Assembly: GCF_009192745.1 (NCBI RefSeq)
Contig: NZ_VTFV01000003.1
Location: 434,001 to 498,000 of the forward strand
Source of the DNA: Arthrobacter citreus
GTDB taxonomy: Bacteria; Actinomycetota; Actinomycetes; Actinomycetales; Micrococcaceae
Direction: 5' to 3'
Length of the DNA: 64,000 bases
Shown here: piece after piece, positions 1 to 64,000 of the stretch
Layout: every line of letters starts with the position of its first letter
Numbering within the stretch: the stretch's first letter is position 1
The notes under the pieces: model-generated
Told to the model about the DNA's origin: nothing
Seen by the model: only the letters and a program-made list of their open reading frames with translations
The model's database searches: none
Translations under genes and position numbers: made by a program

Positions 1-216
1 CTGGACCTGCGCAACACTGCGCACCTGCGGAACGTCCTGGCCGGTCTCCCCCAGCAGGTCATCTACACCACCCACGATCTGGACTTCGCGGCCGACGCCC
101 AGCGGGTACTGGTGGTGGAAGGCGGACGGATCGTTCGGGACGGTCCGCCGGAAGAGAGCATTGCAGCCTACCGGCAGCTCGCGGCCGGGGAACCCGCCGG
201 TCAGTGGACGGAGTGA
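1..216 (+). CDS. ABC transporter ATP-binding protein, ECF type (3' part only)
   Basis: Only the last 71 codons are in the window, in frame 1 and ending in TGA. The visible part carries the H-loop (IYTTHDLDFA) that follows Walker B in ABC ATPases, then the usual tail with RVLVVEGGRIVRDG. The next gene starts 4 bases downstream and encodes an EcfT/CbiQ-type transmembrane protein, so this is probably the energising ATPase of an energy-coupling-factor transporter for a vitamin or a metal such as biotin, cobalt or nickel. The substrate cannot be read because the S-component is not in view. Walker A and the signature motif lie upstream of the window. Confidence 0.8.
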   Translation: MDLRNTAHLRNVLAGLPQQVIYTTHDLDFAADAQRVLVVEGGRIVRDGPPEESIAAYRQLAAGEPAGQWTE

Positions 217-220
217 ATCC

Positions 221-841
221 GTGAGGAACTCCCTGCAGCTGGGCGCCTACCGCCCGGGCAGCAGCCTTGTTCACCGGGCGCCGCTGGGACTGAAGGCGGC
301 CGCCGTCGTCCTGGGCTCACTGGCTATGCTCGCTGCCGCGCATCCGCTGGCAACGGGAGCCGGGGCACTGCTGACGGTGCTGGCCTACGCCGGTGCCGGA
401 CTGCTGCGTGAACTCGCCATGCCGCTGAAGCTGATGTGGCCGGTCCTGCTGATCCTCGGCGCGTTCCAGTTCTGGCAGGCCGGGCCCTGGACAGCGGTAA
501 CAGTGACGGGCAACATCCTGGTGTGTGTGATGGCCGCCCGGCTGCTGGTACTCACTGTCCCGGTGCCTCAACTGCTCGACGGCGTGGTGAAGCTGGTGCG
601 GCCGCTGCGGGTTTTCGGGGCAGATCCGGAACGGTTTGGGCTGGCGCTGGCCCTGATGCTGCGCAGTGTTCCCTACCTGCTGGGTTCGGCCGCGGATGTC
701 CGCGACTCCGCGAAGGCGAGGGGGCTGGAACGCAGTCCCCGGGCGCTTGCCGTCCCGGTAGTGATCCGAACGGTGGCCTATGCACAGCAGACCGGAGATG
801 CCCTGGCCGCCCGCGGCATCGGTGAGCCGGACCGGGACTGA
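221..841 (+). CDS. ECF transporter transmembrane (T) component, EcfT/BioN/CbiQ family
   Basis: Membrane coupling subunit that links the ATPases of an ECF importer to its substrate-binding S-component. The 206-residue product has a basic N-terminus and several hydrophobic segments in the first 130 residues. It carries the two Ala-Arg-Gly coupling motifs of the family, in AKARGLERS and near the C-terminus in LAARGIGEP. I chose the GTG at 221, 4 bases after the upstream ATPase stop, because the protein from there has a normal family start (VRNSLQLGAYRPG). An ATG at 161 in the same frame would lie inside the upstream gene. It is the last gene of its operon and is followed by a strong hairpin. BioN is possible, but the substrate is not shown by sequence. 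Confidence 0.85.
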   Translation: MRNSLQLGAYRPGSSLVHRAPLGLKAAAVVLGSLAMLAAAHPLATGAGALLTVLAYAGAGLLRELAMPLKLMWPVLLILGAFQFWQAGPWTAVTVTGNILVCVMAARLLVLTVPVPQLLDGVVKLVRPLRVFGADPERFGLALALMLRSVPYLLGSAADVRDSAKARGLERSPRALAVPVVIRTVAYAQQTGDALAARGIGEPDRD

Positions 842-857
842 ACGCCAGCCCCAACGC

Positions 858-898
858 CGGAAGGGCGGACACCCGATAAGCAGGTGTCCGCCCTTCCG
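858..898. terminator. Bidirectional hairpin between the ECF operon and sufT
   Basis: A perfect 16-bp stem (858-873 with 883-898) with a 9-base loop lies between two converging operons. It starts 17 bases after the EcfT stop and ends 23 bases before the sufT stop, so it can serve both strands. There is no long T tract. Confidence 0.8.
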
Positions 899-920
899 AG
901 CGTATTGAAGCCAGGCCCGG

Positions 921-1250
921 CTAGATGTTAAAGCCGAGGGCCCGCATCTGGTCGCGGCCGTCGTCGGTGATCTTCTCAGGTCCCCACGGCGGCATCCACA
1001 CCCAGTTCAGCCGGAACTCGTCGACGATCCCTTCAAGTGCCTTGCCGGTCTGCTCCTCGATGACATCGGTCAGCGGGCAGGCGGCAGTCGTCAGGGTCAT
1101 GTCGATGAGCAGGGCTCCGTCTTCGGCATACTTCAGCCCGTACAGCAGGCCCAGGTCGACGACGTTCACCCCCAGCTCGGGGTCAATGACGTCCTTGAGG
1201 GCCTCCTCGACGTCCTCCAGGGACGTCTGGGCCAGGTTGGCGTCGCTCAT
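921..1250 (-). CDS. sufT: Metal-sulfur cluster assembly factor, DUF59/MIP18 family (SufT-like)
   Basis: A 109-residue DUF59 protein. Members help insert or mature Fe-S clusters, and actinobacterial suf operons usually end with one. Family features visible are the early block VIDPELGVNVVDLGLLYGL and, mid-protein, the conserved Cys in TLTTAACPLTDVIEEQ. The ATG at 1250 has a good ribosome site (GGAG, 6 bases away). It follows sufC by 35 bases on the same strand and is the last gene of the suf operon. SufT is assigned from family plus context, and a PaaD-like role is excluded by the neighbours. Confidence 0.88.
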   Translation of the reverse strand: MSDANLAQTSLEDVEEALKDVIDPELGVNVVDLGLLYGLKYAEDGALLIDMTLTTAACPLTDVIEEQTGKALEGIVDEFRLNWVWMPPWGPEKITDDGRDQMRALGFNI

Positions 1251-1285
1251 GTTCTGCTCCTCGTATTCCGGCGTGCCTGGTGTAC

Positions 1286-2056
1286 TCAGGCGCTGACTGC
1301 GCCGGTCTTCGCGAACCGGTCGTAGCCTTCTTCTTCAAGGCGGTCTGCAAGCTCGGGGCCGCCCTGTTCGGCGATCCGGCCGTCGACGAACACGTGCACG
1401 TAATCCGGCTTGATGTAGCGCAGGATCCGCGTGTAGTGCGTAATCAGCAGGGTACCCATGTTGCCGTTTTCATGCTCGCGGTTGACGCCTTCGGAGACAA
1501 CCTTCAGGGCATCGACGTCCAGGCCGGAGTCGGTCTCGTCGAGGATGGCGAACTTGGGGTGGAAGAGCTCAAGCTGCAGGATCTCCACGCGCTTCTTTTC
1601 ACCGCCGGAGAAGCCTTCGTTGACGTTGCGCTGGGCAAAATCGGCGTCGATGCGCAGCTGCTCCATGGCGCCCTTGACGTCCTTGGTCCAGTGGCGCAGG
1701 GAGGGTGCTTCGCCGTCGAGCGCCGTCTTGGCGGTGCGCAGGAAGTTGGTCATGGTGACACCCGGAACCTCAACCGGGTACTGCATGGCCAGGAAGAGAC
1801 CTGCGCGGGCGCGCTCGTCAACGCTCATTGCCAGGACGTCTTCGCCGTCCAGGGTGATGGAGCCGCTGTCTACGGTGTAGCGCGGGTGGCCGGCGATGGT
1901 GGAAGCAAGAGTGGACTTGCCGGAGCCGTTCGGGCCCATGATGGCGTGCGTCTCGCCGGTGTTGATCTTCAGGCTGACGCCCTTCAGGATCTGCTTCTTG
2001 ACACCCTGTTCGGTCTCAATGCTGACGTGAAGGTCCTTGATTTCAAGAGTGGACAT
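1286..2056 (-). CDS. sufC: Fe-S cluster assembly ATPase SufC
   Basis: ABC-type ATPase of the SufBC2D scaffold complex, acting in the cytosol to drive cluster assembly on SufB-SufD. The product has 256 residues. Walker A is GPNGSGKST near residue 40. The SufC-specific signature is FSGGEKKRVEILQ, Walker B ends in AILDETDSGLDVDA, and the H-loop is LLITHYTRIL. The open frame continues upstream to 2152, but the ATG at 2056 is chosen because it gives the standard MSTLEIKDLHV start and has an A/G-rich ribosome site. It lies 64 bases after sufD in the same operon. Confidence 0.95.
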   Translation of the reverse strand: MSTLEIKDLHVSIETEQGVKKQILKGVSLKINTGETHAIMGPNGSGKSTLASTIAGHPRYTVDSGSITLDGEDVLAMSVDERARAGLFLAMQYPVEVPGVTMTNFLRTAKTALDGEAPSLRHWTKDVKGAMEQLRIDADFAQRNVNEGFSGGEKKRVEILQLELFHPKFAILDETDSGLDVDALKVVSEGVNREHENGNMGTLLITHYTRILRYIKPDYVHVFVDGRIAEQGGPELADRLEEEGYDRFAKTGAVSA

Positions 2057-2120
2057 GCGTAGTTTCGCTTTCTCTTTGCACGCGTGCGGTGCGGTCTGCA
2101 GGTTCAGTAAGAAGGAAGGC

Positions 2121-3476
2121 CTAGGCCTCGACGGCGGCGAGCTCGCGCTCAACGGCGGCGGTCAGGCGCTCTTCCAGCTCCGGAACCTTGATCTGCTGGA
2201 TGATTTCGTTCAGGAAGCCGCGCACCACAAGGCGGCGTGCGATGTCCTCGGGGATGCCCCGGGCCATCAGGTAGAACAGGTGCTCGTCGTCGAACCGGCC
2301 GGTAGCGCTGGCGTGGCCGGCACCTTCGATGAGTCCGGTTTCGATTTCGAGGTTGGGCACGGAGTCGGCACGGCCGCCGTCGGTCAGCAGCAGGTTCCGG
2401 TTCACCTCGTAGGTGTCGGTTCCTTCTGCTTCCTTGCGGATCAGCACGTCGCCCACCCATACGGTGTGTGCGTCCTTGCCCTGCAGCGCACCCTTGTACA
2501 TGACGCGGGACTTGCAGTTGGCCACTGCGTGGTCAACGAAGAGCCGCTGCTCCAGGTGCTGGCCGGCGTCGGCGTAGTACAGGCCAAACATCTGCACATC
2601 GCCACCGGGCGCGGTGAACTTCGAGGACGGGGTGACGCGCACCAGGTCGCCGCCGAGGCTGACGACTACGTGCTTGAAGCGTGCGTCGCGGCCGATCCGG
2701 GCGTACTGGGCGGACGCATGGACGGCGTCGTCATCCCAGTCCTGTACGGAAATGACGGTCAGTTCCGCGCCGTCGCCGACGAGGATCTCCACGTTCTGGG
2801 ACAGCGTGACCGAACCCTTGTGGTCCAGCACGACCACTGCCTTGGAGAAGGCGCCGGCCTCGATGACCACGTGCTGGGCTGCAGGTTCGGTACCGGCGCC
2901 GGTGATGGACAGCGTCACCGTGCCTTCAGCCTGCAGGTCCTTGGGAATGCTGACCAGCGTTGCCTCGGTGAAGGTCTCCCAGGCTGCGGCGGCAACCAGG
3001 TCTTCGGGGATGCCCGCGGTGCCGATCCGGGCATCGTCGCGGCCGATTCCGGCTACGGTGACGCCTTCGGGAGCTACCACGGCCACCTCGGGGGCGGTCC
3101 CGGCCAGTTCCTGGGTGTGCAGTCCGCGCAGGCGCTTCAGCGGTGTAAACCGCCAGTCCTCTTCACGGCCGGTGAGCTTGCCAAAGTCCGCCCGGTTGAA
3201 GGAGGTCAGGCGTCCGGCGCGGGAGCTGTCGGGAATGCCTGCCCCGGCACCGTGGCTGTGGGACTTGCTGCTGTCGCCGCCCAGAACGGGGGAAGAGTCG
3301 TTCAGCGGGGAGAGGTTTTCGCCTTCCTCGGTGAAACCGGCAATGCGGACCCGGCGGTCCCCGGAGGGGGCCCCGATGCGCGCCTTAACGCCTTCCACTG
3401 CGTTGCTGACCTTCTCGGCTACGGTTTCAGCGACGTTCTCGGCTGTGTTTACTACGGCGTCGTTAAGTTTCGACAT
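2121..3476 (-). CDS. sufD: Fe-S cluster assembly protein SufD
   Basis: SufB paralogue and partner in the SufBC2D scaffold. The product has 451 residues. The core runs from about residue 100 (TGREEDWRFTPLKRLRGL) through the beta-helix to the C-terminal block HLFYLMARGIPEDIARRLVV, which is shared with SufB. The first 85 residues are unusual: an Ala/Val/Glu-rich amphipathic stretch (NTAENVAETVAEKVSNAVEG), then a Gly/Ser/His-rich linker. The ATG overlaps the sufB stop by one base (TAATG), which supports this start and translational coupling. Confidence 0.93.
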   Translation of the reverse strand: MSKLNDAVVNTAENVAETVAEKVSNAVEGVKARIGAPSGDRRVRIAGFTEEGENLSPLNDSSPVLGGDSSKSHSHGAGAGIPDSSRAGRLTSFNRADFGKLTGREEDWRFTPLKRLRGLHTQELAGTAPEVAVVAPEGVTVAGIGRDDARIGTAGIPEDLVAAAAWETFTEATLVSIPKDLQAEGTVTLSITGAGTEPAAQHVVIEAGAFSKAVVVLDHKGSVTLSQNVEILVGDGAELTVISVQDWDDDAVHASAQYARIGRDARFKHVVVSLGGDLVRVTPSSKFTAPGGDVQMFGLYYADAGQHLEQRLFVDHAVANCKSRVMYKGALQGKDAHTVWVGDVLIRKEAEGTDTYEVNRNLLLTDGGRADSVPNLEIETGLIEGAGHASATGRFDDEHLFYLMARGIPEDIARRLVVRGFLNEIIQQIKVPELEERLTAAVERELAAVEA

Positions 3477-4948
3477 TAACCGACGGCTCCTTCCATCTGG
3501 AGTTCGATGAGGCGGTTGAGTTCAAGGGCGTATTCCATCGGCAGTTCGCGTGCGATCGGCTCGATGAAGCCGCGAACGATCATTGCCATTGCCTCGTCCT
3601 CGGGAAGGCCGCGGGACATCAGGTAGAACAGCTGCTCCTCGCTGACGCGGGAGACGGTGGCCTCGTGGCCCATGGTCACGTCATCCTCGCGGATATCCAC
3701 GTAGGGGTAGGTGTCCGAACGGGAAATGGTGTCCACGAGCAGTGCGTCACAGCGAACGGTGTTGGCGGAGTTCTTGGCGCCTTCACGGACCTGGACCAGT
3801 CCGCGGTAGGCAGCACGGCCGCCGCCGCGGGCAACGGACTTGGAGATGATGGAGCTCTTGGTGTTCGGAGCAATGTGAACCATCTTCGAGCCGGTGTCCT
3901 GGTGCTGGCCTTCGCCGGCGAAGGCGATGGACAGGGTCTCGCCCTTGGCATGCTCGCCAACCAGGTAGACAGCCGGGTACTTCATGGTGACCTTGGAACC
4001 GATGTTGCCGTCGATCCACTCCATGGTGGCGCCTTCATGAGCGATGGCACGCTTGGTCACCAGGTTGTACACGTTGTTCGACCAGTTCTGGATCGTGGTG
4101 TAGCGGACGCGGGCGTTCTTCTTGACGATGATTTCGACGACGGCGGAGTGCAGCGAATCCGACGTGTAGATCGGCGCGGTGCAGCCTTCGATGTAGTGGA
4201 CGTAGGAGTCCTCGTCGGCAATGATCAGCGTGCGCTCGAACTGGCCCATGTTTTCCGTGTTGATGCGGAAGTAGGCCTGCAGCGGAATCTCGACGTGGAC
4301 GCCCTTGGGTACGTAGACGAAGGAACCGCCGGACCAGACGGCAGTATTCAGCGAACCGAACTTGTTGTCGCCCACGGGGATGACGGTGCCGAAGTACTCC
4401 TGGAAGATCTCCGGGTGTTCCTTCAGCGCGGTGTCGGTGTCCAGGAAGATAACGCCCTGGCGTTCCAGGTCCTCGCGGAGCTGGTGGTACACAACCTCGG
4501 ACTCGTACTGGGCAGCGACGCCGGAAACCAGGCGGCCGCGCTCAGCTTCGGGGATGCCGAGCTTCTCGTACGTATTGCGAATGTCCTCGGGGAGGTCTTC
4601 CCAGGTGTTTGCCTGCTTCTCGGTGGAGCGCACGAAGTACTTGATGTTGTCGAAATCGATGCCCGAGAGGTCTGCGCCCCAGGTGGGCATGGGCTTCCGG
4701 TCGAAGTACTTCAGGCCCTTCAGGCGCAGGTCCAGCATCCATTCCGGTTCGTTCTTCTTCGCCGAAATGTCACGGACTACTTCCTCGGAGAGGCCGCGGC
4801 GGGCGTTGGACCCGGCGACATCTGAGTCGGCCCAGCCGTACTCGTAGGTACCAATGCCCTCGAGTTCGGGGTTCTTTTCCAGAATGTCTGAAATCACGGA
4901 GTCGGGCACCTCAGGTGCCTCGGCCTTCCGGGTTACTTGATCCGTCAT
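3476..4948 (-). CDS. sufB: Fe-S cluster assembly protein SufB
   Basis: Main scaffold on which the Fe-S cluster is built in the SUF system. The product has 490 residues, normal for actinobacterial SufB without an intein. Recognisable blocks are [13 protein letters not shown] at the N-terminus, [20 protein letters not shown] mid-protein, the conserved [17 protein letters not shown] and [10 protein letters not shown] stretch, and the C-terminal [20 protein letters not shown]. The open frame extends 80 codons upstream into sufR, but the ATG at 4948 matches the family and overlaps the sufR stop by one base (TGATG). Confidence 0.95.
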
Positions 4949-5757
4949 CACGGCCTTTCTTGCTGATGAGTGGATGTGGACTGGGTGGTTGCGGAGCCCA
5001 CCGGCTGGTGAGGCGCAGACTTCGAACGGCCCACCGGGATGTGGGTCGTACAAACGTGCCCGCCGCGGGAGAGCGTGGACAGCCTGCGCACGTCCACCCC
5101 CAGCAGCCGGGAGAAAACTTCGGTCTCCTTGTCGCAGAAGACGGGGTAGGCACTTGCCAGCGCCTGGATGGGACAGTGTCCCTGGCACAGCTGGATGCTC
5201 AGCAGGGTGCTGGGCGTCCGGCTCGTGCCGATCATGGTTGTGGAGGCAACGAAGCCGTCCCTGGTCAGTTCTGCGGAGAGCGCCTGGGCCCTGTCCTCCA
5301 GGGAGGGGCCCGCGGCGTCGAGCACCGGACGGTACCGCTCTTCCATCTTCCTGAACCGTGCCGCTGCGAACGCCTCAATGGCTTCGGGCCCCGCTGCTGC
5401 ACCGAGTGCCCGAAGCGCCTCGGTGGCAATGGTCAGGTAGTCGTTGCCCAGGTAGGACTGGCCCTGCTGGCTCACCACGTAGCGGCGGGCCGGCCGTCCG
5501 GCTCCGGCACCGGGGCTGGAAACCCGCTTGACCTCGATCAGGCCCTGCCGCTCCAGCGCGTCCAGGTGCCTGCGAACGGCAGCAGGCGTGAAACCAAGCC
5601 GCTCGCCAAGTTCTGCGGCGCTGACCGGACCGTGCTCAAGCACGGAACCGAGCACGCGGTCCCGGGTGCGCTCTTCCGATTCCCTGGCGGCAGCCTGGGG
5701 GGCGGGTTTCACCGTCCCGTTGTCCGCCGGAGGGGTCTCCGTCTCTGAACTCTTCAC
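4948..5757 (-). CDS. sufR: SufR-type Fe-S-sensing transcriptional regulator
   Basis: DeoR/ArsR-like winged-helix regulator, expected to repress the suf operon when it carries an Fe-S cluster. The helix-turn-helix is near residues 30-75 ([20 protein letters not shown], then the wing). The C-terminal half has the cysteine set expected for cluster binding: LCQGHC, VFCDKE and GHVCTTH. It heads the operon, and its stop overlaps the sufB start (TGATG), so it is probably autoregulated. The start is uncertain. The GTG at 5757 gives 269 residues, an in-frame GTG at 5766 is also possible, and the frame stays open to 5820. No clear ribosome site precedes any of them. Confidence 0.88.
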
Positions 5758-5862
5758 AGAATACACAACACAATCATGACCTAATCCATTCCACAAGGCT
5801 ACTAAGGCGATGCTTCCCATGGCCCGGGCGTGCGCCGGGCGCGGGCGGAAAGGACTACTACC

Positions 5863-5873
5863 TAACGTAGAAT
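5863..5873 (+). promoter_or_regulatory. Predicted -10 element for a leaderless ABC-transporter mRNA
   Basis: TAACGT (5863-5868) lies 5 bases before the ATG at 5874, and the overlapping TAGAAT (5868-5873) lies 6 bases before the in-frame GTG at 5880. Either places the transcription start at or next to the start codon. The only purine-rich site (GGAAAGGA) is about 20 bases away, too far for a usual ribosome site. Confidence 0.5.
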
Positions 5874-6833
5874 ATGGGGGTGCCTAACGACGAACCCTGC
5901 CTGACTATCACCGGCCTGGTCCGGGACCTCGGTCCCGTGCCGGGGCTCGACGGCAAAATGATCCGGGTGCTGGCCGGGGTTGACCTCACAGCCAGGCGGG
6001 GCCAGGTGACTGCCCTGCTGGGCGCAAACGGTGCCGGCAAGACCACCACGCTTGAGTGTGCGCAGGGACTGCAGCCTATCGACGGCGGCGAAGTCCGGCT
6101 GCTGGGCGAGGCCCCTTACGGGGCCGGAGCAGAGCTGCGGGCCCGCGCCGGCGTCATGCTCCAGGACGGCGGACTGCCGCCGGCCGCACGCCCGGTTGCA
6201 CTCCTGCGGCACATCGCCAGCATGTACCAGGATCCACGCGACGTCGATGAACTGGTCCAGCGGCTGGGGATCAATGCGTTTGCCAAGACAGGCATCCGCC
6301 GGCTTTCCGGCGGTCAGCGCCAGCGCGTGGCCCTCGCTGCCGCCCTGGTGGGCAACCCGGAAGTACTGTTCCTGGATGAGCCAAGCGCCGGACTTGATCC
6401 CCAGTCCAGGCAGATCGTCTTTGAGCTGATCCAGGAACTGCGGGACGAAGGGCTGGGGATCATCCTCACCACCCACCTGCTCGACGACGCCCAGCGCCTG
6501 GCGGACTACGTGTACATCATTGATGACGGGCGTACGGTGGCCCAGGGAACAGTTCCCGAGCTCACTGCGCGCACCGCGGCCCATGCTTCCGGGCGCGAGC
6601 TCTCCTTCGAAGCGGCACCGGGGCTCAAGCCGGCCCTGGCAGGCCTGGAGCACCTCTCCTTCACCGAAGACTCCCCCGGCCGGTATGTGCTCAGCGGCGA
6701 ATTGAGTCCAGCAGACCTGGCCCGCCTGGCCGGCTGGTGGAATGAGGAGGGCATCCTGCCGGACAGTATCCACATGGCATCGCGCACGCTGGAGGACGTT
6801 TTCCTCGAACTCTCCGGAAAGGAGAACCGATGA
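5874..6833 (+). CDS. ABC-2 type exporter, ATP-binding protein
   Basis: Cytosolic ATPase of a two-gene ABC-2 transporter. The product has 319 residues. Walker A is GANGAGKTTT, the signature RLSGGQRQRVALAAAL, Walker B VLFLDEPSAGLDPQS, and the H-loop LTTHLLDDAQ. A C-terminal accessory domain of about 80 residues follows, ending in TLEDVFLELSGKE as in the CcmA/drug-exporter subfamily. It overlaps the permease gene by 4 bases (ATGA), and ctaA follows 5 bases after the permease. A role linked to heme A or cytochrome oxidase assembly is suggested by position only, and the substrate is unknown. Confidence 0.85.
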   Translation: MGVPNDEPCLTITGLVRDLGPVPGLDGKMIRVLAGVDLTARRGQVTALLGANGAGKTTTLECAQGLQPIDGGEVRLLGEAPYGAGAELRARAGVMLQDGGLPPAARPVALLRHIASMYQDPRDVDELVQRLGINAFAKTGIRRLSGGQRQRVALAAALVGNPEVLFLDEPSAGLDPQSRQIVFELIQELRDEGLGIILTTHLLDDAQRLADYVYIIDDGRTVAQGTVPELTARTAAHASGRELSFEAAPGLKPALAGLEHLSFTEDSPGRYVLSGELSPADLARLAGWWNEEGILPDSIHMASRTLEDVFLELSGKENR

Positions 6834-7573
6834 GCGCTCCGGCTTCCCTCTCCGTACGGGTCCTGAACCAGGGCAGGTACGAGGCAGAGACCATGCTGCG
6901 CAACGGCGAGCAGCTGATCCTCGCCGTCGTACTTCCCCTCCTGGGGCTCATCGCCCTGAGCGTGACCCCGGTCCTCGACGCGTACGGCGATTCCCGCATC
7001 GACACCGCGGCGCCGGGCATCCTGGCGCTGTGCGCGCTTTCCACGGCCTTCACCGGCCAGGGCATCGCCACCGGCTTCGACCGGCGGTACGGGGTTCTCC
7101 GGTTCCTCTCCACCACGCCATTGGGCCGTGCCGGGCTCATCGCCGGCAAAGTCATCGCCGTGCTGTCTGTCCTGGCCATCCAGGTAGTGCTGGTCAGCGC
7201 CGTCGCGCTGTTTATCGGCTGGCGTCCATCCCTTCCGGGGGTGCCCCTGGCACTGGTGCTGCTGGTCCTGGGTGCGGTGGCGTTCACCTCCCTGGGCCTG
7301 CTGGTCGCCGGAACTGCCCGGCCCGAGGCGACGCTTGCCATAACCAACCTGCTGTGGATCCTGCTGGCGGGTATCGGCGGTATTATCCTTCCCGCTGCCA
7401 GCCTTCCTTCTGACATGGAACCGTTCGTGCAGCTGCTGCCCTCGGCCGCCCTGGGCGATGTCATGAGATCAGCCCTTATAGATACGCAGTTCAACCTTTC
7501 CGCCACGCTCATCCTGCTGGCGTGGACAATCCTGGGCAGCCTCGCTGCTGTCCGCTGGTTCAAATGGAGTTAG
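6830..7573 (+). CDS. ABC-2 type exporter, permease protein
   Basis: Integral membrane partner of the preceding ATPase. The product has 247 residues with six hydrophobic segments. The first is ILAVVLPLLGLIALSVTP (about residues 25-45), others follow near 105-165, and the last (ATLILLAWTILGSLAAV) is close to the C-terminus. The ATG overlaps the ATPase stop by 4 bases, with GGAG ahead of it. The sequence is typical of ABC2_membrane proteins but gives no substrate clue. Its 3' end contains the ribosome site for ctaA. Confidence 0.85.
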   Translation: MSAPASLSVRVLNQGRYEAETMLRNGEQLILAVVLPLLGLIALSVTPVLDAYGDSRIDTAAPGILALCALSTAFTGQGIATGFDRRYGVLRFLSTTPLGRAGLIAGKVIAVLSVLAIQVVLVSAVALFIGWRPSLPGVPLALVLLVLGAVAFTSLGLLVAGTARPEATLAITNLLWILLAGIGGIILPAASLPSDMEPFVQLLPSAALGDVMRSALIDTQFNLSATLILLAWTILGSLAAVRWFKWS

Positions 7574-7578
7574 TTCCC

Positions 7579-8574
7579 GTGTCCAACACCCCCGCCCCTG
7601 CACCTGCTGCCCGGACGGCTCCGCCTTCCAGCGGCCCCGCCACCGGCAAGCTGATCCGCACCCTGGCGGTGGCCACCCTGGTGGCCAACATCGCCATTGT
7701 GGTCACCGGCGGTGCCGTGCGGCTGACGGCTTCCGGCCTCGGCTGCCCGGAATGGCCGCTCTGCACCGCCGACTCACTGGTCACCACGCCGGAGATGGGC
7801 GTCCACGGCATCATCGAGTTCGGCAACCGGCTCCTGACCTTTGTGCTCGCCGCGATTGCGTTCGGCATGCTCGCTTCGGTGTGGAAGTCCCGCCGCACCC
7901 GGCCCGACCTGCTGTGGCTTTCGGTGGCCGCGCTTGCCGGCATCCCGGCGCAGGCATTCATTGGCGGCATCACCGTTTGGACCGGCCTGAATCCGTGGGT
8001 TGTGGGCCTGCACTTCATTGTTTCCATGGTGATCATCAGCGTGGCCGTGGTCCTGGTGAACCGTGCCTGGCTCAGCAGTGACGGCGTTGCCGCGTCCCAC
8101 GTGCCGCTGGCAGACAAGCCACTGCGTCCGGTCATCTGGGCAATCGGCATTCTTTCGGCCGTCACGGTAATCCTGGGTGTGATCGTCACCGGTTCCGGCC
8201 CGCATGCCGGGGACCACGGCGCCGCCCGCAACGGCCTGGATCCGGACCTGGTGACCCGGATCCACGTAGTCCCGGTCTACCTGCTGGTTTTCGCGACCGC
8301 CGTTGCCCTGTACCTGGTTTACCGCCGTACTGCCGACAGCCGGCTGCGCACCTCCCTGGTGATCTTCACCGCCGTCGTCCTTGCGCAGGCCGTGATTGGG
8401 TACGTGCAGCACTTCCTGCACCTGCCGATCGTGCTGGTGGCAATGCATATGCTGGGCGCCTCACTGCTAACCGCTGCTGCTGCCCACGTTGTCTACACTG
8501 CGCTTTCGCGGAAGGTTCCTGGGAAGGCACGTGCTGCTGCAAAATCCGAAGCAGTGTTGCCCGCGGCGAAGTAG
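7579..8574 (+). CDS. ctaA: Heme A synthase (COX15/CtaA)
   Basis: Membrane enzyme that oxidises heme O to heme A for aa3-type cytochrome oxidase. The product has 331 residues and about eight transmembrane helices. Visible family marks are the Cys pair in SGLGCPEWPLC, the first histidine and acidic pair in VHGIIEFGNRLL, the ligand histidines in VGLHFIVSM, RIHVVPVYLL and AMHMLGASLL, and the loop GSGPHAGDHGAARNG. The start is the GTG at 7579, which has GGAG 8 bases upstream inside the permease gene. An in-frame ATG at 7564 lacks a ribosome site. It is co-transcribed with the ABC exporter pair. The next enzyme-order partner, ctaB, lies beyond the repeat spacer on the other strand. Confidence 0.95.
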   Translation: MSNTPAPAPAARTAPPSSGPATGKLIRTLAVATLVANIAIVVTGGAVRLTASGLGCPEWPLCTADSLVTTPEMGVHGIIEFGNRLLTFVLAAIAFGMLASVWKSRRTRPDLLWLSVAALAGIPAQAFIGGITVWTGLNPWVVGLHFIVSMVIISVAVVLVNRAWLSSDGVAASHVPLADKPLRPVIWAIGILSAVTVILGVIVTGSGPHAGDHGAARNGLDPDLVTRIHVVPVYLLVFATAVALYLVYRRTADSRLRTSLVIFTAVVLAQAVIGYVQHFLHLPIVLVAMHMLGASLLTAAAAHVVYTALSRKVPGKARAAAKSEAVLPAAK

Positions 8575-8615
8575 CGGATAGGTCTCAGGACTGCGGCGCC
8601 CGCAGCCCGCGACAC

Positions 8616-8655
8616 AGAAGGCCCCATGGAACCACCGGTTCCCATGGGGCCTTCT
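8616..8655 (+). terminator. Terminator hairpin after ctaA
   Basis: A 14-bp arm (8616-8629) pairs with 8642-8655. The inner GGAACC/GGTTCC continues the stem with one bulged base. It lies about 40 bases after the ctaA stop. Confidence 0.75.
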
Positions 8656-8870
8656 GCGTTCCTGTAGTGGCTGCCTTGCGCTGCGTTGGAACGTGGCTGC
8701 GCTGCGTCGGTTGACCACCCGATGGGGCACTGGGTTGGGCGCTGCCCTCCCGCTGGGTTGGCTGCGTTGGGCGCTGGCCTCGGCCCGGGCGCGCCCGGAG
8801 GTTGAACGAACCCTGCCGGTGCTGAAGTTGTTCGCGCAGGCCTTCGGTCACCCAACCCTGGGGTGCTTCC

Positions 8871-8976
8871 GCATCCTTCGGGGAGATAACGCTGCTTAGG
8901 AGAGGCTTCGGCCAACCTTCGGGGAGGTGACGTCCCTTAGCGCGCCCCAAAGGGACGGGAAGGCACCGAAGGATAC
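8871..8976. repeat. 106-bp MITE-like repeat, copy 1
   Basis: It begins GCATCCTTCGG and ends with the near inverted complement CCGAAGGATAC. It differs from copy 2 at about 11 of 106 positions, by my hand alignment. An inner inverted pair (GGTGACGTCCCTT against AAGGGAC...GGCACC) lets most of the right half fold back on itself. The right end is the first unit of a 41-bp tandem array. No transposase is nearby. Confidence 0.75.
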
Positions 8977-9060
8977 ACGGGCGGCCGTCAAAGGGACGGG
9001 AAGTCCCCGAAGGGTGCACCGGAGGCCGTCAAAGGGACGGGAAGTCACCGAAGGATGCGC
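8948..9060. repeat. 41-bp tandem repeat, about 2.8 units
   Basis: Units start at 8948, 8989 and 9030 with an exact 41-base period. Each opens with CAAAGGGACGGGAAG and continues with a CCGAAGG core. The third copy matches over about 31 bases before diverging. The same 31-base word recurs at 9193-9223 inside the second 106-bp repeat. The units are contiguous, with no spacers, so this is not a CRISPR array. Confidence 0.8.
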
Positions 9061-9115
9061 AGGACGTGCTGGACTGTTGGAAGCGTGGCGCTGCGATGAT
9101 CGCGCTCCGGTCCGG

Positions 9116-9221
9116 GCATCCTTCGGGGAGATGACGCTGTTTAGGAAGGGCTTCGGCCAACCTGTGGGGAGGTGATGTCCCTTCGCGCGCCTCAAAGGGA
9201 CGGGAAGTCACCGAAGGATGC
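9116..9221. repeat. 106-bp MITE-like repeat, copy 2
   Basis: Same orientation as copy 1 and the better preserved of the two. Its 11-bp terminal inverted repeats are perfect (GCATCCTTCGG against CCGAAGGATGC). An inner inverted pair GGTGATGTCCCTT/AAGGGAC...GTCACC is present. It ends 50 bases before the ctaB stop. Confidence 0.75.
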
Positions 9222-9270
9222 GCCGGAAGAATGCTCGGGGCGCAGAACCGGCGCATGGGAGGATGCTGGC

Positions 9271-10218
9271 CTAGAAGAAGACCGGACCGCCGACGAAGGG
9301 ATCGATCGCGAGGGCCACGAACAGGATGGTCAGGTAACTGATCGAACCGTGGAAGACCTTCATGGCCGACTTGTCCGATACCTCTCCGCGCTGCGCCCGG
9401 GAATGGAGGCGGTGCGTCTCGGCAAGGAACCAGGCGCCGCTGAGCACGGCACCGGCCGTGTAGACCCATCCGGCTCCGCCAACGGGGATCAGCAGGAGCG
9501 AGCAGGCGACGGTGGCGTAGGCATAAAGGACAACCTGCACCGAGACGAGCTTGGCGCCGGCAACCGCACCCAGCATGGGTACGGAGGCGTTGCGGTAGTC
9601 CTCGCCGTACTTCATGGACAGCGGCCAGTAGTGCGGCGGCGTCCACAGGAAGATCACGGTGAAGAGGATGACGGCCGGCCACTCAACGGTGTTGGTCACG
9701 GCTGCCCAGGCAATCAGCACGGGCATGCAGCCGGCGATTCCGCCCCAGACGATGTTCTGGGTGGTGCGGCGCTTGAGGATCAGCGTGTAAAAGACGACGT
9801 ACAGCAGGATCGCGCCGAGGCCCAGCAGGCCTGTGAGCGGATTCGCCCCGAACCAGAGCAGCACAATCGAGACAATGCCGAGGGCCCAGCCGAACACCAG
9901 CGCTTCACGCGGGCTGACTTCCCCGGTCACAAGGGGACGCTTTTCGGTCCGGCGCATGAGCCGGTCCATGTCCCGGTCGATGTAGCAGTTGAAGACGCCG
10001 GCACTGGCGGCGGCCAGCGCACCGCCAACCATGGTGGCGACCATGAGCCAGACGGAAGGTACCCCGCCCTGGGCAAAGAACATAGTGGGCAGCGTGGTGA
10101 CAAGCAGGAGCTCAATGACGCGCGGCTTCGTGAGGGCCACGTAGGCCCGGAGCTTACGTCCCACGCTCATTTTTCCGGCGTACACCGGAACTTCGGCGGG
10201 GGCATGCTGCGTACTCAC
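9271..10218 (-). CDS. ctaB: Heme O synthase (protoheme IX farnesyltransferase)
   Basis: UbiA-family membrane prenyltransferase that farnesylates heme B to heme O, the substrate of CtaA. The product has 315 residues and several transmembrane helices. The prenyl-diphosphate/Mg2+ motif is [12 protein letters not shown] with its Asp residues, preceded by [18 protein letters not shown] and followed by [11 protein letters not shown], both characteristic of CtaB. The start is GTG at 10218 with a weak ribosome site. It is divergent from tkt. Confidence 0.95.
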
Positions 10219-10583
10219 GAAACGATCACTCTGTCCTGTCTGGAATCCTGCCTGGGCCGTAAAAGTCCACGCTCATCATAACCTCTATCCCCTGTAGAAA
10301 ACGAAGCACGGATCCGCGATCCGGGGCATTCGGGCCAGGTACGTGGATCCCGCGGCGTCCCCGGCGTCAGAATGCGGCCCCCGATACGCCCAATGACGTG
10401 GGCTTCGGGATAAGGTTGAAAGCGGACATTTCCTGCAGGGCCGGCAGGTCAGCTGCGCGGCACTGGCAGGAAATTTGTGCATGTCGGGTAACGATTGCGC
10501 ACAAAACCCGGTTGTAGTGGTGAGAACACCGCATCCGGCGCCGGAAAGCGCCGGTAATCCGTACAGAGAGGGGCCCGGTAAAC
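10219..10583. promoter_or_regulatory. Divergent ctaB/tkt intergenic region
   Basis: This 365-base spacer must contain the promoters for ctaB (minus) and tkt (plus). I cannot assign a convincing -35/-10 pair to either. A short hairpin with a 7-bp stem (CCGGCGC, 10535-10541, with 10548-10554) and a 6-base loop lies about 30 bases before the tkt start, and a purine-rich ribosome site (AGAGAGG) is at about 10565-10571. No gene is seen. Confidence 0.5.
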
Positions 10584-12782
10584 GTGCCACATTTGGAAGA
10601 GCAGAAACTTACCTGGAGCGAGACGGACAGCAAGGCAGTGGATACCGTCCGCATCCTGGCCGCCGACGCCGTTGAGAAGGTTGGCAATGGTCACCCCGGT
10701 ACCGCCATGAGCCTGGCTCCGGCGGCGTATCTGCTGTTCCAGAAGGTGATGCGCCACGATCCTGCTGACCCGCACTGGATTGGCCGTGACCGTTTTATCC
10801 TCTCCCCCGGACATACGTCGCTGACGCTCTACATCCAGCTGTTCCTCTCCGGCTACGGCCTGGAACTGGATGACCTCAAGGCCCTGCGGACCTGGGGCTC
10901 CAAGACCCCCGGCCACCCCGAATACCGCCACACCGACGGCGTCGAGATCACCACTGGCCCGCTGGGCCAGGGCTTGGCCTCCGCAGTCGGTTTTGCCTAC
11001 GCGCAGCGCCGCCTGCGCGGAATGTTCGACGCCGATGCCCCGGCCGGCACCAGCCCGTTCGACCACACCATCTGGGTGATCGCGTCCGACGGCGACCTGC
11101 AGGAAGGCGTGACCTCTGAGGCCTCGTCCCTGGCCGGCCACCAGGAACTGGGCAACCTCGTGGTGATCTACGACGAGAACCACATCTCCATCGAAGACGA
11201 CACGGACATCGCCTTCACCGAGGACGTCCTGGCGCGCTACGAAGCCTATGGCTGGCACACCCAGCGCGTGGACTGGACTGAAAGCGGCGAATACCGCGAG
11301 GACGTGAACGGTCTCTACGACGCACTGGCTGCAGCCAAGGCTGAAACGAACCGGCCGTCCATCATCTCCCTGCGCACCATCATCGGCTGGCCTGCCCCCA
11401 ACAAGCAGAACACCGGCAAGATCCATGGTTCGGCACTGGGCCGCGACGAAGTCGCCGCACTGAAGGAGACTCTGGGCTTCGACCCGGAGAAGTCCTTCGA
11501 CGTCGATCCTGATGTGCTCGCCTACACCCGTGAGGTGCGTTCCCGCGGCGCCGAGGAACACGCTCTCTGGAACGATTCGTTCGCTGCCTGGCAGGAAACC
11601 AACCCCGAAGGCGCCGAGCTGCTCGAGCGCATCCAGGCCGGCAAGCTGCCGCAGGGCTGGGAAGATTCACTGCCGAAGTTCGAAGCCGGCAAGGACGTTT
11701 CCACCCGCGCTGCATCCGGCAAGGTGCTCAGCGCCATCGGTCCGGTACTCCCGGAGCTGTGGGGCGGTTCTGCCGACCTCGCCGAATCCAACAACACCAC
11801 CATCGAGGGTGCCCCGTCCTTCGTGCCTGCCGGACGGCAGACCTCGGCCTGGTCCGGCGGACCCTACGGCCGTGTGCTGCACTTCGGCATCCGCGAGCAC
11901 GCGGCAGCCGCGATCGTCAACGGCATCACCATGTCCAGCAACACCCGTGCGTTCTCCGGCACCTTCCTGATCTTCAGCGACTACCAGCGGCCGGCCATCC
12001 GCCTCGGCGCACTCATGGGCGTCCCGTCGATCTACGTGTGGACGCACGACTCGATCGGACTCGGCGAAGACGGACCCACGCACCAGCCGGTGGAGCAGCT
12101 CGCGTCCCTGCGCGCCATCCCCGGGCTCGACGTCGTCCGTCCCGCAGACGCCAACGAGGTGGCCGTTGCCTGGCGCACCATCCTGGAGAACACCGAGAAC
12201 CCGGCCGGCATCGTACTCACCCGCCAGAACGTACCCACCTGGGAACGCGGCAACGGAGCAGCAGGCGCCGAAGAGTTCGGCTCCGCTGACGGCGCGGCAC
12301 GCGGCGGCTACGTACTGGCTGAAGCTGTGCGGGACGGCAAGGCCGTGGCCCCGGACGTCATTCTCATCGGCACCGGTTCCGAGGTCCAGCTGGCTGTCCA
12401 GGCCCGCGAGGCACTTGCCGCTGAGGGTGTTGCGGCCCGTGTGGTCTCCATGCCCAGCGTTGAGTGGTTCAACCGCCAGGACGAGGATTACCGCGAGTCC
12501 GTCCTGCCGCGTTCGGTCAAGGCCCGGGTGTCGGTGGAAGCCGGTATCGCCCAGGGCTGGCGCGAATTCGTCGGTGACGACGGCCGTATGGTCTCCCTGG
12601 AGCACTTCGGCGCCTCTGCCGATTACAAGACCCTGTTCAACGAGTTCGGCATTACGTCCGATGCCGTGGCCCAGGCCGCGCGGGATTCCCTCGCGGCAGT
12701 GCACGGCGGGGACGCAGCCCCTGCAGGTACCCCTGCAGCACCTTCCGGCGCGGCCTCCACCGAGACCGGCGACCAGAAGTAA
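10584..12782 (+). CDS. tkt: Transketolase
   Basis: Thiamine-diphosphate enzyme of the pentose-phosphate pathway that moves two-carbon units between sugar phosphates. The product has 732 residues, slightly longer than the family norm because of a short Ala/Pro/Thr-rich C-terminal tail. Motifs in order: [18 protein letters not shown] at the N-terminus, [14 protein letters not shown], the cofactor loop [18 protein letters not shown], and [20 protein letters not shown] in the pyrimidine domain. The start is GTG at 10584. It heads the plus-strand pentose-phosphate operon, with tal 23 bases downstream. Confidence 0.97.
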
Positions 12783-12805
12783 AAAGGAAAAGGAGCACAT
12801 ACCCC

Positions 12806-13921
12806 ATGACTTCAACACCCACCGCAGCGCTTTCCGAAGCCGGCGTATCCATCTGGCTCGACGACCTGTCCCGGGAACGGATCACCTCCGGTTCCCTCAA
12901 GGACCTGATCGCCGACCGCAACGTTGTTGGTGTGACCACCAACCCGAGCATTTTCGCCGCCGCACTGGCCAACGGCGAATCCTACGCAGCCCAGGTCCAG
13001 CAGCTCGCTGACACCGGGGCGGACGTGGACAAGGCTGTCTTCGAGATCACCACCGACGACGTCATCCAGGCGTGCGACGTGTTCGCTCCTGTCTTCGAAG
13101 CCACCGGCGGAGTCGATGGACGGGTTTCCATCGAAGTGGATCCCCGGCTGTCCCGCGATACCCAGGGCACAGTCAACGAGGCCAAGGAACTGTTCGACAA
13201 GGTTGGCCGCAGCAACGTGCTGATCAAGATTCCCGCGACCGTTGAGGGCCTGCCGGCAATCACCGCCGTGCTGGCCGAGGGCATCAGCGTCAACGTAACC
13301 CTGATCTTCTCCCTGCAGCGCTACCGCGAGGTCATCAACGCCTTCATGGCCGGCATCGAGCAGGCCAGGGAGAACGGGCACGACCTCTCCAAGATCCACT
13401 CCGTGGCATCCTTCTTCGTCTCCCGCGTCGACACCGAGATCGACAAGCGACTGGACGCCGCCGGAACTGACGCGGCCAAGGCTCTGAAGGGCAAGGCAGG
13501 CCTGGCCAACGCACGGCTGGCCTACCAGGTCTTCGAGGAGTCCTTCGCTTCTGAGCGCTGGCAGGTCCTGGCCGCGGCAGGTGCCAATGCCCAGCGTCCG
13601 CTGTGGGCGTCCACGGGCGTGAAGGATCCGGCCCTGCCGGACACCCTGTACGTCACCGAACTGGTGGCTGCCGGCGTAGTGAACACCATGCCGGAAAAGA
13701 CCCTCGAAGCGACTGCGGACCACGGCGTGGTTTCCGGCGACACGATCACCGGCACGTACGCCGAGTCCGCCGCCCTGCTCGATGAGCTGGATGCCGCAGG
13801 CGTGGACTACAACGACGTCGTGGAGCTCCTGGAGACGGAAGGCCTGGACAAGTTCGTTGTCTCCTGGGGCGAGCTGCTGGAAACCGTAACCGCCGCACTG
13901 GAAACCGCACGGAAGGCATAG
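12806..13921 (+). CDS. tal: Transaldolase
   Basis: Transfers a dihydroxyacetone unit between sugar phosphates in the non-oxidative pentose-phosphate branch. The product has 371 residues, the long actinobacterial/cyanobacterial form. The Schiff-base lysine is in [16 protein letters not shown]. Other family blocks are [14 protein letters not shown] near residue 35 and [20 protein letters not shown] strong AGGAG ribosome site precedes the ATG. Only 5 bases separate it from pgi. Confidence 0.97.
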
Positions 13922-13926
13922 CACCC

Positions 13927-15543
13927 ATGACGACTCTGTCCTTTGAAGCTGCAGGAGCCGCCCGCGATGCGGTGGAGGCGCACGTCCCCGCACTGGTTCG
14001 GGACGAGGTAGCCACGCGGCTCCTCGCCCAGGACCCCACATTGTGGGGGCCGGACGCCGAGGCAGAGGCCTCAATCCGGCTCGGCTGGCTGAACCCGGCG
14101 CCGGCTTCCCGGCCGCTTCTGGGACAGATCCAGGCGCTGCGCGAAGAACTCGCTGCCGAAGGCGTGGACCGGGTTGTCCTCGCCGGCATGGGCGGTTCTT
14201 CGCTGGCCCCGGAAGTCATTACCCGCACCGCAGGCGTGAACCTGACGGTGCTTGATTCCACAGACCCGGACTCGGTTGCGGCCGCCCTGGCGGAAGACCT
14301 TGCGTCCACCGTCCTGGTGGTTTCCTCCAAGTCCGGGTCGACCGTGGAAACGGACTCGCAGCGCCGTGCCTTCGAGGACGCGTTCATCAAGGCCGGTATC
14401 GACGCCGCCTCGCGGATTGTGGTTGTCACCGATCCCGGCTCGCCGCTGGACGGCGCCGCACGGGAAGCGGGCTACCGTGCCGTGTTCAACGCGGACCCCA
14501 ACGTGGGCGGCCGCTATTCGGCGCTGACAGCCTTCGGGCTTGTTCCCTCCGGCCTGGCGGGCGCGGACATCGAAGGACTCCTCGATGCGGCCGAAGATAC
14601 GGCTGAAATCCTCAGCGACAACGCCGAAGACAACATCGGGCTGGCTCTGGGCGCTGCGCTGGGCGGAACCAACCCGCTGCGCAACAAGATCGTGATTGTG
14701 GACGAGGAATCCGGACTTGACGGCTTCCCGGACTGGGCCGAGCAGCTCATCGCAGAATCCACCGGCAAGCTGCAGACCGGCATCCTGCCCGTTGTTGCTG
14801 AGTCCGGTGCCCCCGAAGTGCTTGGCGGCGCTCCGGATGTCCTGGTGGTCCGCATTGCTGCCCCTGATTCCGAGGCGATGCCTGAGGGCGACCAGGTGGT
14901 TGTTTCCGGCAGCCTCGGCGCGCAGATGATGCTCTGGGAGTACGCCACCGCCGTGGCCGGACGCCTGCTGGGCATCAATCCCTTTGACCAGCCCGACGTC
15001 GAGGCGGCCAAGAAGGCTGCCCGCGGACTTCTGGACGCCCAGCCCGAGCCGGCGGCGCCGTCGTTCGTTGACGGCTCCATCGAGGTGCGCGGCGACGCCG
15101 CACTGCTCAATGGAGCACGGACCCTTCCCGAGGCAGTCCAGGCACTGCTTGGGCAGCTCGGCGAGGACGGTTACCTCAGCATCCAGGCCTACCTGGACCG
15201 GGACGCGCAGTCCGAACTTGAGCAGCTGCGTCCGGTCCTTGCCGGCGCCACCGGACGGCCCGTCACCTTCGGCTGGGGACCGCGCTTCCTGCACTCCACC
15301 GGACAGTTCCATAAGGGCGGCCCGGCACAGGGCGTATACCTGCAGATCACCGGCAATTGCGGGCAGGACATCCCGATTCCCGGGCGGCCCTTCACATTCG
15401 GAGAACTGATTTCGGCGCAGGCAGCCGGAGACGCGCAGGTCCTCGCGGACCACGGCCGCCCCGTGCTGCGCCTGAACCTGCTTGAGCGGAAGGCCGGGGC
15501 AGCGCAGCTCGCCGCGGCCCTCACGGACCTGGGTGGTAAATAA
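13927..15543 (+). CDS. pgi: Glucose-6-phosphate isomerase
   Basis: Interconverts glucose-6-phosphate and fructose-6-phosphate. The product has 538 residues. The N-terminal SIS domain has VVLAGMGGSSLAPEVI and VLVVSSKSGSTVETDSQRRA, and the sugar-isomerase fold continues through GGRYSALTAFGLVPSGLAG. The protein is of the divergent type found in actinobacterial zwf operons rather than the E. coli type. It lies between tal and zwf, 3 bases before the zwf start, so it is clearly co-transcribed and feeds the oxidative branch. Confidence 0.92.
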   Translation: MTTLSFEAAGAARDAVEAHVPALVRDEVATRLLAQDPTLWGPDAEAEASIRLGWLNPAPASRPLLGQIQALREELAAEGVDRVVLAGMGGSSLAPEVITRTAGVNLTVLDSTDPDSVAAALAEDLASTVLVVSSKSGSTVETDSQRRAFEDAFIKAGIDAASRIVVVTDPGSPLDGAAREAGYRAVFNADPNVGGRYSALTAFGLVPSGLAGADIEGLLDAAEDTAEILSDNAEDNIGLALGAALGGTNPLRNKIVIVDEESGLDGFPDWAEQLIAESTGKLQTGILPVVAESGAPEVLGGAPDVLVVRIAAPDSEAMPEGDQVVVSGSLGAQMMLWEYATAVAGRLLGINPFDQPDVEAAKKAARGLLDAQPEPAAPSFVDGSIEVRGDAALLNGARTLPEAVQALLGQLGEDGYLSIQAYLDRDAQSELEQLRPVLAGATGRPVTFGWGPRFLHSTGQFHKGGPAQGVYLQITGNCGQDIPIPGRPFTFGELISAQAAGDAQVLADHGRPVLRLNLLERKAGAAQLAAALTDLGGK

Positions 15544-15546
15544 CTG

Positions 15547-17091
15547 ATGTTCCAAGAGCAAGACAACGGGTCGGCGTCCCCGCTGCGGGACCCGCGCGAC
15601 CGGCGCCTCAACCGGATCGCGGGACCGTCCTCGCTGGTGATCTTCGGTGTGACCGGTGACCTGGCACGCAAGAAGCTCATCCCGGCTGTCTACGACCTGG
15701 CCAACCGCGGGCTGCTCCCGCCCAGCTTCTCCCTGGTGGGCTTCGGGAGGCGCGAATGGAGTGACGACGACTTCGCCGGTTACGTGAAGGACGCCGTGCA
15801 GGCCGGATCCCGTACCAAGTTCAGCCAGAGCGTCTGGGACCAGCTGGTTGAAGGAATCCGGTTTGTGCAGGGAGGGTTTGACGACCACGACGCGTTCGAC
15901 CGGCTGCGCGGCACCCTGCAGGAGATGGACGAGAAGCGCGGCACGCGCGGTAACGTGGCGTTCTACCTTTCGGTTCCGCCCAAGAGCTTCGAACAGGTCT
16001 GCCAGCAGCTTTCCAGCCATGGGCTGGCTGAGTCCAGCGACGGACGCTGGCGCAGGGTAGTGATCGAGAAGCCATTCGGCCACGACCTGCAGTCCGCCCG
16101 GGACCTCAACGCCGTCGTCGAGTCCGTCTTCCCCGCCGACTCGGTCTTCCGGATCGACCACTATCTGGGCAAGGAAACGGTCCAGAACATCCTGGCGCTG
16201 CGCTTCGCGAACCAGCTCTTTGAACCGATCTGGAACGCCAACTATGTTGACCATGTCCAGATCACCATGGCCGAGGACATCGGCATCGGCGGCCGGGCAG
16301 GCTATTACGACGGCGTGGGCGCGGCCCGCGACGTCATCCAGAACCATCTCCTGCAGCTGCTGGCGCTCACTGCCATGGAAGAACCGATTTCCTTCGACGC
16401 TGCGCATCTGAGGGCAGAGAAGGAAAAGGTCCTTGCTGCCGTCCGGCTCCCGGAGGACCTCTCCCGGCATTCTGCCCGCGGCCAGTACACCGGAGGGTGG
16501 CAGGGCGGTGAAAAGGTCACCGGTTTCCTGGAGGAGGAAGGATTCAACCCCGATTCCCGGACCGAGACGTTCGCCGCCGTGCGCCTGGACATCAACACGC
16601 GCCGCTGGGCCGGGGTACCGTTCTACCTGCGGGCAGGCAAACGGCTGGGACGCCGGGTGACGGAGATCGCCGTCGTCTTCAAGCGGGCGCCGAACCTGCT
16701 CTTCCGCGACCATGCGGAGGACGATTTTGGCCAGAACGCAGTGGTCATCCGGGTGCAGCCGGACGAAGGCGCAACCATCCGCTTCGGTTCCAAGGTTCCG
16801 GGGACGCAGATGGAAGTGCGTGACGTCTCCATGGACTTCGGCTACGGACATTCCTTTACCGAATCCAGTCCCGAGGCATACGAACGCCTGATCCTGGACG
16901 TGCTGCTCGGAGAGCCGCCCCTGTTCCCCCGGCACCAGGAAGTCGAACTCTCCTGGAAGATCGTGGACCCCTTCGAGGAGTACTGGGCGTCCCTGGACGA
17001 ACAGCCTGAGCCCTATGCACCCGGGAGCTGGGGACCGGCCTCCGCCGATGAATTGCTTGCCCGCGACGGAAGGACCTGGAGAAGGCCGTGA
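15547..17091 (+). CDS. zwf: Glucose-6-phosphate 1-dehydrogenase
   Basis: First enzyme of the oxidative pentose-phosphate pathway, making NADPH and 6-phosphogluconolactone. The product has 514 residues. The Rossmann nucleotide site is VIFGVTGDLARKKLIPAVYD, the active-site block RIDHYLGKETVQN, and the substrate-binding stretch VIEKPFGHDLQSARDLN. The ATG is 3 bases after the pgi stop. The stop overlaps the opcA GTG start by 4 bases (GTGA), linking it to its assembly factor. Confidence 0.98.
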   Translation: MFQEQDNGSASPLRDPRDRRLNRIAGPSSLVIFGVTGDLARKKLIPAVYDLANRGLLPPSFSLVGFGRREWSDDDFAGYVKDAVQAGSRTKFSQSVWDQLVEGIRFVQGGFDDHDAFDRLRGTLQEMDEKRGTRGNVAFYLSVPPKSFEQVCQQLSSHGLAESSDGRWRRVVIEKPFGHDLQSARDLNAVVESVFPADSVFRIDHYLGKETVQNILALRFANQLFEPIWNANYVDHVQITMAEDIGIGGRAGYYDGVGAARDVIQNHLLQLLALTAMEEPISFDAAHLRAEKEKVLAAVRLPEDLSRHSARGQYTGGWQGGEKVTGFLEEEGFNPDSRTETFAAVRLDINTRRWAGVPFYLRAGKRLGRRVTEIAVVFKRAPNLLFRDHAEDDFGQNAVVIRVQPDEGATIRFGSKVPGTQMEVRDVSMDFGYGHSFTESSPEAYERLILDVLLGEPPLFPRHQEVELSWKIVDPFEEYWASLDEQPEPYAPGSWGPASADELLARDGRTWRRP

Positions 17092-18023
17092 TAGTTGACC
17101 TGCCGGACACCACCACCTCGAAGGTGTCCAAGAAGATTGTTGCGATGCGGGACAAGGGCGGAGTAATCGCCCTGGGCCGGGTACTGACCCTGGTGATCGT
17201 CACCGAGCCGGACTTCGTCGAAGAAGCCATCGAGGCAGCCAACGACGCCAGCCGGGAACATCCCTGCCGGGTGATTGTCCTGGCCGCGGGTCCGGCCGGG
17301 GAACCTTCTCGCCTTGACGCCCAGATCCGGGTGGGCGGCGACGCCGGTGCCTCCGACGTCATCCTGCTCTACGGCTACGGGGAGCTCGCTGCTGAAAGCG
17401 AATCCCTGGTTTCCGCGCTGCTCCTGCCGGACGCCCCGATTGTGGTGTGGTGGCCCCACGGCCTTCCTCGTTCCGCGGCCTCCACGCCGCTGGGCCGGAT
17501 TGCGCACCGCCGCATCACCGATGCTGCCAACGAACCCAACCCCAAGCAGGCGTTGCTGGACCTTAGCTCCAGCTACGTGGACGGTGACACTGACCTAAGC
17601 TGGACGCGGCTCACCCACTGGCGGATCCAGCTGGCCGCGGTACTTGAACAGAACGGTGCGGACGGCATCAGGTCCGTCATCGTCGAAGGGGCGTCCGATT
17701 CGGCCAGCACCTTCCTGCTTGCCGCCTGGCTGAAGCACGCCCTGAAGGTTCCCGTGGAGATCATTGAGGACCCTGCCGGGACCGGAATCCGGCGGGTCCG
17801 TATTGAGCGGGACGGCGGAGCGCTGGAGCTTCGCCGCCCCGAAGGCAGCACCGCCTACCTGACCCAGCCCGGACAGCCCGAGCAGCGGATTGCACTCCCG
17901 CTGCGGACGCTGCATGAATGCCTCGCAGAAGAGCTGCGGCGGCTGGACCCGGACGAAGTATTCGGAGAAGTACTGACCCAGGGGCTGGCCGCGTGCCTCG
18001 CCCCGGAAGGGAACGCCGCATGA
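17088..18023 (+). CDS. opcA: Glucose-6-phosphate dehydrogenase assembly protein OpcA
   Basis: Stimulates assembly or activity of G6PD in actinobacteria and cyanobacteria. The product has 311 residues. The family blocks are MIVDLPDTTTSKVSKKIVAM at the N-terminus, GRVLTLVIVTE, the central PIVVWWPHGLP, and the C-terminal ELRRLDPDEVFGEVL. The GTG at 17088 overlaps the zwf stop, with GGAGAAGG just upstream. Its own stop overlaps the pgl ATG by 4 bases. Confidence 0.96.
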   Translation: MIVDLPDTTTSKVSKKIVAMRDKGGVIALGRVLTLVIVTEPDFVEEAIEAANDASREHPCRVIVLAAGPAGEPSRLDAQIRVGGDAGASDVILLYGYGELAAESESLVSALLLPDAPIVVWWPHGLPRSAASTPLGRIAHRRITDAANEPNPKQALLDLSSSYVDGDTDLSWTRLTHWRIQLAAVLEQNGADGIRSVIVEGASDSASTFLLAAWLKHALKVPVEIIEDPAGTGIRRVRIERDGGALELRRPEGSTAYLTQPGQPEQRIALPLRTLHECLAEELRRLDPDEVFGEVLTQGLAACLAPEGNAA

Positions 18024-18832
18024 GGCACTCCCCCAAAGGCGTGACCATCCACCCTGACTTTGATGCCCTGGTGAAGGCTACGGCTGCCCGGCTCGTCACC
18101 AAGCTCGTGGACGTACAGAGCCGGCGCGGTGAAGCGACCGTAGTCCTGACCGGCGGCAGCGCAGGCACTGCAGTACTGTCCGCGGTGGCGTCCGGTCCGG
18201 CACGCACCGCCGTCGACTGGAGCCGGGTGAACTTCTGGTGGGGTGACGAGCGGTTCGTGGCACCGGATTCCCCCGAGCGCAATGCAGTACCCGCGCAGGA
18301 GGCACTCCTGAAGCCGCTGGGCGCCGACCCTGCACGCGTGCATGAGATGCCTTCCACCGCGGACTTCGACACCGTTGAGGAGGCCGCGGACGCCTACGCT
18401 GCCGAGCTGGCCGGCGCTGCCGAGGCTGAAGTGCTGGCAGAGGGTTTTGCGGCCCCTGACCCGCGGCTGCCGCGTTTCGATGTGCTGCTGTTGGGCGTGG
18501 GACCGGATGCACATGTAGCCTCGCTGTTCCCCGAGATGGCGGGAATCCGCACCACCGGACAGACCACTGTTGCCGTTCGCGACTCTCCCAAACCGCCGCC
18601 GGAACGGGTCTCCCTGACCCTCGAGGCAATCAACACCGCAGAGGAAGTCTGGCTGACGGTTGCGGGCGAAGACAAGGCCGGTGCGGTGGGTCTGGCACTG
18701 GCCGGAGCGGGCCCCGTGCAGGTGCCCGCCGCGGGGCCGCGGGGACAGCTCAAGACACGCTGGCTGATTGACCAGGCGGCTGCGTCACAGCTGCCCGAGC
18801 GGCTGCTTGAAACCGAGGACGCCGGCAGCTAG
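18020..18832 (+). CDS. pgl: 6-phosphogluconolactonase
   Basis: Hydrolyses 6-phosphogluconolactone, the product of Zwf. The product has 270 residues of the DevB/NagB fold. Visible motifs are VVLTGGSAGTAVLSAV, NFWWGDERFVAPDSPERN and LLLGVGPDAHVASLFPEM, the last carrying the active-site His. The frame is open upstream to 17918, but the ATG at 18020 overlapping the opcA stop (ATGA) gives the normal length. It is the last gene of the tkt operon and is followed by a strong terminator. Confidence 0.95.
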   Translation: MRHSPKGVTIHPDFDALVKATAARLVTKLVDVQSRRGEATVVLTGGSAGTAVLSAVASGPARTAVDWSRVNFWWGDERFVAPDSPERNAVPAQEALLKPLGADPARVHEMPSTADFDTVEEAADAYAAELAGAAEAEVLAEGFAAPDPRLPRFDVLLLGVGPDAHVASLFPEMAGIRTTGQTTVAVRDSPKPPPERVSLTLEAINTAEEVWLTVAGEDKAGAVGLALAGAGPVQVPAAGPRGQLKTRWLIDQAAASQLPERLLETEDAGS

Positions 18833-18867
18833 GTTCGCTGCCTGCCTCGTGCGGACAGACCACATAA

Positions 18868-18902
18868 GGGAAGGCCCCGGTCCAAGTGACCGGGGCCTTC
18901 CC
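18868..18902. terminator. Strong bidirectional terminator between pgl and secG
   Basis: A perfect 15-bp stem (18868-18882 with 18888-18902) and 5-base loop, with a T-rich flank on the plus strand. It separates the converging pentose-phosphate and glycolytic operons. Confidence 0.88.
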
Positions 18903-18938
18903 TTTGCGTTTTGCTCCTGCAGTGCTGCGGCGCGGATC

Positions 18939-19190
18939 CTACGATTCGCCGGCGAACCGCTGGATGAGGCCCAGTGCGATGATGACCAGGCCCCAGGAAA
19001 CGCCGAGGATCACGGTGAAGCGGTTGAGGTTCTTTTCAGCGACGCCTGATGAACCCATGCTGGTGCTCATGCCGCCGCCGAACATATCCGACATGCCGCC
19101 GCCGCGCCCCTTATGCAGGAGAATCAGGAGGGTCAGCAGCAGGCTGCTCAGCCCCAGCAGGACAAGCAGGATGATCTTCAGAATTTCCAC
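18939..19190 (-). CDS. secG: Protein translocase subunit SecG
   Basis: Small subunit of the SecYEG channel in the cytoplasmic membrane. The product has 83 residues and two transmembrane helices (about residues 4-24 and 58-78). They are joined by the conserved loop LLHKGRGGGMSDMFGGG, which is diagnostic for SecG. The start is GTG. It follows tpiA by 64 bases, the usual actinobacterial neighbour order (gap-pgk-tpiA-secG), and is the last gene before the terminator. Confidence 0.95.
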   Translation of the reverse strand: MEILKIILLVLLGLSSLLLTLLILLHKGRGGGMSDMFGGGMSTSMGSSGVAEKNLNRFTVILGVSWGLVIIALGLIQRFAGES

Positions 19191-19254
19191 TTACGGCCTT
19201 TCACAGGTGACACATCAGATTGGAGACCTTGCTGCTGTGCAGGTCAGTTGCAGG

Positions 19255-20070
19255 TCAGTCGGTCACCAGATGTTCTTCGAACCTGACAATATTAGCAAAT
19301 TCGGCTACATCCAAACTCGCCCCGCCCACCAGTACGCCGTCGACGTCACGCTCCTTCAGGATGCTGGCTGCGTTGGATGCCTTTACCGAGCCGCCGTAGA
19401 GCAGGCGCACCTTGGCGGCAACGGCGTCGTCGTACAAATCCGCCAGCTCCGTGCGGATGGTGGAGCACATCTCCTGGGCATCATCGGGACCGGCAACCTC
19501 GCCGGTTCCGATTGCCCAGACCGGTTCGTACGCGATCACGAGCTTGGAGACTTCCTCGGCGGAAAGCCCTACAAGGTCGTTGCGGACCTGCTGGAGGGTG
19601 TGCAGCAGGTGCTCACCCGCCTGGCGTTCGGCCAGGCCCTCCCCCACGCACAGGATAGGAACCAGGTTGTTGCGGAACGCGGCCTTGAGCTTGGCATTGA
19701 GCAGTTCGTCCGACTCGCCGTGGACGCTGCGCCGCTCGCTGTGGCCTACCAGGACGTAGCTGCAGCCAAGTTTGGAAAGGAACTGGCCGGAGATGTCACC
19801 CGTGTAGGCACCGGAGTCCTCCGGGGAAAGGTCCTGGGCGCCGTAGCCGACCTTGAGCTTGTCGCCCTGCACGAGGGTCTGGGTGCTGCGCAGGTCGGTG
19901 AACGGAGGGAAGACAACAACCTCTACGCGGGCATAGTCATGCCGGGCATCACTGAGGGTCCATGCCAGCTTCTGCAGCAGCGTGATCCCCTGGACGTGGT
20001 CCATGTTCATTTTCCAGTTGCCCGCAATCAGCGGGGTGCGGTCGTACTTGCCGTTGGTGGAGGTTGTCAT
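19255..20070 (-). CDS. tpiA: Triosephosphate isomerase
   Basis: Glycolytic TIM-barrel enzyme. The product has 271 residues. Motifs: [12 protein letters not shown] with the catalytic Lys, [18 protein letters not shown] with the catalytic His, [20 protein letters not shown] with the catalytic Glu, and the phosphate-gripping [11 protein letters not shown]. The ATG at 20070 is used because GGAG lies 7 bases upstream and the product starts just before the conserved N-terminus. An upstream in-frame ATG at 20115 falls near the intergenic hairpin. Confidence 0.97.
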
Positions 20071-20117
20071 CTCTGCTCCGGTTTCGTTGTGAGTGGGTGA
20101 AGTTTTCGCGGACACGC

Positions 20118-20156
20118 CGAACGGGCCCGCCGGAGCAGCTCCAGCGGGCCCGTTCG
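20118..20156 (-). terminator. Hairpin in the pgk-tpiA gap (attenuator or processing site)
   Basis: A perfect 13-bp stem (20118-20130 with 20144-20156) with an inner GGAG/CTCC pair begins 5 bases after the pgk stop. No T run follows and tpiA continues on the same strand, so it may set relative expression or mRNA stability rather than end the transcript. Confidence 0.6.
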
Positions 20157-20160
20157 AGGC

Positions 20161-21387
20161 CTACTTGTCGAGGACGGCAATCCCCGGGAGTTCCTTGCCT
20201 TCAAGGTACTCCAGGCTGGCGCCGCCGCCGGTCGAGATATGGGAAAAGTCGGTGTCGGAGAAACCGAGCTTGCGAACGGCTGCGGCGGAATCACCGCCGC
20301 CTACTACGGTCAGGCCGGAACATTCCTTCAGTCCCTCGGCAACAGCACGCGTGCCGCCGGCGAAGGCATCGAACTCGAAGACTCCCATCGGACCGTTCCA
20401 GAACACTGTCCGGCCCGACCGGATGCGCTCGGCAAAGGCTGCGCCCGAAGCGGGGCCGATGTCCAGGCCGATGCCGGAGGCACCGAAGCGGCTGTCCTCC
20501 ATCGAGTCCGCCGCTACCACCTCATGCTCGGCGTCTGCGGCGAACTTGTCTGCGACCACGATGTCCGTGGGCAGGACGAATTCGCAGCCAACCTCCTGTG
20601 CACGTGCGAGGTAGTCCTTAACCGTGCTGATCTGGTCTTCTTCCAGCAGTGAGGCGCCAACCTTGTGGCCCTGGGCGGCGAGGAACGTGAACACCATTCC
20701 CCCGCCCACCAGAAGGTAGTCCGCGCGGGTCATCAGGTTCTCGATCACTGCCAGCTTGTCCGAGACCTTGGAACCGCCCAGCACCACCACGTAGGGCTTG
20801 GCCGGATCCTTGGTGAGCCGGGAGAGGACTTCCAGCTCGCTGCGGACCAGGTTGCCCTCATAGGCAGGCAGCACCTCAGCGATGTCGTAGACGCTGGCAT
20901 GCTTGCGGTGTACCGCGCCAAAGGCATCGTCAACAAACGCTCCGCTGCCGCCGGTTAGGGCAGCCAGTTCGCGGGCCAGCTCCTGCCGCTGTGCATCGTC
21001 CTTGGACGTCTCACGGGGATCGAAGCGGATGTTCTGCAGGACCAGCACACTGCCCGAAGCCAGCGAACCTGCCAGTTCCCTGGCGCTGGAACCCACTACG
21101 TCCTCGGCGAATTCAACGGCAAACGGAGCGAGTTCGTCCAGGCGGTCCGCAGCGGGGCGGAGGTTGTACTTCTCGTCCGGCTTGCCCTTGGGCCTTCCCA
21201 GGTGCGCCATGACGATCACCTTGGCACCGTGCTCAACCAGCAGCTGCAGCGTGGGAATGGAGGCGCGGATCCGGCCATCGTCGGTAACGCGCCCGTCATC
21301 CAGGGGCACGTTCAGGTCGGAGCGGACCAGAACGTACCTGTTGTCAACGCCGTCGCTGATCAGTTCGTCAAGTGTCTTGATTGTCAT
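20161..21387 (-). CDS. pgk: Phosphoglycerate kinase
   Basis: Transfers phosphate from 1,3-bisphosphoglycerate to ADP. The product has 408 residues. Diagnostic blocks are [20 protein letters not shown] near the N-terminus, [60 protein letters not shown] and [16 protein letters not shown]. It lies between gap (35 bases upstream) and tpiA on the same strand. The ATG has AAAGG ahead. Confidence 0.98.
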
Positions 21388-21422
21388 GTCAACCTTTGTT
21401 TCTTAGCCGTTCGGGCGGGGAC

Positions 21423-22499
<1,077 letters not shown>

Positions 22500-22583
22500 T
22501 CACAGGAGCGGCGCATTCCGGACCTGCATCAGCGCACGGATTGCCGGTCTGGCACTGCATGAGCCGTTGCTTCATCTTACGCG

Positions 22584-22616
22584 CAGGTGCCGCCGGAGTG
22601 TGACCGGCGGCACCTG
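22584..22616 (-). terminator. Terminator hairpin after sodA
   Basis: A perfect 13-bp stem (22584-22596 with 22604-22616) and 7-base loop lies 33 bases beyond the sodA stop, upstream of gap. Confidence 0.75.
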
Positions 22617-22648
22617 ATAATCGGCGTCGTGGACGCAATTAACGCGTG

Positions 22649-23275
22649 TTAGGCGGGGAGGATCAGCCCGGCTGCGCCGGAGCGTGCAGCGTCGAAGCGT
22701 GCGGCAACGTCGGCCCAGTTGACGATGTTCCAGAAGGCCTTGACGTAGTCAGCCTTGACGTTGACGTAGTCCAGGTAGAAGGCGTGCTCCCACATGTCCA
22801 GCATCAGCAGCGGGATAGTGCCAACGGGGATGTTGCCCTGCTGGTCGTAGAGCTGCTCAATGACAAGGTTTCCACCGAGCGGCTCGTAGGCCAGGATGGC
22901 CCAGCCGGAGCCCTGCAGGGAATTGGCTGCCGCGGTGAACTGGCCGCGGAAGCCATCGAAGGATCCGAAGAAATCGTCGATGGCTGCTGCGAGCTCGCCT
23001 ACGGGCTTGTCGCCGCCTTCAGGAGACAGGTTGTTCCAGAAGATGGAGTGGTTGGTGTGCCCGCCGAGGTGGAAGGCGAGGTCCTTGGAGAGCTTCGGGA
23101 TGTTGCCGAACTCGCCCTTTTCGCGGGCTTCAGCCATCTGTGCCAGCGCAGTGTTGGCGCCGGCGACGTAGGTGGCGTGGTGCTTGTCATGGTGAAGTTC
23201 CATGATGCGTGCCGAGATGTGGGGCTCAAGGGCTGCGTAGTCGTACGGCAGTTCCGGCAGTGTGTATTCGTTCAC
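22649..23275 (-). CDS. sodA: Superoxide dismutase, Mn/Fe family
   Basis: Dismutates superoxide. The product has 208 residues. Metal ligands are visible in the family blocks [17 protein letters not shown] (His), [18 protein letters not shown] (His) and [15 protein letters not shown] (Asp and His). The start is GTG at 23275 with an excellent GGAGGA site. It is a single-gene unit with its own terminator, set between whiA and gap, which are more often direct neighbours in actinobacteria. Mn is more likely than Fe in this group, but sequence alone does not settle it. Confidence 0.95.
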
Positions 23276-23340
23276 GAAAATCCTCCGTTGATGCTCGGAT
23301 CCATAACTCCGGGTGGCGTGTCCATCCGGAAGCTTTCAAA

Positions 23341-23357
23341 TGCTGAATAAATCAGCA
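23341..23357. promoter_or_regulatory. AT-rich interrupted palindrome upstream of sodA
   Basis: TGCTGA-N5-TCAGCA lies in the short whiA-sodA gap, 66-82 bases before the sodA start. A TAGGAT -10-like word on the minus strand would put the palindrome just downstream of the transcription start, a typical repressor position. The cognate regulator is unknown. Confidence 0.4.
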
Positions 23358-23382
23358 CGCTTAGTCCATCCTATGCAAGACG

Positions 23383-24363
23383 TTACTGGTCTAGCATTTC
23401 AGGGGTCACATTGGCTTCAGTACCAGGAATGCCAAGTTCAGCTGCACGCTTATCCGCCATGGCCAGAAGCCTGCGGATCCGCCCTGCTATGGCGTCCTTG
23501 GTCATGGGCGGGTCAGCCAGCCGGCCCAGCTCGTCGAGGCTGGCCTGCTTGTGGGCAACACGCAGCTCGCCGGCATAGCGCAGGTGCTCCGGTACGTCTT
23601 CACCGAGGATTTCCAAGGCCCGCTCCACTCGGGCACCGGCAGCTACGGCTGCCTGCGCCGAACGCCGAAGGTTCGCGTCGTCGAAATTGGCCAGGCGGTT
23701 GGCCGTGGCCCGGACTTCCTTGCGCATCCGGCGCTCTTCCCAGACCATCAGTGCGTCATGGGCGCCCATGCGGGTCAGGAGCGCGGCGATCGTGTCCCCG
23801 TCGCGGATTACTACGCGGTCCACACCGCGCACCTCGCGTGCCTTAGCCTGGATTCCGATGCGGCGGGCAGCGCCAACAAGGGCCAGTGCTGCCTCCGGAC
23901 CGGGGCAGGTGACTTCCAGGGACGAAGAACGGCCGGGTTCGGTGAGGGAACCGTGGACCAGGAATGCACCGCGCCAGACGGCTTCGGCGTCCGCGGCTGA
24001 CCCATTGACCACCACGGAGGGTAGTCCGCGCACCGGACGGCCGCGGGCGTCAAGCAGCCCGGTCTGCCGGGCCAGGGATTCCCCGTCCTTGACCACGCGG
24101 ACTATGTAGCGGTTGCCGCGGCGGAGTCCGGAGCCGGAAACCACAACGATGTCGCTGGCATGGCCGTAGACTTCCGCGATCGCGGCGCGGAGCCGGCGTG
24201 CAGTGGAGGCAAGGTCGACTTCCGCTTCAACCACGATCCGGCCCGAGATGATGTGCAGGCCTCCCGCAAAACGCAGCATCGCCGAGACTTCGGCTTTCCG
24301 AACCGAGGACTTCTTTACGCTCAGGCGCGAAAGTTCCTCTTTGACTGCAGCAGTCAGCGCCAC
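23383..24363 (-). CDS. whiA: DNA-binding protein WhiA
   Basis: Sporulation/cell-division type regulator found in nearly all Gram-positives. The product has 326 residues. It begins [14 protein letters not shown], has a homing-endonuclease-like (LAGLIDADG-derived) N-terminal domain, and a C-terminal helix-turn-helix ([20 protein letters not shown] preceded by [12 protein letters not shown]). The GTG at 24363 has AGGAG 8 bases upstream. An upstream ATG in frame would extend the protein into yvcK. It lies 10 bases after yvcK in the conserved rapZ-yvcK-whiA operon. Confidence 0.96.
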
Positions 24364-24373
24364 AAATACACTC

Positions 24374-25399
24374 CTAGCTTTCCCCAAAAATATCGTGATA
24401 GGCAGCGGCCAGCCGCAGCGGATCATGGATCGGCCCACCGGCCGCTGCCCCTACCTTACCGAAGACGGCCCGTGCCCCCATTTCCGCAGCGGCCGCTACG
24501 AAGGAGTCCCGGTCCTCGACGACGGCCGGGTCTGCCAGCACGGCGTCGACTTTGAACCCCGGTGCATAGCGCCGAATGGCGTGCAGGTGGTCCGCGGCAC
24601 TCATGCCGGCGGTTTCCTTCGTTTCGTTGCGGAGGTTCATGGTCAGGCACCGGCGGGCGCTTGTTGTGCACAGTGCCTCCCGCATCTGCGGCAGCAGCAG
24701 GTGCGGGAGCACTGAGGTGTACCAGGACCCCGGCCCAAGGATGACCCAGTCGGCCCTCTCAATGGCCGTCAGGGCATCCGGGCAGGCCGGCGCATCCGAA
24801 GGCAGCAGCCGGACGTTAACCACGTTCGAGTGGGTGCCGGCCACGGCGAGTTCCGCCTGCCCGGTCACCGTTTCGTGGCGCAGTCCGGAGTCCGTTTGCC
24901 GCAGGACGTCGCCCTGGATGGTCAGCGGATGGGTGGACATCGGCAGGACCTGGCCGCGGGCGCCCAGGAGGGCACCGGCCCATTGCAGCCCGGCTACCGG
25001 ATCCCCCAGCAGCTCCCACAGGGTAACGATCAGCAGGTTGCCCAGGGCATGGTTGTCGAGAGAACCGTCAACGCCGGGCCTCGACTTGAAGCGGTGTTGC
25101 ATGACGTCCCGCCAAGTGCGTCCCCAGTCCGTGTCATCACACAGTGCGGCCAGCGCCATGCGCAGGTCTCCGGGAGGCAGCACATCCAGTTCCTCGCGCA
25201 GCCGGCCGGAGGATCCTCCGTTGTCCGCCACGGTGACCACGGCCGTCAGGTCGGTGGTCAGCAGGCGAAGCGCTGAGAGCGTGGCGGAGAGTCCGTGCCC
25301 TCCCCCAAGCGCGACGACGGCGGGCGGCTTGATGCCATTCGTTGCCGGGAGCGTTGATCCCTCCGGAAGCACCGGGATGGGCCCGGTCAGGAAACCCAC
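24374..25399 (-). CDS. yvcK: YvcK/CofD-like protein (gluconeogenesis factor)
   Basis: Protein needed for growth on gluconeogenic carbon and for cell-wall homeostasis in Firmicutes and mycobacteria, where it binds UDP-sugars. The product has 341 residues. Family blocks: [48 protein letters not shown], the Asn/His in [11 protein letters not shown], and the [16 protein letters not shown] loop. The start is GTG at 25399, directly against the rapZ stop. It is the middle gene of the rapZ-yvcK-whiA operon. Confidence 0.95.
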
Positions 25400-26299
25400 C
25401 TACTCCCGCCCCAGGTCGCGGTGGTGGGCGCTGACAGTCACGTGCGGCAGCTTGGCGAGGCGTTTGGCAAGCTCCTCGGTGACGGCCACTGAACGGTGCT
25501 TTCCACCGGTGCAGCCGACGGCAATCGTGGCGTAGTGCTTGTTCTCGCGGCGGTAGCCGTCGATTACCGGTACCAGGGCGTCCACGTAGCGGTCCAGGAA
25601 CTCCTCCGTGCCGAGGGCCGCAAGGACGAAGTCCCGGACGTCGGCGTCCTGTCCGGTGTGCGGACGCAGCTGCGGAACCCAGTGCGGGTTGGGAATGAAG
25701 CGCACGTCTGCAACGAAGTTCGAGTCCACCGGCAAGCCGTACTTAAAGCCGAAGCTCATGACGTTAAGGCGCAGGACTATGGGGCCTTGTTCGGTGAAGA
25801 GCTCGGTGACGGCAGTCGCCAGCGCGTGCACGTTGAGCTTGGTGGTATCGATGATGATGTCCGAGGCGTCCCGGAGTTCCTTCACGACGTCGCGCTCTGC
25901 TGCGATGCCGTCGAGGATCCTGCCGTCTTCCTGCAGCGGGTGCGGCCGCCGGCCGGATTCGAAGCGCTGGACCAGGGTCTGGTCCGAAGCATCCAGGAAC
26001 AGGACCCGGTAGGTTACACCGGCAGCGCGCAGGTTGTTCAGGGCTTCGCGGATGTCCTGGAAAAGCTCCTTGCTGCGCACGTCAATGACCACAGCGAGCT
26101 TGGGGATGGAGTGCGGCATCCGCGAGACGAGCTCGGTGAGGGTGCCGAGCATGAGGGGCGGCAGGTTCTCCACCACGTACCAGCCGTGGTCCTCCAGCGC
26201 GTTGGCCGCCGTACTGCGGCCGGCACCGGACATGCCGGTGACAACAAGCAGTTCGGACTCGGCAGGTTTGACGCTTTGCAGCCCGTCCACTTCAGTCAT
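25400..26299 (-). CDS. rapZ: RNase adapter/nucleotide-binding protein RapZ (YvcJ)
   Basis: P-loop protein of the RapZ/YvcJ family. The product has 299 residues. Walker A is [19 protein letters not shown], and the Walker-B-like region is [10 protein letters not shown]. The C-terminal domain has [20 protein letters not shown] and the conserved [15 protein letters not shown]. In E. coli the protein guides sRNA decay, while in actinobacteria its role is less clear. The ATG at 26299 has GGGAAAAG upstream, and the gene follows uvrC after 105 bases. Confidence 0.95.
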
Positions 26300-26404
26300 T
26301 TGTCTTTTCCCGTCACTTGCCGGGCCCCCAATGCCGGGCGGCCGCCTGCTTTGCCGCTGTCCGTCCGGTTCAAGGTTCCGGGCAGTCCAGCCATCCCAGC
26401 CTAG

Positions 26405-28408
26405 CTAAGATTCAACTATTTCGCCGGTGGACATGTTTACCGCCGGTGCCGCGTCTGCGGCGGTGGCCGCCAGCGCAGCCTGGAGTGCGGCGGCCATGGA
26501 CGGTCCAATGCCCGGCACTTCCTGCAGCTGCGCGGCGTCCGCCTGCTTGAGCCGGCGGACGGAACCGAAGTGCTTCAGCAGCGCCTTCTGCTTGGCCGGC
26601 CCCAGGCCGGGGACAGAGTCCAGCACCGACGCCGTCATGGACTTGCCGCGTTTCTGGCGGTGGAACGTGATGGCAAACCGGTGCGCTTCGTCGCGGATCC
26701 GCTGCAGCAGGAACAGGGCCTGCGAGGAACGCGGAAGGATCACCGGGAAGTCGCTTTCCGGAACCCAGACCTCCTCCAGGCGCTTGGCCAGCCCTACGAC
26801 ATAAACGTCCGTGATACCCAGGTCCTCGAGTGCTTTTGAGGCAGCAGAGACCTGGGGCTTGCCGCCGTCCACCACCACCAGGTTGGGCGGGTAGGCAAAT
26901 TTTGCCTTGGGTGCCGCAGTGAGGGTGTCAGCGACCGGGGTGCCGGGTCCGGGCTCGCCGGCCCCGGCACCGGGCTCCGCGTCAGGAACTTCTGCAGCGG
27001 GGTCGAAGTTCTCCGTGAGGTAGTGCTTGAACCGTCGCGAAATAACGTCGTACATGGACGCTGTATCGTCGCGGGCGGCTTCCCCCGTGATGGAGAAGCG
27101 CCGGTAGTCGGACTTTTTCATCAGCCCGTCCTCGGCTACCACCATGGAGGCCACCACGTTCGTTCCCTGGACGTGGGAGATGTCGTAGCACTCAATCCGC
27201 AGCAGCGGAACGGGCAGGTCCAGCGCCTCCTGCAGTTCGGACAACGCAGCAGAGCGTGTGGTGAGGTCCCCCGCACGGCGGCTCTTGTGCAGCCGCATGG
27301 AGTCCTCGGCGTTGCGCGTGACGGTCTCCATCAGGGTCTTCTTGTCACCGCGCTGCGGAACCGAGATCTTCACCTTGGATCCCCGCAGCCCGCGGAGCCA
27401 GACCTGCAGCTCCTCGGCATTCTCCGGCAGCACCGGCACCAGGACCCGGCGGGGAATGCTGTCTGACATGGACGCTTCACCGTAGACCTGCTGGAGCAGG
27501 TGCTCCACCATCTCGCCGGTGTCCATGTCCTCGACCTTCTCCACCACCCATCCGCGCTGGCCGCGGATCCGTCCGCCGCGGACATGGAAGACCTGGACCG
27601 ATGCCTCGAGTTCATCCTGGACCATGCCGAAGATGTCGGCATCGGTGTCTTCGGACAGGACCACGGTGTTGCGTTCGAAGACCTTCTTGAGCGCAGCGAT
27701 GTCATCGCGCAGGCGGGCTGCGGATTCGTAATCAAGGTCCGCGACCGCTGCCTGCATCTGCTTTTCAAGGTCCTGGATAAAGCGCTTGCCTTCCCCGGAC
27801 ATAAAGGAGCAAAGTTCCGCGGCCAGCGCCTTGTGGTCCTGGGGGCTGATCCGTCCCACGCAGGGAGCGGAGCACTTGTCGATGTAGCCCAGGAGGCAGG
27901 GGCGACCGGTGCGTTCTGCCCGCTTGAAAACCCCGGCGCTGCAGGTACGCACCGGGAACACGCGCAGGAGGGTATCGAGGGTCTCACGGATGGCCTTGGC
28001 CGGATAGAACGGACCGAAGTAGCGGGTGTCCTTCCGGCGTTCGCCGCGCATCACCTGGGCGCGCGGATACTTCTCCCCCATGGTGACGGCCAGGTACGGG
28101 TATGACTTGTCGTCCCGGAACATGATGTTGAACCGGGGATTGAATTCCTTGATCCAGGTGTATTCGAGCTGCAGCGCTTCGAGCTCGGTGCCAACCACCG
28201 TCCATTCGACGCTGGTGGCCGTGAAGACCATGGCCCGGGTCTTGGGCATCAGCTGCCGGGGGCTCGCGAAGTATGAGTTCAGCCTGGACCGGAGATTCTT
28301 CGCCTTGCCAACGTAGATGACCCGCCGGTGCTCATCCCTGAATCGGTACACCCCGGGTTCGGTCGGGATCTCCCCCGTCCGGGGCCGGTAAGTTGCTGGA
28401 TCTGCCAC
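26405..28408 (-). CDS. uvrC: Excinuclease ABC subunit C
   Basis: Makes both incisions in nucleotide-excision repair after UvrAB recognition. The product has 667 residues. The order is an N-terminal GIY-YIG nuclease (EPGVYRF...[14 protein letters not shown]), a UVR domain ([19 protein letters not shown]), an RNase-H-like endonuclease domain ([20 protein letters not shown]), and two helix-hairpin-helix motifs at the end ([13 protein letters not shown] and [12 protein letters not shown]). A Gly/Pro/Ala/Glu-rich insertion follows the RNase-H-like start, as in other actinobacteria. The GTG at 28408 sits 6 bases after a -10-like TAGGAT, so the mRNA is probably leaderless. Confidence 0.97.
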
Positions 28409-28414
28409 TTTTCC

Positions 28415-28420
28415 ATCCTA
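28415..28420 (-). promoter_or_regulatory. Predicted -10 element of uvrC (leaderless)
   Basis: TAGGAT on the minus strand, 6 bases (GGAAAA) before the uvrC GTG. No convincing -35 is visible in the GC-rich upstream sequence. Confidence 0.5.
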
Positions 28421-28482
28421 CGGCCCTGCCCCGCCGGCCGGAGCCGGGTTCGCCGCCCGCGCAAAGCGGGCAGTGAAGGGGC

Positions 28483-29151
28483 CTAGGCGCCGTCGGGCTT
28501 GTTCTGGTTGTAGCTGCCGGCGCGTTCCTGGCCGGAGAGCTCCGCGATCGCATCCATGACCTGGTCCGTGACCCGGCGCCGCTCCGGGAGGGCGTGCTGC
28601 GGACCCGTCTTGGAGAAGTAGAGCGGACGGCCCACTGTCATTGTGAAGGAGTGCGGCTTGACCCACCTCTTGCCGGCAGGCTGCAACTTCTCCGTGCCGA
28701 TCAGGCCCACCGGAACAACCGGCGCCCCGGATGTAAGGGCAAGCCAGCCGACGCCGGTGCGGCCTCGGTAGAGCAGCCCGTCCCTGGACCGGGTGCCTTC
28801 AGGATAGATGCCGATTCCGCCGCCCGTTTCCAGGACATCGAGCAGGGACTTCAGTGCTGCCACGCTGGCCGCCTGCTGCCCGCGTTCCACCGGAATCGAG
28901 CCCACGCTCTCGAAGAAGTTGCGCATGGCCGCACCCTTCAGGCCCGGCGTGGTGAAGTATTCAGCCTTGGCAAAAAAGCCGACCCGGCGCGGCATGAGTG
29001 CCTGGATGAGCACGCTGTCCAGGAAGGAGAGGTGGTTGGCGGCGACGATGAAGGGTCCGCTGGTGGGTACGTTCTCCAACCCGGTGATGGTGGGGCGGCA
29101 GAGCGAAATCAGGCCGCGCGTGCTCGAACGCGTGAGATTATACAGTCCCAT
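28483..29151 (-). CDS. 1-acyl-sn-glycerol-3-phosphate acyltransferase (PlsC family)
   Basis: Membrane-associated acyltransferase of phospholipid synthesis. The product has 222 residues. Motif I, the catalytic HX4D, is ANHLSFLDS. Motif III is YPEGTRSRDG, and motif IV is APVVPVGLIGTEKL. I use the ATG at 29151 (MGLYNLTRSS), which overlaps the end of the upstream phosphatase gene by 14 bases. A GTG 6 bases further upstream is possible. The frame is open to 29244, but that lies deep inside the neighbour. Confidence 0.9.
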   Translation of the reverse strand: MGLYNLTRSSTRGLISLCRPTITGLENVPTSGPFIVAANHLSFLDSVLIQALMPRRVGFFAKAEYFTTPGLKGAAMRNFFESVGSIPVERGQQAASVAALKSLLDVLETGGGIGIYPEGTRSRDGLLYRGRTGVGWLALTSGAPVVPVGLIGTEKLQPAGKRWVKPHSFTMTVGRPLYFSKTGPQHALPERRRVTDQVMDAIAELSGQERAGSYNQNKPDGA

Positions 29152-29833
29152 GTGCACCGGCCGTCCGCGCACAGGAACCAACAGCGGACGCCAGCTCGCC
29201 GGGTGACTGCACGACGGCGGCAGCTCCGGCCGCTTCAAGCTCACCGTCGGGTGCGAAGCCCCAGGCCACCCCGATGCAGGGAATGCCGTTGGCGGAAGCT
29301 CCGTGGACGTCGTGGGAACGGTCGCCGATCATCACGGCGGCGGAATACTCACCCTCGTGCTGTGCCAGGGCGGCCCGCACAATGGAGACCTTGCCGTCAG
29401 CGGCGGCCAGCCGCTCGTCCGCCGGCGAACCATGGATCGAGTCGAACAGGGTATCGAGTCCCTGGACGGCCAGGAGTTCACGGGCAATCGGTTCCGGCTT
29501 CTGGGTCGCTACGGCCACCAGGGCGCCGTCCGTCCGCAGGCTCCTCACGGCGTCGGCAATTCCCGGATATGGCCTGCTGGCGGCCATGCCGGTTTCCCGG
29601 TATCCCCTGCGGTACTGGGCGATGACGTGCTCCAGGCGGTCAGCGGGGACCCCTGCGATGCCTGTGAGGGAGTCCTTCAGGGCGGGCCCCACCATGCGGT
29701 GCAGGTCGGCCTCCGAAGGTACCGGAAGCCCCGATGAGGCGAGGGCCGCCGCGATGCCTCCGGTGATACTGCCGGCCGGGTCCACCAGGGTGCCGTCCAG
29801 ATCGAAGAGGACCAGGAGCCTTGAATTCGTCAC
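29138..29833 (-). CDS. HAD-family phosphatase, phosphoglycolate-phosphatase-like
   Basis: Haloacid-dehalogenase hydrolase of the Gph/PpaX type. The product has 231 residues. Motif I with the nucleophile Asp is VLFDLDGTLVDPAGS, motif II VAVATQKPEP, and motif III/IV AVMIGDRSHDVHGASANG, followed by VAWGFAPDGEL, typical of phosphoglycolate phosphatases. The GTG at 29833 gives the standard N-terminus. The long in-frame extension upstream to 30070 is read-through of non-coding sequence and uvrA antisense. Substrate is inferred from family only. Confidence 0.85.
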   Translation of the reverse strand: MTNSRLLVLFDLDGTLVDPAGSITGGIAAALASSGLPVPSEADLHRMVGPALKDSLTGIAGVPADRLEHVIAQYRRGYRETGMAASRPYPGIADAVRSLRTDGALVAVATQKPEPIARELLAVQGLDTLFDSIHGSPADERLAAADGKVSIVRAALAQHEGEYSAAVMIGDRSHDVHGASANGIPCIGVAWGFAPDGELEAAGAAAVVQSPGELASAVGSCARTAGAHGTV

Positions 29834-29933
29834 CGGGCAAGTTTCGCACAGAGAAGCGCGCCAGCGTAAACCAGCACCTGAAGGTATAACCCGTCGGGAA
29901 TATGTCGGCGCTAGTTGCCTTCCCGGCCTGGCC

Positions 29934-32837
29934 CTAGCCCAGGATCTCGGCCAGGAACCTTCCGGTATGGCTGTCAGGAGACTTCGCGACCTTCTCCGGG
30001 GTACCGGAGGCCACAACCATGCCGCCGCCGGTGCCGCCGTCGGGCCCCAGGTCAATGATCCAGTCGGCACTCTTGATGACGTCCAGGTTGTGCTCGATGG
30101 TGATCACGGTGTTGCCCTTGTCCACCAGCCCCTGCAGCACAAGCAGCAGCTTGCGTACGTCTTCGAAGTGCAGGCCGGTGGTCGGCTCGTCCAGCACGTA
30201 CGCGCTGCGGCCGTTGGAGCGCTTCTGCAGCTCGGCAGCGAGCTTCACCCGCTGGGCCTCGCCGCCGGAGAGCGTGGTGGCCGGCTGGCCGAGGCGCACA
30301 TAGCCCAGCCCCACGTCCACCAGGGTGTTCAGGTGGCGGGCAATCGGAGCGAACGCGGCGAAGAACTCGGCAGCTTCGGCGATCGGCATGTCCAGGACTT
30401 CGGCGATGTTCTTGCCCTTGTAGTGGACTTCCAGGGTTTCCCGGTTGAAGCGCGCACCATGGCAGACCTCGCAGGGAACGTAGACATCCGGCAGGAAGTT
30501 CATTTCGATCTTCAGGGTGCCGTCACCGTGGCAGGCTTCGCAGCGCCCGCCCTTGACGTTGAAGGAGAAGCGGCCGGGGAGGTACCCGCGCACCTTCGCC
30601 TCGGTGGTTTCTGCGAAGAGCTTGCGGATGTGGTCGAACACGCCCGTATAGGTCGCCGCATTGGAGCGCGGCGTGCGCCCGATGGGGCTCTGGTCAACGT
30701 GGATGACCTTGTCCAGGTGCTCCAGTCCGTCAACGCGGGTGTGGCGTCCCGCAACGTGCTTCGCGCCGTTGAGCTTGCTTGCCAGCACCCGGTAGAGAAT
30801 GTCATTGATCAGCGTGGACTTGCCGGAACCGGACACCCCGGTGACCGCTGTGAAGACACCCAGCGGCACGCTCACGTCGATGTTGCGCAGGTTGTTTTCC
30901 CGTGCGCCGACGATCTTCAGCTGGCGTGACTTGTCCACCTTGCGGCGTTTGGCGGGGATTTCGATCTTCCGCCGGCCGGAGAGGTAGTCGCCCGTGATGG
31001 AACGCGTATTCGTGAGCAGTTCGGACAAAGGTCCGGAGTGGACAATCTCGCCGCCCTTCTCCCCCGCGCCGGGTCCAACATCTACGACCCAGTCGGCTTC
31101 GTGGATGGTGTCCTCGTCATGCTCCACCACAATCAGCGTGTTGCCGAGGTTCCGCAGGCGGGCAAGGGTTTCGATCAGCCGCCGGTTGTCCCGCTGGTGC
31201 AGGCCGATCGAGGGTTCGTCCAGGACGTACAGCACGCCCACGAGGCCGGAGCCGATCTGGGTTGCCAGGCGGATGCGCTGTGCTTCGCCGCCGGAGAGCG
31301 TTGCGGCCGGACGGTCCAGTGAAAGGTACTCAAGGCCGACGTCGAGCAGGAAGGTCAGGCGCGCCTTGATCTCCTTGAGGACCTGCTCGCCGATCTTTGC
31401 TTCACGGTCCGTCAGTTCAAGGTTCTCGAAGAACGCAGCAGCTTCCCGCAGGGGCATGGCGCTGGCCTCGGCGATGTTGCGCTTGTTGATCAGCACCGAC
31501 AGGGAAGCCGGGTTCAGCCGGGCGCCGCCGCACTCGGGGCACGCGATTTCCCGCATGTACTCCTCGTACCGGTCGCGCGAGCTCTCGGATTCAGTCTCCT
31601 GGTGCTTGCGCTTGATGTAGCCGATCACGCCTTCGAAGCCGGTGGTGTATTTCCGTTCCCGTCCGAAGCGGTTGCGGTACTGGACCACCACCTTGTGGTC
31701 CTTGCCGTGCAGTACGGCTTCGCGGGCCTTCGCCGGCAGCTTCTTCCAGGGAACGTCCATGGAGAAGTCCATGTCCTTGGCGAGTCCGGCCAGCAGGCGG
31801 TTCCAGTATTCGGTGGTTGCGGTGCCCATGGACCAGGGCGCGATCGCACCTGCGGCGAGGCTGAGGTTCGGGTTGGGAACCACCAGCTCTTCGTCCACCT
31901 CCAGCCGCGAGCCGATGCCGGTGCACACGGGGCAGGCGCCGAACGGGTTGTTGAAGGAGAAGGACCGCGGCTCGATTTCGTCGATGGCCAGGGGGTGTTC
32001 GTTCGGGCAGGCCAGGTGCTCGGAGAAGCTGCGGGTCCGTTCCGGGCTGTCCTCGGGGAGGTCGACGAAGTCGGCGAGGACGCGCCCGTCCGCCAGTCCC
32101 AGGGCAGTTTCAACGGAGTCGGTGAGGCGCTGGCGAATGCCGTCCTTGGCAACCAGGCGGTCGATGACTACTTCAATGGTGTGCTTGTACTGCTTGCCCA
32201 GCTTGGGGGGATCGGAGAGCTGGACGGTTTTGCCGTCTACCTTCGCACGCGAGTAGCCCTTGGCTGCCAGGTCCTTGAAAAGGTCGACGAATTCGCCCTT
32301 GCGCCCGCGCACCACCGGGGCCAGGATCTGGTACCGCGTGCCCTCTTCGAGTTCAAGCAGCTGGTCGGTGATCTGCTGCGGGGTCTGCCGGCTGACGGGC
32401 TCGCCGCAGACCGGGCAGAACGGGGTGCCCACGCGCGCCCAGAGCAGACGCATGTAGTCGTGGATCTCGGTAATGGTTCCTACCGTGGAACGGGGGTTCC
32501 GGCTCGTCGACTTCTGGTCGATCGAGACTGCCGGTGACAGCCCTTCAATGAAGTCGACGTCGGGCTTGTCCACCTGGCCCAGGAACATCCGGGCGTAGGA
32601 GGAAAGCGACTCGACGTAGCGCCGCTGGCCCTCCGCGAAGATCGTGTCGAAAGCCAGGGAGGACTTGCCTGACCCGGAGAGACCCGTGAACACGATCATG
32701 GCGTCGCGCGGAAGATCGAGGTCCACGTTCTGCAGATTGTGTTCCCTTGCGCCCTTGACGACCAGGCGCGAGAGATCGCCGGAAGGGTGGGGATTGTGGC
32801 CAGAAGTCAGTGAAGTCGCGGTAGACACGCTTTCCAC
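29934..32837 (-). CDS. uvrA: Excinuclease ABC subunit A
   Basis: Damage-recognition ATPase of nucleotide-excision repair. The product has 967 residues with two ABC modules. The first Walker A is [15 protein letters not shown] and the second [17 protein letters not shown]. Both signatures read LSGGEAQR. Zinc-binding Cys pairs are [22 protein letters not shown] and the CEACHGDG...CEVCHGARF finger. The start is GTG at 32837. A LexA-type box lies 18 bases upstream, so the gene is probably SOS-induced. Confidence 0.98.
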
Positions 32838-32854
32838 TCTAGATCAAACAGGAT

Positions 32855-32870
32855 TCGAAAACGTATTCGA
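32855..32870. promoter_or_regulatory. LexA (SOS) box upstream of uvrA
   Basis: TCGAAAACGTATTCGA matches the actinobacterial LexA consensus TCGAAC-N4-GTTCGA at 10 of 12 fixed positions. It lies 18-33 bases before the uvrA start, where bound LexA would block the promoter. Confidence 0.75.
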
Positions 32871-32882
32871 GGGCGGGTGTGT

Positions 32883-33260
32883 TCACCGCTGGCGTAGGGC
32901 GGCCTGGACGTAGGACAGGGCGTCCTTGTGGTCCACCCCGTTGGCGCTGACCGTATCGGCGAAAACCCGGGCGGCCTCGGCCACGCGGCGGCGTCCATTG
33001 TCGCCCGCAGCAGCCACGACGGTGCCGGCCCGGGAACGGGTGGTCACCACTTCGGCCTGCTCAAGCTCCCGGTAGGCCCGGGCTACCGTGTTGACGGCCA
33101 GGCCCAGCTGGGCGGCAAGGGTGCGTACCGGCGGAAGCCGGGTGCCAACAGGCAGGCTGCCGTCGTTGGCGGCATCAAGAATCTGCAGCCGGAGCTGTTC
33201 GAACGGGGGTACCGAACTCGCCGCATCGATCCGCACCCAGGAGAGCACGCCGTCGTCCAT
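32883..33260 (-). CDS. GntR-family regulator, short YtrA-like form
   Basis: A small DNA-binding regulator of 125 residues. The winged helix-turn-helix covers about residues 20-80 (PPFEQLRLQI, LPPVRTLAAQLGLAVNTVAR, then AYRELEQAEVVTTRSRAGT). Only a short helical tail follows, as in the YtrA subfamily that controls ABC transporters. The ATG at 33260 has an A/G-rich ribosome site, and an in-frame ATG at 33320 is the alternative. It lies just downstream of the ABC exporter pair on the same strand, so it probably represses that exporter in response to a drug or peptide. Confidence 0.85.
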   Translation of the reverse strand: MDDGVLSWVRIDAASSVPPFEQLRLQILDAANDGSLPVGTRLPPVRTLAAQLGLAVNTVARAYRELEQAEVVTTRSRAGTVVAAAGDNGRRRVAEAARVFADTVSANGVDHKDALSYVQAALRQR

Positions 33261-33357
33261 GCCACCGCTTTCTTCATCGCCTGCTGTCGGGCCGCGGATG
33301 CGGGCCGGTTCCCTGTCCATCCTGCCACGTACCACCGCCGGCAGCGGATGAAGGCAA

Positions 33358-35277
33358 CTAATCCGGTGCGTCAGTGGTGGAAGCCGGTTCGCTGAACTGG
33401 GACTGGTAGAGCTGGGCGTAGAAGCCGCCGGCATCCAGGAGGGACTCATGGGTCCCCTGCTCAACGATCTCGCCGTTCCGCACCGCCAGGATGACGTCGG
33501 CATCGCGGATGGTGGAGAGCCGGTGGGCAATGACAAAACTGGTTCGGGCCTCGCGCAGCGCTCCCATTGCCAGCCGGATGGCAACCTCGGTCCTCGTATC
33601 CACCGAGCTGGTCGCCTCGTCCAGCACCAGGATGGACGGGTTGGCCAGCCAGGCCCGGGCAATGGTGATGAGCTGGCGCTGTCCCTGGCTCAGCGAACCG
33701 CCGTCGGCGCTCAGGACCGTGTCATAGCCGTCCGGCAGCGACCGGACGAAATGATCCACGTGGGTGGCTTTGGCAGCGGCAATGATCTGCTCTTCGGTGG
33801 CATCGGGCGCCCCGTAGGCCAGGTTCTCGCTGATGGTCCCCTCGAACAGCCAGGCGTCCTGGAGGACCATGCCGATGCTGCGGCGTACGTCGTCGCGGGT
33901 CATGCTCATGGTGTTCACGCCGTCCAGCAGGATTTCACCTGAATCCACGTCGTAGAAGCGCATCAGCAGGTTCACCAGGGTGGTTTTCCCGGCTCCGGTG
34001 GGTCCTACGATCGCTACGGTCTGTCCCGGTTTAGCGTCGAAGGAGAGATCCCGGATCAGCGGCGCCTGCGGTGAGTAGGAGAAACTGACGTGCCTGAACA
34101 CAACGTCGCCGCGCACCCTGCCCAGCCTTACCGGATCCTTGGGATCCGGTTCGATTTCCTTCGCATCGAGCAGCGCGAAGACACGTTCCGCGGAAGCCAG
34201 GCCGGACTGGAGCATGTTGATGAGTCCGCCCAGCTGGCCCAGGGGCTGGCTGAACTGGCGGCTGTACTGCACGAACGCCTGCACTCCCCCGATGGACAGG
34301 GCGCCGCCGGCCACCTGGATTCCGCCCACGACGGCTACTGCCACGTAGTTCAGGTTCGCAATAAAGGTCATGGTGGGCATGATGACGCCGGAGACGAACT
34401 GGGCCCGGAAGGAAGACTCGTAGAGCCGTTCGTTCCCCGGATGGAAGCCCTCCACCACCCGCTCCTGCTGGCCGAAGGCCTTCACTACGTCCTGGCCGGT
34501 GAACATTTCCTCGATGTAGCCGTTGACCTCACCGGTGGTCTTCCACTGCGCCTTGAACTGCACCTGCGAGCGCTTGGCGATCAGGACGGTCACCAGGGCC
34601 GAGACGGGGACCGTGAGCACGGCGATCAGGGCCAGCAGCGGGGAGATCCACAGCATCATGCCCAGTACCCCCACTATGGTCAGCACGGAGGTGATGACCT
34701 GGGTGATGCTCTGCGACAGGGTCTGGGCGAGGTTGTCGATGTCATTGGTGACCCGGCTCAGCACGTCGCCGCGGGACTGCTGCTGGAAGTGGGACATGGG
34801 GAGCCGGAACAGCTTGGCGTCCACATCCCTGCGCAGCCGGTACATGGCGTTCTGCACGATGCGCGCTGTGACCCGTGCCTGCGCCCAGCCGAAGAAGAAG
34901 GACGCCAGGTAGATGGCGAGCACTGCGGTCAGCAGCATCCCCAGGGTGGAGAAGTTGATGCCCTCCCCCGGAACCGCGTCCATGGCGGCGAGCATGTCTG
35001 CCAGCTGGGTCTGCCCGGAGGCACGCAGCGCCTCCACCTGGTCGGCCTTGGATACGCCCGGGGCCAGGGAAGCGCCAATGACGCCGTCAAAGATCACGTT
35101 GGTGGCATCGCCGAGGACTTTCGGGGCGGTCACGGCGAGCGCCACGGAGACGACGCCGAAGACCAGTACCGCAGCCACGCGCCAGGTATCGGGTGAGAGC
35201 AGCCTCAGCAGCCGGGCAGTGGATGCCTTGAAGCTGGCCGGCTTGGCTGCCGGGCCGCCGCGGCCGTGCATGCTCAC
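33358..35277 (-). CDS. Heterodimeric ABC exporter subunit with the catalytic Glu (TMD-NBD)
   Basis: A 639-residue ABC exporter half with an N-terminal six-helix membrane domain and C-terminal ATPase. Walker A is VGPTGAGKTTLVNLL and Walker B is ILVLDEATSSVDTRTE with the catalytic Glu. The signature is non-canonical, SLSQGQRQLI, with Gln in place of the first Gly. Together with the partner upstream this makes one functional and one degenerate ATP site, as in LmrCD or TM287/288. The GTG overlaps the partner's stop by 4 bases, and an ATG 6 bases further is possible. Probably a multidrug or lipid exporter, with substrate unknown. Confidence 0.92.
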   Translation of the reverse strand: MSMHGRGGPAAKPASFKASTARLLRLLSPDTWRVAAVLVFGVVSVALAVTAPKVLGDATNVIFDGVIGASLAPGVSKADQVEALRASGQTQLADMLAAMDAVPGEGINFSTLGMLLTAVLAIYLASFFFGWAQARVTARIVQNAMYRLRRDVDAKLFRLPMSHFQQQSRGDVLSRVTNDIDNLAQTLSQSITQVITSVLTIVGVLGMMLWISPLLALIAVLTVPVSALVTVLIAKRSQVQFKAQWKTTGEVNGYIEEMFTGQDVVKAFGQQERVVEGFHPGNERLYESSFRAQFVSGVIMPTMTFIANLNYVAVAVVGGIQVAGGALSIGGVQAFVQYSRQFSQPLGQLGGLINMLQSGLASAERVFALLDAKEIEPDPKDPVRLGRVRGDVVFRHVSFSYSPQAPLIRDLSFDAKPGQTVAIVGPTGAGKTTLVNLLMRFYDVDSGEILLDGVNTMSMTRDDVRRSIGMVLQDAWLFEGTISENLAYGAPDATEEQIIAAAKATHVDHFVRSLPDGYDTVLSADGGSLSQGQRQLITIARAWLANPSILVLDEATSSVDTRTEVAIRLAMGALREARTSFVIAHRLSTIRDADVILAVRNGEIVEQGTHESLLDAGGFYAQLYQSQFSEPASTTDAPD

Positions 35278-37007
35278 AGCGCTTCCTCCGGCGTGTACTG
35301 CGAGGAGACGATCTCCCGGTAGGCGGTGTTGGATTCAAGCAGCTCGGCATGTGTGCCTATTCCGGCGATCCGCCCTTCTTCCAGGACGATGATCCGTCCC
35401 GCGTCGGTAATGGTGTTCACCCGCTGGGCGACCACGACCACCGTGGCGTGTGCGGTGCGCTGTTTCAGGGCTGCGCGCAGGCGTGCGTCGGTGGTGAAGT
35501 CCAGTGCGGAGAAGCTGTCGTCGAACAGGTAGATGTCCGGCTGGACCACCAGGGCCCGGGCAATGGCGAGCCGCTGGCGCTGCCCGCCGGAGAAGTTGCC
35601 GCCGCCCTGTTCCACTTCATGGTCCAGCCCGCCCTCGGCGGCCCGGACAAAGTCTGCTGCCTGTGCGATCTCCAGTGCTTCCCAGAGTTCCCCGTCCGTG
35701 GCTGAGGGTTTGCCGAAGCGCAGGTTCGAGGCGATGGTGCCGGAGAAAAGGTGTGCCCGCTGGGGAACCAGTCCGATGCCCGAGCGCAGGGAGTGCAGGG
35801 TGACCCCGGCGGTGTCCTGTCCGTCGACGCTGATGTTGCCAACGGTCGGATCCAGCAGGCGGGGAACCAGGTTCAGGAGGGTGGACTTCCCCGCCCCGGT
35901 TGAGCCGATGATGGCCGTGGTCTGCCCCGGCTCGGCTTCGAAGCTGATGTCCTGCAGCACGGGGTCCTCTGCGCCGGGATACGTGAACCCCACCCCCGTA
36001 AAGACCAGCCGGCCGCCGTCGTACACCAGCTCTTTGGCGTCCGGTGCGTCCCGGACACTGGTCCTGGTATCCAGCACCTCATAGATCCGCTCCGCGCAGA
36101 CCGCCGCCCGCGGCAGCATCATGATCATGAACATTGACATCATCACTGCCATCAGGATCTGCATGATGTAGGCGATGAACGCGGTAAGGGCCCCGATCTG
36201 CATCTGCCCGGCGTCGATGCGGAAGGCTCCGAGCCACACCACGGCAACCGTGGCCAGGTTTGCTACCAGCATGGTCGCCGGGAACAGCAGTGCCAGATAC
36301 TGGCTCACCCGCAGCTGGGTGCCGGTGAGGTCGCTGTTGGCGCCGTCGAACCGCTGCTTCTCCGTGTGTTCGCGCACAAAAGCCCGGATGACGGCGATCC
36401 CCATGATCTGTTCACGCAGCACACCGTTGACCCGGTCGATCTGTTTCTGTGCCCGGCGGAACAACGGAACCAGCCGGCGCAGCACCAGCGAGATGATGAC
36501 GACCAGGACCGGCAGGATCAGCAGCAGGATGCCGGAGAGCGGGATGTCCTGGTTCAGGGCCAGCAGGACTCCGCCCACTCCCATGATGGGAGCAGAGACC
36601 ATCATGGTCATGGTGAGCAGCAGGGACATCTGCACCTGCTGCACATCGTTGGTGGTCCGGGTTATGAGGGACGGCGCGCCAAAGAGGCCCACCTCCCTTC
36701 CCGAGAAGGTCTCCACGTTGGTGAACAGCGAGCGCCGGACGTTGCGTCCCACGCGCATGGCCGTGCGGGCGGCGTAGTAGGTGGCGGCTACGGAACACAC
36801 CACCTGCCCGGCCGTGACAGCGAGCATCCACCCGCCAATGTTCATGATGGTGGCGGTGTCACCCTTCACCACGCCCTGGTCAATGATGTCCGCATTGAGC
36901 GTAGGCAGGAAGAGGGTTGCGGCGGTCTGCAGGAACTGCAGGATAACGACGGCGGCAACCGCACCCTTGTACGGAGCCAGGTTTTCGCGAACGAGCCGAA
37001 GAAGCAC
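35274..37007 (-). CDS. Heterodimeric ABC exporter subunit with a degenerate ATP site (TMD-NBD)
   Basis: A 577-residue ABC exporter half. Walker A is IIGSTGAGKSTLLN. The signature is canonical, NFSGGQRQRLA. Walker B reads IYLFDDSFSALDFTTD, with Asp where the catalytic Glu should be, so the site formed by its own Walker motifs should hydrolyse ATP poorly. The start is GTG at 37007 with GGGAGG just upstream. It is the first gene of a three-gene unit with its partner subunit and the GntR regulator. Confidence 0.92.
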   Translation of the reverse strand: MLLRLVRENLAPYKGAVAAVVILQFLQTAATLFLPTLNADIIDQGVVKGDTATIMNIGGWMLAVTAGQVVCSVAATYYAARTAMRVGRNVRRSLFTNVETFSGREVGLFGAPSLITRTTNDVQQVQMSLLLTMTMMVSAPIMGVGGVLLALNQDIPLSGILLLILPVLVVIISLVLRRLVPLFRRAQKQIDRVNGVLREQIMGIAVIRAFVREHTEKQRFDGANSDLTGTQLRVSQYLALLFPATMLVANLATVAVVWLGAFRIDAGQMQIGALTAFIAYIMQILMAVMMSMFMIMMLPRAAVCAERIYEVLDTRTSVRDAPDAKELVYDGGRLVFTGVGFTYPGAEDPVLQDISFEAEPGQTTAIIGSTGAGKSTLLNLVPRLLDPTVGNISVDGQDTAGVTLHSLRSGIGLVPQRAHLFSGTIASNLRFGKPSATDGELWEALEIAQAADFVRAAEGGLDHEVEQGGGNFSGGQRQRLAIARALVVQPDIYLFDDSFSALDFTTDARLRAALKQRTAHATVVVVAQRVNTITDAGRIIVLEEGRIAGIGTHAELLESNTAYREIVSSQYTPEEAL

Positions 37008-37130
37008 GTATCCTCCCGGAACTGCCGGGGCGTTCCGGCACCATCTGAACGTACGCCCGGTGCGGGCCCGGCGGCAAGGGATCGCCGGACACGCATCGCT
37101 CCCGTCCTGCAGCGGTCCGGAGGCGCCGTT

Positions 37131-37136
37131 TAGACT
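37131..37136 (+). promoter_or_regulatory. Predicted -10 element, leaderless hydrolase mRNA
   Basis: TAGACT followed by 6 bases (GGCGCC) and the ATG at 37143. No Shine-Dalgarno sequence is present. Confidence 0.55.
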
Positions 37137-37142
37137 GGCGCC

Positions 37143-37784
37143 ATGGCTGATACCAGGAACGTTTCAATTCGCAGTGCCTCCGTAGGCTCCATGGACAACA
37201 ACGTCTATGTGCTCACCGCCAAGAACTCGGGGGCGCAGGTGCTCATTGACGCTGCGGACGATTTCCCCCGCATTCAGGATCTGCTCGACGCCGGTGCAGC
37301 AGACAGCGGGTCGGGCCGGGCTGCGGTACAGATGATCATCACCACGCACAGCCACTGGGACCATGTGCGGGCGCTCGCCGAAGCCAAAGCCGCGACCGGG
37401 GCCCGGACCGCCGCCGGGGGGCCGGACACCGCGGATATCGAGGTTCCTACAGACGTTCCGCTCTCCCACGGTGATGTGCTGGACTTTGACGGATTCGATC
37501 TTGAGGTCATTGCCCTGCGCGGCCACACTCCCGGCTCGGTTGCCCTGGTGTACCGGGACCCGGAAGGACCGGCCCACCTGTTTACCGGTGATTCTCTCTT
37601 TCCCGGCGGGGTGGGCAACACGCAGAAGGATCCGGAGCGTTTCACCTCACTGTTCAACGATGTAGTCGAACGTATATTCGAACAGTTCCCCGATGACACC
37701 GTGGTCCATCCCGGCCATGGTGCCGGCACCACCCTGGGGGCGGAGCGGCCGCACCTGGCGCAGTGGAAGGAACGGGGCTGGTAG
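37143..37784 (+). CDS. Metallo-beta-lactamase-fold hydrolase (glyoxalase-II-like)
   Basis: A 213-residue MBL-fold protein. The metal motif HxHxDH is present as THSHWDHVRAL near residue 75. Further metal-site residues are in LRGHTPGSVAL (His), FTGDSLFPGG (Asp) and HPGHGAGTTLG (His). The compact size and PGHG...TLGAE ending resemble hydroxyacylglutathione-hydrolase-like proteins, but actinobacteria use other thiols, so the substrate is open. It is a single gene, convergent with tam. Confidence 0.85.
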   Translation: MADTRNVSIRSASVGSMDNNVYVLTAKNSGAQVLIDAADDFPRIQDLLDAGAADSGSGRAAVQMIITTHSHWDHVRALAEAKAATGARTAAGGPDTADIEVPTDVPLSHGDVLDFDGFDLEVIALRGHTPGSVALVYRDPEGPAHLFTGDSLFPGGVGNTQKDPERFTSLFNDVVERIFEQFPDDTVVHPGHGAGTTLGAERPHLAQWKERGW

Positions 37785-37794
37785 TACCGGTGCC

Positions 37795-38565
37795 CTAAGG
37801 CTTGTGCGACACCATAAAGATCCTGCGGAACGGGAAGACGGTCCCCCAGGGTTTCGGCGGATAGGCCTGGCGCAGCAGCGCCGCGTATTCGGCTTCGAAG
37901 CCCTCGTACTCCTCCGGGGGCAGGGCGGCCATGACGGGGCGAAGCGCCGTGCCGCGGACCCAGTCCAGCACGGGATTCGTTCCGGTGAGCACCTGTGAGT
38001 AGCTGGTCTCCCAGACATCGGTGTTCATGCCGGCATCCACGAACAGCTCCAGGTACTGCTCCGGCTCCGCCACGGAGTCCCCGCCGCGCAGCACCCCTGC
38101 GAGCGCCGGACTCCAGCGCGGGCTTTCGGCGAGCTCCCGCATGAGCACATGCGACGGAGCGTTGAAGTTGCCGGGCACCTGTACAGCGATCCAGGAGCCC
38201 GGATCCAGTGCCTTGGCCCAGCGGCCCAGCAGATCCTCGTGTCCGGGCACCCACTGCAGTGCGGCATTTGACAACAGGACTCCCGGCCCGGAAGAAGGAT
38301 TCCACTCCTGGATCTGGCCCTGGACAAAGCCGGGGTTCCCGCCCGAACGGGCCTTTGCCTCGCGGATCATGTCAGCGGAGGAGTCGATGCCGGTGACGGG
38401 TGCTCCCGGCCAGCGTTCGGCCAGCACCGCGGTGAGCGCGCCGGTGCCGCAGCCGAGGTCGGCTACCCAGGCCGGCTCTGCAGCTCCGATCCGGGCGGCG
38501 AGGTCGAAGAACGGCCGGTCACGGTGGTCTGCAAACTGGACGTAGCGCTCAGGGTCCCATTTCAT
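37795..38565 (-). CDS. tam: Trans-aconitate 2-methyltransferase
   Basis: SAM-dependent methyltransferase that esterifies trans-aconitate, a toxic by-product of the TCA cycle. The product has 256 residues. It opens MKWDPERYVQFADHRDRPFF, the family-specific start. The SAM site is VADLGCGTGALTAVLAER with motif II VTGIDSSADMI, followed by LLSNAALQWVPGHEDLL as in E. coli Tam. The ATG follows a TAGGCT -10 element by 7 bases, so the transcript is probably leaderless. It diverges from the helicase gene. Confidence 0.9.
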   Translation of the reverse strand: MKWDPERYVQFADHRDRPFFDLAARIGAAEPAWVADLGCGTGALTAVLAERWPGAPVTGIDSSADMIREAKARSGGNPGFVQGQIQEWNPSSGPGVLLSNAALQWVPGHEDLLGRWAKALDPGSWIAVQVPGNFNAPSHVLMRELAESPRWSPALAGVLRGGDSVAEPEQYLELFVDAGMNTDVWETSYSQVLTGTNPVLDWVRGTALRPVMAALPPEEYEGFEAEYAALLRQAYPPKPWGTVFPFRRIFMVSHKP

Positions 38566-38572
38566 GCCCGCG

Positions 38573-38578
38573 AGCCTA
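38573..38578 (-). promoter_or_regulatory. tam: Predicted -10 element of tam (leaderless)
   Basis: TAGGCT on the minus strand, 7 bases before the tam ATG. The intervening CGCGGGC is not a ribosome site. Confidence 0.55.
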
Positions 38579-38633
38579 GCAGCGCCGTCGTACGCTCCCC
38601 TGGAGGCAACAACGGTGATTTTTGCTGCCGGGC

Positions 38634-38639
38634 TAGGCT
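38634..38639 (+). promoter_or_regulatory. Predicted -10 element of the DExH helicase gene
   Basis: TAGGCT lies 10 bases before the ATG at 38650. The 5' UTR would be only about 3-4 bases, although AGGTGAG overlaps the position of a ribosome site. Confidence 0.45.
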
Positions 38640-38649
38640 GGTAGGTGAG

Positions 38650-41190
38650 ATGAAACTACTTGATCAGCTGCCTGCCGCCGCCGCCGGAACCACAACCATC
38701 GACCCGGACGAGGTCTACACCTCCTTCCTTGAGTGGGTGGAAGGCCGCGGGATGTCCCTCTACCCTGCCCAGGACGAGGCAGTGATGGAGCTGGTCACCG
38801 GAAACAATGTCATTCTGGCCACACCCACCGGTTCGGGTAAGTCGATGGTGGCAATCGCTGCGCACTACTACGCCATGGCCCTGGATGAGCGCTCCTACTA
38901 CACCGCTCCCATCAAGGCCCTCGTGTCGGAGAAGTTCTTCGCGCTTTGCGACATTTTCGGGGCCGAGAACGTCGGCATGGTGACAGGTGACTCCTCGGTG
39001 AACAAGGACGCCCCGATTATCTGCTGCACCGCGGAAATCCTGGCCAACATTGCCCTCCGCGAAGGACCGGACGCGGACCTCGGCACGGTCATCATGGACG
39101 AGTTCCACTTCTACTCCGATCCGCAGCGCGGCTGGGCCTGGCAGGTGCCGCTGCTGGAGCTGCCGCAGGCACAGTTCCTGCTGATGTCCGCCACCCTGGG
39201 GGACATGACCCGCATCGCCAACGAACTCAGCGAACTCACCAACCGGGACACCGTCACGGTCTCCTCCGTGCAGCGGCCCATCCCCCTGCACTACTACTAC
39301 GTTGAAACGCCCATCCAGGAATCCCTGGAAGAACTGCTGGCCACCAAGCAGGTTCCCGTTTACGTGGTGCACTTCTCCCAAATAGAAGCCATCGACCGGG
39401 CCCAGGCACTGATGAGCATCAACGTCTGCACCCGCGAGGAAAAGGACCGCATCGCCGAGCTGATCGCCGGGTTCCGGTTCGCGCCCGGTTTCGGCAAGAC
39501 ACTCAACCGGCTGGTGCGCCACGGCATCGGTGTGCACCACGCCGGAATGCTGCCCAAATACCGCCGCCTCGTGGAGCAGCTGGCGCAGGCCGGGCTGCTG
39601 AAGGTCATCTGCGGCACCGACACCCTGGGCGTTGGTATCAACGTGCCCATCCGTACGGTGCTGATTACCGCCCTGTCCAAGTACGACGGCACCCGCACCC
39701 GGCCGCTGAAGGTCCGCGAATTCCACCAGATCGCGGGACGCGCCGGCCGGGCAGGCTACGACACGGCCGGGACCGTCGTCGTGCAGGCACCGGAACACGT
39801 GATCGAAAACGCCAAGGCCATGGCCAAGGCACAGGCAAAGTTCGGTGATGACCAGAAGAAGCTGCGCCAGGTGGTGAAGAAAAAGCCGCAGGCCGGTTTT
39901 GTGTCCTGGGGCAAACCCACCTTTGAAAAGCTCGTGGATGGCACCCCGGAGCCGCTGACTTCCAGCTTCAACATCACCCACTCCATGCTGCTGAACCTGC
40001 TGGAACGCCCGGGCGATCCGTTCGCCGCAGCGAAGAAGCTGCTGACCAGCAACCACGAGACCCGCTCCTCACAGCTGGCCCTGATGAAGAAGGCGCTGAG
40101 CATCTACCGCGAGCTGAAAACCGCAGGCATCGTGGAGGTGCTGCCCGAACCGGACGCCGACGGCCGCACCGTCCGGCTGAAGGTGCACCTGCAGCCAAAC
40201 TTCGCCCTGAACCAGCCGTTGTCCCCGTTCGCGATGGCGTCCCTGGAAATCCTGGACCCGGAAAGCCCGTCCTATGCCCTGGACGTAGTCTCGGTGATCG
40301 AGGCGATCATGGAAAAGCCGCGCCAAGTGCTCTCCGCCCAGGAGAAAAAGGCCCGCGGCGAAGCCGTGGCGGCCATGAAGTCCGAAGGCATCGAATACGA
40401 GCAGCGGATGGCGCTGCTCGAAGAGGTCACCTATCCGCAGCCGCTGGCCGAGCTGCTGGAACAGTCCTTCGAGGTCTACCGCTCCGGTGCCCCGTGGCTG
40501 GGCGAATTCGAACTCAGCCCCAAGTCGATTGTCCGGGACATGTACGAACGTGCCATGAGCTTCGGCGAATATGTGGCCTTCTACTCGCTGGCACGCTCCG
40601 AGGGTGTGCTGCTGCGCTACCTCTCCGACACCTACAAGGCCCTGCTGCACACAGTTCCCCCGGAACGGCTGCGCGAAGACCTCTCCGACATCATCGAATG
40701 GCTGGGCGAACTGGTCCGGCAGACCGACTCCTCCCTGCTGGACGAATGGGAGGAACTGGCCGCGGGCATCGATTCCTCTGCGGGCAGCGAGCCGGTCCTG
40801 CCGCCTGCACCGGAGAAGCTCACCGGCAACACCCGTGCCTTCCGGGTGATGGTGCGCAACGAGATGTTCCAGCGGGTGAAGCTTTTCGCCGATGAGGACG
40901 ACGCCGCCCTGGGCGCGCTGGACGGCGGTGCGGGCTGGGACGCCGGCCGGTGGGCGGACGTGCTGGACGCGTACTTCGAGGAGCACGACGATATAGACGA
41001 CGGCCCCGACGGCCGCGGCCCGTCGCTGCTGATCATCAAGGAGCTGCCCGGCAAGTGGGAGGTGCGGCAGATCTTCAAGGACCCCGCCGGTCACCTGGAC
41101 TGGGGCATCAACGCTGAAGTGGATTTGGCTGCCTCCGATGAGGCGGGGTCCCCCGTCATCCGCGTGATTCACGCCGGACGGCTGGACTAG
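38650..41190 (+). CDS. DExH-box helicase with C-terminal DUF3516-type region
   Basis: Superfamily 2 helicase of 846 residues, distantly related to Ski2/HelY. The ATPase core is in the first half. Motif I is LATPTGSGKSMVAIAAHYY, motif II DEFHFYSDPQRGWAWQV (DExH), motif III LMSATLGDMTR, and motif VI QIAGRAGRAGYDTAGTVVV. The C-terminal 400 residues lack a known catalytic motif and match what I recall of DUF3516 proteins of actinobacteria. Nucleic-acid substrate unknown, with RNA turnover or repair possible. The ATG at 38650 is chosen because the open frame upstream overlaps tam. Confidence 0.88.
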   Translation: MKLLDQLPAAAAGTTTIDPDEVYTSFLEWVEGRGMSLYPAQDEAVMELVTGNNVILATPTGSGKSMVAIAAHYYAMALDERSYYTAPIKALVSEKFFALCDIFGAENVGMVTGDSSVNKDAPIICCTAEILANIALREGPDADLGTVIMDEFHFYSDPQRGWAWQVPLLELPQAQFLLMSATLGDMTRIANELSELTNRDTVTVSSVQRPIPLHYYYVETPIQESLEELLATKQVPVYVVHFSQIEAIDRAQALMSINVCTREEKDRIAELIAGFRFAPGFGKTLNRLVRHGIGVHHAGMLPKYRRLVEQLAQAGLLKVICGTDTLGVGINVPIRTVLITALSKYDGTRTRPLKVREFHQIAGRAGRAGYDTAGTVVVQAPEHVIENAKAMAKAQAKFGDDQKKLRQVVKKKPQAGFVSWGKPTFEKLVDGTPEPLTSSFNITHSMLLNLLERPGDPFAAAKKLLTSNHETRSSQLALMKKALSIYRELKTAGIVEVLPEPDADGRTVRLKVHLQPNFALNQPLSPFAMASLEILDPESPSYALDVVSVIEAIMEKPRQVLSAQEKKARGEAVAAMKSEGIEYEQRMALLEEVTYPQPLAELLEQSFEVYRSGAPWLGEFELSPKSIVRDMYERAMSFGEYVAFYSLARSEGVLLRYLSDTYKALLHTVPPERLREDLSDIIEWLGELVRQTDSSLLDEWEELAAGIDSSAGSEPVLPPAPEKLTGNTRAFRVMVRNEMFQRVKLFADEDDAALGALDGGAGWDAGRWADVLDAYFEEHDDIDDGPDGRGPSLLIIKELPGKWEVRQIFKDPAGHLDWGINAEVDLAASDEAGSPVIRVIHAGRLD

Positions 41191-41193
41191 GCT
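41188..41193 (+). promoter_or_regulatory. Predicted -10 element of the GNAT gene (leaderless)
   Basis: TAGGCT, whose TAG is also the stop codon of the helicase gene, then 7 bases (GGAAGCC) and the ATG at 41201. Confidence 0.5.
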
Positions 41194-41200
41194 GGAAGCC

Positions 41201-41683
41201 ATGCAAATCAGAGCTGCGCGCAGAGAAGATGTTCCGGTAATCCTTGAGCTCATTCATGAGCTGGCCGTCTATGAGAAGGAACCGGACGCGGTCCGGAATA
41301 CTCCCGAGGCGCTGGAGCAGCATCTCTTTGCCGAACACCCGGCGGTCTTTGCACATGTCCTGGAAGATGAGGGAACGGTCCAGGGCTTTGCCCTCTGGTT
41401 CCTGAACTACTCCACCTGGGAAGGTGTGCACGGTATTTGGCTGGAGGACCTCTACGTCCGTCCCGAAACACGTGGACGCGGCTACGGGAAGGCGCTGCTG
41501 CGCGCCCTGGCGCAGACCGCCGTCGAGCGCGGCTACGCCCGCGTTGAATGGACCGTCCTTGATTGGAACGAACCCTCCATCCTGTTCTACAAGTCCCTCG
41601 GCGCGCAGCCGATGGATGAGTGGACCACCTACCGCCTGACCGGCGAAGCACTGGAGGACTTCGGCACCCCCGGAGCAGCATGA
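41201..41683 (+). CDS. GNAT N-acetyltransferase, SSAT-like
   Basis: A 160-residue acetyl-CoA-dependent acetyltransferase. The acetyl-CoA site (motif A) is LYVRPETRGRGYGKALLRAL, and beta4-beta5 holds WLEDLYV. The block ARVEWTVLDWNEPSILFYKS resembles spermidine/spermine and thialysine acetyltransferases (SAT1/SAT2 family), so a polyamine or amino-acid amine is a likely substrate. It begins 10 bases after the helicase stop and overlaps the peptidase gene by 4 bases (ATGA), so it may be expressed both by read-through and from its own promoter. Confidence 0.85.
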   Translation: MQIRAARREDVPVILELIHELAVYEKEPDAVRNTPEALEQHLFAEHPAVFAHVLEDEGTVQGFALWFLNYSTWEGVHGIWLEDLYVRPETRGRGYGKALLRALAQTAVERGYARVEWTVLDWNEPSILFYKSLGAQPMDEWTTYRLTGEALEDFGTPGAA

Positions 41684-42984
41684 GCGTCCCGCACACTGCC
41701 TCGGAGCCGCTGAATATCCGCGGCATGCGAGTGGTGGAGCACCGGTTCACCGTCCCGCTCGACCACTCCGTGCCCGGCGGCGAGCAGATCACCGTCTTTG
41801 CCCGCGAGTACTGGAACCCCGAAGTGGCAGCCGCCGGCGACCTGCCGTGGCTGCTGTACCTGCAGGGCGGCCCCGGCGGAAAAGGCAACCGGCTGCTGCA
41901 GTTCGGCGGCTGGACGAAGGCAGCCTCCCGGCATTTCCGCATCCTGATGCTGGACCAGCGCGGCACCGGACTCTCCACCCCGGCCAACCGGCAGACCCTT
42001 GCGGCGCGCGGCGACGCAGAGGCGCAGGCTGAGTACCTCACCCACTTCCGTGCGGATTCGATCGTTGCCGATGCCGAGCTCATTCGCTCTGCCCTCGGCT
42101 CCGGACCATGGAGCATCTACGGCCAGTCCTACGGCGGGTTCTGTGCGCTGACCTACCTGTCCTTCGCGCCTGCCGGTGTGAAGGAAGCACTGATCACCGG
42201 CGGCCTCGCACCGCTGTGGGGACCCGCCGACCGGGTGTATCAGGCGACGTTCGCCCGTGTGGCAGCCAGGAACGCGGAGTACTTCGCGAAGTATCCCGGT
42301 GACCGTGAGCTCACCACCCGTATTGCACGGCACCTGGACACCGTGCCCGAATACCTCCCGGACGGCTCGCGGCTGACCCCGGGGCGCTTCCAGATGGCAG
42401 GTTCCTTTCTGGGCGGCAACACCCGGATGGACGGGCTCCACTACCTGCTCGAGGAAGCCTTCATCCCGACGCCGTCAGGTCCCCGGCTCTCCGACACCTT
42501 CCTGGCCGGCCTGTGGCAGCTGGCAGAGCGGTCTACCAACCCGCTGTATGCCCTGATGCACGAATCGATTTACGGCCAGGGGCAGGCTACGAACTGGGCT
42601 GCCTGGCGGGTGCTGCAGTCACTGCCGGACTTCCGGCCGGACGCTGCTGAACCCCTGTACACCGGCGAGATGGTCTACCCCTGGTACTTCGTGGAGGACC
42701 CCGCCCTGCGTCCCCTGCAGTTGACGGCAGAACTGCTGGCGGCAAAGTCCGACTGGCCGGAACTGTACGACCGCCTGCAGCTGGCAGCCAACACGGTGCC
42801 CGCGGCGGCCGCGGTGTACACCAATGACATCTATGTTGACCGGGATCTTTCGATGGAGACAGCGGCTGCAGTCCAGGGACTGCAGGTCTGGGAAACCGAC
42901 GAGTTCCACCATGACGGGATCGCAGACGACGGCGAGGGAATCTTCAACCGCCTGCTCGGCATGGTGCGCGGGGAGAAGGCCTGA
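41680..42984 (+). CDS. pip: Proline iminopeptidase-like alpha/beta hydrolase (S33 family)
   Basis: Releases N-terminal proline from peptides, if the family match holds. The product has 434 residues, the long actinobacterial S33 form. The oxyanion motif is LLYLQGGPGGKGNRLLQF, the nucleophile Ser is in IYGQSYGGFCALTYL, and the catalytic His lies near the end in EFHHDGIADDG. The strand carrying LMLDQRGTGLSTPANR is typical. The ATG at 41680 overlaps the GNAT stop (ATGA). The frame extends upstream to 41620, but coupling favours 41680. Confidence 0.9.
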   Translation: MSVPHTASEPLNIRGMRVVEHRFTVPLDHSVPGGEQITVFAREYWNPEVAAAGDLPWLLYLQGGPGGKGNRLLQFGGWTKAASRHFRILMLDQRGTGLSTPANRQTLAARGDAEAQAEYLTHFRADSIVADAELIRSALGSGPWSIYGQSYGGFCALTYLSFAPAGVKEALITGGLAPLWGPADRVYQATFARVAARNAEYFAKYPGDRELTTRIARHLDTVPEYLPDGSRLTPGRFQMAGSFLGGNTRMDGLHYLLEEAFIPTPSGPRLSDTFLAGLWQLAERSTNPLYALMHESIYGQGQATNWAAWRVLQSLPDFRPDAAEPLYTGEMVYPWYFVEDPALRPLQLTAELLAAKSDWPELYDRLQLAANTVPAAAAVYTNDIYVDRDLSMETAAAVQGLQVWETDEFHHDGIADDGEGIFNRLLGMVRGEKA

Positions 42985-43102
42985 TCGTGGCATCCAATGC
43001 AGAAGGGGTCGGGATTGGCGCAGCCCGTGGCTGATGCGCTGAAACAGGGATAATCTGGGCTACAGCAGCTGACAGCGGCGGAAGGCCTGATCATGGCACC
43101 CA
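42975..43102 (+). repeat. 22-base direct repeat flanking the start of the membrane-protein gene
   Basis: Positions 42975-42996 and 43081-43102 share GAAGGCCTGATC-TGGCA-CCA with two mismatches, 106 bases apart. Copy 1 contains the pip stop and a GTG that opens a 15-codon frame ending at 43034. Copy 2 contains the ribosome-site region and ATG (43093) of the next gene. It looks like a duplicated translation-start region. A -10-like TAATCT lies between them at 43051-43056. Confidence 0.6.
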
Positions 43103-44286
43103 GTACGCGTTACGGCACAGCTTCCAGAACGAGTGCTCCCCCGTCCTATGCGCCGCCCTGGCGTCGGATCACCTCCATCATCCTTGGCATCCTGGCGGCG
43201 CTGCTGCTCGTTGCCTCGGTTGCGGCAGGTTATGCCGGCAGCCTCGTGGCAAGTACTGACCGCTACGTGGCAGTGATTGGTCCGGTCATCCAGGACCCGG
43301 CGGTACAGGCGGATCTCTCCGAACAAATCGGGGACCAGGTGACAAGCCGGCTCGACATAGACACCACTGTCAGCGACGCCCTGTCCAACGTGGATGACTC
43401 GCGTGCATCGCAGGCGCTTTCCGCCGCGCTTGCACCGGTCATCGCGGACCGGACCAACGCCCTGATCGACAGGACCGTCTCCCGCGCTGTTTCCAGCCAG
43501 GCCTTCGCCACCCTGTGGGTGGATGCGAACCGCGGGGCACATGAACTACTGGTCCGTGCCGTCGAGGATGATCCGGGCGGGATGGCATCGATTGCCGCCA
43601 ACGGAGACATCACCGTCTCAACTACGGCGATGATTGGAGAGGTCAAGTCCCGGCTCCTGGCGCAGGGTGTGTCTGCGGCTTCAGTCATTCCGGATGACGC
43701 CGGCCAGGAGTACACCGTCTTTAACGCTCCTGGCCTTGCTGCGTCGCTCTCCGCGCTGAACACGCTGGGCACGGCAGCCGCGGTTCTTCCATGGCTTACC
43801 GCCGCAGCGGCCGCTGCCGCTGTACTGATCGCCCCGAAGGGCCGGCGGCTCCGGTCCGGCCTGGTCATCAGCATTTCCAGCGCCGGCGCTGCCCTGGTAG
43901 CAGTCCTGCTCCTCCGGTTCGTCCAGCAGGCAGGGGTGGACTCGGTTGGCTCAAGTTCCGCCGTTTCCCCGGAAGCCGCGCTTGTCCTGAGCAACGCGTT
44001 CCTGGACCCGCTCGCCGCGGCGCTTCGGACAGTATTCGTCCTTGCGCTGCTGGCCGTTCTGGTGCTCTACGCTGCCGGCCATACCGGCCTGTGGCAACCG
44101 TGGGCCATGCGGCACCAGCGGGTGTGCCAGGGTGTTGCGGCCGGAATCACCGTGCTTCTGCTTTTCATTCCAGGCATTAGCGCCGGAGTAACTGCCGGCC
44201 TTGCCCTGGTGCTCGTGGGATTCATTGTGGTCTTGGAAGTACTGGCCAGACGAACACGGGCACCGCATCAAGCGGTGCCCGTGTAG
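43093..44286 (+). CDS. Unrecognised multi-pass membrane protein
   Basis: I do not recognise this 397-residue protein. A basic, Ser/Pro-rich N-terminus (MAPSTRYGTASRTSAPPSYA) leads to a transmembrane helix (about residues 28-50). A soluble domain of about 170 residues, probably extracytoplasmic, follows; it is Asp/Ala/Ser rich with repeated short helices. Four more hydrophobic segments come at about 225-247, 255-277, 310-330 and 347-380, ending in a basic tail. The layout suggests an envelope protein with an external sensor or binding domain. The ATG has GGCGGAAGG upstream. The terminator hairpin overlaps the last codons. The neighbour on the other strand is a SHOCT membrane protein. Confidence 0.75.
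   Translation: MAPSTRYGTASRTSAPPSYAPPWRRITSIILGILAALLLVASVAAGYAGSLVASTDRYVAVIGPVIQDPAVQADLSEQIGDQVTSRLDIDTTVSDALSNVDDSRASQALSAALAPVIADRTNALIDRTVSRAVSSQAFATLWVDANRGAHELLVRAVEDDPGGMASIAANGDITVSTTAMIGEVKSRLLAQGVSAASVIPDDAGQEYTVFNAPGLAASLSALNTLGTAAAVLPWLTAAAAAAAVLIAPKGRRLRSGLVISISSAGAALVAVLLLRFVQQAGVDSVGSSSAVSPEAALVLSNAFLDPLAAALRTVFVLALLAVLVLYAAGHTGLWQPWAMRHQRVCQGVAAGITVLLLFIPGISAGVTAGLALVLVGFIVVLEVLARRTRAPHQAVPV
44254..44284. terminator. Hairpin overlapping the 3' end of the membrane-protein gene
   Basis: A 13-bp perfect stem (44254-44266 with 44272-44284) and 5-base loop encodes the last ten residues (TRAPHQAVPV) and the first base of the stop codon. It lies 22 bases from the converging SHOCT gene stop and may serve both strands. 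Confidence 0.7.
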
Positions 44287-44306
44287 GTGCGGGAGTCCAG
44301 GATCAC

Positions 44307-44684
44307 TCAGGCCAATGCTTTGGCCTTGAGGCGTCCAAACTCGTCGTCGGAGATCAGGCCGTCATCCAGTAATGATTTGGCGGATGAAATCTGCTCCGTC
44401 GCACTCTGGCTGCCTGCAGTGCGCCGAATATAGGCGGCTGCCTGCTCCTGGGATTCGCGTGCCCTGCCGGCGCTCCGTTCTGCCATGCCGCGTCCGCGGG
44501 CAATGACGTATACCAAGGCTGTGATGTAGGGGACGAAGAGGAGGAAGAAGATCCAGACCGCTTTCAGCCAGCCGCTAATGGAGTCGTCGCGGAACAGGTC
44601 TGCGAAGATCTGGAACAACAGCATCAAATACGCGAAAACAAAGAAAACCGCAACGATGGACCATAGTACTTCGAAGAAGTTCAT
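44307..44684 (-). CDS. Small membrane protein with PLDc_N-like and SHOCT domains
   Basis: A 125-residue protein with two N-terminal transmembrane helices (about residues 5-27 and 40-63, the second ending FVPYITALVYVIARGRG). An Ala/Glu/Arg-rich linker follows, then a C-terminal SHOCT motif (SAKSLLDDGLISDDEFGRLK). SHOCT domains mediate oligomerisation in many small actinobacterial membrane proteins, with no set enzymatic role. AAGGAG lies 6 bases before the ATG. It is a single-gene unit converging on the unrecognised membrane protein. Confidence 0.85.
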   Translation of the reverse strand: MNFFEVLWSIVAVFFVFAYLMLLFQIFADLFRDDSISGWLKAVWIFFLLFVPYITALVYVIARGRGMAERSAGRARESQEQAAAYIRRTAGSQSATEQISSAKSLLDDGLISDDEFGRLKAKALA

Positions 44685-44834
44685 GGCTGCTCCTTTGGAG
44701 CGTCAACGGAAACGAGATAGCCCCGCCGGGGCCGTGGATTTCCCCTCCTGGGAGGGACGGCGATCGTAGTGGAAGGCTAGCACCAGGAACGGAATCCTGA
44801 CCCGGCGCGCACAAACTGCCACCCTTACACGACG

Positions 44835-44873
44835 GAGGCGGCTCCCCTGCCGGAATGGCCGGAAAGCCGCCTC
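44835..44873 (-). terminator. Terminator-like hairpin after terC
   Basis: A 9-bp outer stem (44835-44843 with 44865-44873) with an inner CCGG/CCGG pair, 34 bases beyond the terC stop. No T run is present. Confidence 0.55.
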
Positions 44874-44907
44874 TGGTGCGCGCACCGTATGGGTTGCTGC
44901 GGGGAAC

Positions 44908-46107
44908 CTACTGTTCTGCGCCGGGCTTACGGGGGTCTGAGGCCAGGAACCTGGCGCGCGCCTCCTCGGTGATCTCGGGCAGTTCGACGTCGTCCCGGGT
45001 TTCGGCGGCCTTCTCCGCTGCCCGGTAGGTCTTGGTGACATCGTCGTAGGCCTGGGTCCGCTCTTCATGCGGAGCGTCCTCGCCCAGGCTGCGGTAGACC
45101 TTTAGCGCGGATTCGAGGGAAGCCACGGCCTGCACAGCCTTGGCCTTCGGGCTCAGCAGGCTCGCTACGGTGGCGATCACAATCGTGCCGAGGATGACGG
45201 CCAGCGACACGAAGGTGGGGATCTCAGGTGCCCAGGCAACCGGCTCGCCGCCGTTGATGAAGGGCAGCTCGTTGACGTGCAGTGCGTGCAGGATCAGCTT
45301 GACGCCGATGAACGCCAGGATGACTGAAAGACCGTGCTTGAGGTAAATGAGCCGGTCCATCAGGCCGCCGAGCAGGAAGTAGAGCTGGCGCAGGCCCATC
45401 AGGGCGAAGATATTGGCCGTGAAGACGATGAAGGCGCTCTGGGTAAGGCCGAAGATTGCCGGAATCGAGTCAACGGCGAACATCAGATCCGTCACGCCGA
45501 TGGTGATGAAGACAATGATCATCGGGGTGAAGACCTTCTTGCCGTCCACCACGGTGCGGACCTTGCCCTCGTCGAAGTTCTCCGTCATCGGCAGGAAGCC
45601 GGTGAGCTTGCGGACCAGTTTGTTGTCACTGCCGCCCTCTTCATCTTCACCGTTGTCTGTGGCCTGCTTGTACGCGGTCCAGAGCAGGAAGGCACCAAAG
45701 AGGAAGAAGACCCAGGAGAAGTTCTCGATCACGGCAGCGCCGATGAGAATGAAGATTCCGCGAAGGATCAGCGCGATGATGATGCCGAACATCAGCACTT
45801 CCTGCTGATACTTACGGGGCACCGAGAAGCGGGCCATGATGATGATGAAGACGAACAGGTTGTCGATGCTGAGGCTGTATTCAGTCACCCAGCCCGCAAC
45901 GAACTGGCTGCCGTACTCGGGGCCGGTGAACACGAACATCATGACGGCGAAGATGAGCGCCAGTCCCACGTAGAAGGCAACCCACAGGCTGGCTTCCTTC
46001 ATGGAGGGCTCGTGCGGCCGCTTGACAACCAGGAGCAGGTCGAAGAGCAGGACCAGCCCTAGGACAATGAACGTACCAACCTCAAAAGCGAGGGGTAATG
46101 CGGGCAT
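44908..46107 (-). CDS. TerC/Alx-family integral membrane protein
   Basis: A 399-residue member of the TerC family, linked to tellurite resistance and, for several members, to Mn2+ export that loads exported enzymes. About nine hydrophobic helices are present. The conserved acidic intramembrane motifs are WVTEYSLSIDNLFVFIIIM and ITIGVTDLMFAVDSIPAIFG. A charged cytoplasmic tail of about 80 residues follows the last helix. The gene has a 98-base leader with a strong hairpin and U run. Metal specificity is inferred from the family. Confidence 0.92.
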   Translation of the reverse strand: MPALPLAFEVGTFIVLGLVLLFDLLLVVKRPHEPSMKEASLWVAFYVGLALIFAVMMFVFTGPEYGSQFVAGWVTEYSLSIDNLFVFIIIMARFSVPRKYQQEVLMFGIIIALILRGIFILIGAAVIENFSWVFFLFGAFLLWTAYKQATDNGEDEEGGSDNKLVRKLTGFLPMTENFDEGKVRTVVDGKKVFTPMIIVFITIGVTDLMFAVDSIPAIFGLTQSAFIVFTANIFALMGLRQLYFLLGGLMDRLIYLKHGLSVILAFIGVKLILHALHVNELPFINGGEPVAWAPEIPTFVSLAVILGTIVIATVASLLSPKAKAVQAVASLESALKVYRSLGEDAPHEERTQAYDDVTKTYRAAEKAAETRDDVELPEITEEARARFLASDPRKPGAEQ

Positions 46108-46132
46108 GGGGAACAGACCTTTCAGAGCACGG

Positions 46133-46179
46133 AAAAAGGCGGGGAGTACCCGTAACCGCTACGGAACTGCCCCACCGCC
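46133..46179 (-). promoter_or_regulatory. Terminator-like hairpin in the terC leader (possible attenuator)
   Basis: On the minus strand the GC-rich arm at 46179-46166 pairs, with two small bulges, with ACTCCCCGCC (46147-46138). An inner CCGTA/TACGG stem is present, and TTTTT (46137-46133) follows at once. It lies 25 bases before the terC ATG. It could be the uvrB terminator, but no promoter fits between it and terC, so read-through control of terC is plausible. Confidence 0.55.
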
Positions 46180-46186
46180 GCCAAGC

Positions 46187-46192
46187 AGTCTA
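46187..46192 (-). promoter_or_regulatory. Predicted -10 element of terC
   Basis: TAGACT on the minus strand, 14 bases after the uvrB stop. It would start transcription at about 46180, exactly at the foot of the leader hairpin. No good -35 is visible. Confidence 0.4.
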
Positions 46193-46205
46193 CCCCAAGG
46201 CCCGC

Positions 46206-48293
<2,088 letters not shown>

Positions 48294-48299
48294 GGTTCA

Positions 48300-48305
48300 A
48301 CGCTA
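48300..48305 (-). promoter_or_regulatory. uvrB: Predicted -10 element of uvrB (leaderless)
   Basis: TAGCGT on the minus strand, then 6 bases (TGAACC) and the uvrB ATG. No ribosome site is present. Confidence 0.5.
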
Positions 48306-48357
48306 CTCCGGGACGCGGTCAGGTGCTGTCCGTATTGCTGACGGCATAACGGTGCCG

Positions 48358-48984
48358 TTACTGCGGGCCAGCTGCCCGCATCCGTTCCCGGTTCAGGGGC
48401 ACCAGGCGGGTAGTCCATAATTCCCGCACTGCTTTGACCAAGTCTTCCGGTGTTCCCGTGTTGTCGAGCACCGCGTCAGCTGCCTCAGCACGCGCTGCCG
48501 CCGTCGCCTGCGCGTCGATCCGCGCCTGGGCGGCCGCCGGCTCCATCCCGCGGTCCCGGACCATGCGCGCCAGCCGCTCCTTCTCCGGGGCCTCCACTAC
48601 GAGCACAAAGTCGAAGTTCCCAGCCTGTCCGGTCTCCACCAGCAGCGGAATGTCCTGGACCAGGATGCCGTCTTCGGGAACGTCAGCCGCGAGCTCCGCA
48701 GCCCGGGCGCGGACCAGCGGATGGATGATCGAATTCAGCGTTTTCCGCTTCTCCCCATTCCCAAACACGATTCCAGCCAGTGCCGGGCGGTCCAGGGTTC
48801 CGTCTGCGGCAAGCACCTGGGGTCCGAAGGCCTCGACCACGGCAGCCAGCCCCTCGGTGCCGGGTTCCACCACCTCGCGGGCCAGGGCATCGGCGTCGAT
48901 CAGCGAGGCACCGCACTCCACCAGGGTGCGCGCCACAAGGGATTTTCCGGCTGCGATTCCGCCGGTGAGACCTACCTTCAGCAT
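48358..48984 (-). CDS. coaE: Dephospho-CoA kinase
   Basis: Last step of coenzyme A synthesis, phosphorylating the 3'-OH of dephospho-CoA. The product has 208 residues. The P-loop is VGLTGGIAAGKSLVART at the extreme N-terminus. The CoA-domain blocks are LIDADALAREVVEPGTEG, IIHPLVRARAAEL, and the base motif VQDIPLLVETGQAGNFD. The ATG at 48984 fits a TAGGGT -10 word exactly 7 bases upstream, which decides it over the GTG at 48993. It lies upstream of uvrB on the same strand, as is usual in actinobacteria. Confidence 0.95.
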   Translation of the reverse strand: MLKVGLTGGIAAGKSLVARTLVECGASLIDADALAREVVEPGTEGLAAVVEAFGPQVLAADGTLDRPALAGIVFGNGEKRKTLNSIIHPLVRARAAELAADVPEDGILVQDIPLLVETGQAGNFDFVLVVEAPEKERLARMVRDRGMEPAAAQARIDAQATAAARAEAADAVLDNTGTPEDLVKAVRELWTTRLVPLNRERMRAAGPQ

Positions 48985-48991
48985 GGCCACC

Positions 48992-48997
48992 ACCCTA
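48992..48997 (-). promoter_or_regulatory. coaE: Predicted -10 element of coaE (leaderless)
   Basis: TAGGGT on the minus strand, 7 bases (GGTGGCC) before the coaE ATG at 48984. Confidence 0.5.
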
Positions 48998-49038
48998 CCT
49001 TCCCGGGATCCGGGCGCCGATGCCGTGCAGCGGCCAAC

Positions 49039-49044
49039 TAGACT
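49039..49044 (+). promoter_or_regulatory. Predicted -10 element of the YigZ-family gene (leaderless)
   Basis: TAGACT, then 7 bases (TGCTTAG) and the GTG at 49052. Confidence 0.55.
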
Positions 49045-49051
49045 TGCTTAG

Positions 49052-49726
49052 GTGAGTGAAATCCAGGCAGCGTCGGGACGCTACACGACTGTCGCCGGGG
49101 ATCACCGCACTGAACTCGAAATCAAGCGCTCGCGGTTCATCACCGTGCTCCGGCGTACCGAAACCGAAGACGAGGCGCGCGGCCTCATCGCAGAGCTGCG
49201 ACGCGAGTTCCACGACGCCCGGCACCACTGCAGCGCCTTTGTCCTGGGCCCCGGCCGTGAGGTGCAGCGCTCCAGCGACGACGGCGAACCCTCCGGAACC
49301 GCCGGAATCCCCATGCTGGAGGCGCTCACCAAGCGGGAAACTTTCGACGGCGCCGCAGACCTCAGCGACGTCACGGCAGTAACGGTCCGGTACTTTGGCG
49401 GCATCCTGCTCGGGGCCGGCGGCCTGGTACGGGCCTACTCCGAATCCGTCTCCTCGGCACTGTCCACCGCTGTCCTGCTGCGCCGCCGCCGCATGCAGCT
49501 CTGCGCAGTTCCGGCCAGCCATGCTGCTGCCGGCAGACTGGAGAATGACCTGCGTGCCGCGGGTTACACCGTGCGCGGCACCGAGTACGGGGACGGCGGG
49601 GCCGTGATTACGGTCGCCCTGCCGGACGCCCCCGGCAGTACCGCGGCCTTCCAGGAACGGCTCGCCGCCCTCACCGCCGGAGACACCTCAGCCGAACTAC
49701 TTGCCACCGAATGGATTGACCTGTGA
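49052..49726 (+). CDS. YigZ/IMPACT family protein
   Basis: A 224-residue member of the widely conserved YigZ (UPF0029/IMPACT) family, whose biochemical role is unsettled; in eukaryotes IMPACT modulates translation control through GCN1. The N-terminal domain has the family blocks EIKRSRFITVLRRT, DARHHCSAFVLG, SSDDGEPSGTAGIPMLEAL and VTVRYFGGILLGAGGLVRAY. A C-terminal DUF1949-like domain of about 70 residues follows. The GTG start lies at a predicted transcription start. It overlaps the following methyltransferase gene by 4 bases (GTGA). Confidence 0.9.
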   Translation: MSEIQAASGRYTTVAGDHRTELEIKRSRFITVLRRTETEDEARGLIAELRREFHDARHHCSAFVLGPGREVQRSSDDGEPSGTAGIPMLEALTKRETFDGAADLSDVTAVTVRYFGGILLGAGGLVRAYSESVSSALSTAVLLRRRRMQLCAVPASHAAAGRLENDLRAAGYTVRGTEYGDGGAVITVALPDAPGSTAAFQERLAALTAGDTSAELLATEWIDL

Positions 49727-50880
49727 CAGCTTCCGAAGCGTCCTTTGATTTCGACCTGCTGCGGCGGGCTCCGGATGTGGAGGCGGAAAACCTGCAGGCT
49801 TTCGACGCCGCAGACAAACTTTTGCTGGACACCGCCGGCAGCGACCTTGAGTCCGCAGCCTCAGGAAGCGGTGCGCCCGTCGTCATCGGGGATTCGTATG
49901 GCGCGCTCACGCTCGGAGCGGCAGCGCGGTATTCGCTAGCCGGGATCCGTGTGTATCAGGATCCCTTCTCCGGGCAGCTCGCCCTGGACCGCAATGCCGA
50001 GGCGCTGGGCCTGGCAGGACGCTACACGCACTGGGGCCTGGAACCGGGGCTGGTAAGCGGGGCCGGCGTCATCCTGCTGCGGCTGCCCCGCTCCCTGGAT
50101 GCCCTGGATGAAATTGCGCGGCTGGTCGCAGAACACGCCCCGTCCAATGTCCGGATCTATGCCGGCGGACGGATCAAGCACATGACTACCGCCATGAACG
50201 GGGTCCTGGGCCAGTATTTCCAATCCGTGACGGCAGGCCTCGCACGGCAGAAGTCCCGCGTGCTCACTGTGATGGGTCCGCTGCCGGCTGACGGGTTCCC
50301 TGCATCCCGCTTCCCCCTGGAAGCGGCCTACGACGTCGGCCTGCCGGTTCCGCTGCAGCTGCGGGCCCGCGGGGCGGCCTTTGGCGGAGCGTCGCTGGAT
50401 CCCGGAACCAGGTTCCTTCTGCCGTTCCTTGCCCAGGCCCGCGAAGCCGGTGAAGCAGTGGACCTGGGCTGCGGCAATGGCGCCATCGCGGCGTACCTGG
50501 CACTGCACCGCCCGGGGATCCGGGTCCTGGCGTCCGACCAGTCCGAAGCAGCCGTTGCCTCTACGCGGTTGACCCTGGCAGCCAACGGTGTGTTGGACCG
50601 TGCCGCAGTTCAGCGCGCAGACGCGCTGAGCTGGCTGCCGGATACGTCCCAGGATCTCGTGGTCCTGAACCCGCCGTTCCACATCGGTGCCAGTGTCCAT
50701 ACCGGCATTGCCTACAAGCTCTTTGCCGACGCAGCCCGCGTGCTCCGTCCTGGCGGGGAACTGTGGACGGTCTGGAACTCCCATTTGGCATACCGGCCGG
50801 CGCTGAACCGGCTGGTTGGACCCACGAGGCAGGTAGCCCGGAATCCCCGGTTCACGGTCACGGTGTCGACCCGGCGCTAG
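49723..50880 (+). CDS. rRNA guanine-N2 methyltransferase, RsmC/RlmG type
   Basis: A 385-residue class-I SAM-dependent methyltransferase with the two-domain layout of RsmC/RlmG: a degenerate N-terminal half and a catalytic C-terminal half. The SAM site is AVDLGCGNGAIAAYLAL, motif II VLASDQSEAAVAS, and motif IV LVVLNPPFHIGASVHTG, the NPPF type used on exocyclic guanine amines. Length is close to E. coli RlmG (378), so 23S rRNA G1835 is the likelier target, but 16S G1207 is not excluded. The GTG overlaps the YigZ-family stop. Confidence 0.82.
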   Translation: MTASEASFDFDLLRRAPDVEAENLQAFDAADKLLLDTAGSDLESAASGSGAPVVIGDSYGALTLGAAARYSLAGIRVYQDPFSGQLALDRNAEALGLAGRYTHWGLEPGLVSGAGVILLRLPRSLDALDEIARLVAEHAPSNVRIYAGGRIKHMTTAMNGVLGQYFQSVTAGLARQKSRVLTVMGPLPADGFPASRFPLEAAYDVGLPVPLQLRARGAAFGGASLDPGTRFLLPFLAQAREAGEAVDLGCGNGAIAAYLALHRPGIRVLASDQSEAAVASTRLTLAANGVLDRAAVQRADALSWLPDTSQDLVVLNPPFHIGASVHTGIAYKLFADAARVLRPGGELWTVWNSHLAYRPALNRLVGPTRQVARNPRFTVTVSTRR

Positions 50881-50941
50881 CAAGGGGCCGGTAGGCAGCA
50901 CCGCAGCCCTGCCGTGCCGGCGATCTGCGTGCTGAAATCTG

Positions 50942-50955
50942 AGAGAGCGCTCTCT
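50942..50955. promoter_or_regulatory. LacI-type operator 1 (upstream of the sugar cluster)
   Basis: Perfect 14-bp palindrome AGAGAGCGCTCTCT. Its last base is the first base of the -35 hexamer, and its GAGCGCTC core is the one bound by CebR/CelR-type LacI regulators. Confidence 0.8.
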
Positions 50956-50983
50956 TGACAGTGAAGCAAGTCACATCTAGGCT
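50955..50983 (+). promoter_or_regulatory. Promoter of the beta-glucoside uptake operon
   Basis: TTGACA (50955-50960), a 17-base spacer, then TAGGCT (50978-50983), the clearest sigma-70-type promoter in the window. Transcription should start near 50990, leaving a leader of about 165 bases that contains operator 2. Confidence 0.8.
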
Positions 50984-50994
50984 CTGAGCAAGAT

Positions 50995-51010
50995 CAGAGA
51001 GCGCTCTCTG
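50995..51010. promoter_or_regulatory. LacI-type operator 2 (downstream of the start point)
   Basis: Perfect 16-bp palindrome CAGAGAGCGCTCTCTG. Its centre is 54 bases from that of operator 1, near five helical turns, so the two bracket the promoter on about the same DNA face. Confidence 0.8.
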
Positions 51011-51156
51011 AAGCGGCCCGGGATTCCATCGGCCCGCAACGGGCTCTCTGGATACAGATCCACAGTTAGCGTCCCGTCCCAGGACAAGCCTAGTTTCCAT
51101 TCGGCACGGTCCTCCCCCGGGATATCAACCGGCAAGACACACACAAAGGAGTGACC

Positions 51157-52479
51157 GTGAAAAAGTTCCGACATTCAGCAGCTGTGGTGGCAGGTGCTGC
51201 GGCAGTTGCCCTGCTCGCCGCCGGCTGCGGCGGAGGCAGCAGCAACAGCAGCGAACCCGCTTCGGAAGACAACCCGATTGAACTCTCCGTGACTACCTTC
51301 GGCACCTTTGGCTACGACGATCTCTACAAGGAATACGAAGAGGCCAACCCGGGCATCACCATCAAGGCCAACAACATCGACACCGGCGGGAACGCACGGA
51401 CAGACCTCTTCACGAAGCTTGCTGCCGGTTCCGGCGTCAGCGACGTGGTGGCGATTGAAGAGGGCTGGCTCGGCGCCATCATGGAGGTCTCGGACAAGTT
51501 CGTGGACCTGAACGAATACGGTGCCGAGGACATCAAGGAGAACTGGGTCGACTGGAAGTACAAGCAGGGCACGGACCCCAGCGGCCGCGTCATCGGCTAC
51601 GGCACCGACATTGGACCGCAGGGAATCTGCTACAACGGTGACCTCTTCGAGGCTGCAGGGCTGCCGAGCGACCGTGAGGCTGTCGCTGAGCTCCTGGGCG
51701 GAAAGGACGCTACCTGGGAGAAGTACTTCGAGGTTGGAAACCAGTACAAGGACGCCAGCGGCAAAGCCTGGTTCGATCAGGCCGGCTTCGTGTGGAACTC
51801 CATGGTGAACCAGATGGAGGAGGGATACTACACGAAGGACGGCGAGCTGAACATCGAGGGCAATGATGCCATGATCGCCAACTTCAAGATGCTCTCAGGC
51901 TCGATCGAGGACGGACTGTCCGCAAACCAGGAAGAATGGAAGTGGAACAACGGACAGTCGTTCCTGGACGGCACTTTCGCCACCATGGTCTGCCCCGGCT
52001 GGATGCTCGGAAACATCCAGGGCGGCATTGAAACCGCAGGCGGCTCAACTGACAGCGGCTGGGACTTTGCAGACGTGTTCCCCGGCGGGGCGTCAAACTG
52101 GGGCGGCGCGTTCCTGTCGGTTCCGGAAACTTCGGACCACAAGGACGAAGCTGCAAAGCTCGCCGCCTGGCTGACTGCCCCTGAACAGCAGATCAAGCAG
52201 TCCGCAGCTGCAGGCAACTTCCCCAGCACCCTTGAGGCGCAGGAACAACTTGCCGCCGACGCAACTCCGAACGAGTGGTTCAACGACGCTCCCACCGGAG
52301 CCATCCTGGCCTCGCGCGCCGAAAACGTTGTGGCGCAGTTCAAGGGACCGGACGATTCAGTCATCCAGGAGAAGGTCTTCGGCCCTGCCATTGATGACAT
52401 GGAGACAGGTACCGCGAATGCGGACCAGGCATGGGAGAAGGCACTGAAGCTCCTCAACGACCTGGTCATCAACAACTAA
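51157..52479 (+). CDS. Sugar ABC transporter substrate-binding lipoprotein
   Basis: Extracellular solute-binding protein (SBP family 1), 440 residues. It has a lipoprotein signal peptide, basic MKKFRH followed by a hydrophobic stretch ending in lipobox LLAAGC, then a Gly/Ser linker. The mature domain begins near PIELSVTTFG and has GTDIGPQGICYNGDLFEAAG, as in cellobiose/oligosaccharide-binding proteins. The GTG at 51157 has GGAG 5 bases upstream; the GTG at 51151 overlaps that site and is less likely. With the two permeases and the GH1 enzyme it probably imports cellobiose or another beta-glucoside. The ATPase is not encoded here and is likely shared (MsiK type). Confidence 0.93.
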   Translation: MKKFRHSAAVVAGAAAVALLAAGCGGGSSNSSEPASEDNPIELSVTTFGTFGYDDLYKEYEEANPGITIKANNIDTGGNARTDLFTKLAAGSGVSDVVAIEEGWLGAIMEVSDKFVDLNEYGAEDIKENWVDWKYKQGTDPSGRVIGYGTDIGPQGICYNGDLFEAAGLPSDREAVAELLGGKDATWEKYFEVGNQYKDASGKAWFDQAGFVWNSMVNQMEEGYYTKDGELNIEGNDAMIANFKMLSGSIEDGLSANQEEWKWNNGQSFLDGTFATMVCPGWMLGNIQGGIETAGGSTDSGWDFADVFPGGASNWGGAFLSVPETSDHKDEAAKLAAWLTAPEQQIKQSAAAGNFPSTLEAQEQLAADATPNEWFNDAPTGAILASRAENVVAQFKGPDDSVIQEKVFGPAIDDMETGTANADQAWEKALKLLNDLVINN

Positions 52480-52490
52480 CAGCACCGCAC

Positions 52491-52516
52491 GCGGGGCCTC
52501 CTCCGGGAGGCCCCGC
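52491..52516 (+). terminator. Attenuator hairpin between binding protein and permeases
   Basis: Perfect 11-bp stem (52491-52501 with 52506-52516) and 4-base loop, 11 bases after the binding-protein stop. It probably makes the binding protein more abundant than the downstream permeases. Confidence 0.75.
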
Positions 52517-52536
52517 CCGGAGCACGGGAGTCTGCC

Positions 52537-53523
52537 ATGACCGCCACACTGAACCGGCCTGTCCAGAAACAGCCGGTTAAGCCGCGGACAACGTTCCGCC
52601 AGCGCCTCTCCAAATGGGATATGAAGGCGTCCCCCTACCTGTATATTTCACCGTTCTTTATTCTCTTTGGCATCACCGGATTGTTCCCCCTGGTGTACAC
52701 CTTCTGGGTATCGCTGCACGAATGGCATCTGCTCAAAGGACAGGGCGACTTTGTCGGGCTGCAGAATTTTGCCTCCGTGCTGGGCGATACGCGTTTCTGG
52801 GGTTCGCTCTTCAACACATTTTCGATCTTCCTGCTTTCGGCAATTCCCCAGCTGGTAGTTGCCGTCTTCCTGGCGGCTATCCTGGACCAGCATCTGCGGG
52901 CAAAGACGTTCTGGCGCATGTCGGTGCTCCTGCCCTACGTTGTAACGCCGGTGGCAGTGGCACTGATTTTTTCCAAGATGTTTGCCGAGAACAACGGACT
53001 GCTGAACAACCTGCTGGGCAACTTCGGGGTCGACCCGATTATGTGGCAGACGGGCACGCTGCCCAGCCACATCGCAATCGCCACGATGGTCAACTGGCGG
53101 TGGACCGGCTACAACGCGCTGATCCTGCTGGCCGCCATGCAGGCTGTCCCCCGCGACCTTTACGAATCCGCAGCAATTGACGGTGCGGGCGCTGTCCGGC
53201 GGTTCTTCAGCATCACGCTGCCGAGTATTCGTCCCACCATGATCTTCGTGATCATTACCGCTACTATCGGCGGCCTGCAGATCTTTGCCGAACCCAAACT
53301 GTTCGACCCGGTCAATGCCGGCGGAATCCAGGGCCAGTTCCAAACCACCGTGCTCTTCCTGTGGGATATGGGCTTCCAGAGGCAGAACTTTGGCAAGGCA
53401 TCGGCCGTAGCCTGGCTGCTGTTCCTGATCATTGTGCTGGTGGGCCTGGTCAACTTCCTTATTTCAAAGCGGATCGCCACCGGGGATCCCCAGCGGCCGC
53501 GTGCCACGAGGAGAAAGTCATGA
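52537..53523 (+). CDS. Sugar ABC transporter permease (MalF-like)
   Basis: Integral membrane subunit of 328 residues with six predicted helices, the first at about residues 35-58 (LYISPFFILFGITGLFPLVY). The ATPase-docking EAA loop is at about residues 207-225 (LYESAAIDGAGAVRRFFSIT, then LPSIRPTM). It is paired with the next gene, which overlaps it by 4 bases (ATGA). The family is carbohydrate uptake transporter class 1. Confidence 0.92.
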   Translation: MTATLNRPVQKQPVKPRTTFRQRLSKWDMKASPYLYISPFFILFGITGLFPLVYTFWVSLHEWHLLKGQGDFVGLQNFASVLGDTRFWGSLFNTFSIFLLSAIPQLVVAVFLAAILDQHLRAKTFWRMSVLLPYVVTPVAVALIFSKMFAENNGLLNNLLGNFGVDPIMWQTGTLPSHIAIATMVNWRWTGYNALILLAAMQAVPRDLYESAAIDGAGAVRRFFSITLPSIRPTMIFVIITATIGGLQIFAEPKLFDPVNAGGIQGQFQTTVLFLWDMGFQRQNFGKASAVAWLLFLIIVLVGLVNFLISKRIATGDPQRPRATRRKS

Positions 53524-54434
53524 GCGTCCTGCAGCGAGCCCGGGCTGTCCCGGGGACCGGGACCGGGTCAGGGGCCGGGAAGCCGGTCCGTAAACGCCGC
53601 CAGGGGCAGTCTTTTGGCAGCGGACGCCGTCCGGGGTTCCTCACCTACGGGATCCTGCTGGTCTTCCTGTTCTGCTCGGCTTATCCGCTCTGGTGGTCCG
53701 TCATTATCGGCAGCAACGGAAACCCCGCCCTTGGGCAGGAATGGCCTCCGCTCCTGCCCGGCGGACGGTTCTGGACCAACGTGTCCGAGGTCATCAACAC
53801 TGTGCCGTTCTGGCAGGCGCTGGCCAACAGCGTCATCATCTCCGGAACAATCACCGTCTCGGTGGTGATTTTCTCCACGCTCGCGGGCTACGCGTTTGCG
53901 AAGCTGAGGTTCAGGGGACGCGGTGTCCTCATGGTGGCGGTAATCGCCACCATGGCCATCCCCACCCAGCTTGGCATCATCCCGCTGTTCATGGTCATGC
54001 AGAAACTCGGCTGGACCGGCGAACTCGGCGCCGTAATTGTGCCGGGGCTGGTAACAGCCTTCGGCGTGTTCTTTATGCGCCAGTACCTGGTGGACGTCAT
54101 TCCCGACGAGCTGATCGAATCCGCCCGTATGGACGGGGCCAGCATGCTGGGAACTTTCCGGCATGTGGCGCTGCCGGCGGCCCGGCCCGCCATGGCCATC
54201 CTGGGATTGTTCACATTCATGACGGCGTGGACGGACTTTATGTGGCCCATGCTCGTGCTTGCCGACAATCCCACGTTGCAGGTGGCGCTAAGCCAGCTGC
54301 AGTCGGCCCGCTACGTCGACTATTCAATTGTGCTGACCGGTGCCGTACTGGCAACCGTTCCGCTGCTGGTTCTATTCGTGGCAGCAGGCAAGCAACTTAT
54401 TTCCGGAATCATGCAGGGAGCAGTGAAGGGCTAA
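53520..54434 (+). CDS. Sugar ABC transporter permease (MalG-like)
   Basis: Second permease of the importer, 304 residues. After a basic N-terminus (VRKRRQG), helices begin near residue 42 (LTYGILLVFLFCSAYPLWW). The EAA loop is ELIESARMDGASMLGTFRHV followed by ALPAARPAM. The ATG at 53520 overlaps the stop of the partner permease; the frame stays open upstream to 53361, but coupling favours this start. Its stop overlaps the beta-glucosidase ATG by one base (TAATG). Confidence 0.92.
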   Translation: MSVLQRARAVPGTGTGSGAGKPVRKRRQGQSFGSGRRPGFLTYGILLVFLFCSAYPLWWSVIIGSNGNPALGQEWPPLLPGGRFWTNVSEVINTVPFWQALANSVIISGTITVSVVIFSTLAGYAFAKLRFRGRGVLMVAVIATMAIPTQLGIIPLFMVMQKLGWTGELGAVIVPGLVTAFGVFFMRQYLVDVIPDELIESARMDGASMLGTFRHVALPAARPAMAILGLFTFMTAWTDFMWPMLVLADNPTLQVALSQLQSARYVDYSIVLTGAVLATVPLLVLFVAAGKQLISGIMQGAVKG

Positions 54435-55903
54435 TGACGAACAATACCTCTACGCGGAACTACGGCAATTTCCCGCCCGGTTTTATCTGGGGATCAGCTA
54501 CCGCTGCCGCGCAGGTGGAAGGCGCCGCCAGGGAAGACGGCAAAGAGGATTCGGTCTGGGATGCCTTCGCGGCCGTTCCGGGAAACGTCCTTAACGGAGA
54601 CACCCCGGCCGTCGCGGTGGACCATTACCACCGGATGCCGCAGGACGTTGCCCTGATGAAGGAACTCGGCCTGGACTCGTACCGGTTCTCCACCAGCTGG
54701 GCCCGGGTCCGGCCCGGCGGTGGGGCTGCGAATCCCAAGGGCCTGGATTTCTACTCCCGCCTCGTGGATGAACTGCTGGAAGCAGGAATCCTCCCGTGGC
54801 TGACGCTCTACCACTGGGACCTCCCCCAGGGGCTGGAGGAAAAGGGCGGCTGGGCCAATCGGGACACAGCCTGCCGCTTCGTGGAGTACGCGCAGGACGT
54901 ATACGCCGCGCTGGGTGACCGTGTTCGGCACTGGACCACTTTCAACGAACCCTTCTGCTCGTCCCTGCTGGGTTACGGCTCAGGAGTCCATGCACCGGGC
55001 CGGCAGGAGCCGCGTGCAGCCATCGCGGCCGTTCACCACCAGCACCTGGCCCACGGCATGGCCGTTTCGGAGCTGCGGAGCCTTGGTGCTGAGAACATTG
55101 GCATCACCCTGAACCTGAGCAACTCCATTCCGAAGGATCCGACGGATCCCGTGGACGTGGAAGCCGCACGGCTGTTCGACTCTCTCCAGAACCGGATCTT
55201 CCTGGATCCGATCCTGCGCGGAGCCTATCCTGAGGACTCTCTCCGGGATCTGGAGCCCTACGGACTGCACGAGGTGATCCTTCCCGGAGACATGGAGCTC
55301 ATCGGAGCGCCCATCGACTTCCTGGGTGTCAATCACTACCACGATGACCAAATCAGCGGGCACCCGGACACCTCAGGCGAGGACGGCCACGGCGGCGGTG
55401 GTGTCCTGCCCAAGGCCTCGCCCTGGATCGGCGCCGAACACATCACGTTCCCCAGCCGCGGCCTGCCGCGGACGGGGATGAACTGGGAAGTGAATCCTGA
55501 CGGCCTCCGGAAGCTCCTGGTCCGCCTGGGCAGGGAATACCCGCAGCTGCCGCCGCTGTACATCACGGAGAACGGCGCAGCGTACGACGACGAAGTGACG
55601 GAAGACGGGGCGGTCCATGACACGGAACGCACCGGCTTCATCCTGGATCATGTCCAGGCGGTCGGTGAGGCCATCGCCGAAGGGGCCGACGTCCGGGGCT
55701 ACTTTGTCTGGTCCCTGCTGGATAACTTCGAGTGGTCCTGGGGATATGACAAGCGCTTTGGCATCATCCACGTGGATTACCAGACGCAGGAGCGCATCAT
55801 CAAGGACAGCGGGCTGGCCTACGGCCGGCTCATCAGCCAGGTTCGCCAGGGCACGGAGCCGGGAAGCCGTGAAAGCTCTCCGGCTGCGGCCGGCGCGAGG
55901 TAG
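54434..55903 (+). CDS. Beta-glucosidase, glycoside hydrolase family 1
   Basis: Cytosolic hydrolase that splits imported cellobiose or aryl-beta-glucosides. The product has 489 residues. The N-terminal GH1 signature is FPPGFIWGSATAAAQVEGA. The acid/base Glu is in HWTTFNEPFCSS, the nucleophile Glu in LYITENGAAYDD, and the aglycone Trp region is GYFVWSLLDNFEWSWGYDKR. The ATG overlaps the permease stop (TAATG), so the gene is translated with the transporter. No signal peptide is present, which fits an importer-then-hydrolysis pathway. Confidence 0.95.
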   Translation: MTNNTSTRNYGNFPPGFIWGSATAAAQVEGAAREDGKEDSVWDAFAAVPGNVLNGDTPAVAVDHYHRMPQDVALMKELGLDSYRFSTSWARVRPGGGAANPKGLDFYSRLVDELLEAGILPWLTLYHWDLPQGLEEKGGWANRDTACRFVEYAQDVYAALGDRVRHWTTFNEPFCSSLLGYGSGVHAPGRQEPRAAIAAVHHQHLAHGMAVSELRSLGAENIGITLNLSNSIPKDPTDPVDVEAARLFDSLQNRIFLDPILRGAYPEDSLRDLEPYGLHEVILPGDMELIGAPIDFLGVNHYHDDQISGHPDTSGEDGHGGGGVLPKASPWIGAEHITFPSRGLPRTGMNWEVNPDGLRKLLVRLGREYPQLPPLYITENGAAYDDEVTEDGAVHDTERTGFILDHVQAVGEAIAEGADVRGYFVWSLLDNFEWSWGYDKRFGIIHVDYQTQERIIKDSGLAYGRLISQVRQGTEPGSRESSPAAAGAR

Positions 55904-55960
55904 GGGAACTACGATTGAAAGCTGAGCCCGGCTTCGGAAAACGGCAAAGGACGCCAGGAA

Positions 55961-56992
55961 ATGGAGACCGCATTGGGTACTGAGACTGGCCAGGTGCGGC
56001 CCGCTCCCACCCTGGAAATGGTGGCTGCGCTGGCCGGCGTCTCCAGGGCCACTGTGTCACGCGTTGTCAATGGTTCAACATCCGTTGCGCCCGAACTTGT
56101 GCACAGCGTGGAGCAGGCAGTCCGGACGTTGAATTATGTGCCGAACCGGGCAGCGCGGACCCTCGCCAGCAGGCGAACCTACACCATTACCCTGCTGGTT
56201 CCTGAGTCGACATCCAAGGTCTTCGCCGACCCCTTCTTCGCCACTGTGGTCGAAGGGGTCGCGAAGTACCTGAACTCCACGGACTACATGCTGAACATGG
56301 TCACCTCCTCGGAGGCGAATCCGGGCAAGACCCAGCGCTACCTGATGGGTGGAAACGTAGACGGCGTCCTGGTGGTCTCCCACCACAGCGGGGACCATTC
56401 CTGGGAACACCTGAGCGATGCCCTGCCCATCGTGTTCGCCGGCCGCCCCCTGCTTAATGCCGCGGACAGCTATTACGTAGAGGTGGACAACGAGGAGGGT
56501 GCACTGGCTGCCGCCGAGCGCCTGATAGCGACCGGACGGCAGAACATCGCCACGATCGCGGGGCCCCAGGATATGCCTCCGGGCGTCGACCGGCTGGCCG
56601 GCTGGCGTGCGGGACTGCACCGTGCCGGGCTGAATGATGCACTGGTGGAGTACGGTGACTTCACCGTCGCCTCCGGCGCGGTGGCGATGGAACGGCTGCT
56701 TGCCCGCGGAAAGCCTGTTGACGGTGTCTTCGCCGCGAACGACCAGATGGCTGCGGGTGCGCACGCCGTCATCCTGAAGCATGGTCTTCGGATCCCCGAA
56801 GACATCGCGCTGGTGGGATTCGACGACGATCAGTTCGCCACCGGCGTCGAGCCCGCCCTCACCACTGTCCACCACCCGATCGCCGAACTTGGCGAGAAGA
56901 TGGCCCGGATGCTGGTGGAACTCATCGAGGGACGGGCGACGGAGCGGGTCTGCCGCCTGCCCACTTCGCTGGTGGTGCGGGAGTCAGCCTAG
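55961..56992 (+). CDS. LacI-family transcriptional regulator of the sugar cluster
   Basis: A 343-residue repressor. The helix-turn-helix is TLEMVAALAGVSRATVSRVV (about residues 17-36) with hinge YVPNRAARTLASRRT, as in CebR/CelR. The sugar-binding domain follows, with VDGVLVVSHHSG, VDNEEGALAAAERLI and LVGFDDDQFATGVEP. It probably binds the paired AGAGAGCGCTCTCT operators at 50942-51010 and is released by the imported disaccharide or its product. It is the last gene of the cluster, 57 bases after the beta-glucosidase. Its stop codon shares CTAG with the convergent gene. Confidence 0.92.
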   Translation: METALGTETGQVRPAPTLEMVAALAGVSRATVSRVVNGSTSVAPELVHSVEQAVRTLNYVPNRAARTLASRRTYTITLLVPESTSKVFADPFFATVVEGVAKYLNSTDYMLNMVTSSEANPGKTQRYLMGGNVDGVLVVSHHSGDHSWEHLSDALPIVFAGRPLLNAADSYYVEVDNEEGALAAAERLIATGRQNIATIAGPQDMPPGVDRLAGWRAGLHRAGLNDALVEYGDFTVASGAVAMERLLARGKPVDGVFAANDQMAAGAHAVILKHGLRIPEDIALVGFDDDQFATGVEPALTTVHHPIAELGEKMARMLVELIEGRATERVCRLPTSLVVRESA

Positions 56993-57702
56993 GCCGTCGT
57001 GTAGCGGATGCCGCTGTAGTCTTCCCCGGCCCAGAGGGTGCTGCGGCGGTTCCGGCGGTCCCAGCGCGACTCCAGGATCTGCAGGGCGTCCGCCCACTGG
57101 GCTGCGTCGGGTTCCCGCTCCCGAATCAGCGCCGCGGCCGCAGCCTGGGAAGCACAGTGCCAGACGGAGTAAGCGGCGAACTTCGGATCAATGAAGACGC
57201 CCTTCCACAACGGGCTGGAGCGCTTCTTGATCAGCTGACTGCCAAGGACCATGAGTCCTGCTGCCAGGGCTGCACCCCAGAAAAACACGTCACCGGAAAT
57301 GAGGCCGAACGGCCTGGCCGCAATGACAGCTGCCAGCAGGGTTCCCCCGGTGTTGCGGATCAGCACTGCATTCGATGCCGCGAAGGTGTCAGCTTCACGG
57401 GCCAGTCTCAGCTGCTCCCGGCGCCAGGCGCGGAACCGCACGAGGTCAGACTGCACCTCGGCCTGTTTCACTGCCTGCGCAGCCTCAAAGTAGTCCGGGA
57501 ACCTGGCCTGCAGGTCTTTTTCACGGTCCTCTGAGGCCCTGAGCTCCTCCCAGGATTCAGCTTCCCGCTCCTCTTCGGCAACGCCGTTGATGAGGTTCGC
57601 GGCCTGGACCGGCGGCAGATGCCGGGCTAATGCCTGGGTCCGCCGCCGGATCTGGTCCTCCCGTTCCTGACGGCTGGCTGAGCTGACATCTCCGGCCTGC
57701 AT
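56989..57702 (-). CDS. Hypothetical protein with charged helical N-terminus and two membrane segments
   Basis: I do not recognise this 237-residue protein. The first 110 residues are charged and helical, rich in Glu/Arg/Gln, possibly coiled coil. Two hydrophobic segments follow (about residues 112-150, containing GTLLAAVIAARPFGLISG and FFWGAALAAGLMVLGSQLI), then a cytoplasmic C-terminal domain with YSVWHCASQAAAAALI. The ATG at 57702 is preferred because GGGGGG lies 7-8 bases upstream; the ATG at 57708 abuts it. The stop overlaps that of the LacI gene by 4 bases, tail to tail. Confidence 0.7.
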   Translation of the reverse strand: MQAGDVSSASRQEREDQIRRRTQALARHLPPVQAANLINGVAEEEREAESWEELRASEDREKDLQARFPDYFEAAQAVKQAEVQSDLVRFRAWRREQLRLAREADTFAASNAVLIRNTGGTLLAAVIAARPFGLISGDVFFWGAALAAGLMVLGSQLIKKRSSPLWKGVFIDPKFAAYSVWHCASQAAAAALIREREPDAAQWADALQILESRWDRRNRRSTLWAGEDYSGIRYTTA

Positions 57703-57778
57703 TTTCATTCCCCCCGCTGGTAGCTGCTCTAAGACGGCATTCAGCCTACCAAGAGCGGAGACCGGCTCCTGACAAGGC

Positions 57779-57816
57779 AAAAGGCGGGTCCCCACCGAAG
57801 TGGGAACCCGCCTTTC
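57779..57816 (-). terminator. Terminator hairpin after rpsA
   Basis: Arms 57780-57795 and 57800-57815 form a 16-bp stem with one mismatch and a CGAA tetraloop, 29 bases beyond the rpsA stop. On the minus strand the T content after the stem is low. Confidence 0.75.
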
Positions 57817-57844
57817 CAGGCAGCTAGCGCCTTAGCAACAGAAC

Positions 57845-59317
57845 TTAGTTGCCGGTCAGCTTCTCGCGCAGTGCAGCAAGTGCCTCGTCGGATGCCAGGG
57901 TACCGGCAGCGGACTCGGATGCAGCAGGCTCGGAGGAGTAGCTGGTGGAGGTGGACTCAGCGGAGTCCGACGCTGCAGCAACATCCTCGGAGTTGTGCTG
58001 GGCAACCTGCTTCTTGTGAGCTTCCCAGCGGGCCTGGGCGTCAGCGTACTGCTGCTCCCAAGCGGCGCGCTGGGTCTCGTAGCCCTCGAGCCATTCGTTC
58101 GACTCGGGGTCGAAGCCTTCGGGGTACTTGTAGTTGCCGGCTTCGTCGTACTCTGCGGCCATGCCGTACAGAGCCGGATCGAACTCGGTGCCCTCGGGGT
58201 CGACGCCCTCGTTGGCCTGCTTCAGCGACAGGGAGATGCGGCGGCGCTCGAGGTCAATGTCGATGACCTTGACGAACAGTTCATCTCCAACGGAGACAAC
58301 CTGCTCTGCCAGCTCTACGTGGCGGACAGCCAGCTCGGAGATGTGGACCAGGCCTTCGATGCCGTCTTCGACGCGGACGAACGCACCGAACGGAACCAGC
58401 TTGGTGACCTTGCCCGGCACAACCTGGCCCAGGGCGTGGGTGCGGGCGAAGGTCTGCCACGGATCTTCCTGCGTAGCCTTCAGCGACAGGGAGACACGCT
58501 CGCGGTCGAGGTCAACTTCCAGAACCTCAACGGTGACTTCCTGTCCAACTTCAACGACCTCGGAGGGGTGGTCGATGTGCTTCCAGGACAGCTCGGAAAC
58601 GTGGACGAGACCGTCTACGCCGCCAAGGTCCACGAATGCACCGAAGTTGACGATGGAGGAAACAACGCCCGGACGAACCTGGCCCTTTTCCAGCTTGTTG
58701 AGGAAGGTGGAACGGACCTCGGACTGAGTCTGCTCGAGCCATGCACGGCGGGACAGGACCACGTTGTTGCGGTTCTTGTCCAGCTCGATGATCTTGGCTT
58801 CGATCTGCTGGCCGATGTACGGAGCCAGGTCGCGGACGCGACGCATCTCCACGAGGGATGCGGGCAGGAAGCCGCGCAGCCCGATGTCGAGGATAAGACC
58901 ACCCTTGACAACCTCGATGACGGTACCGGTAACGACGCCGTCTTCTTCCTTGACCTTCTCGATGTCGCCCCAGGCGCGCTCGTACTGTGCGCGCTTCTTG
59001 GAGAGGATCAGACGGCCTTCTTTGTCTTCCTTGGTGAGGACCAAAGCTTCGACCTGGTCGCCCACGGAGACAACGTCCCCGGGATCGACGTCGTGCTTGA
59101 TGGAAAGCTCACGGGAAGGAATGACACCCTCGGTCTTGTAACCGATGTCGAGCAGAACCTCGTCGCGGTCAACCTTGACGACGGTACCTTCGACGAGATC
59201 GCCGTCGTTGAAGTACTTGATCGTTGCGTCAATGGCGGCGAGGAAGTCCTCGGCAGATCCGATGTCGTTGATGGCGACCTGCGGGGTACCGGACTTCTCG
59301 GTGGTGGTGATGGTCAT
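57845..59317 (-). CDS. rpsA: 30S ribosomal protein S1
   Basis: RNA-binding ribosomal protein that helps mRNA binding. The product has 490 residues with four S1 (OB-fold) domains: about residues 36-105 (DLVEGTVVKVDRDEVLLDIG), 122-186 (DGVVTGTVIEVVKGGLILDI), 205-275 (VRPGVVSSIVNFGAFVDLGG) and 290-362 (VVPGKVTKLVPFGAFVRVED). A long acidic, Ser/Ala/Glu-rich tail follows. Four domains is the actinobacterial form, against six in E. coli. The ATG at 59317 has GGAG about 10 bases away, and the open frame further upstream is leader. Confidence 0.97.
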   Translation of the reverse strand: MTITTTEKSGTPQVAINDIGSAEDFLAAIDATIKYFNDGDLVEGTVVKVDRDEVLLDIGYKTEGVIPSRELSIKHDVDPGDVVSVGDQVEALVLTKEDKEGRLILSKKRAQYERAWGDIEKVKEEDGVVTGTVIEVVKGGLILDIGLRGFLPASLVEMRRVRDLAPYIGQQIEAKIIELDKNRNNVVLSRRAWLEQTQSEVRSTFLNKLEKGQVRPGVVSSIVNFGAFVDLGGVDGLVHVSELSWKHIDHPSEVVEVGQEVTVEVLEVDLDRERVSLSLKATQEDPWQTFARTHALGQVVPGKVTKLVPFGAFVRVEDGIEGLVHISELAVRHVELAEQVVSVGDELFVKVIDIDLERRRISLSLKQANEGVDPEGTEFDPALYGMAAEYDEAGNYKYPEGFDPESNEWLEGYETQRAAWEQQYADAQARWEAHKKQVAQHNSEDVAAASDSAESTSTSYSSEPAASESAAGTLASDEALAALREKLTGN

Positions 59318-59635
59318 GTAGTTGGGACTCCGATGTGGAAGTTGTAGTAATTCCGGATGCACTCCCACCGGCTCGCGTGCAACCCAAATAACTCAGGTTC
59401 AAGACGGTGCTTGGTTGTCCGGAGATGGACAGAATGTTAATAATGTTGTGCCCGACCTGCGCTTGGAAGCGGCCTCCAGAAATTTTGAGGACCGAACCAG
59501 CACGCGTGACGCGCCTGTTCAGTCTAGCCGGAGGCTCCAAGTCAGGTCAAAGCCGTACGGGGATTCACGTAGTCCTTCATCCCAGTTCATGCCAACTAGC
59601 GAAGGGCACCGGTAATTCCCGCCCCAGGCATCCGC
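59318..59635 (-). promoter_or_regulatory. Upstream region of rpsA
   Basis: A 318-base gap between the Eis-like gene stop and the rpsA start. It must hold the rpsA promoter and a 5' leader. An AT-rich stretch around 59438-59450 (minus strand ATTATTAACATTC) gives a possible -10, but I see no firm -35, no hairpin and no gene. Confidence 0.4.
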
Positions 59636-60946
59636 CTAGAAGTGTGTGCTGCAGTACGGGGGCCGGGCGACGTCGAAGAGCCGGCCCAGGGCGCCGACGG
59701 CTTCGGCACTGCCCCGGATACCGCCGGCAGCGGCAAGCATGGCGGCAGGCACGCCGCCCAGGTAGAGCGATGCGAAGGCCGCTGCATAGGCTTCCACCGC
59801 AGGGATGCCGCCGGGCGCATCATTGCCCAGTTCGGTCACCACGGCGGTGCCGGCGCTGGCCTGGAGCAGCCATCGGCCATTGGCGAGGCCCAGCGGGTCG
59901 GTGATCGAGATGACCAGGTTGCCGTCGGACTCGAATCCGCGGGCACGCAGCATTGCTGCCGGATCCAGCGCCCGGAGCCAGAGGGCATCTTCCACGCCCG
60001 TGATGCGGTATCGCCTGCGGTCGGCCAGCGCCCAGGGAAGCGGATCACTGACCGGGGCGGATGCGGTGATCTTCTCGACCAGGTCGATCGATCCGAGATA
60101 TCGCCACAGTTCCAGCCTGGCGGTATCGTCCACCGCCACCAGGTCCAGCACCTTCAGGGTGTGCGGCTCGGTTTCCCACGGCAGGAAACGGTAGGTCACA
60201 TATCCGTCCGGGGCGCCGGCGTCGTCGTAGTGGACCGCGGCGCGCACTTCCTTCTGCTCTTCGGGAAGGTCACCCCAGAGTCCGGCGGCCCGTTTGGCGT
60301 AGCCGGCCTGCCGGCCCAGTGCCCCGCGCGTGACTTCCAGGTGGCGCGCGAAGATCTCCGGTGCCAGTTTTTCCATCCCGGCCAGGTCTGCCAGGACAGT
60401 CGTGCCCGACGGCGCCGTCCGCAGTTCCAGCCGACCTCGGACGTCCACCTCCACCATGGCTTCCGCGGTGGCTGCACCGAACCCGTACCGGCCGTAGATG
60501 ACGGCCTCTGAGGCATAGAGGGAGGCAACAGCGAAGCCGTTCTCCTTCGCGCTCCGGAGGTCCTGCGTGATCATCCCCGTCAGGATCCCCCGCCGGCGGT
60601 GCGTGGGCCGCACCGTTACCGAGGTGATCTGATGCGCCGGGAGGAGACCGGCACCGGCGTTCATGTCGTGGGACATCGCAGCGTACGTGGCTACCGGAGC
60701 CTTCGGATTCCAGGCGTGTTCGGGCGCGCCGTCGTCATAGACACCGGTGAGCGTCCGGCCGTCCGCCAGGTACGCCTGGACAATCGATGCCAGATGCGCC
60801 GGGTCCCAGCGCGGATCATGGAATCCCAGGTTGACGGCTTCGAGCCAGTTCGAGGTCCGCTCATCGGGACGTTTCGGATCAGCTTCTGAGAATCCGGCGC
60901 TGAAGCGTTCCGTGCGAAGGGCGGTCCCGGTGCTCTCGCCGCTCAT
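59636..60946 (-). CDS. Eis-like GNAT N-acetyltransferase
   Basis: A 436-residue protein with the Eis architecture: an N-terminal GNAT domain with the acetyl-CoA loop TVRPTHRRRGILTGMITQDL and SVTV strand, a second GNAT-like domain (YRFLPWETEPHTLKVLDL), and a C-terminal sterol-carrier-like domain ending in a Phe carboxylate (PPYCSTHF), which acts as general base in mycobacterial Eis. Eis acetylates amines of aminoglycosides and of peptides or proteins. It starts 23 bases after the polA stop, with GGGAGA ahead of its ATG, so it probably forms an operon with polA. Confidence 0.88.
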   Translation of the reverse strand: MSGESTGTALRTERFSAGFSEADPKRPDERTSNWLEAVNLGFHDPRWDPAHLASIVQAYLADGRTLTGVYDDGAPEHAWNPKAPVATYAAMSHDMNAGAGLLPAHQITSVTVRPTHRRRGILTGMITQDLRSAKENGFAVASLYASEAVIYGRYGFGAATAEAMVEVDVRGRLELRTAPSGTTVLADLAGMEKLAPEIFARHLEVTRGALGRQAGYAKRAAGLWGDLPEEQKEVRAAVHYDDAGAPDGYVTYRFLPWETEPHTLKVLDLVAVDDTARLELWRYLGSIDLVEKITASAPVSDPLPWALADRRRYRITGVEDALWLRALDPAAMLRARGFESDGNLVISITDPLGLANGRWLLQASAGTAVVTELGNDAPGGIPAVEAYAAAFASLYLGGVPAAMLAAAGGIRGSAEAVGALGRLFDVARPPYCSTHF

Positions 60947-60969
60947 GTGTTCTCCCTGGGTTGTCTGTA

Positions 60970-63843
60970 TTAGTGCCCTGCCTCGTGCCAGCTGGCGCCC
61001 CAGCCCACGGATACGTCCAGGGGCACGGAGAGGTCGGCAGCGCCGGACATCTGTTCACGGACCAGCTTCTCGGCTGCTTCCCGCTCCCCCGGCGCGACTT
61101 CCAGGACGAGTTCGTCATGGACCTGCAGAAGCATACGCGTTTTCAGGCCCTGCTTCTTCAGCTCGGCGTCTACTCCCAGCATTGCCTTCTTGATGATGTC
61201 CGCGGCAGAGCCCTGGATGGGCGCGTTCAATGCGGCTCGCTCGGACATCTCGCGCAGCTGCCGGTTGGTGCTGGCCAGGTCCGGCAGGTAGCGGCGGCGG
61301 CCCTCGATGGTGGAGGTGTAGCCGTCCTTGCGGGCCTGCTCGACGACGCCGCGCAGGTAGTCGCGTACTGCCCCGAAACGGGTGAAGTAGTCGCGCATCA
61401 GGGTGCGTGCTTCATCCACCGGGATTGACAGCTGCTTGGACAGGCCGAACGAGCTCAGTCCGTATACCAGCCCATAGGACATTGCCTTGACCTTGGACCG
61501 CATCGCGCTGGTGACCTCCTCCGGCGGAACACCAAAGATGTGCGAACCCACGAACCGGTGCAGGTCTTCCCCGTCCCGGAACGCCTGGATCAGGCTCTCG
61601 TCCCCGGACAGGTGCGCCATGATGCGCATTTCCACCTGGGAGTAGTCGGCGGTCAGCAGCGTCTCGTAGCCCTCGCCCACCACAAAGACCTCACGGATCC
61701 GGCGGCCCTCCTCGGAGCGGATCGGGATGTTCTGCAGGTTCGGGTTGATGGAGGACAGCCGCCCGGTAGCCGCAACTGTCTGGGCGTAGGTCGTGTGGAT
61801 CCGGCCGTCGTCGGACACGGACTTGCGCAGGCCCTCGACCGTCTGGCGGAGCTTGGTGGCATCCCGGTAGGCCAGCAGGTGCGCCAGGAACGGATGGCCG
61901 TTCGTCTTCACGATGAGGTCGGAAAGGGCATCCGCGTCGGTGGAGTACCCGGTCTTGATCTTCTTGGTCTTGGGCAGGCCCAGCTCGTCGAAGAGGACTA
62001 CCTGGAGCTGCTTCGGTGAGCCAAGGTTGATTTCCTTGCCGATCACCGCGAAAGCTTCGGCCTTGGCCTGTTCGATGGTACGGCCGAACTCGTCCAGCAG
62101 CCGGTCCAGCTTTTCGGTGGACACCGCAATGCCGGCAAGTTCCATTTCCGCCAGGACCTCAGCAAGCGGCAGCTCGAGTCCGCCAAGCAGCTGGTTCGCG
62201 CCGCGCTCAACCAGCAGACCGGAGAAGTGCTCGCTGAGGCGAAGGGCGGCGAAGGCTTCCATGACGGCCGGGGCCGCGGTGTCCTCACCGTCAAGGGAGA
62301 GTTCAAGCTGGTTGCCGGAGGACGCCGCTGAATCAAGGGACAGCTTCAGGTGCTGCAGGCTCAGGTCCGGCAGGTCGTAGCTGCGCCGGTCAGGCTGGAT
62401 CAGATACCCGGAGATCGCGGGATCATCCACTTCACCGTCCAGATGCAGGCCGCGGCGGGAAAGCAGCTTATAAGCGTCCTTGAAGTCGTGGACCACCTTG
62501 GGGGCGTTGGAATCCTCCAGCCAGCCGGCCAGGACCCTCTCGGCATCGGCGTCCAGCTCAGTCAGCGGAATGTACGCAGCGGCGTCGTCCGTCACCACGG
62601 CAAGCCCGGTTGCATCGCGGGACTCACCTGCTCCCTCCGTCACCAGCCGCAGGCCGGCAGGGGCCTGGTTGGTGGCACGGAACCAGGACTCGAGCTCGCC
62701 GGCGGCGGTGATGGTGGTGTGGGCAGGAGGCACCATTTCAGGGTGGTCTCCGGGAACCTCTTCCTCTCCATAGACGTCGAAGAGGCGCTTGCGCAGGGCG
62801 TTGAACTGCAGGGCGTCGAACAGTTCCTCGATCGCTTCCCGGTCCGGACGCCGGGCAGCCATGGCGTCCAGGTCGACGGGCAGGTCAAGGTCGCGCAGCA
62901 GCCGGTTCAGCCGGCGGTTGCGCTTGACGTCCTCGATGTTGGCGCGCAGGGAATCGCCGACCTTGCCCTTGATTTCATCCAGGTGCTCGAGGATCCCCTC
63001 AAGCCCGCCATAGGCCTTGATCCACTTGGCAGCAGTCTTGGGGCCAACGCCCGGCACGCCCGGGAGGTTGTCAGCCGACTCCCCCACCAGCGCCGCGAGG
63101 TCGGAATACTTGTCCGGCGGTACCAGGTACTTCTCTTCCACCGCCGCAGCATCCATGCGGGGCAGATCGGAGACGCCCTTCTTCGGGTAGAAGACAGTCA
63201 CCCGGTCATTGACCAGCTGGAAGGCGTCCCGGTCCCCCGAAACCACCATCACGTCCCAGTTCCGTCCGGCAGCCTGCTCTGAGAGGGTCGCGAGGATGTC
63301 GTCAGCCTCGTAGCCGTCGAGCGTGATGGTGGGGATCCGCATGGCTTCCATGACCTTGATGATCAGGTCGATCTGGCCGTGGAACTCCTCGGGAGTCTTG
63401 TTCCGGCCGCCCTTGTAGTCGGAGTATTCCTCGGTGCGGAAGGTTGGCGTGTCCAGGTCGAACGCCACGGCAATGTGGGTGGGTTCCTCGTTCTTGATGA
63501 GGTTGATCAGCATGGAGGTGAAACCGTAGACGGCATTGGTGTGCTGGCCGGTGTCGGTGGAGAAGTTCTCCGCCGGCAGCGCATAGAAGGCACGGAAAGC
63601 CATGGAATGGCCGTCGATGACCAGCAGCCGGCTGTGGCCGGACGCGTTGGGTGTTCCGAGCGCCGCCTCAGCCGGTGCGGCCTCAGCCGGCACCGATGGC
63701 ACGGGAGCCGCGTGGCTGCCTGTGGACGTGGCTTCAGCCGGCTCGGACTCCGACTCCGTTTCCGTGGATTCAACAAGGGAATCCGGGGTTTCGGCAAGGG
63801 GGTCAGAGACAGGGGCAGAGGCCAGTTTGGCAGTTTCACTCAC
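60970..63843 (-). CDS. polA: DNA polymerase I
   Basis: Repair and Okazaki-fragment polymerase. The product has 957 residues from the GTG at 63843. The first 71 residues are a low-complexity, acidic Ser/Glu/Ala/Pro extension before the 5'-nuclease domain starts at RLLVIDGHSMAFRAFYALP. The helix-hairpin-helix GVPGVGPKTAAKWIK is in place. The 3'-5' exonuclease-like middle lacks clear catalytic acidic motifs, as in mycobacterial PolA. Polymerase motifs are TADYSQVEMRIMAHLSGD (A), RSKVKAMSYGLVYGLSSFG (B) and LQVHDELVLEV (C). The GTG follows TAGGCT by 7 bases, so it is probably leaderless; the frame continues upstream to 63918, into the divergent gene. Confidence 0.95.
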   Translation of the reverse strand: MSETAKLASAPVSDPLAETPDSLVESTETESESEPAEATSTGSHAAPVPSVPAEAAPAEAALGTPNASGHSRLLVIDGHSMAFRAFYALPAENFSTDTGQHTNAVYGFTSMLINLIKNEEPTHIAVAFDLDTPTFRTEEYSDYKGGRNKTPEEFHGQIDLIIKVMEAMRIPTITLDGYEADDILATLSEQAAGRNWDVMVVSGDRDAFQLVNDRVTVFYPKKGVSDLPRMDAAAVEEKYLVPPDKYSDLAALVGESADNLPGVPGVGPKTAAKWIKAYGGLEGILEHLDEIKGKVGDSLRANIEDVKRNRRLNRLLRDLDLPVDLDAMAARRPDREAIEELFDALQFNALRKRLFDVYGEEEVPGDHPEMVPPAHTTITAAGELESWFRATNQAPAGLRLVTEGAGESRDATGLAVVTDDAAAYIPLTELDADAERVLAGWLEDSNAPKVVHDFKDAYKLLSRRGLHLDGEVDDPAISGYLIQPDRRSYDLPDLSLQHLKLSLDSAASSGNQLELSLDGEDTAAPAVMEAFAALRLSEHFSGLLVERGANQLLGGLELPLAEVLAEMELAGIAVSTEKLDRLLDEFGRTIEQAKAEAFAVIGKEINLGSPKQLQVVLFDELGLPKTKKIKTGYSTDADALSDLIVKTNGHPFLAHLLAYRDATKLRQTVEGLRKSVSDDGRIHTTYAQTVAATGRLSSINPNLQNIPIRSEEGRRIREVFVVGEGYETLLTADYSQVEMRIMAHLSGDESLIQAFRDGEDLHRFVGSHIFGVPPEEVTSAMRSKVKAMSYGLVYGLSSFGLSKQLSIPVDEARTLMRDYFTRFGAVRDYLRGVVEQARKDGYTSTIEGRRRYLPDLASTNRQLREMSERAALNAPIQGSAADIIKKAMLGVDAELKKQGLKTRMLLQVHDELVLEVAPGEREAAEKLVREQMSGAADLSVPLDVSVGWGASWHEAGH

Positions 63844-63850
63844 AGATGTA

Positions 63851-63856
63851 AGCCTA
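63851..63856 (-). promoter_or_regulatory. polA: Predicted -10 element of polA (leaderless)
   Basis: TAGGCT on the minus strand, 7 bases before the polA GTG, with GTGAAA 17 bases upstream as a fair -35. The -35 lies inside the first codons of the divergent gene that starts at 63863. Confidence 0.5.
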
Positions 63857-63862
63857 GTGGGC

Positions 63863-64000
63863 ATGAGCGACATTTTCACGCCGGGCCAGGCCGGCCCCGC
63901 GCAGGGCGAACTCCCCATGCTGCAGGAACTGATCGACGCCGGGGTGCCGGAGGAACTGCACCCCTGGCTCGGGGAATCCGGCGTCGGCCCCCTGGTCGTG
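63863..64000 (+). CDS. Unidentified protein, 5' part only (possibly a PaaI-like thioesterase)
   Basis: An open frame of 46 codons from the ATG at 63863 runs off the window. It reads MSDIFTPGQAGPAQGELPML and continues LQELIDAGVPEELHPWLGE. The Leu/Pro-rich N-terminus resembles the lead-in of hotdog-fold thioesterases found beside polA in related genomes, but that rests on memory of family starts and no catalytic motif is in view. Its start lies 19 bases from the polA GTG on the other strand, so the two promoters must overlap. Confidence 0.5.
   Translation, partial: MSDIFTPGQAGPAQGELPMLQELIDAGVPEELHPWLGESGVGPLVV

Follow-up and report, generated by a model that had tools for sequence, protein, structure and literature searches.

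The spacer between ctaA and ctaB in Arthrobacter citreus holds an array of phased 27-bp repeats, and this array probably represents a REP-like family that is paired with a chromosomal gene encoding a fusion of an AbiEi-like part with a DUF559/Vsr-like part. Bacterial chromosomes carry few repeats that are commoner than the REP type, and RAYT is the enzyme class so far associated with them; CGTC-tagged REPs are found without any such enzyme (PMC3733652). The combination of arrays and fusion gene resembles the pairs formed by REP repeats and RAYT transposases, and seems not to have been described before. The 64,000-nucleotide stretch of DNA analysed is called the window below, and its genome G000. 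At the sequence level, the 27-bp unit, its fixed spacing, the ++/−− geometry, dispersal, syntenic conservation and species-specific change of motif were all established, and in many genera the protein family proved to be linked to repeats of its own. Linkage and co-occurrence support the pairing of gene and repeat; that the protein binds and cuts the sites, and that the repeats transpose, is inferred.

The ctaA–ctaB spacer contains eight phased 27-bp units

Two 106-bp copies, at positions 8871–8976 and 9116–9221 of the window, lie in the ctaA–ctaB spacer, are 90% identical and encode nothing, as the original prediction had it. The natural unit of these repeats is not the 106-bp copy; it is a 27-bp site, A(A/T)CCTTCGGGGAGATAACG(YYSY)TTNG. 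Each 106-bp copy consists of three phased units in the order ++−, and same-strand units step by exactly 41 bp and then invert across a fixed 7-bp gap (++ −−). The inverted ends that had been predicted are present, but both pairs, terminal and inner, are formed by one and the same 27-bp unit.

A scan with a unit profile located eight units between 8873 and 9219, in the order ++−−−++− and scoring 24–44 bits, and no others in the window. Unit 1 (8873–8899, + strand, 44.1 bits, seen in both the profile scan and the sequence) is followed at 41 bp by unit 2 (8914–8940, +, 38.3 bits), which converges across a 7-bp gap with unit 3 (8948–8974, −, 24.3 bits). Unit 4 (8989–9015, −, 28.7 bits) and unit 5 (9030–9056, −, 31.3 bits) each lie 41 bp on from the unit before; both had been missed, so the description as two copies, though real, was incomplete. 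A second array starts with unit 6 (9118–9144, +, 41.8 bits) and continues 41 bp on with unit 7 (9159–9185, +, 26.6 bits), which is convergent with unit 8 (9193–9219, −, 31.3 bits) across a 7-bp gap. The whole array begins 299 bp after the stop of ctaA (PF02628, COX15-CtaA, E 1e-24) and ends 52 bp after the stop of the convergent gene ctaB (PF01040, UbiA family, E 2e-67).

The profile was built from 92 units collected by their 41-bp neighbourhood and showed a sharp 27-bp motif followed by a 14-bp linker of low information. When 300 kb of random sequence was scanned with it, nothing scored above 10 bits, and the 28-base end motif occurred four times in the window and not once in 100 shuffles. 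Chance is therefore excluded as the origin of the window's repeats. A search of Rfam gave no match, only sub-threshold chance matches, and the absence of a known named family with this sequence, noted in the original prediction, is supported. A CRISPR-like array was rejected, because spacers would be longer than the linkers, which measure 14 or 4 bp and, at the centre, 7 bp.

Two further features were observed in the same spacer. A hairpin resembling an intrinsic terminator (AGAAGGCCCCATGGAACCACCGGTTCCCATGGGGCCTTCT) lies directly after ctaA at 8612–8665, apart from the array, and an imperfect 20-bp direct repeat, CTGGGTTGGGCGCTGCCCTC, with copies 32 bp apart, lies upstream of the array at 8730–8781 and is likely a local duplication.

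Geometry of the units across the genus

In all 22 convergent pairs from three genomes (G000, G001 and G014), the starts of the inner + and − units lie 34 bp from each other, leaving the 7-bp gap, and same-strand neighbours in these genomes are separated by the 41-bp step in nearly all cases. Across the genus, start-to-start spacings of the 19-bp core were 41 bp (82 of 104) or 31 bp (10) on the same strand, 42 bp (32 of 53) or 52 bp (8) for convergent cores, and 51 bp (2 of 3) for divergent cores, as read by a motif-based scan that misses weak units; in the few spacings of 82–83 bp, the scan has probably passed over an intervening unit. The results showed that the spacing classes 31/41, 42/52 and 51 are offset by roughly one helical turn, with no constraint on linker sequence. 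Such a pattern would be expected if a protein occupied the sites from one face of the DNA. Unit and spacing are conserved as the linkers drift, and the linkers are unshared between copies within one genome.

The motif itself differs between species, being for example ATCCTTCGTGCAGATAACGGGC in G002, G003, G006, G018, G023 and G024 and ATCTACTGAGCAGATAACGGGCTTATGG in G008, G009 and G019. Local tandem gain is visible in three near-identical units in one array (L079) and in the 5+2 units of another (L077). The latter (L062/L077; G000:C7:133951-134225) is the longest array seen in G000, with five + units (steps of 42, 50, 42 and 41 bp) and two − units at irregular spacings.

Distribution of the array family

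Sequence searches, which are not a whole-genome layout, placed arrays at 14 locations in G000, 13 of them outside the window, and further arrays of the same family were found in G001 (six by the strict pattern), G005, G010 and G014. These dispersed intergenic copies support the REP-like reading in the original prediction, and the placement of arrays at gene ends likewise agrees with the 3′-end location proposed there. The strict convergent pattern was present in three of the 29 genus genomes, the 295 family genomes searched yielded it in no further genus, and a public species-level collection contributed one genome, Arthrobacter sp. Edens01. The array sequence profile reached 17 of the 29 genus genomes. 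Matches in the collection from Micromonospora (L065) and Myxococcales (L066) were rejected as chance, as the profile detected no units in them.

Several arrays sit at the same gene borders in different species with changed motifs. After a hydrolase gene, arrays were found in G000, G001, G005 and G014 and none in G010; the ctaA–ctaB spacer carries arrays in G000, G005 and G010, other motif types in G018 and G007, and none in G014 or G001. When sites with and without arrays were compared at the hydrolase, purL and ctaB loci, presence and absence were seen, the intergenic DNA was too diverged for a junction to be read, and no target duplication with a clean empty site was found. In G014, assembly contigs C8 and C3 end beside arrays (L176, L179 and L180), so the repeats probably break assemblies and the array counts for this genome are probably low. 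A possible other repeat family, GTTCCCACT...GGTGGGGTCACTCCAG...CCAGGAGTG...GTGGGAAC, was noticed in the ctaB 3′ region of G004 and G012 (L124 and L125) and on contig C4 of G000 (L017); this candidate occurs near gene ends in several species.

A gene for an AbiEi-like and DUF559-like fusion protein adjoins the array at the maf locus

The maf locus is the exception to the patchy presence of arrays. By inspection, all 29 genus genomes carry repeats there, as an array or as one or more convergent pairs, and every genome has a motif of its own (type A in G000, type B in G002 and G003). The G006 maf locus (L221) has two motif types, CCTTCGTGCAGATCACGGGC and CCTGTGTGCAGCTCTGGCGGC, side by side in one spacer. 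The array lies between maf and a convergent gene for a protein of about 315 amino acids, which in G000 is P0001 (G000:C5:241879-242820). A tblastn search of the examined loci detected a homolog in 28 of the 29 genomes, none being seen in the stretch from G004, and the gene is broken in G012 and G026.

AbiEi models matched the N-terminal part in 39 of 40 homologs (best E 2.8e-14), a domain-level match only, and the Pfam AbiEi match to the fusion protein is marginal. The C-terminal part matched DUF559 and REase_MTES_1575 in many homologs, and its nearest solved chain is PDB 3hrl (E 0.0015). Because D205, S206, E209, R213, D242, G256, H259 and D268 are invariant in 40 homologs, the nuclease centre is probably intact, and the conserved acidic and histidine residues of PD-(D/E)XK type place this part with the DUF559/Vsr-like nucleases. 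The linked gene is not a known transposase, and no AbiEii toxin partner was apparent among the neighbours at the loci inspected. Phages and viral contigs hardly ever carry the gene, and it occurs on few, non-mobilizable replicons; with the convergent-pair pattern absent from the viral contigs searched, a phage or plasmid origin was rejected.

Three observations at this locus count against the fusion gene as partner of the window's family. The maf gene adjoins only one of the 14 arrays in G000, the array lies only on the 3′ side of the gene, and the motif at the locus, compared by eye, agrees with that of the other arrays in G000 and G003 but differs in several species. The disagreement may reflect further paralogs or old, unrefreshed arrays.

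Most homologs are flanked by their own repeats

G000 has one paralog of the maf-locus protein (35% identity), and this paralog has a different convergent palindrome on either side, ATCGAGATTACAGAAACTGCCCGTTTG and its complement. Among 31 homolog loci, mostly from other genera of the Micrococcaceae, the left and right flanks matched each other in 21, above the 99th percentile of between-locus comparisons; the corresponding rates were 1% between loci and 1.7% for random same-locus flank pairs of equal size. The other 10 homologs have no matching flank pair, which counts against the pairing. Inverted pairs with 20–27 complementary bases of 27 were found in most homolog loci, compared with at most 18 in shuffles. 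The gene also has its own repeat on both sides in two Arthrobacter megaplasmids and in Tsukamurella, a member of another order. In other genera, the gene's own repeat was dispersed in five of six genomes tested (G036, G037, G042, G043 and G047), the sixth (G058) having just the two flanking copies.

This paralog, the gene of a second repeat family, lies at purL in G000, G001, G005 and G010. Its 60-bp palindrome gave 18–23 matches in each of these genomes and in G014, and one or two matches, at gene flanks only, in the 24 other genomes of the genus; the counts are lower bounds, as only the best candidate stretches were scored. All 31 copies measured are exactly 60 bp long. G014 has kept the second-family repeats and has other DNA in place of the gene at purL, a further point against the proposed partnership.

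Alternative explanations for the repeats

The repeats might instead be host regulatory or architectural sites that never move, at which the fusion or another DNA-binding protein organises the chromosome or blocks transcription from one gene end to the next. Strict spacing with free linkers, arrays at the same gene ends across species, and some 14 dispersed arrays located at 3′ ends would all suit such sites. However, the arrays are patchy, being absent from the ctaA–ctaB spacer of the close relatives G014 and G001 and from the hydrolase locus of G010, their motifs change between species, and many unlinked paralog genes carry their own repeat in the manner of selfish or addictive elements. We consider this explanation unlikely. 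An origin as MITEs, or as remnants of a DDE-type or IS200-type transposon, would account for short, dispersed, non-coding elements with inverted ends, and the original prediction had called the repeats MITE-like. That reading was not supported by the comparison of copies, because the linkers are unshared within one genome, the outer ends are neither sharp nor common (2+2, 3+2, 2+3 and 5+2 units), no target duplication was found at the loci compared, where the intergenic DNA is much diverged, and neither an IS nor any other transposon with matching terminal repeats was found among the loci inspected; it is now very improbable.

A third possibility is that the repeats are structural RNA, mainly bidirectional hairpin terminators, with the nuclease gene merely lying between them. 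The evidence for it comes from the second family. Its 60-bp near-perfect palindromes fold at −52.6 kcal/mol and their centres covary (both partners were changed in 10 pairs and in 47 cells, the latter a value reached in none of 500 shuffles), some of the compensatory changes falling between orthologous copies. By heuristic gene calls, 15 of the 24 classified copies lie between convergent genes, mostly within 35 bp of both stops, and three between divergent genes, and at purL the position of the palindrome is occupied in other species by an ordinary terminator. The covariation could, however, arise either from selection or from palindrome correction during replication. The window family folds weakly, and in a 27-pair hairpin 11 pairs changed on both sides against 11.3 in shuffled sequence. 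The + and − units of one array paired no better than units taken from different arrays (inner P 0.06, outer 0.55), and an RNA hairpin as the selected feature of this family was rejected for lack of covariation between + and − units. The convergent 3′-end structure suggested at the outset is not supported for the window family as a simple RNA hairpin, the inner pairs showing no covariation, but may hold for the sister family. Moreover, ctaA has its own hairpin at 8612–8665, and terminators require neither shared sequence, nor 10-bp modular spacing, nor matched copies flanking one gene family. Taken as the explanation of the repeats, structural RNA appears quite improbable.

Relation to known systems and proposed mechanism

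The preferred reading, a REP-like family with the fusion gene as its partner, was compared with described systems. Like REP/BIME elements with their RAYT (TnpA-REP) (PMC3733652, PMC8266576), the repeats are short, intergenic, dispersed, biased to 3′ ends and arranged in inverted pairs or clusters; the type is species-specific, a linked gene is flanked by its own repeat, and repeats outlast a missing gene. In contrast to REPs, the window family has no GTAG (or CGTC) tag beside a 20–40-nt imperfect palindrome, its 27-bp units, which keep to whole helical turns, resemble protein sites on double-stranded DNA and not 20–40-nt hairpins, and the linked gene encodes an AbiEi-like and PD-(D/E)XK fusion instead of an HUH tyrosine (Y1/RAYT) transposase. 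The pair would work like REP/RAYT yet lack the features that define it, the GTAG tag and the tyrosine transposase. The CGTC-tagged REPs are also dispersed palindromes with no RAYT, but their stems are short (8–9 bp) and they occur mainly in Alphaproteobacteria, with no Actinobacteria listed (PMC3733652). In MITEs of DDE/IS elements the terminal inverted repeats are fixed and the copies share their outer ends, whereas here the number of units varies.

As a monomer, AbiEi binds cooperatively to two inverted repeats of 23 bp, separated by 3 bp, and bends the DNA (PMC7319586). The fusion protein shares an AbiEi-like N-terminal part with the antitoxin/repressors Streptococcus AbiEi and M. tuberculosis Rv2827c (PMC7319586), and the sites resemble AbiEi operators in being convergent and inverted, about 23–27 bp long with a short gap, and often present as a pair upstream of the gene. 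Unlike the AbiE system, the protein here carries a fused nuclease and no AbiEii toxin was apparent at the loci inspected, and the sites lie on both sides of the gene and are scattered over the chromosome rather than confined to the promoter. The C-terminal domain has the conserved D, E and H of the DUF559/MTES_1575 Vsr-like nucleases, with PDB 3hrl nearest (E 0.0015). The Vsr-like members described so far have been linked to mismatch repair or to conflict systems (PMC12907096, PMC3710099), whereas no reported member was found with a dispersed repeat family.

By analogy with AbiEi on its 23-bp repeats, one fusion-protein monomer would bind each 27-bp unit, and the whole-turn spacing would set bound monomers on one DNA face, allowing cooperation and DNA bending. 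The nuclease part may then nick or cut at or near a bound repeat, and repair and recombination following the break could copy, renew or spread the repeats much as REPs spread. The repeats would persist at gene 3′ ends, where some might serve as hairpin terminators. More tentatively, and with the balance tipping slightly towards doubt, each AbiEi–DUF559 lineage may maintain and spread its own phased or palindromic repeats, forming a two-part selfish or domesticated element unlike any known transposase. The nuclease role and the continued movement of the repeats are the least certain parts of this scheme.

The AbiEi–DUF559 fusions are an unstudied family that is common in the Micrococcaceae and extends to at least some further actinobacteria. 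A literature search, limited in coverage, returned no paper naming DUF559 and AbiEi together, and the pairing of nuclease and repeat is likely, though not proven, to be novel; its enzyme belongs to another family than RAYT, the known partner of REPs. If the pairing is true, a second, unrelated enzyme family would be associated with dispersed repeats, implying that repeat–enzyme pairs arose more than once. It would also give the widespread hypothetical and DUF559 proteins of actinobacteria a first testable role, and would provide ready-made DNA sites of 27–60 bp, one set per nuclease, for direct tests of binding and cutting.
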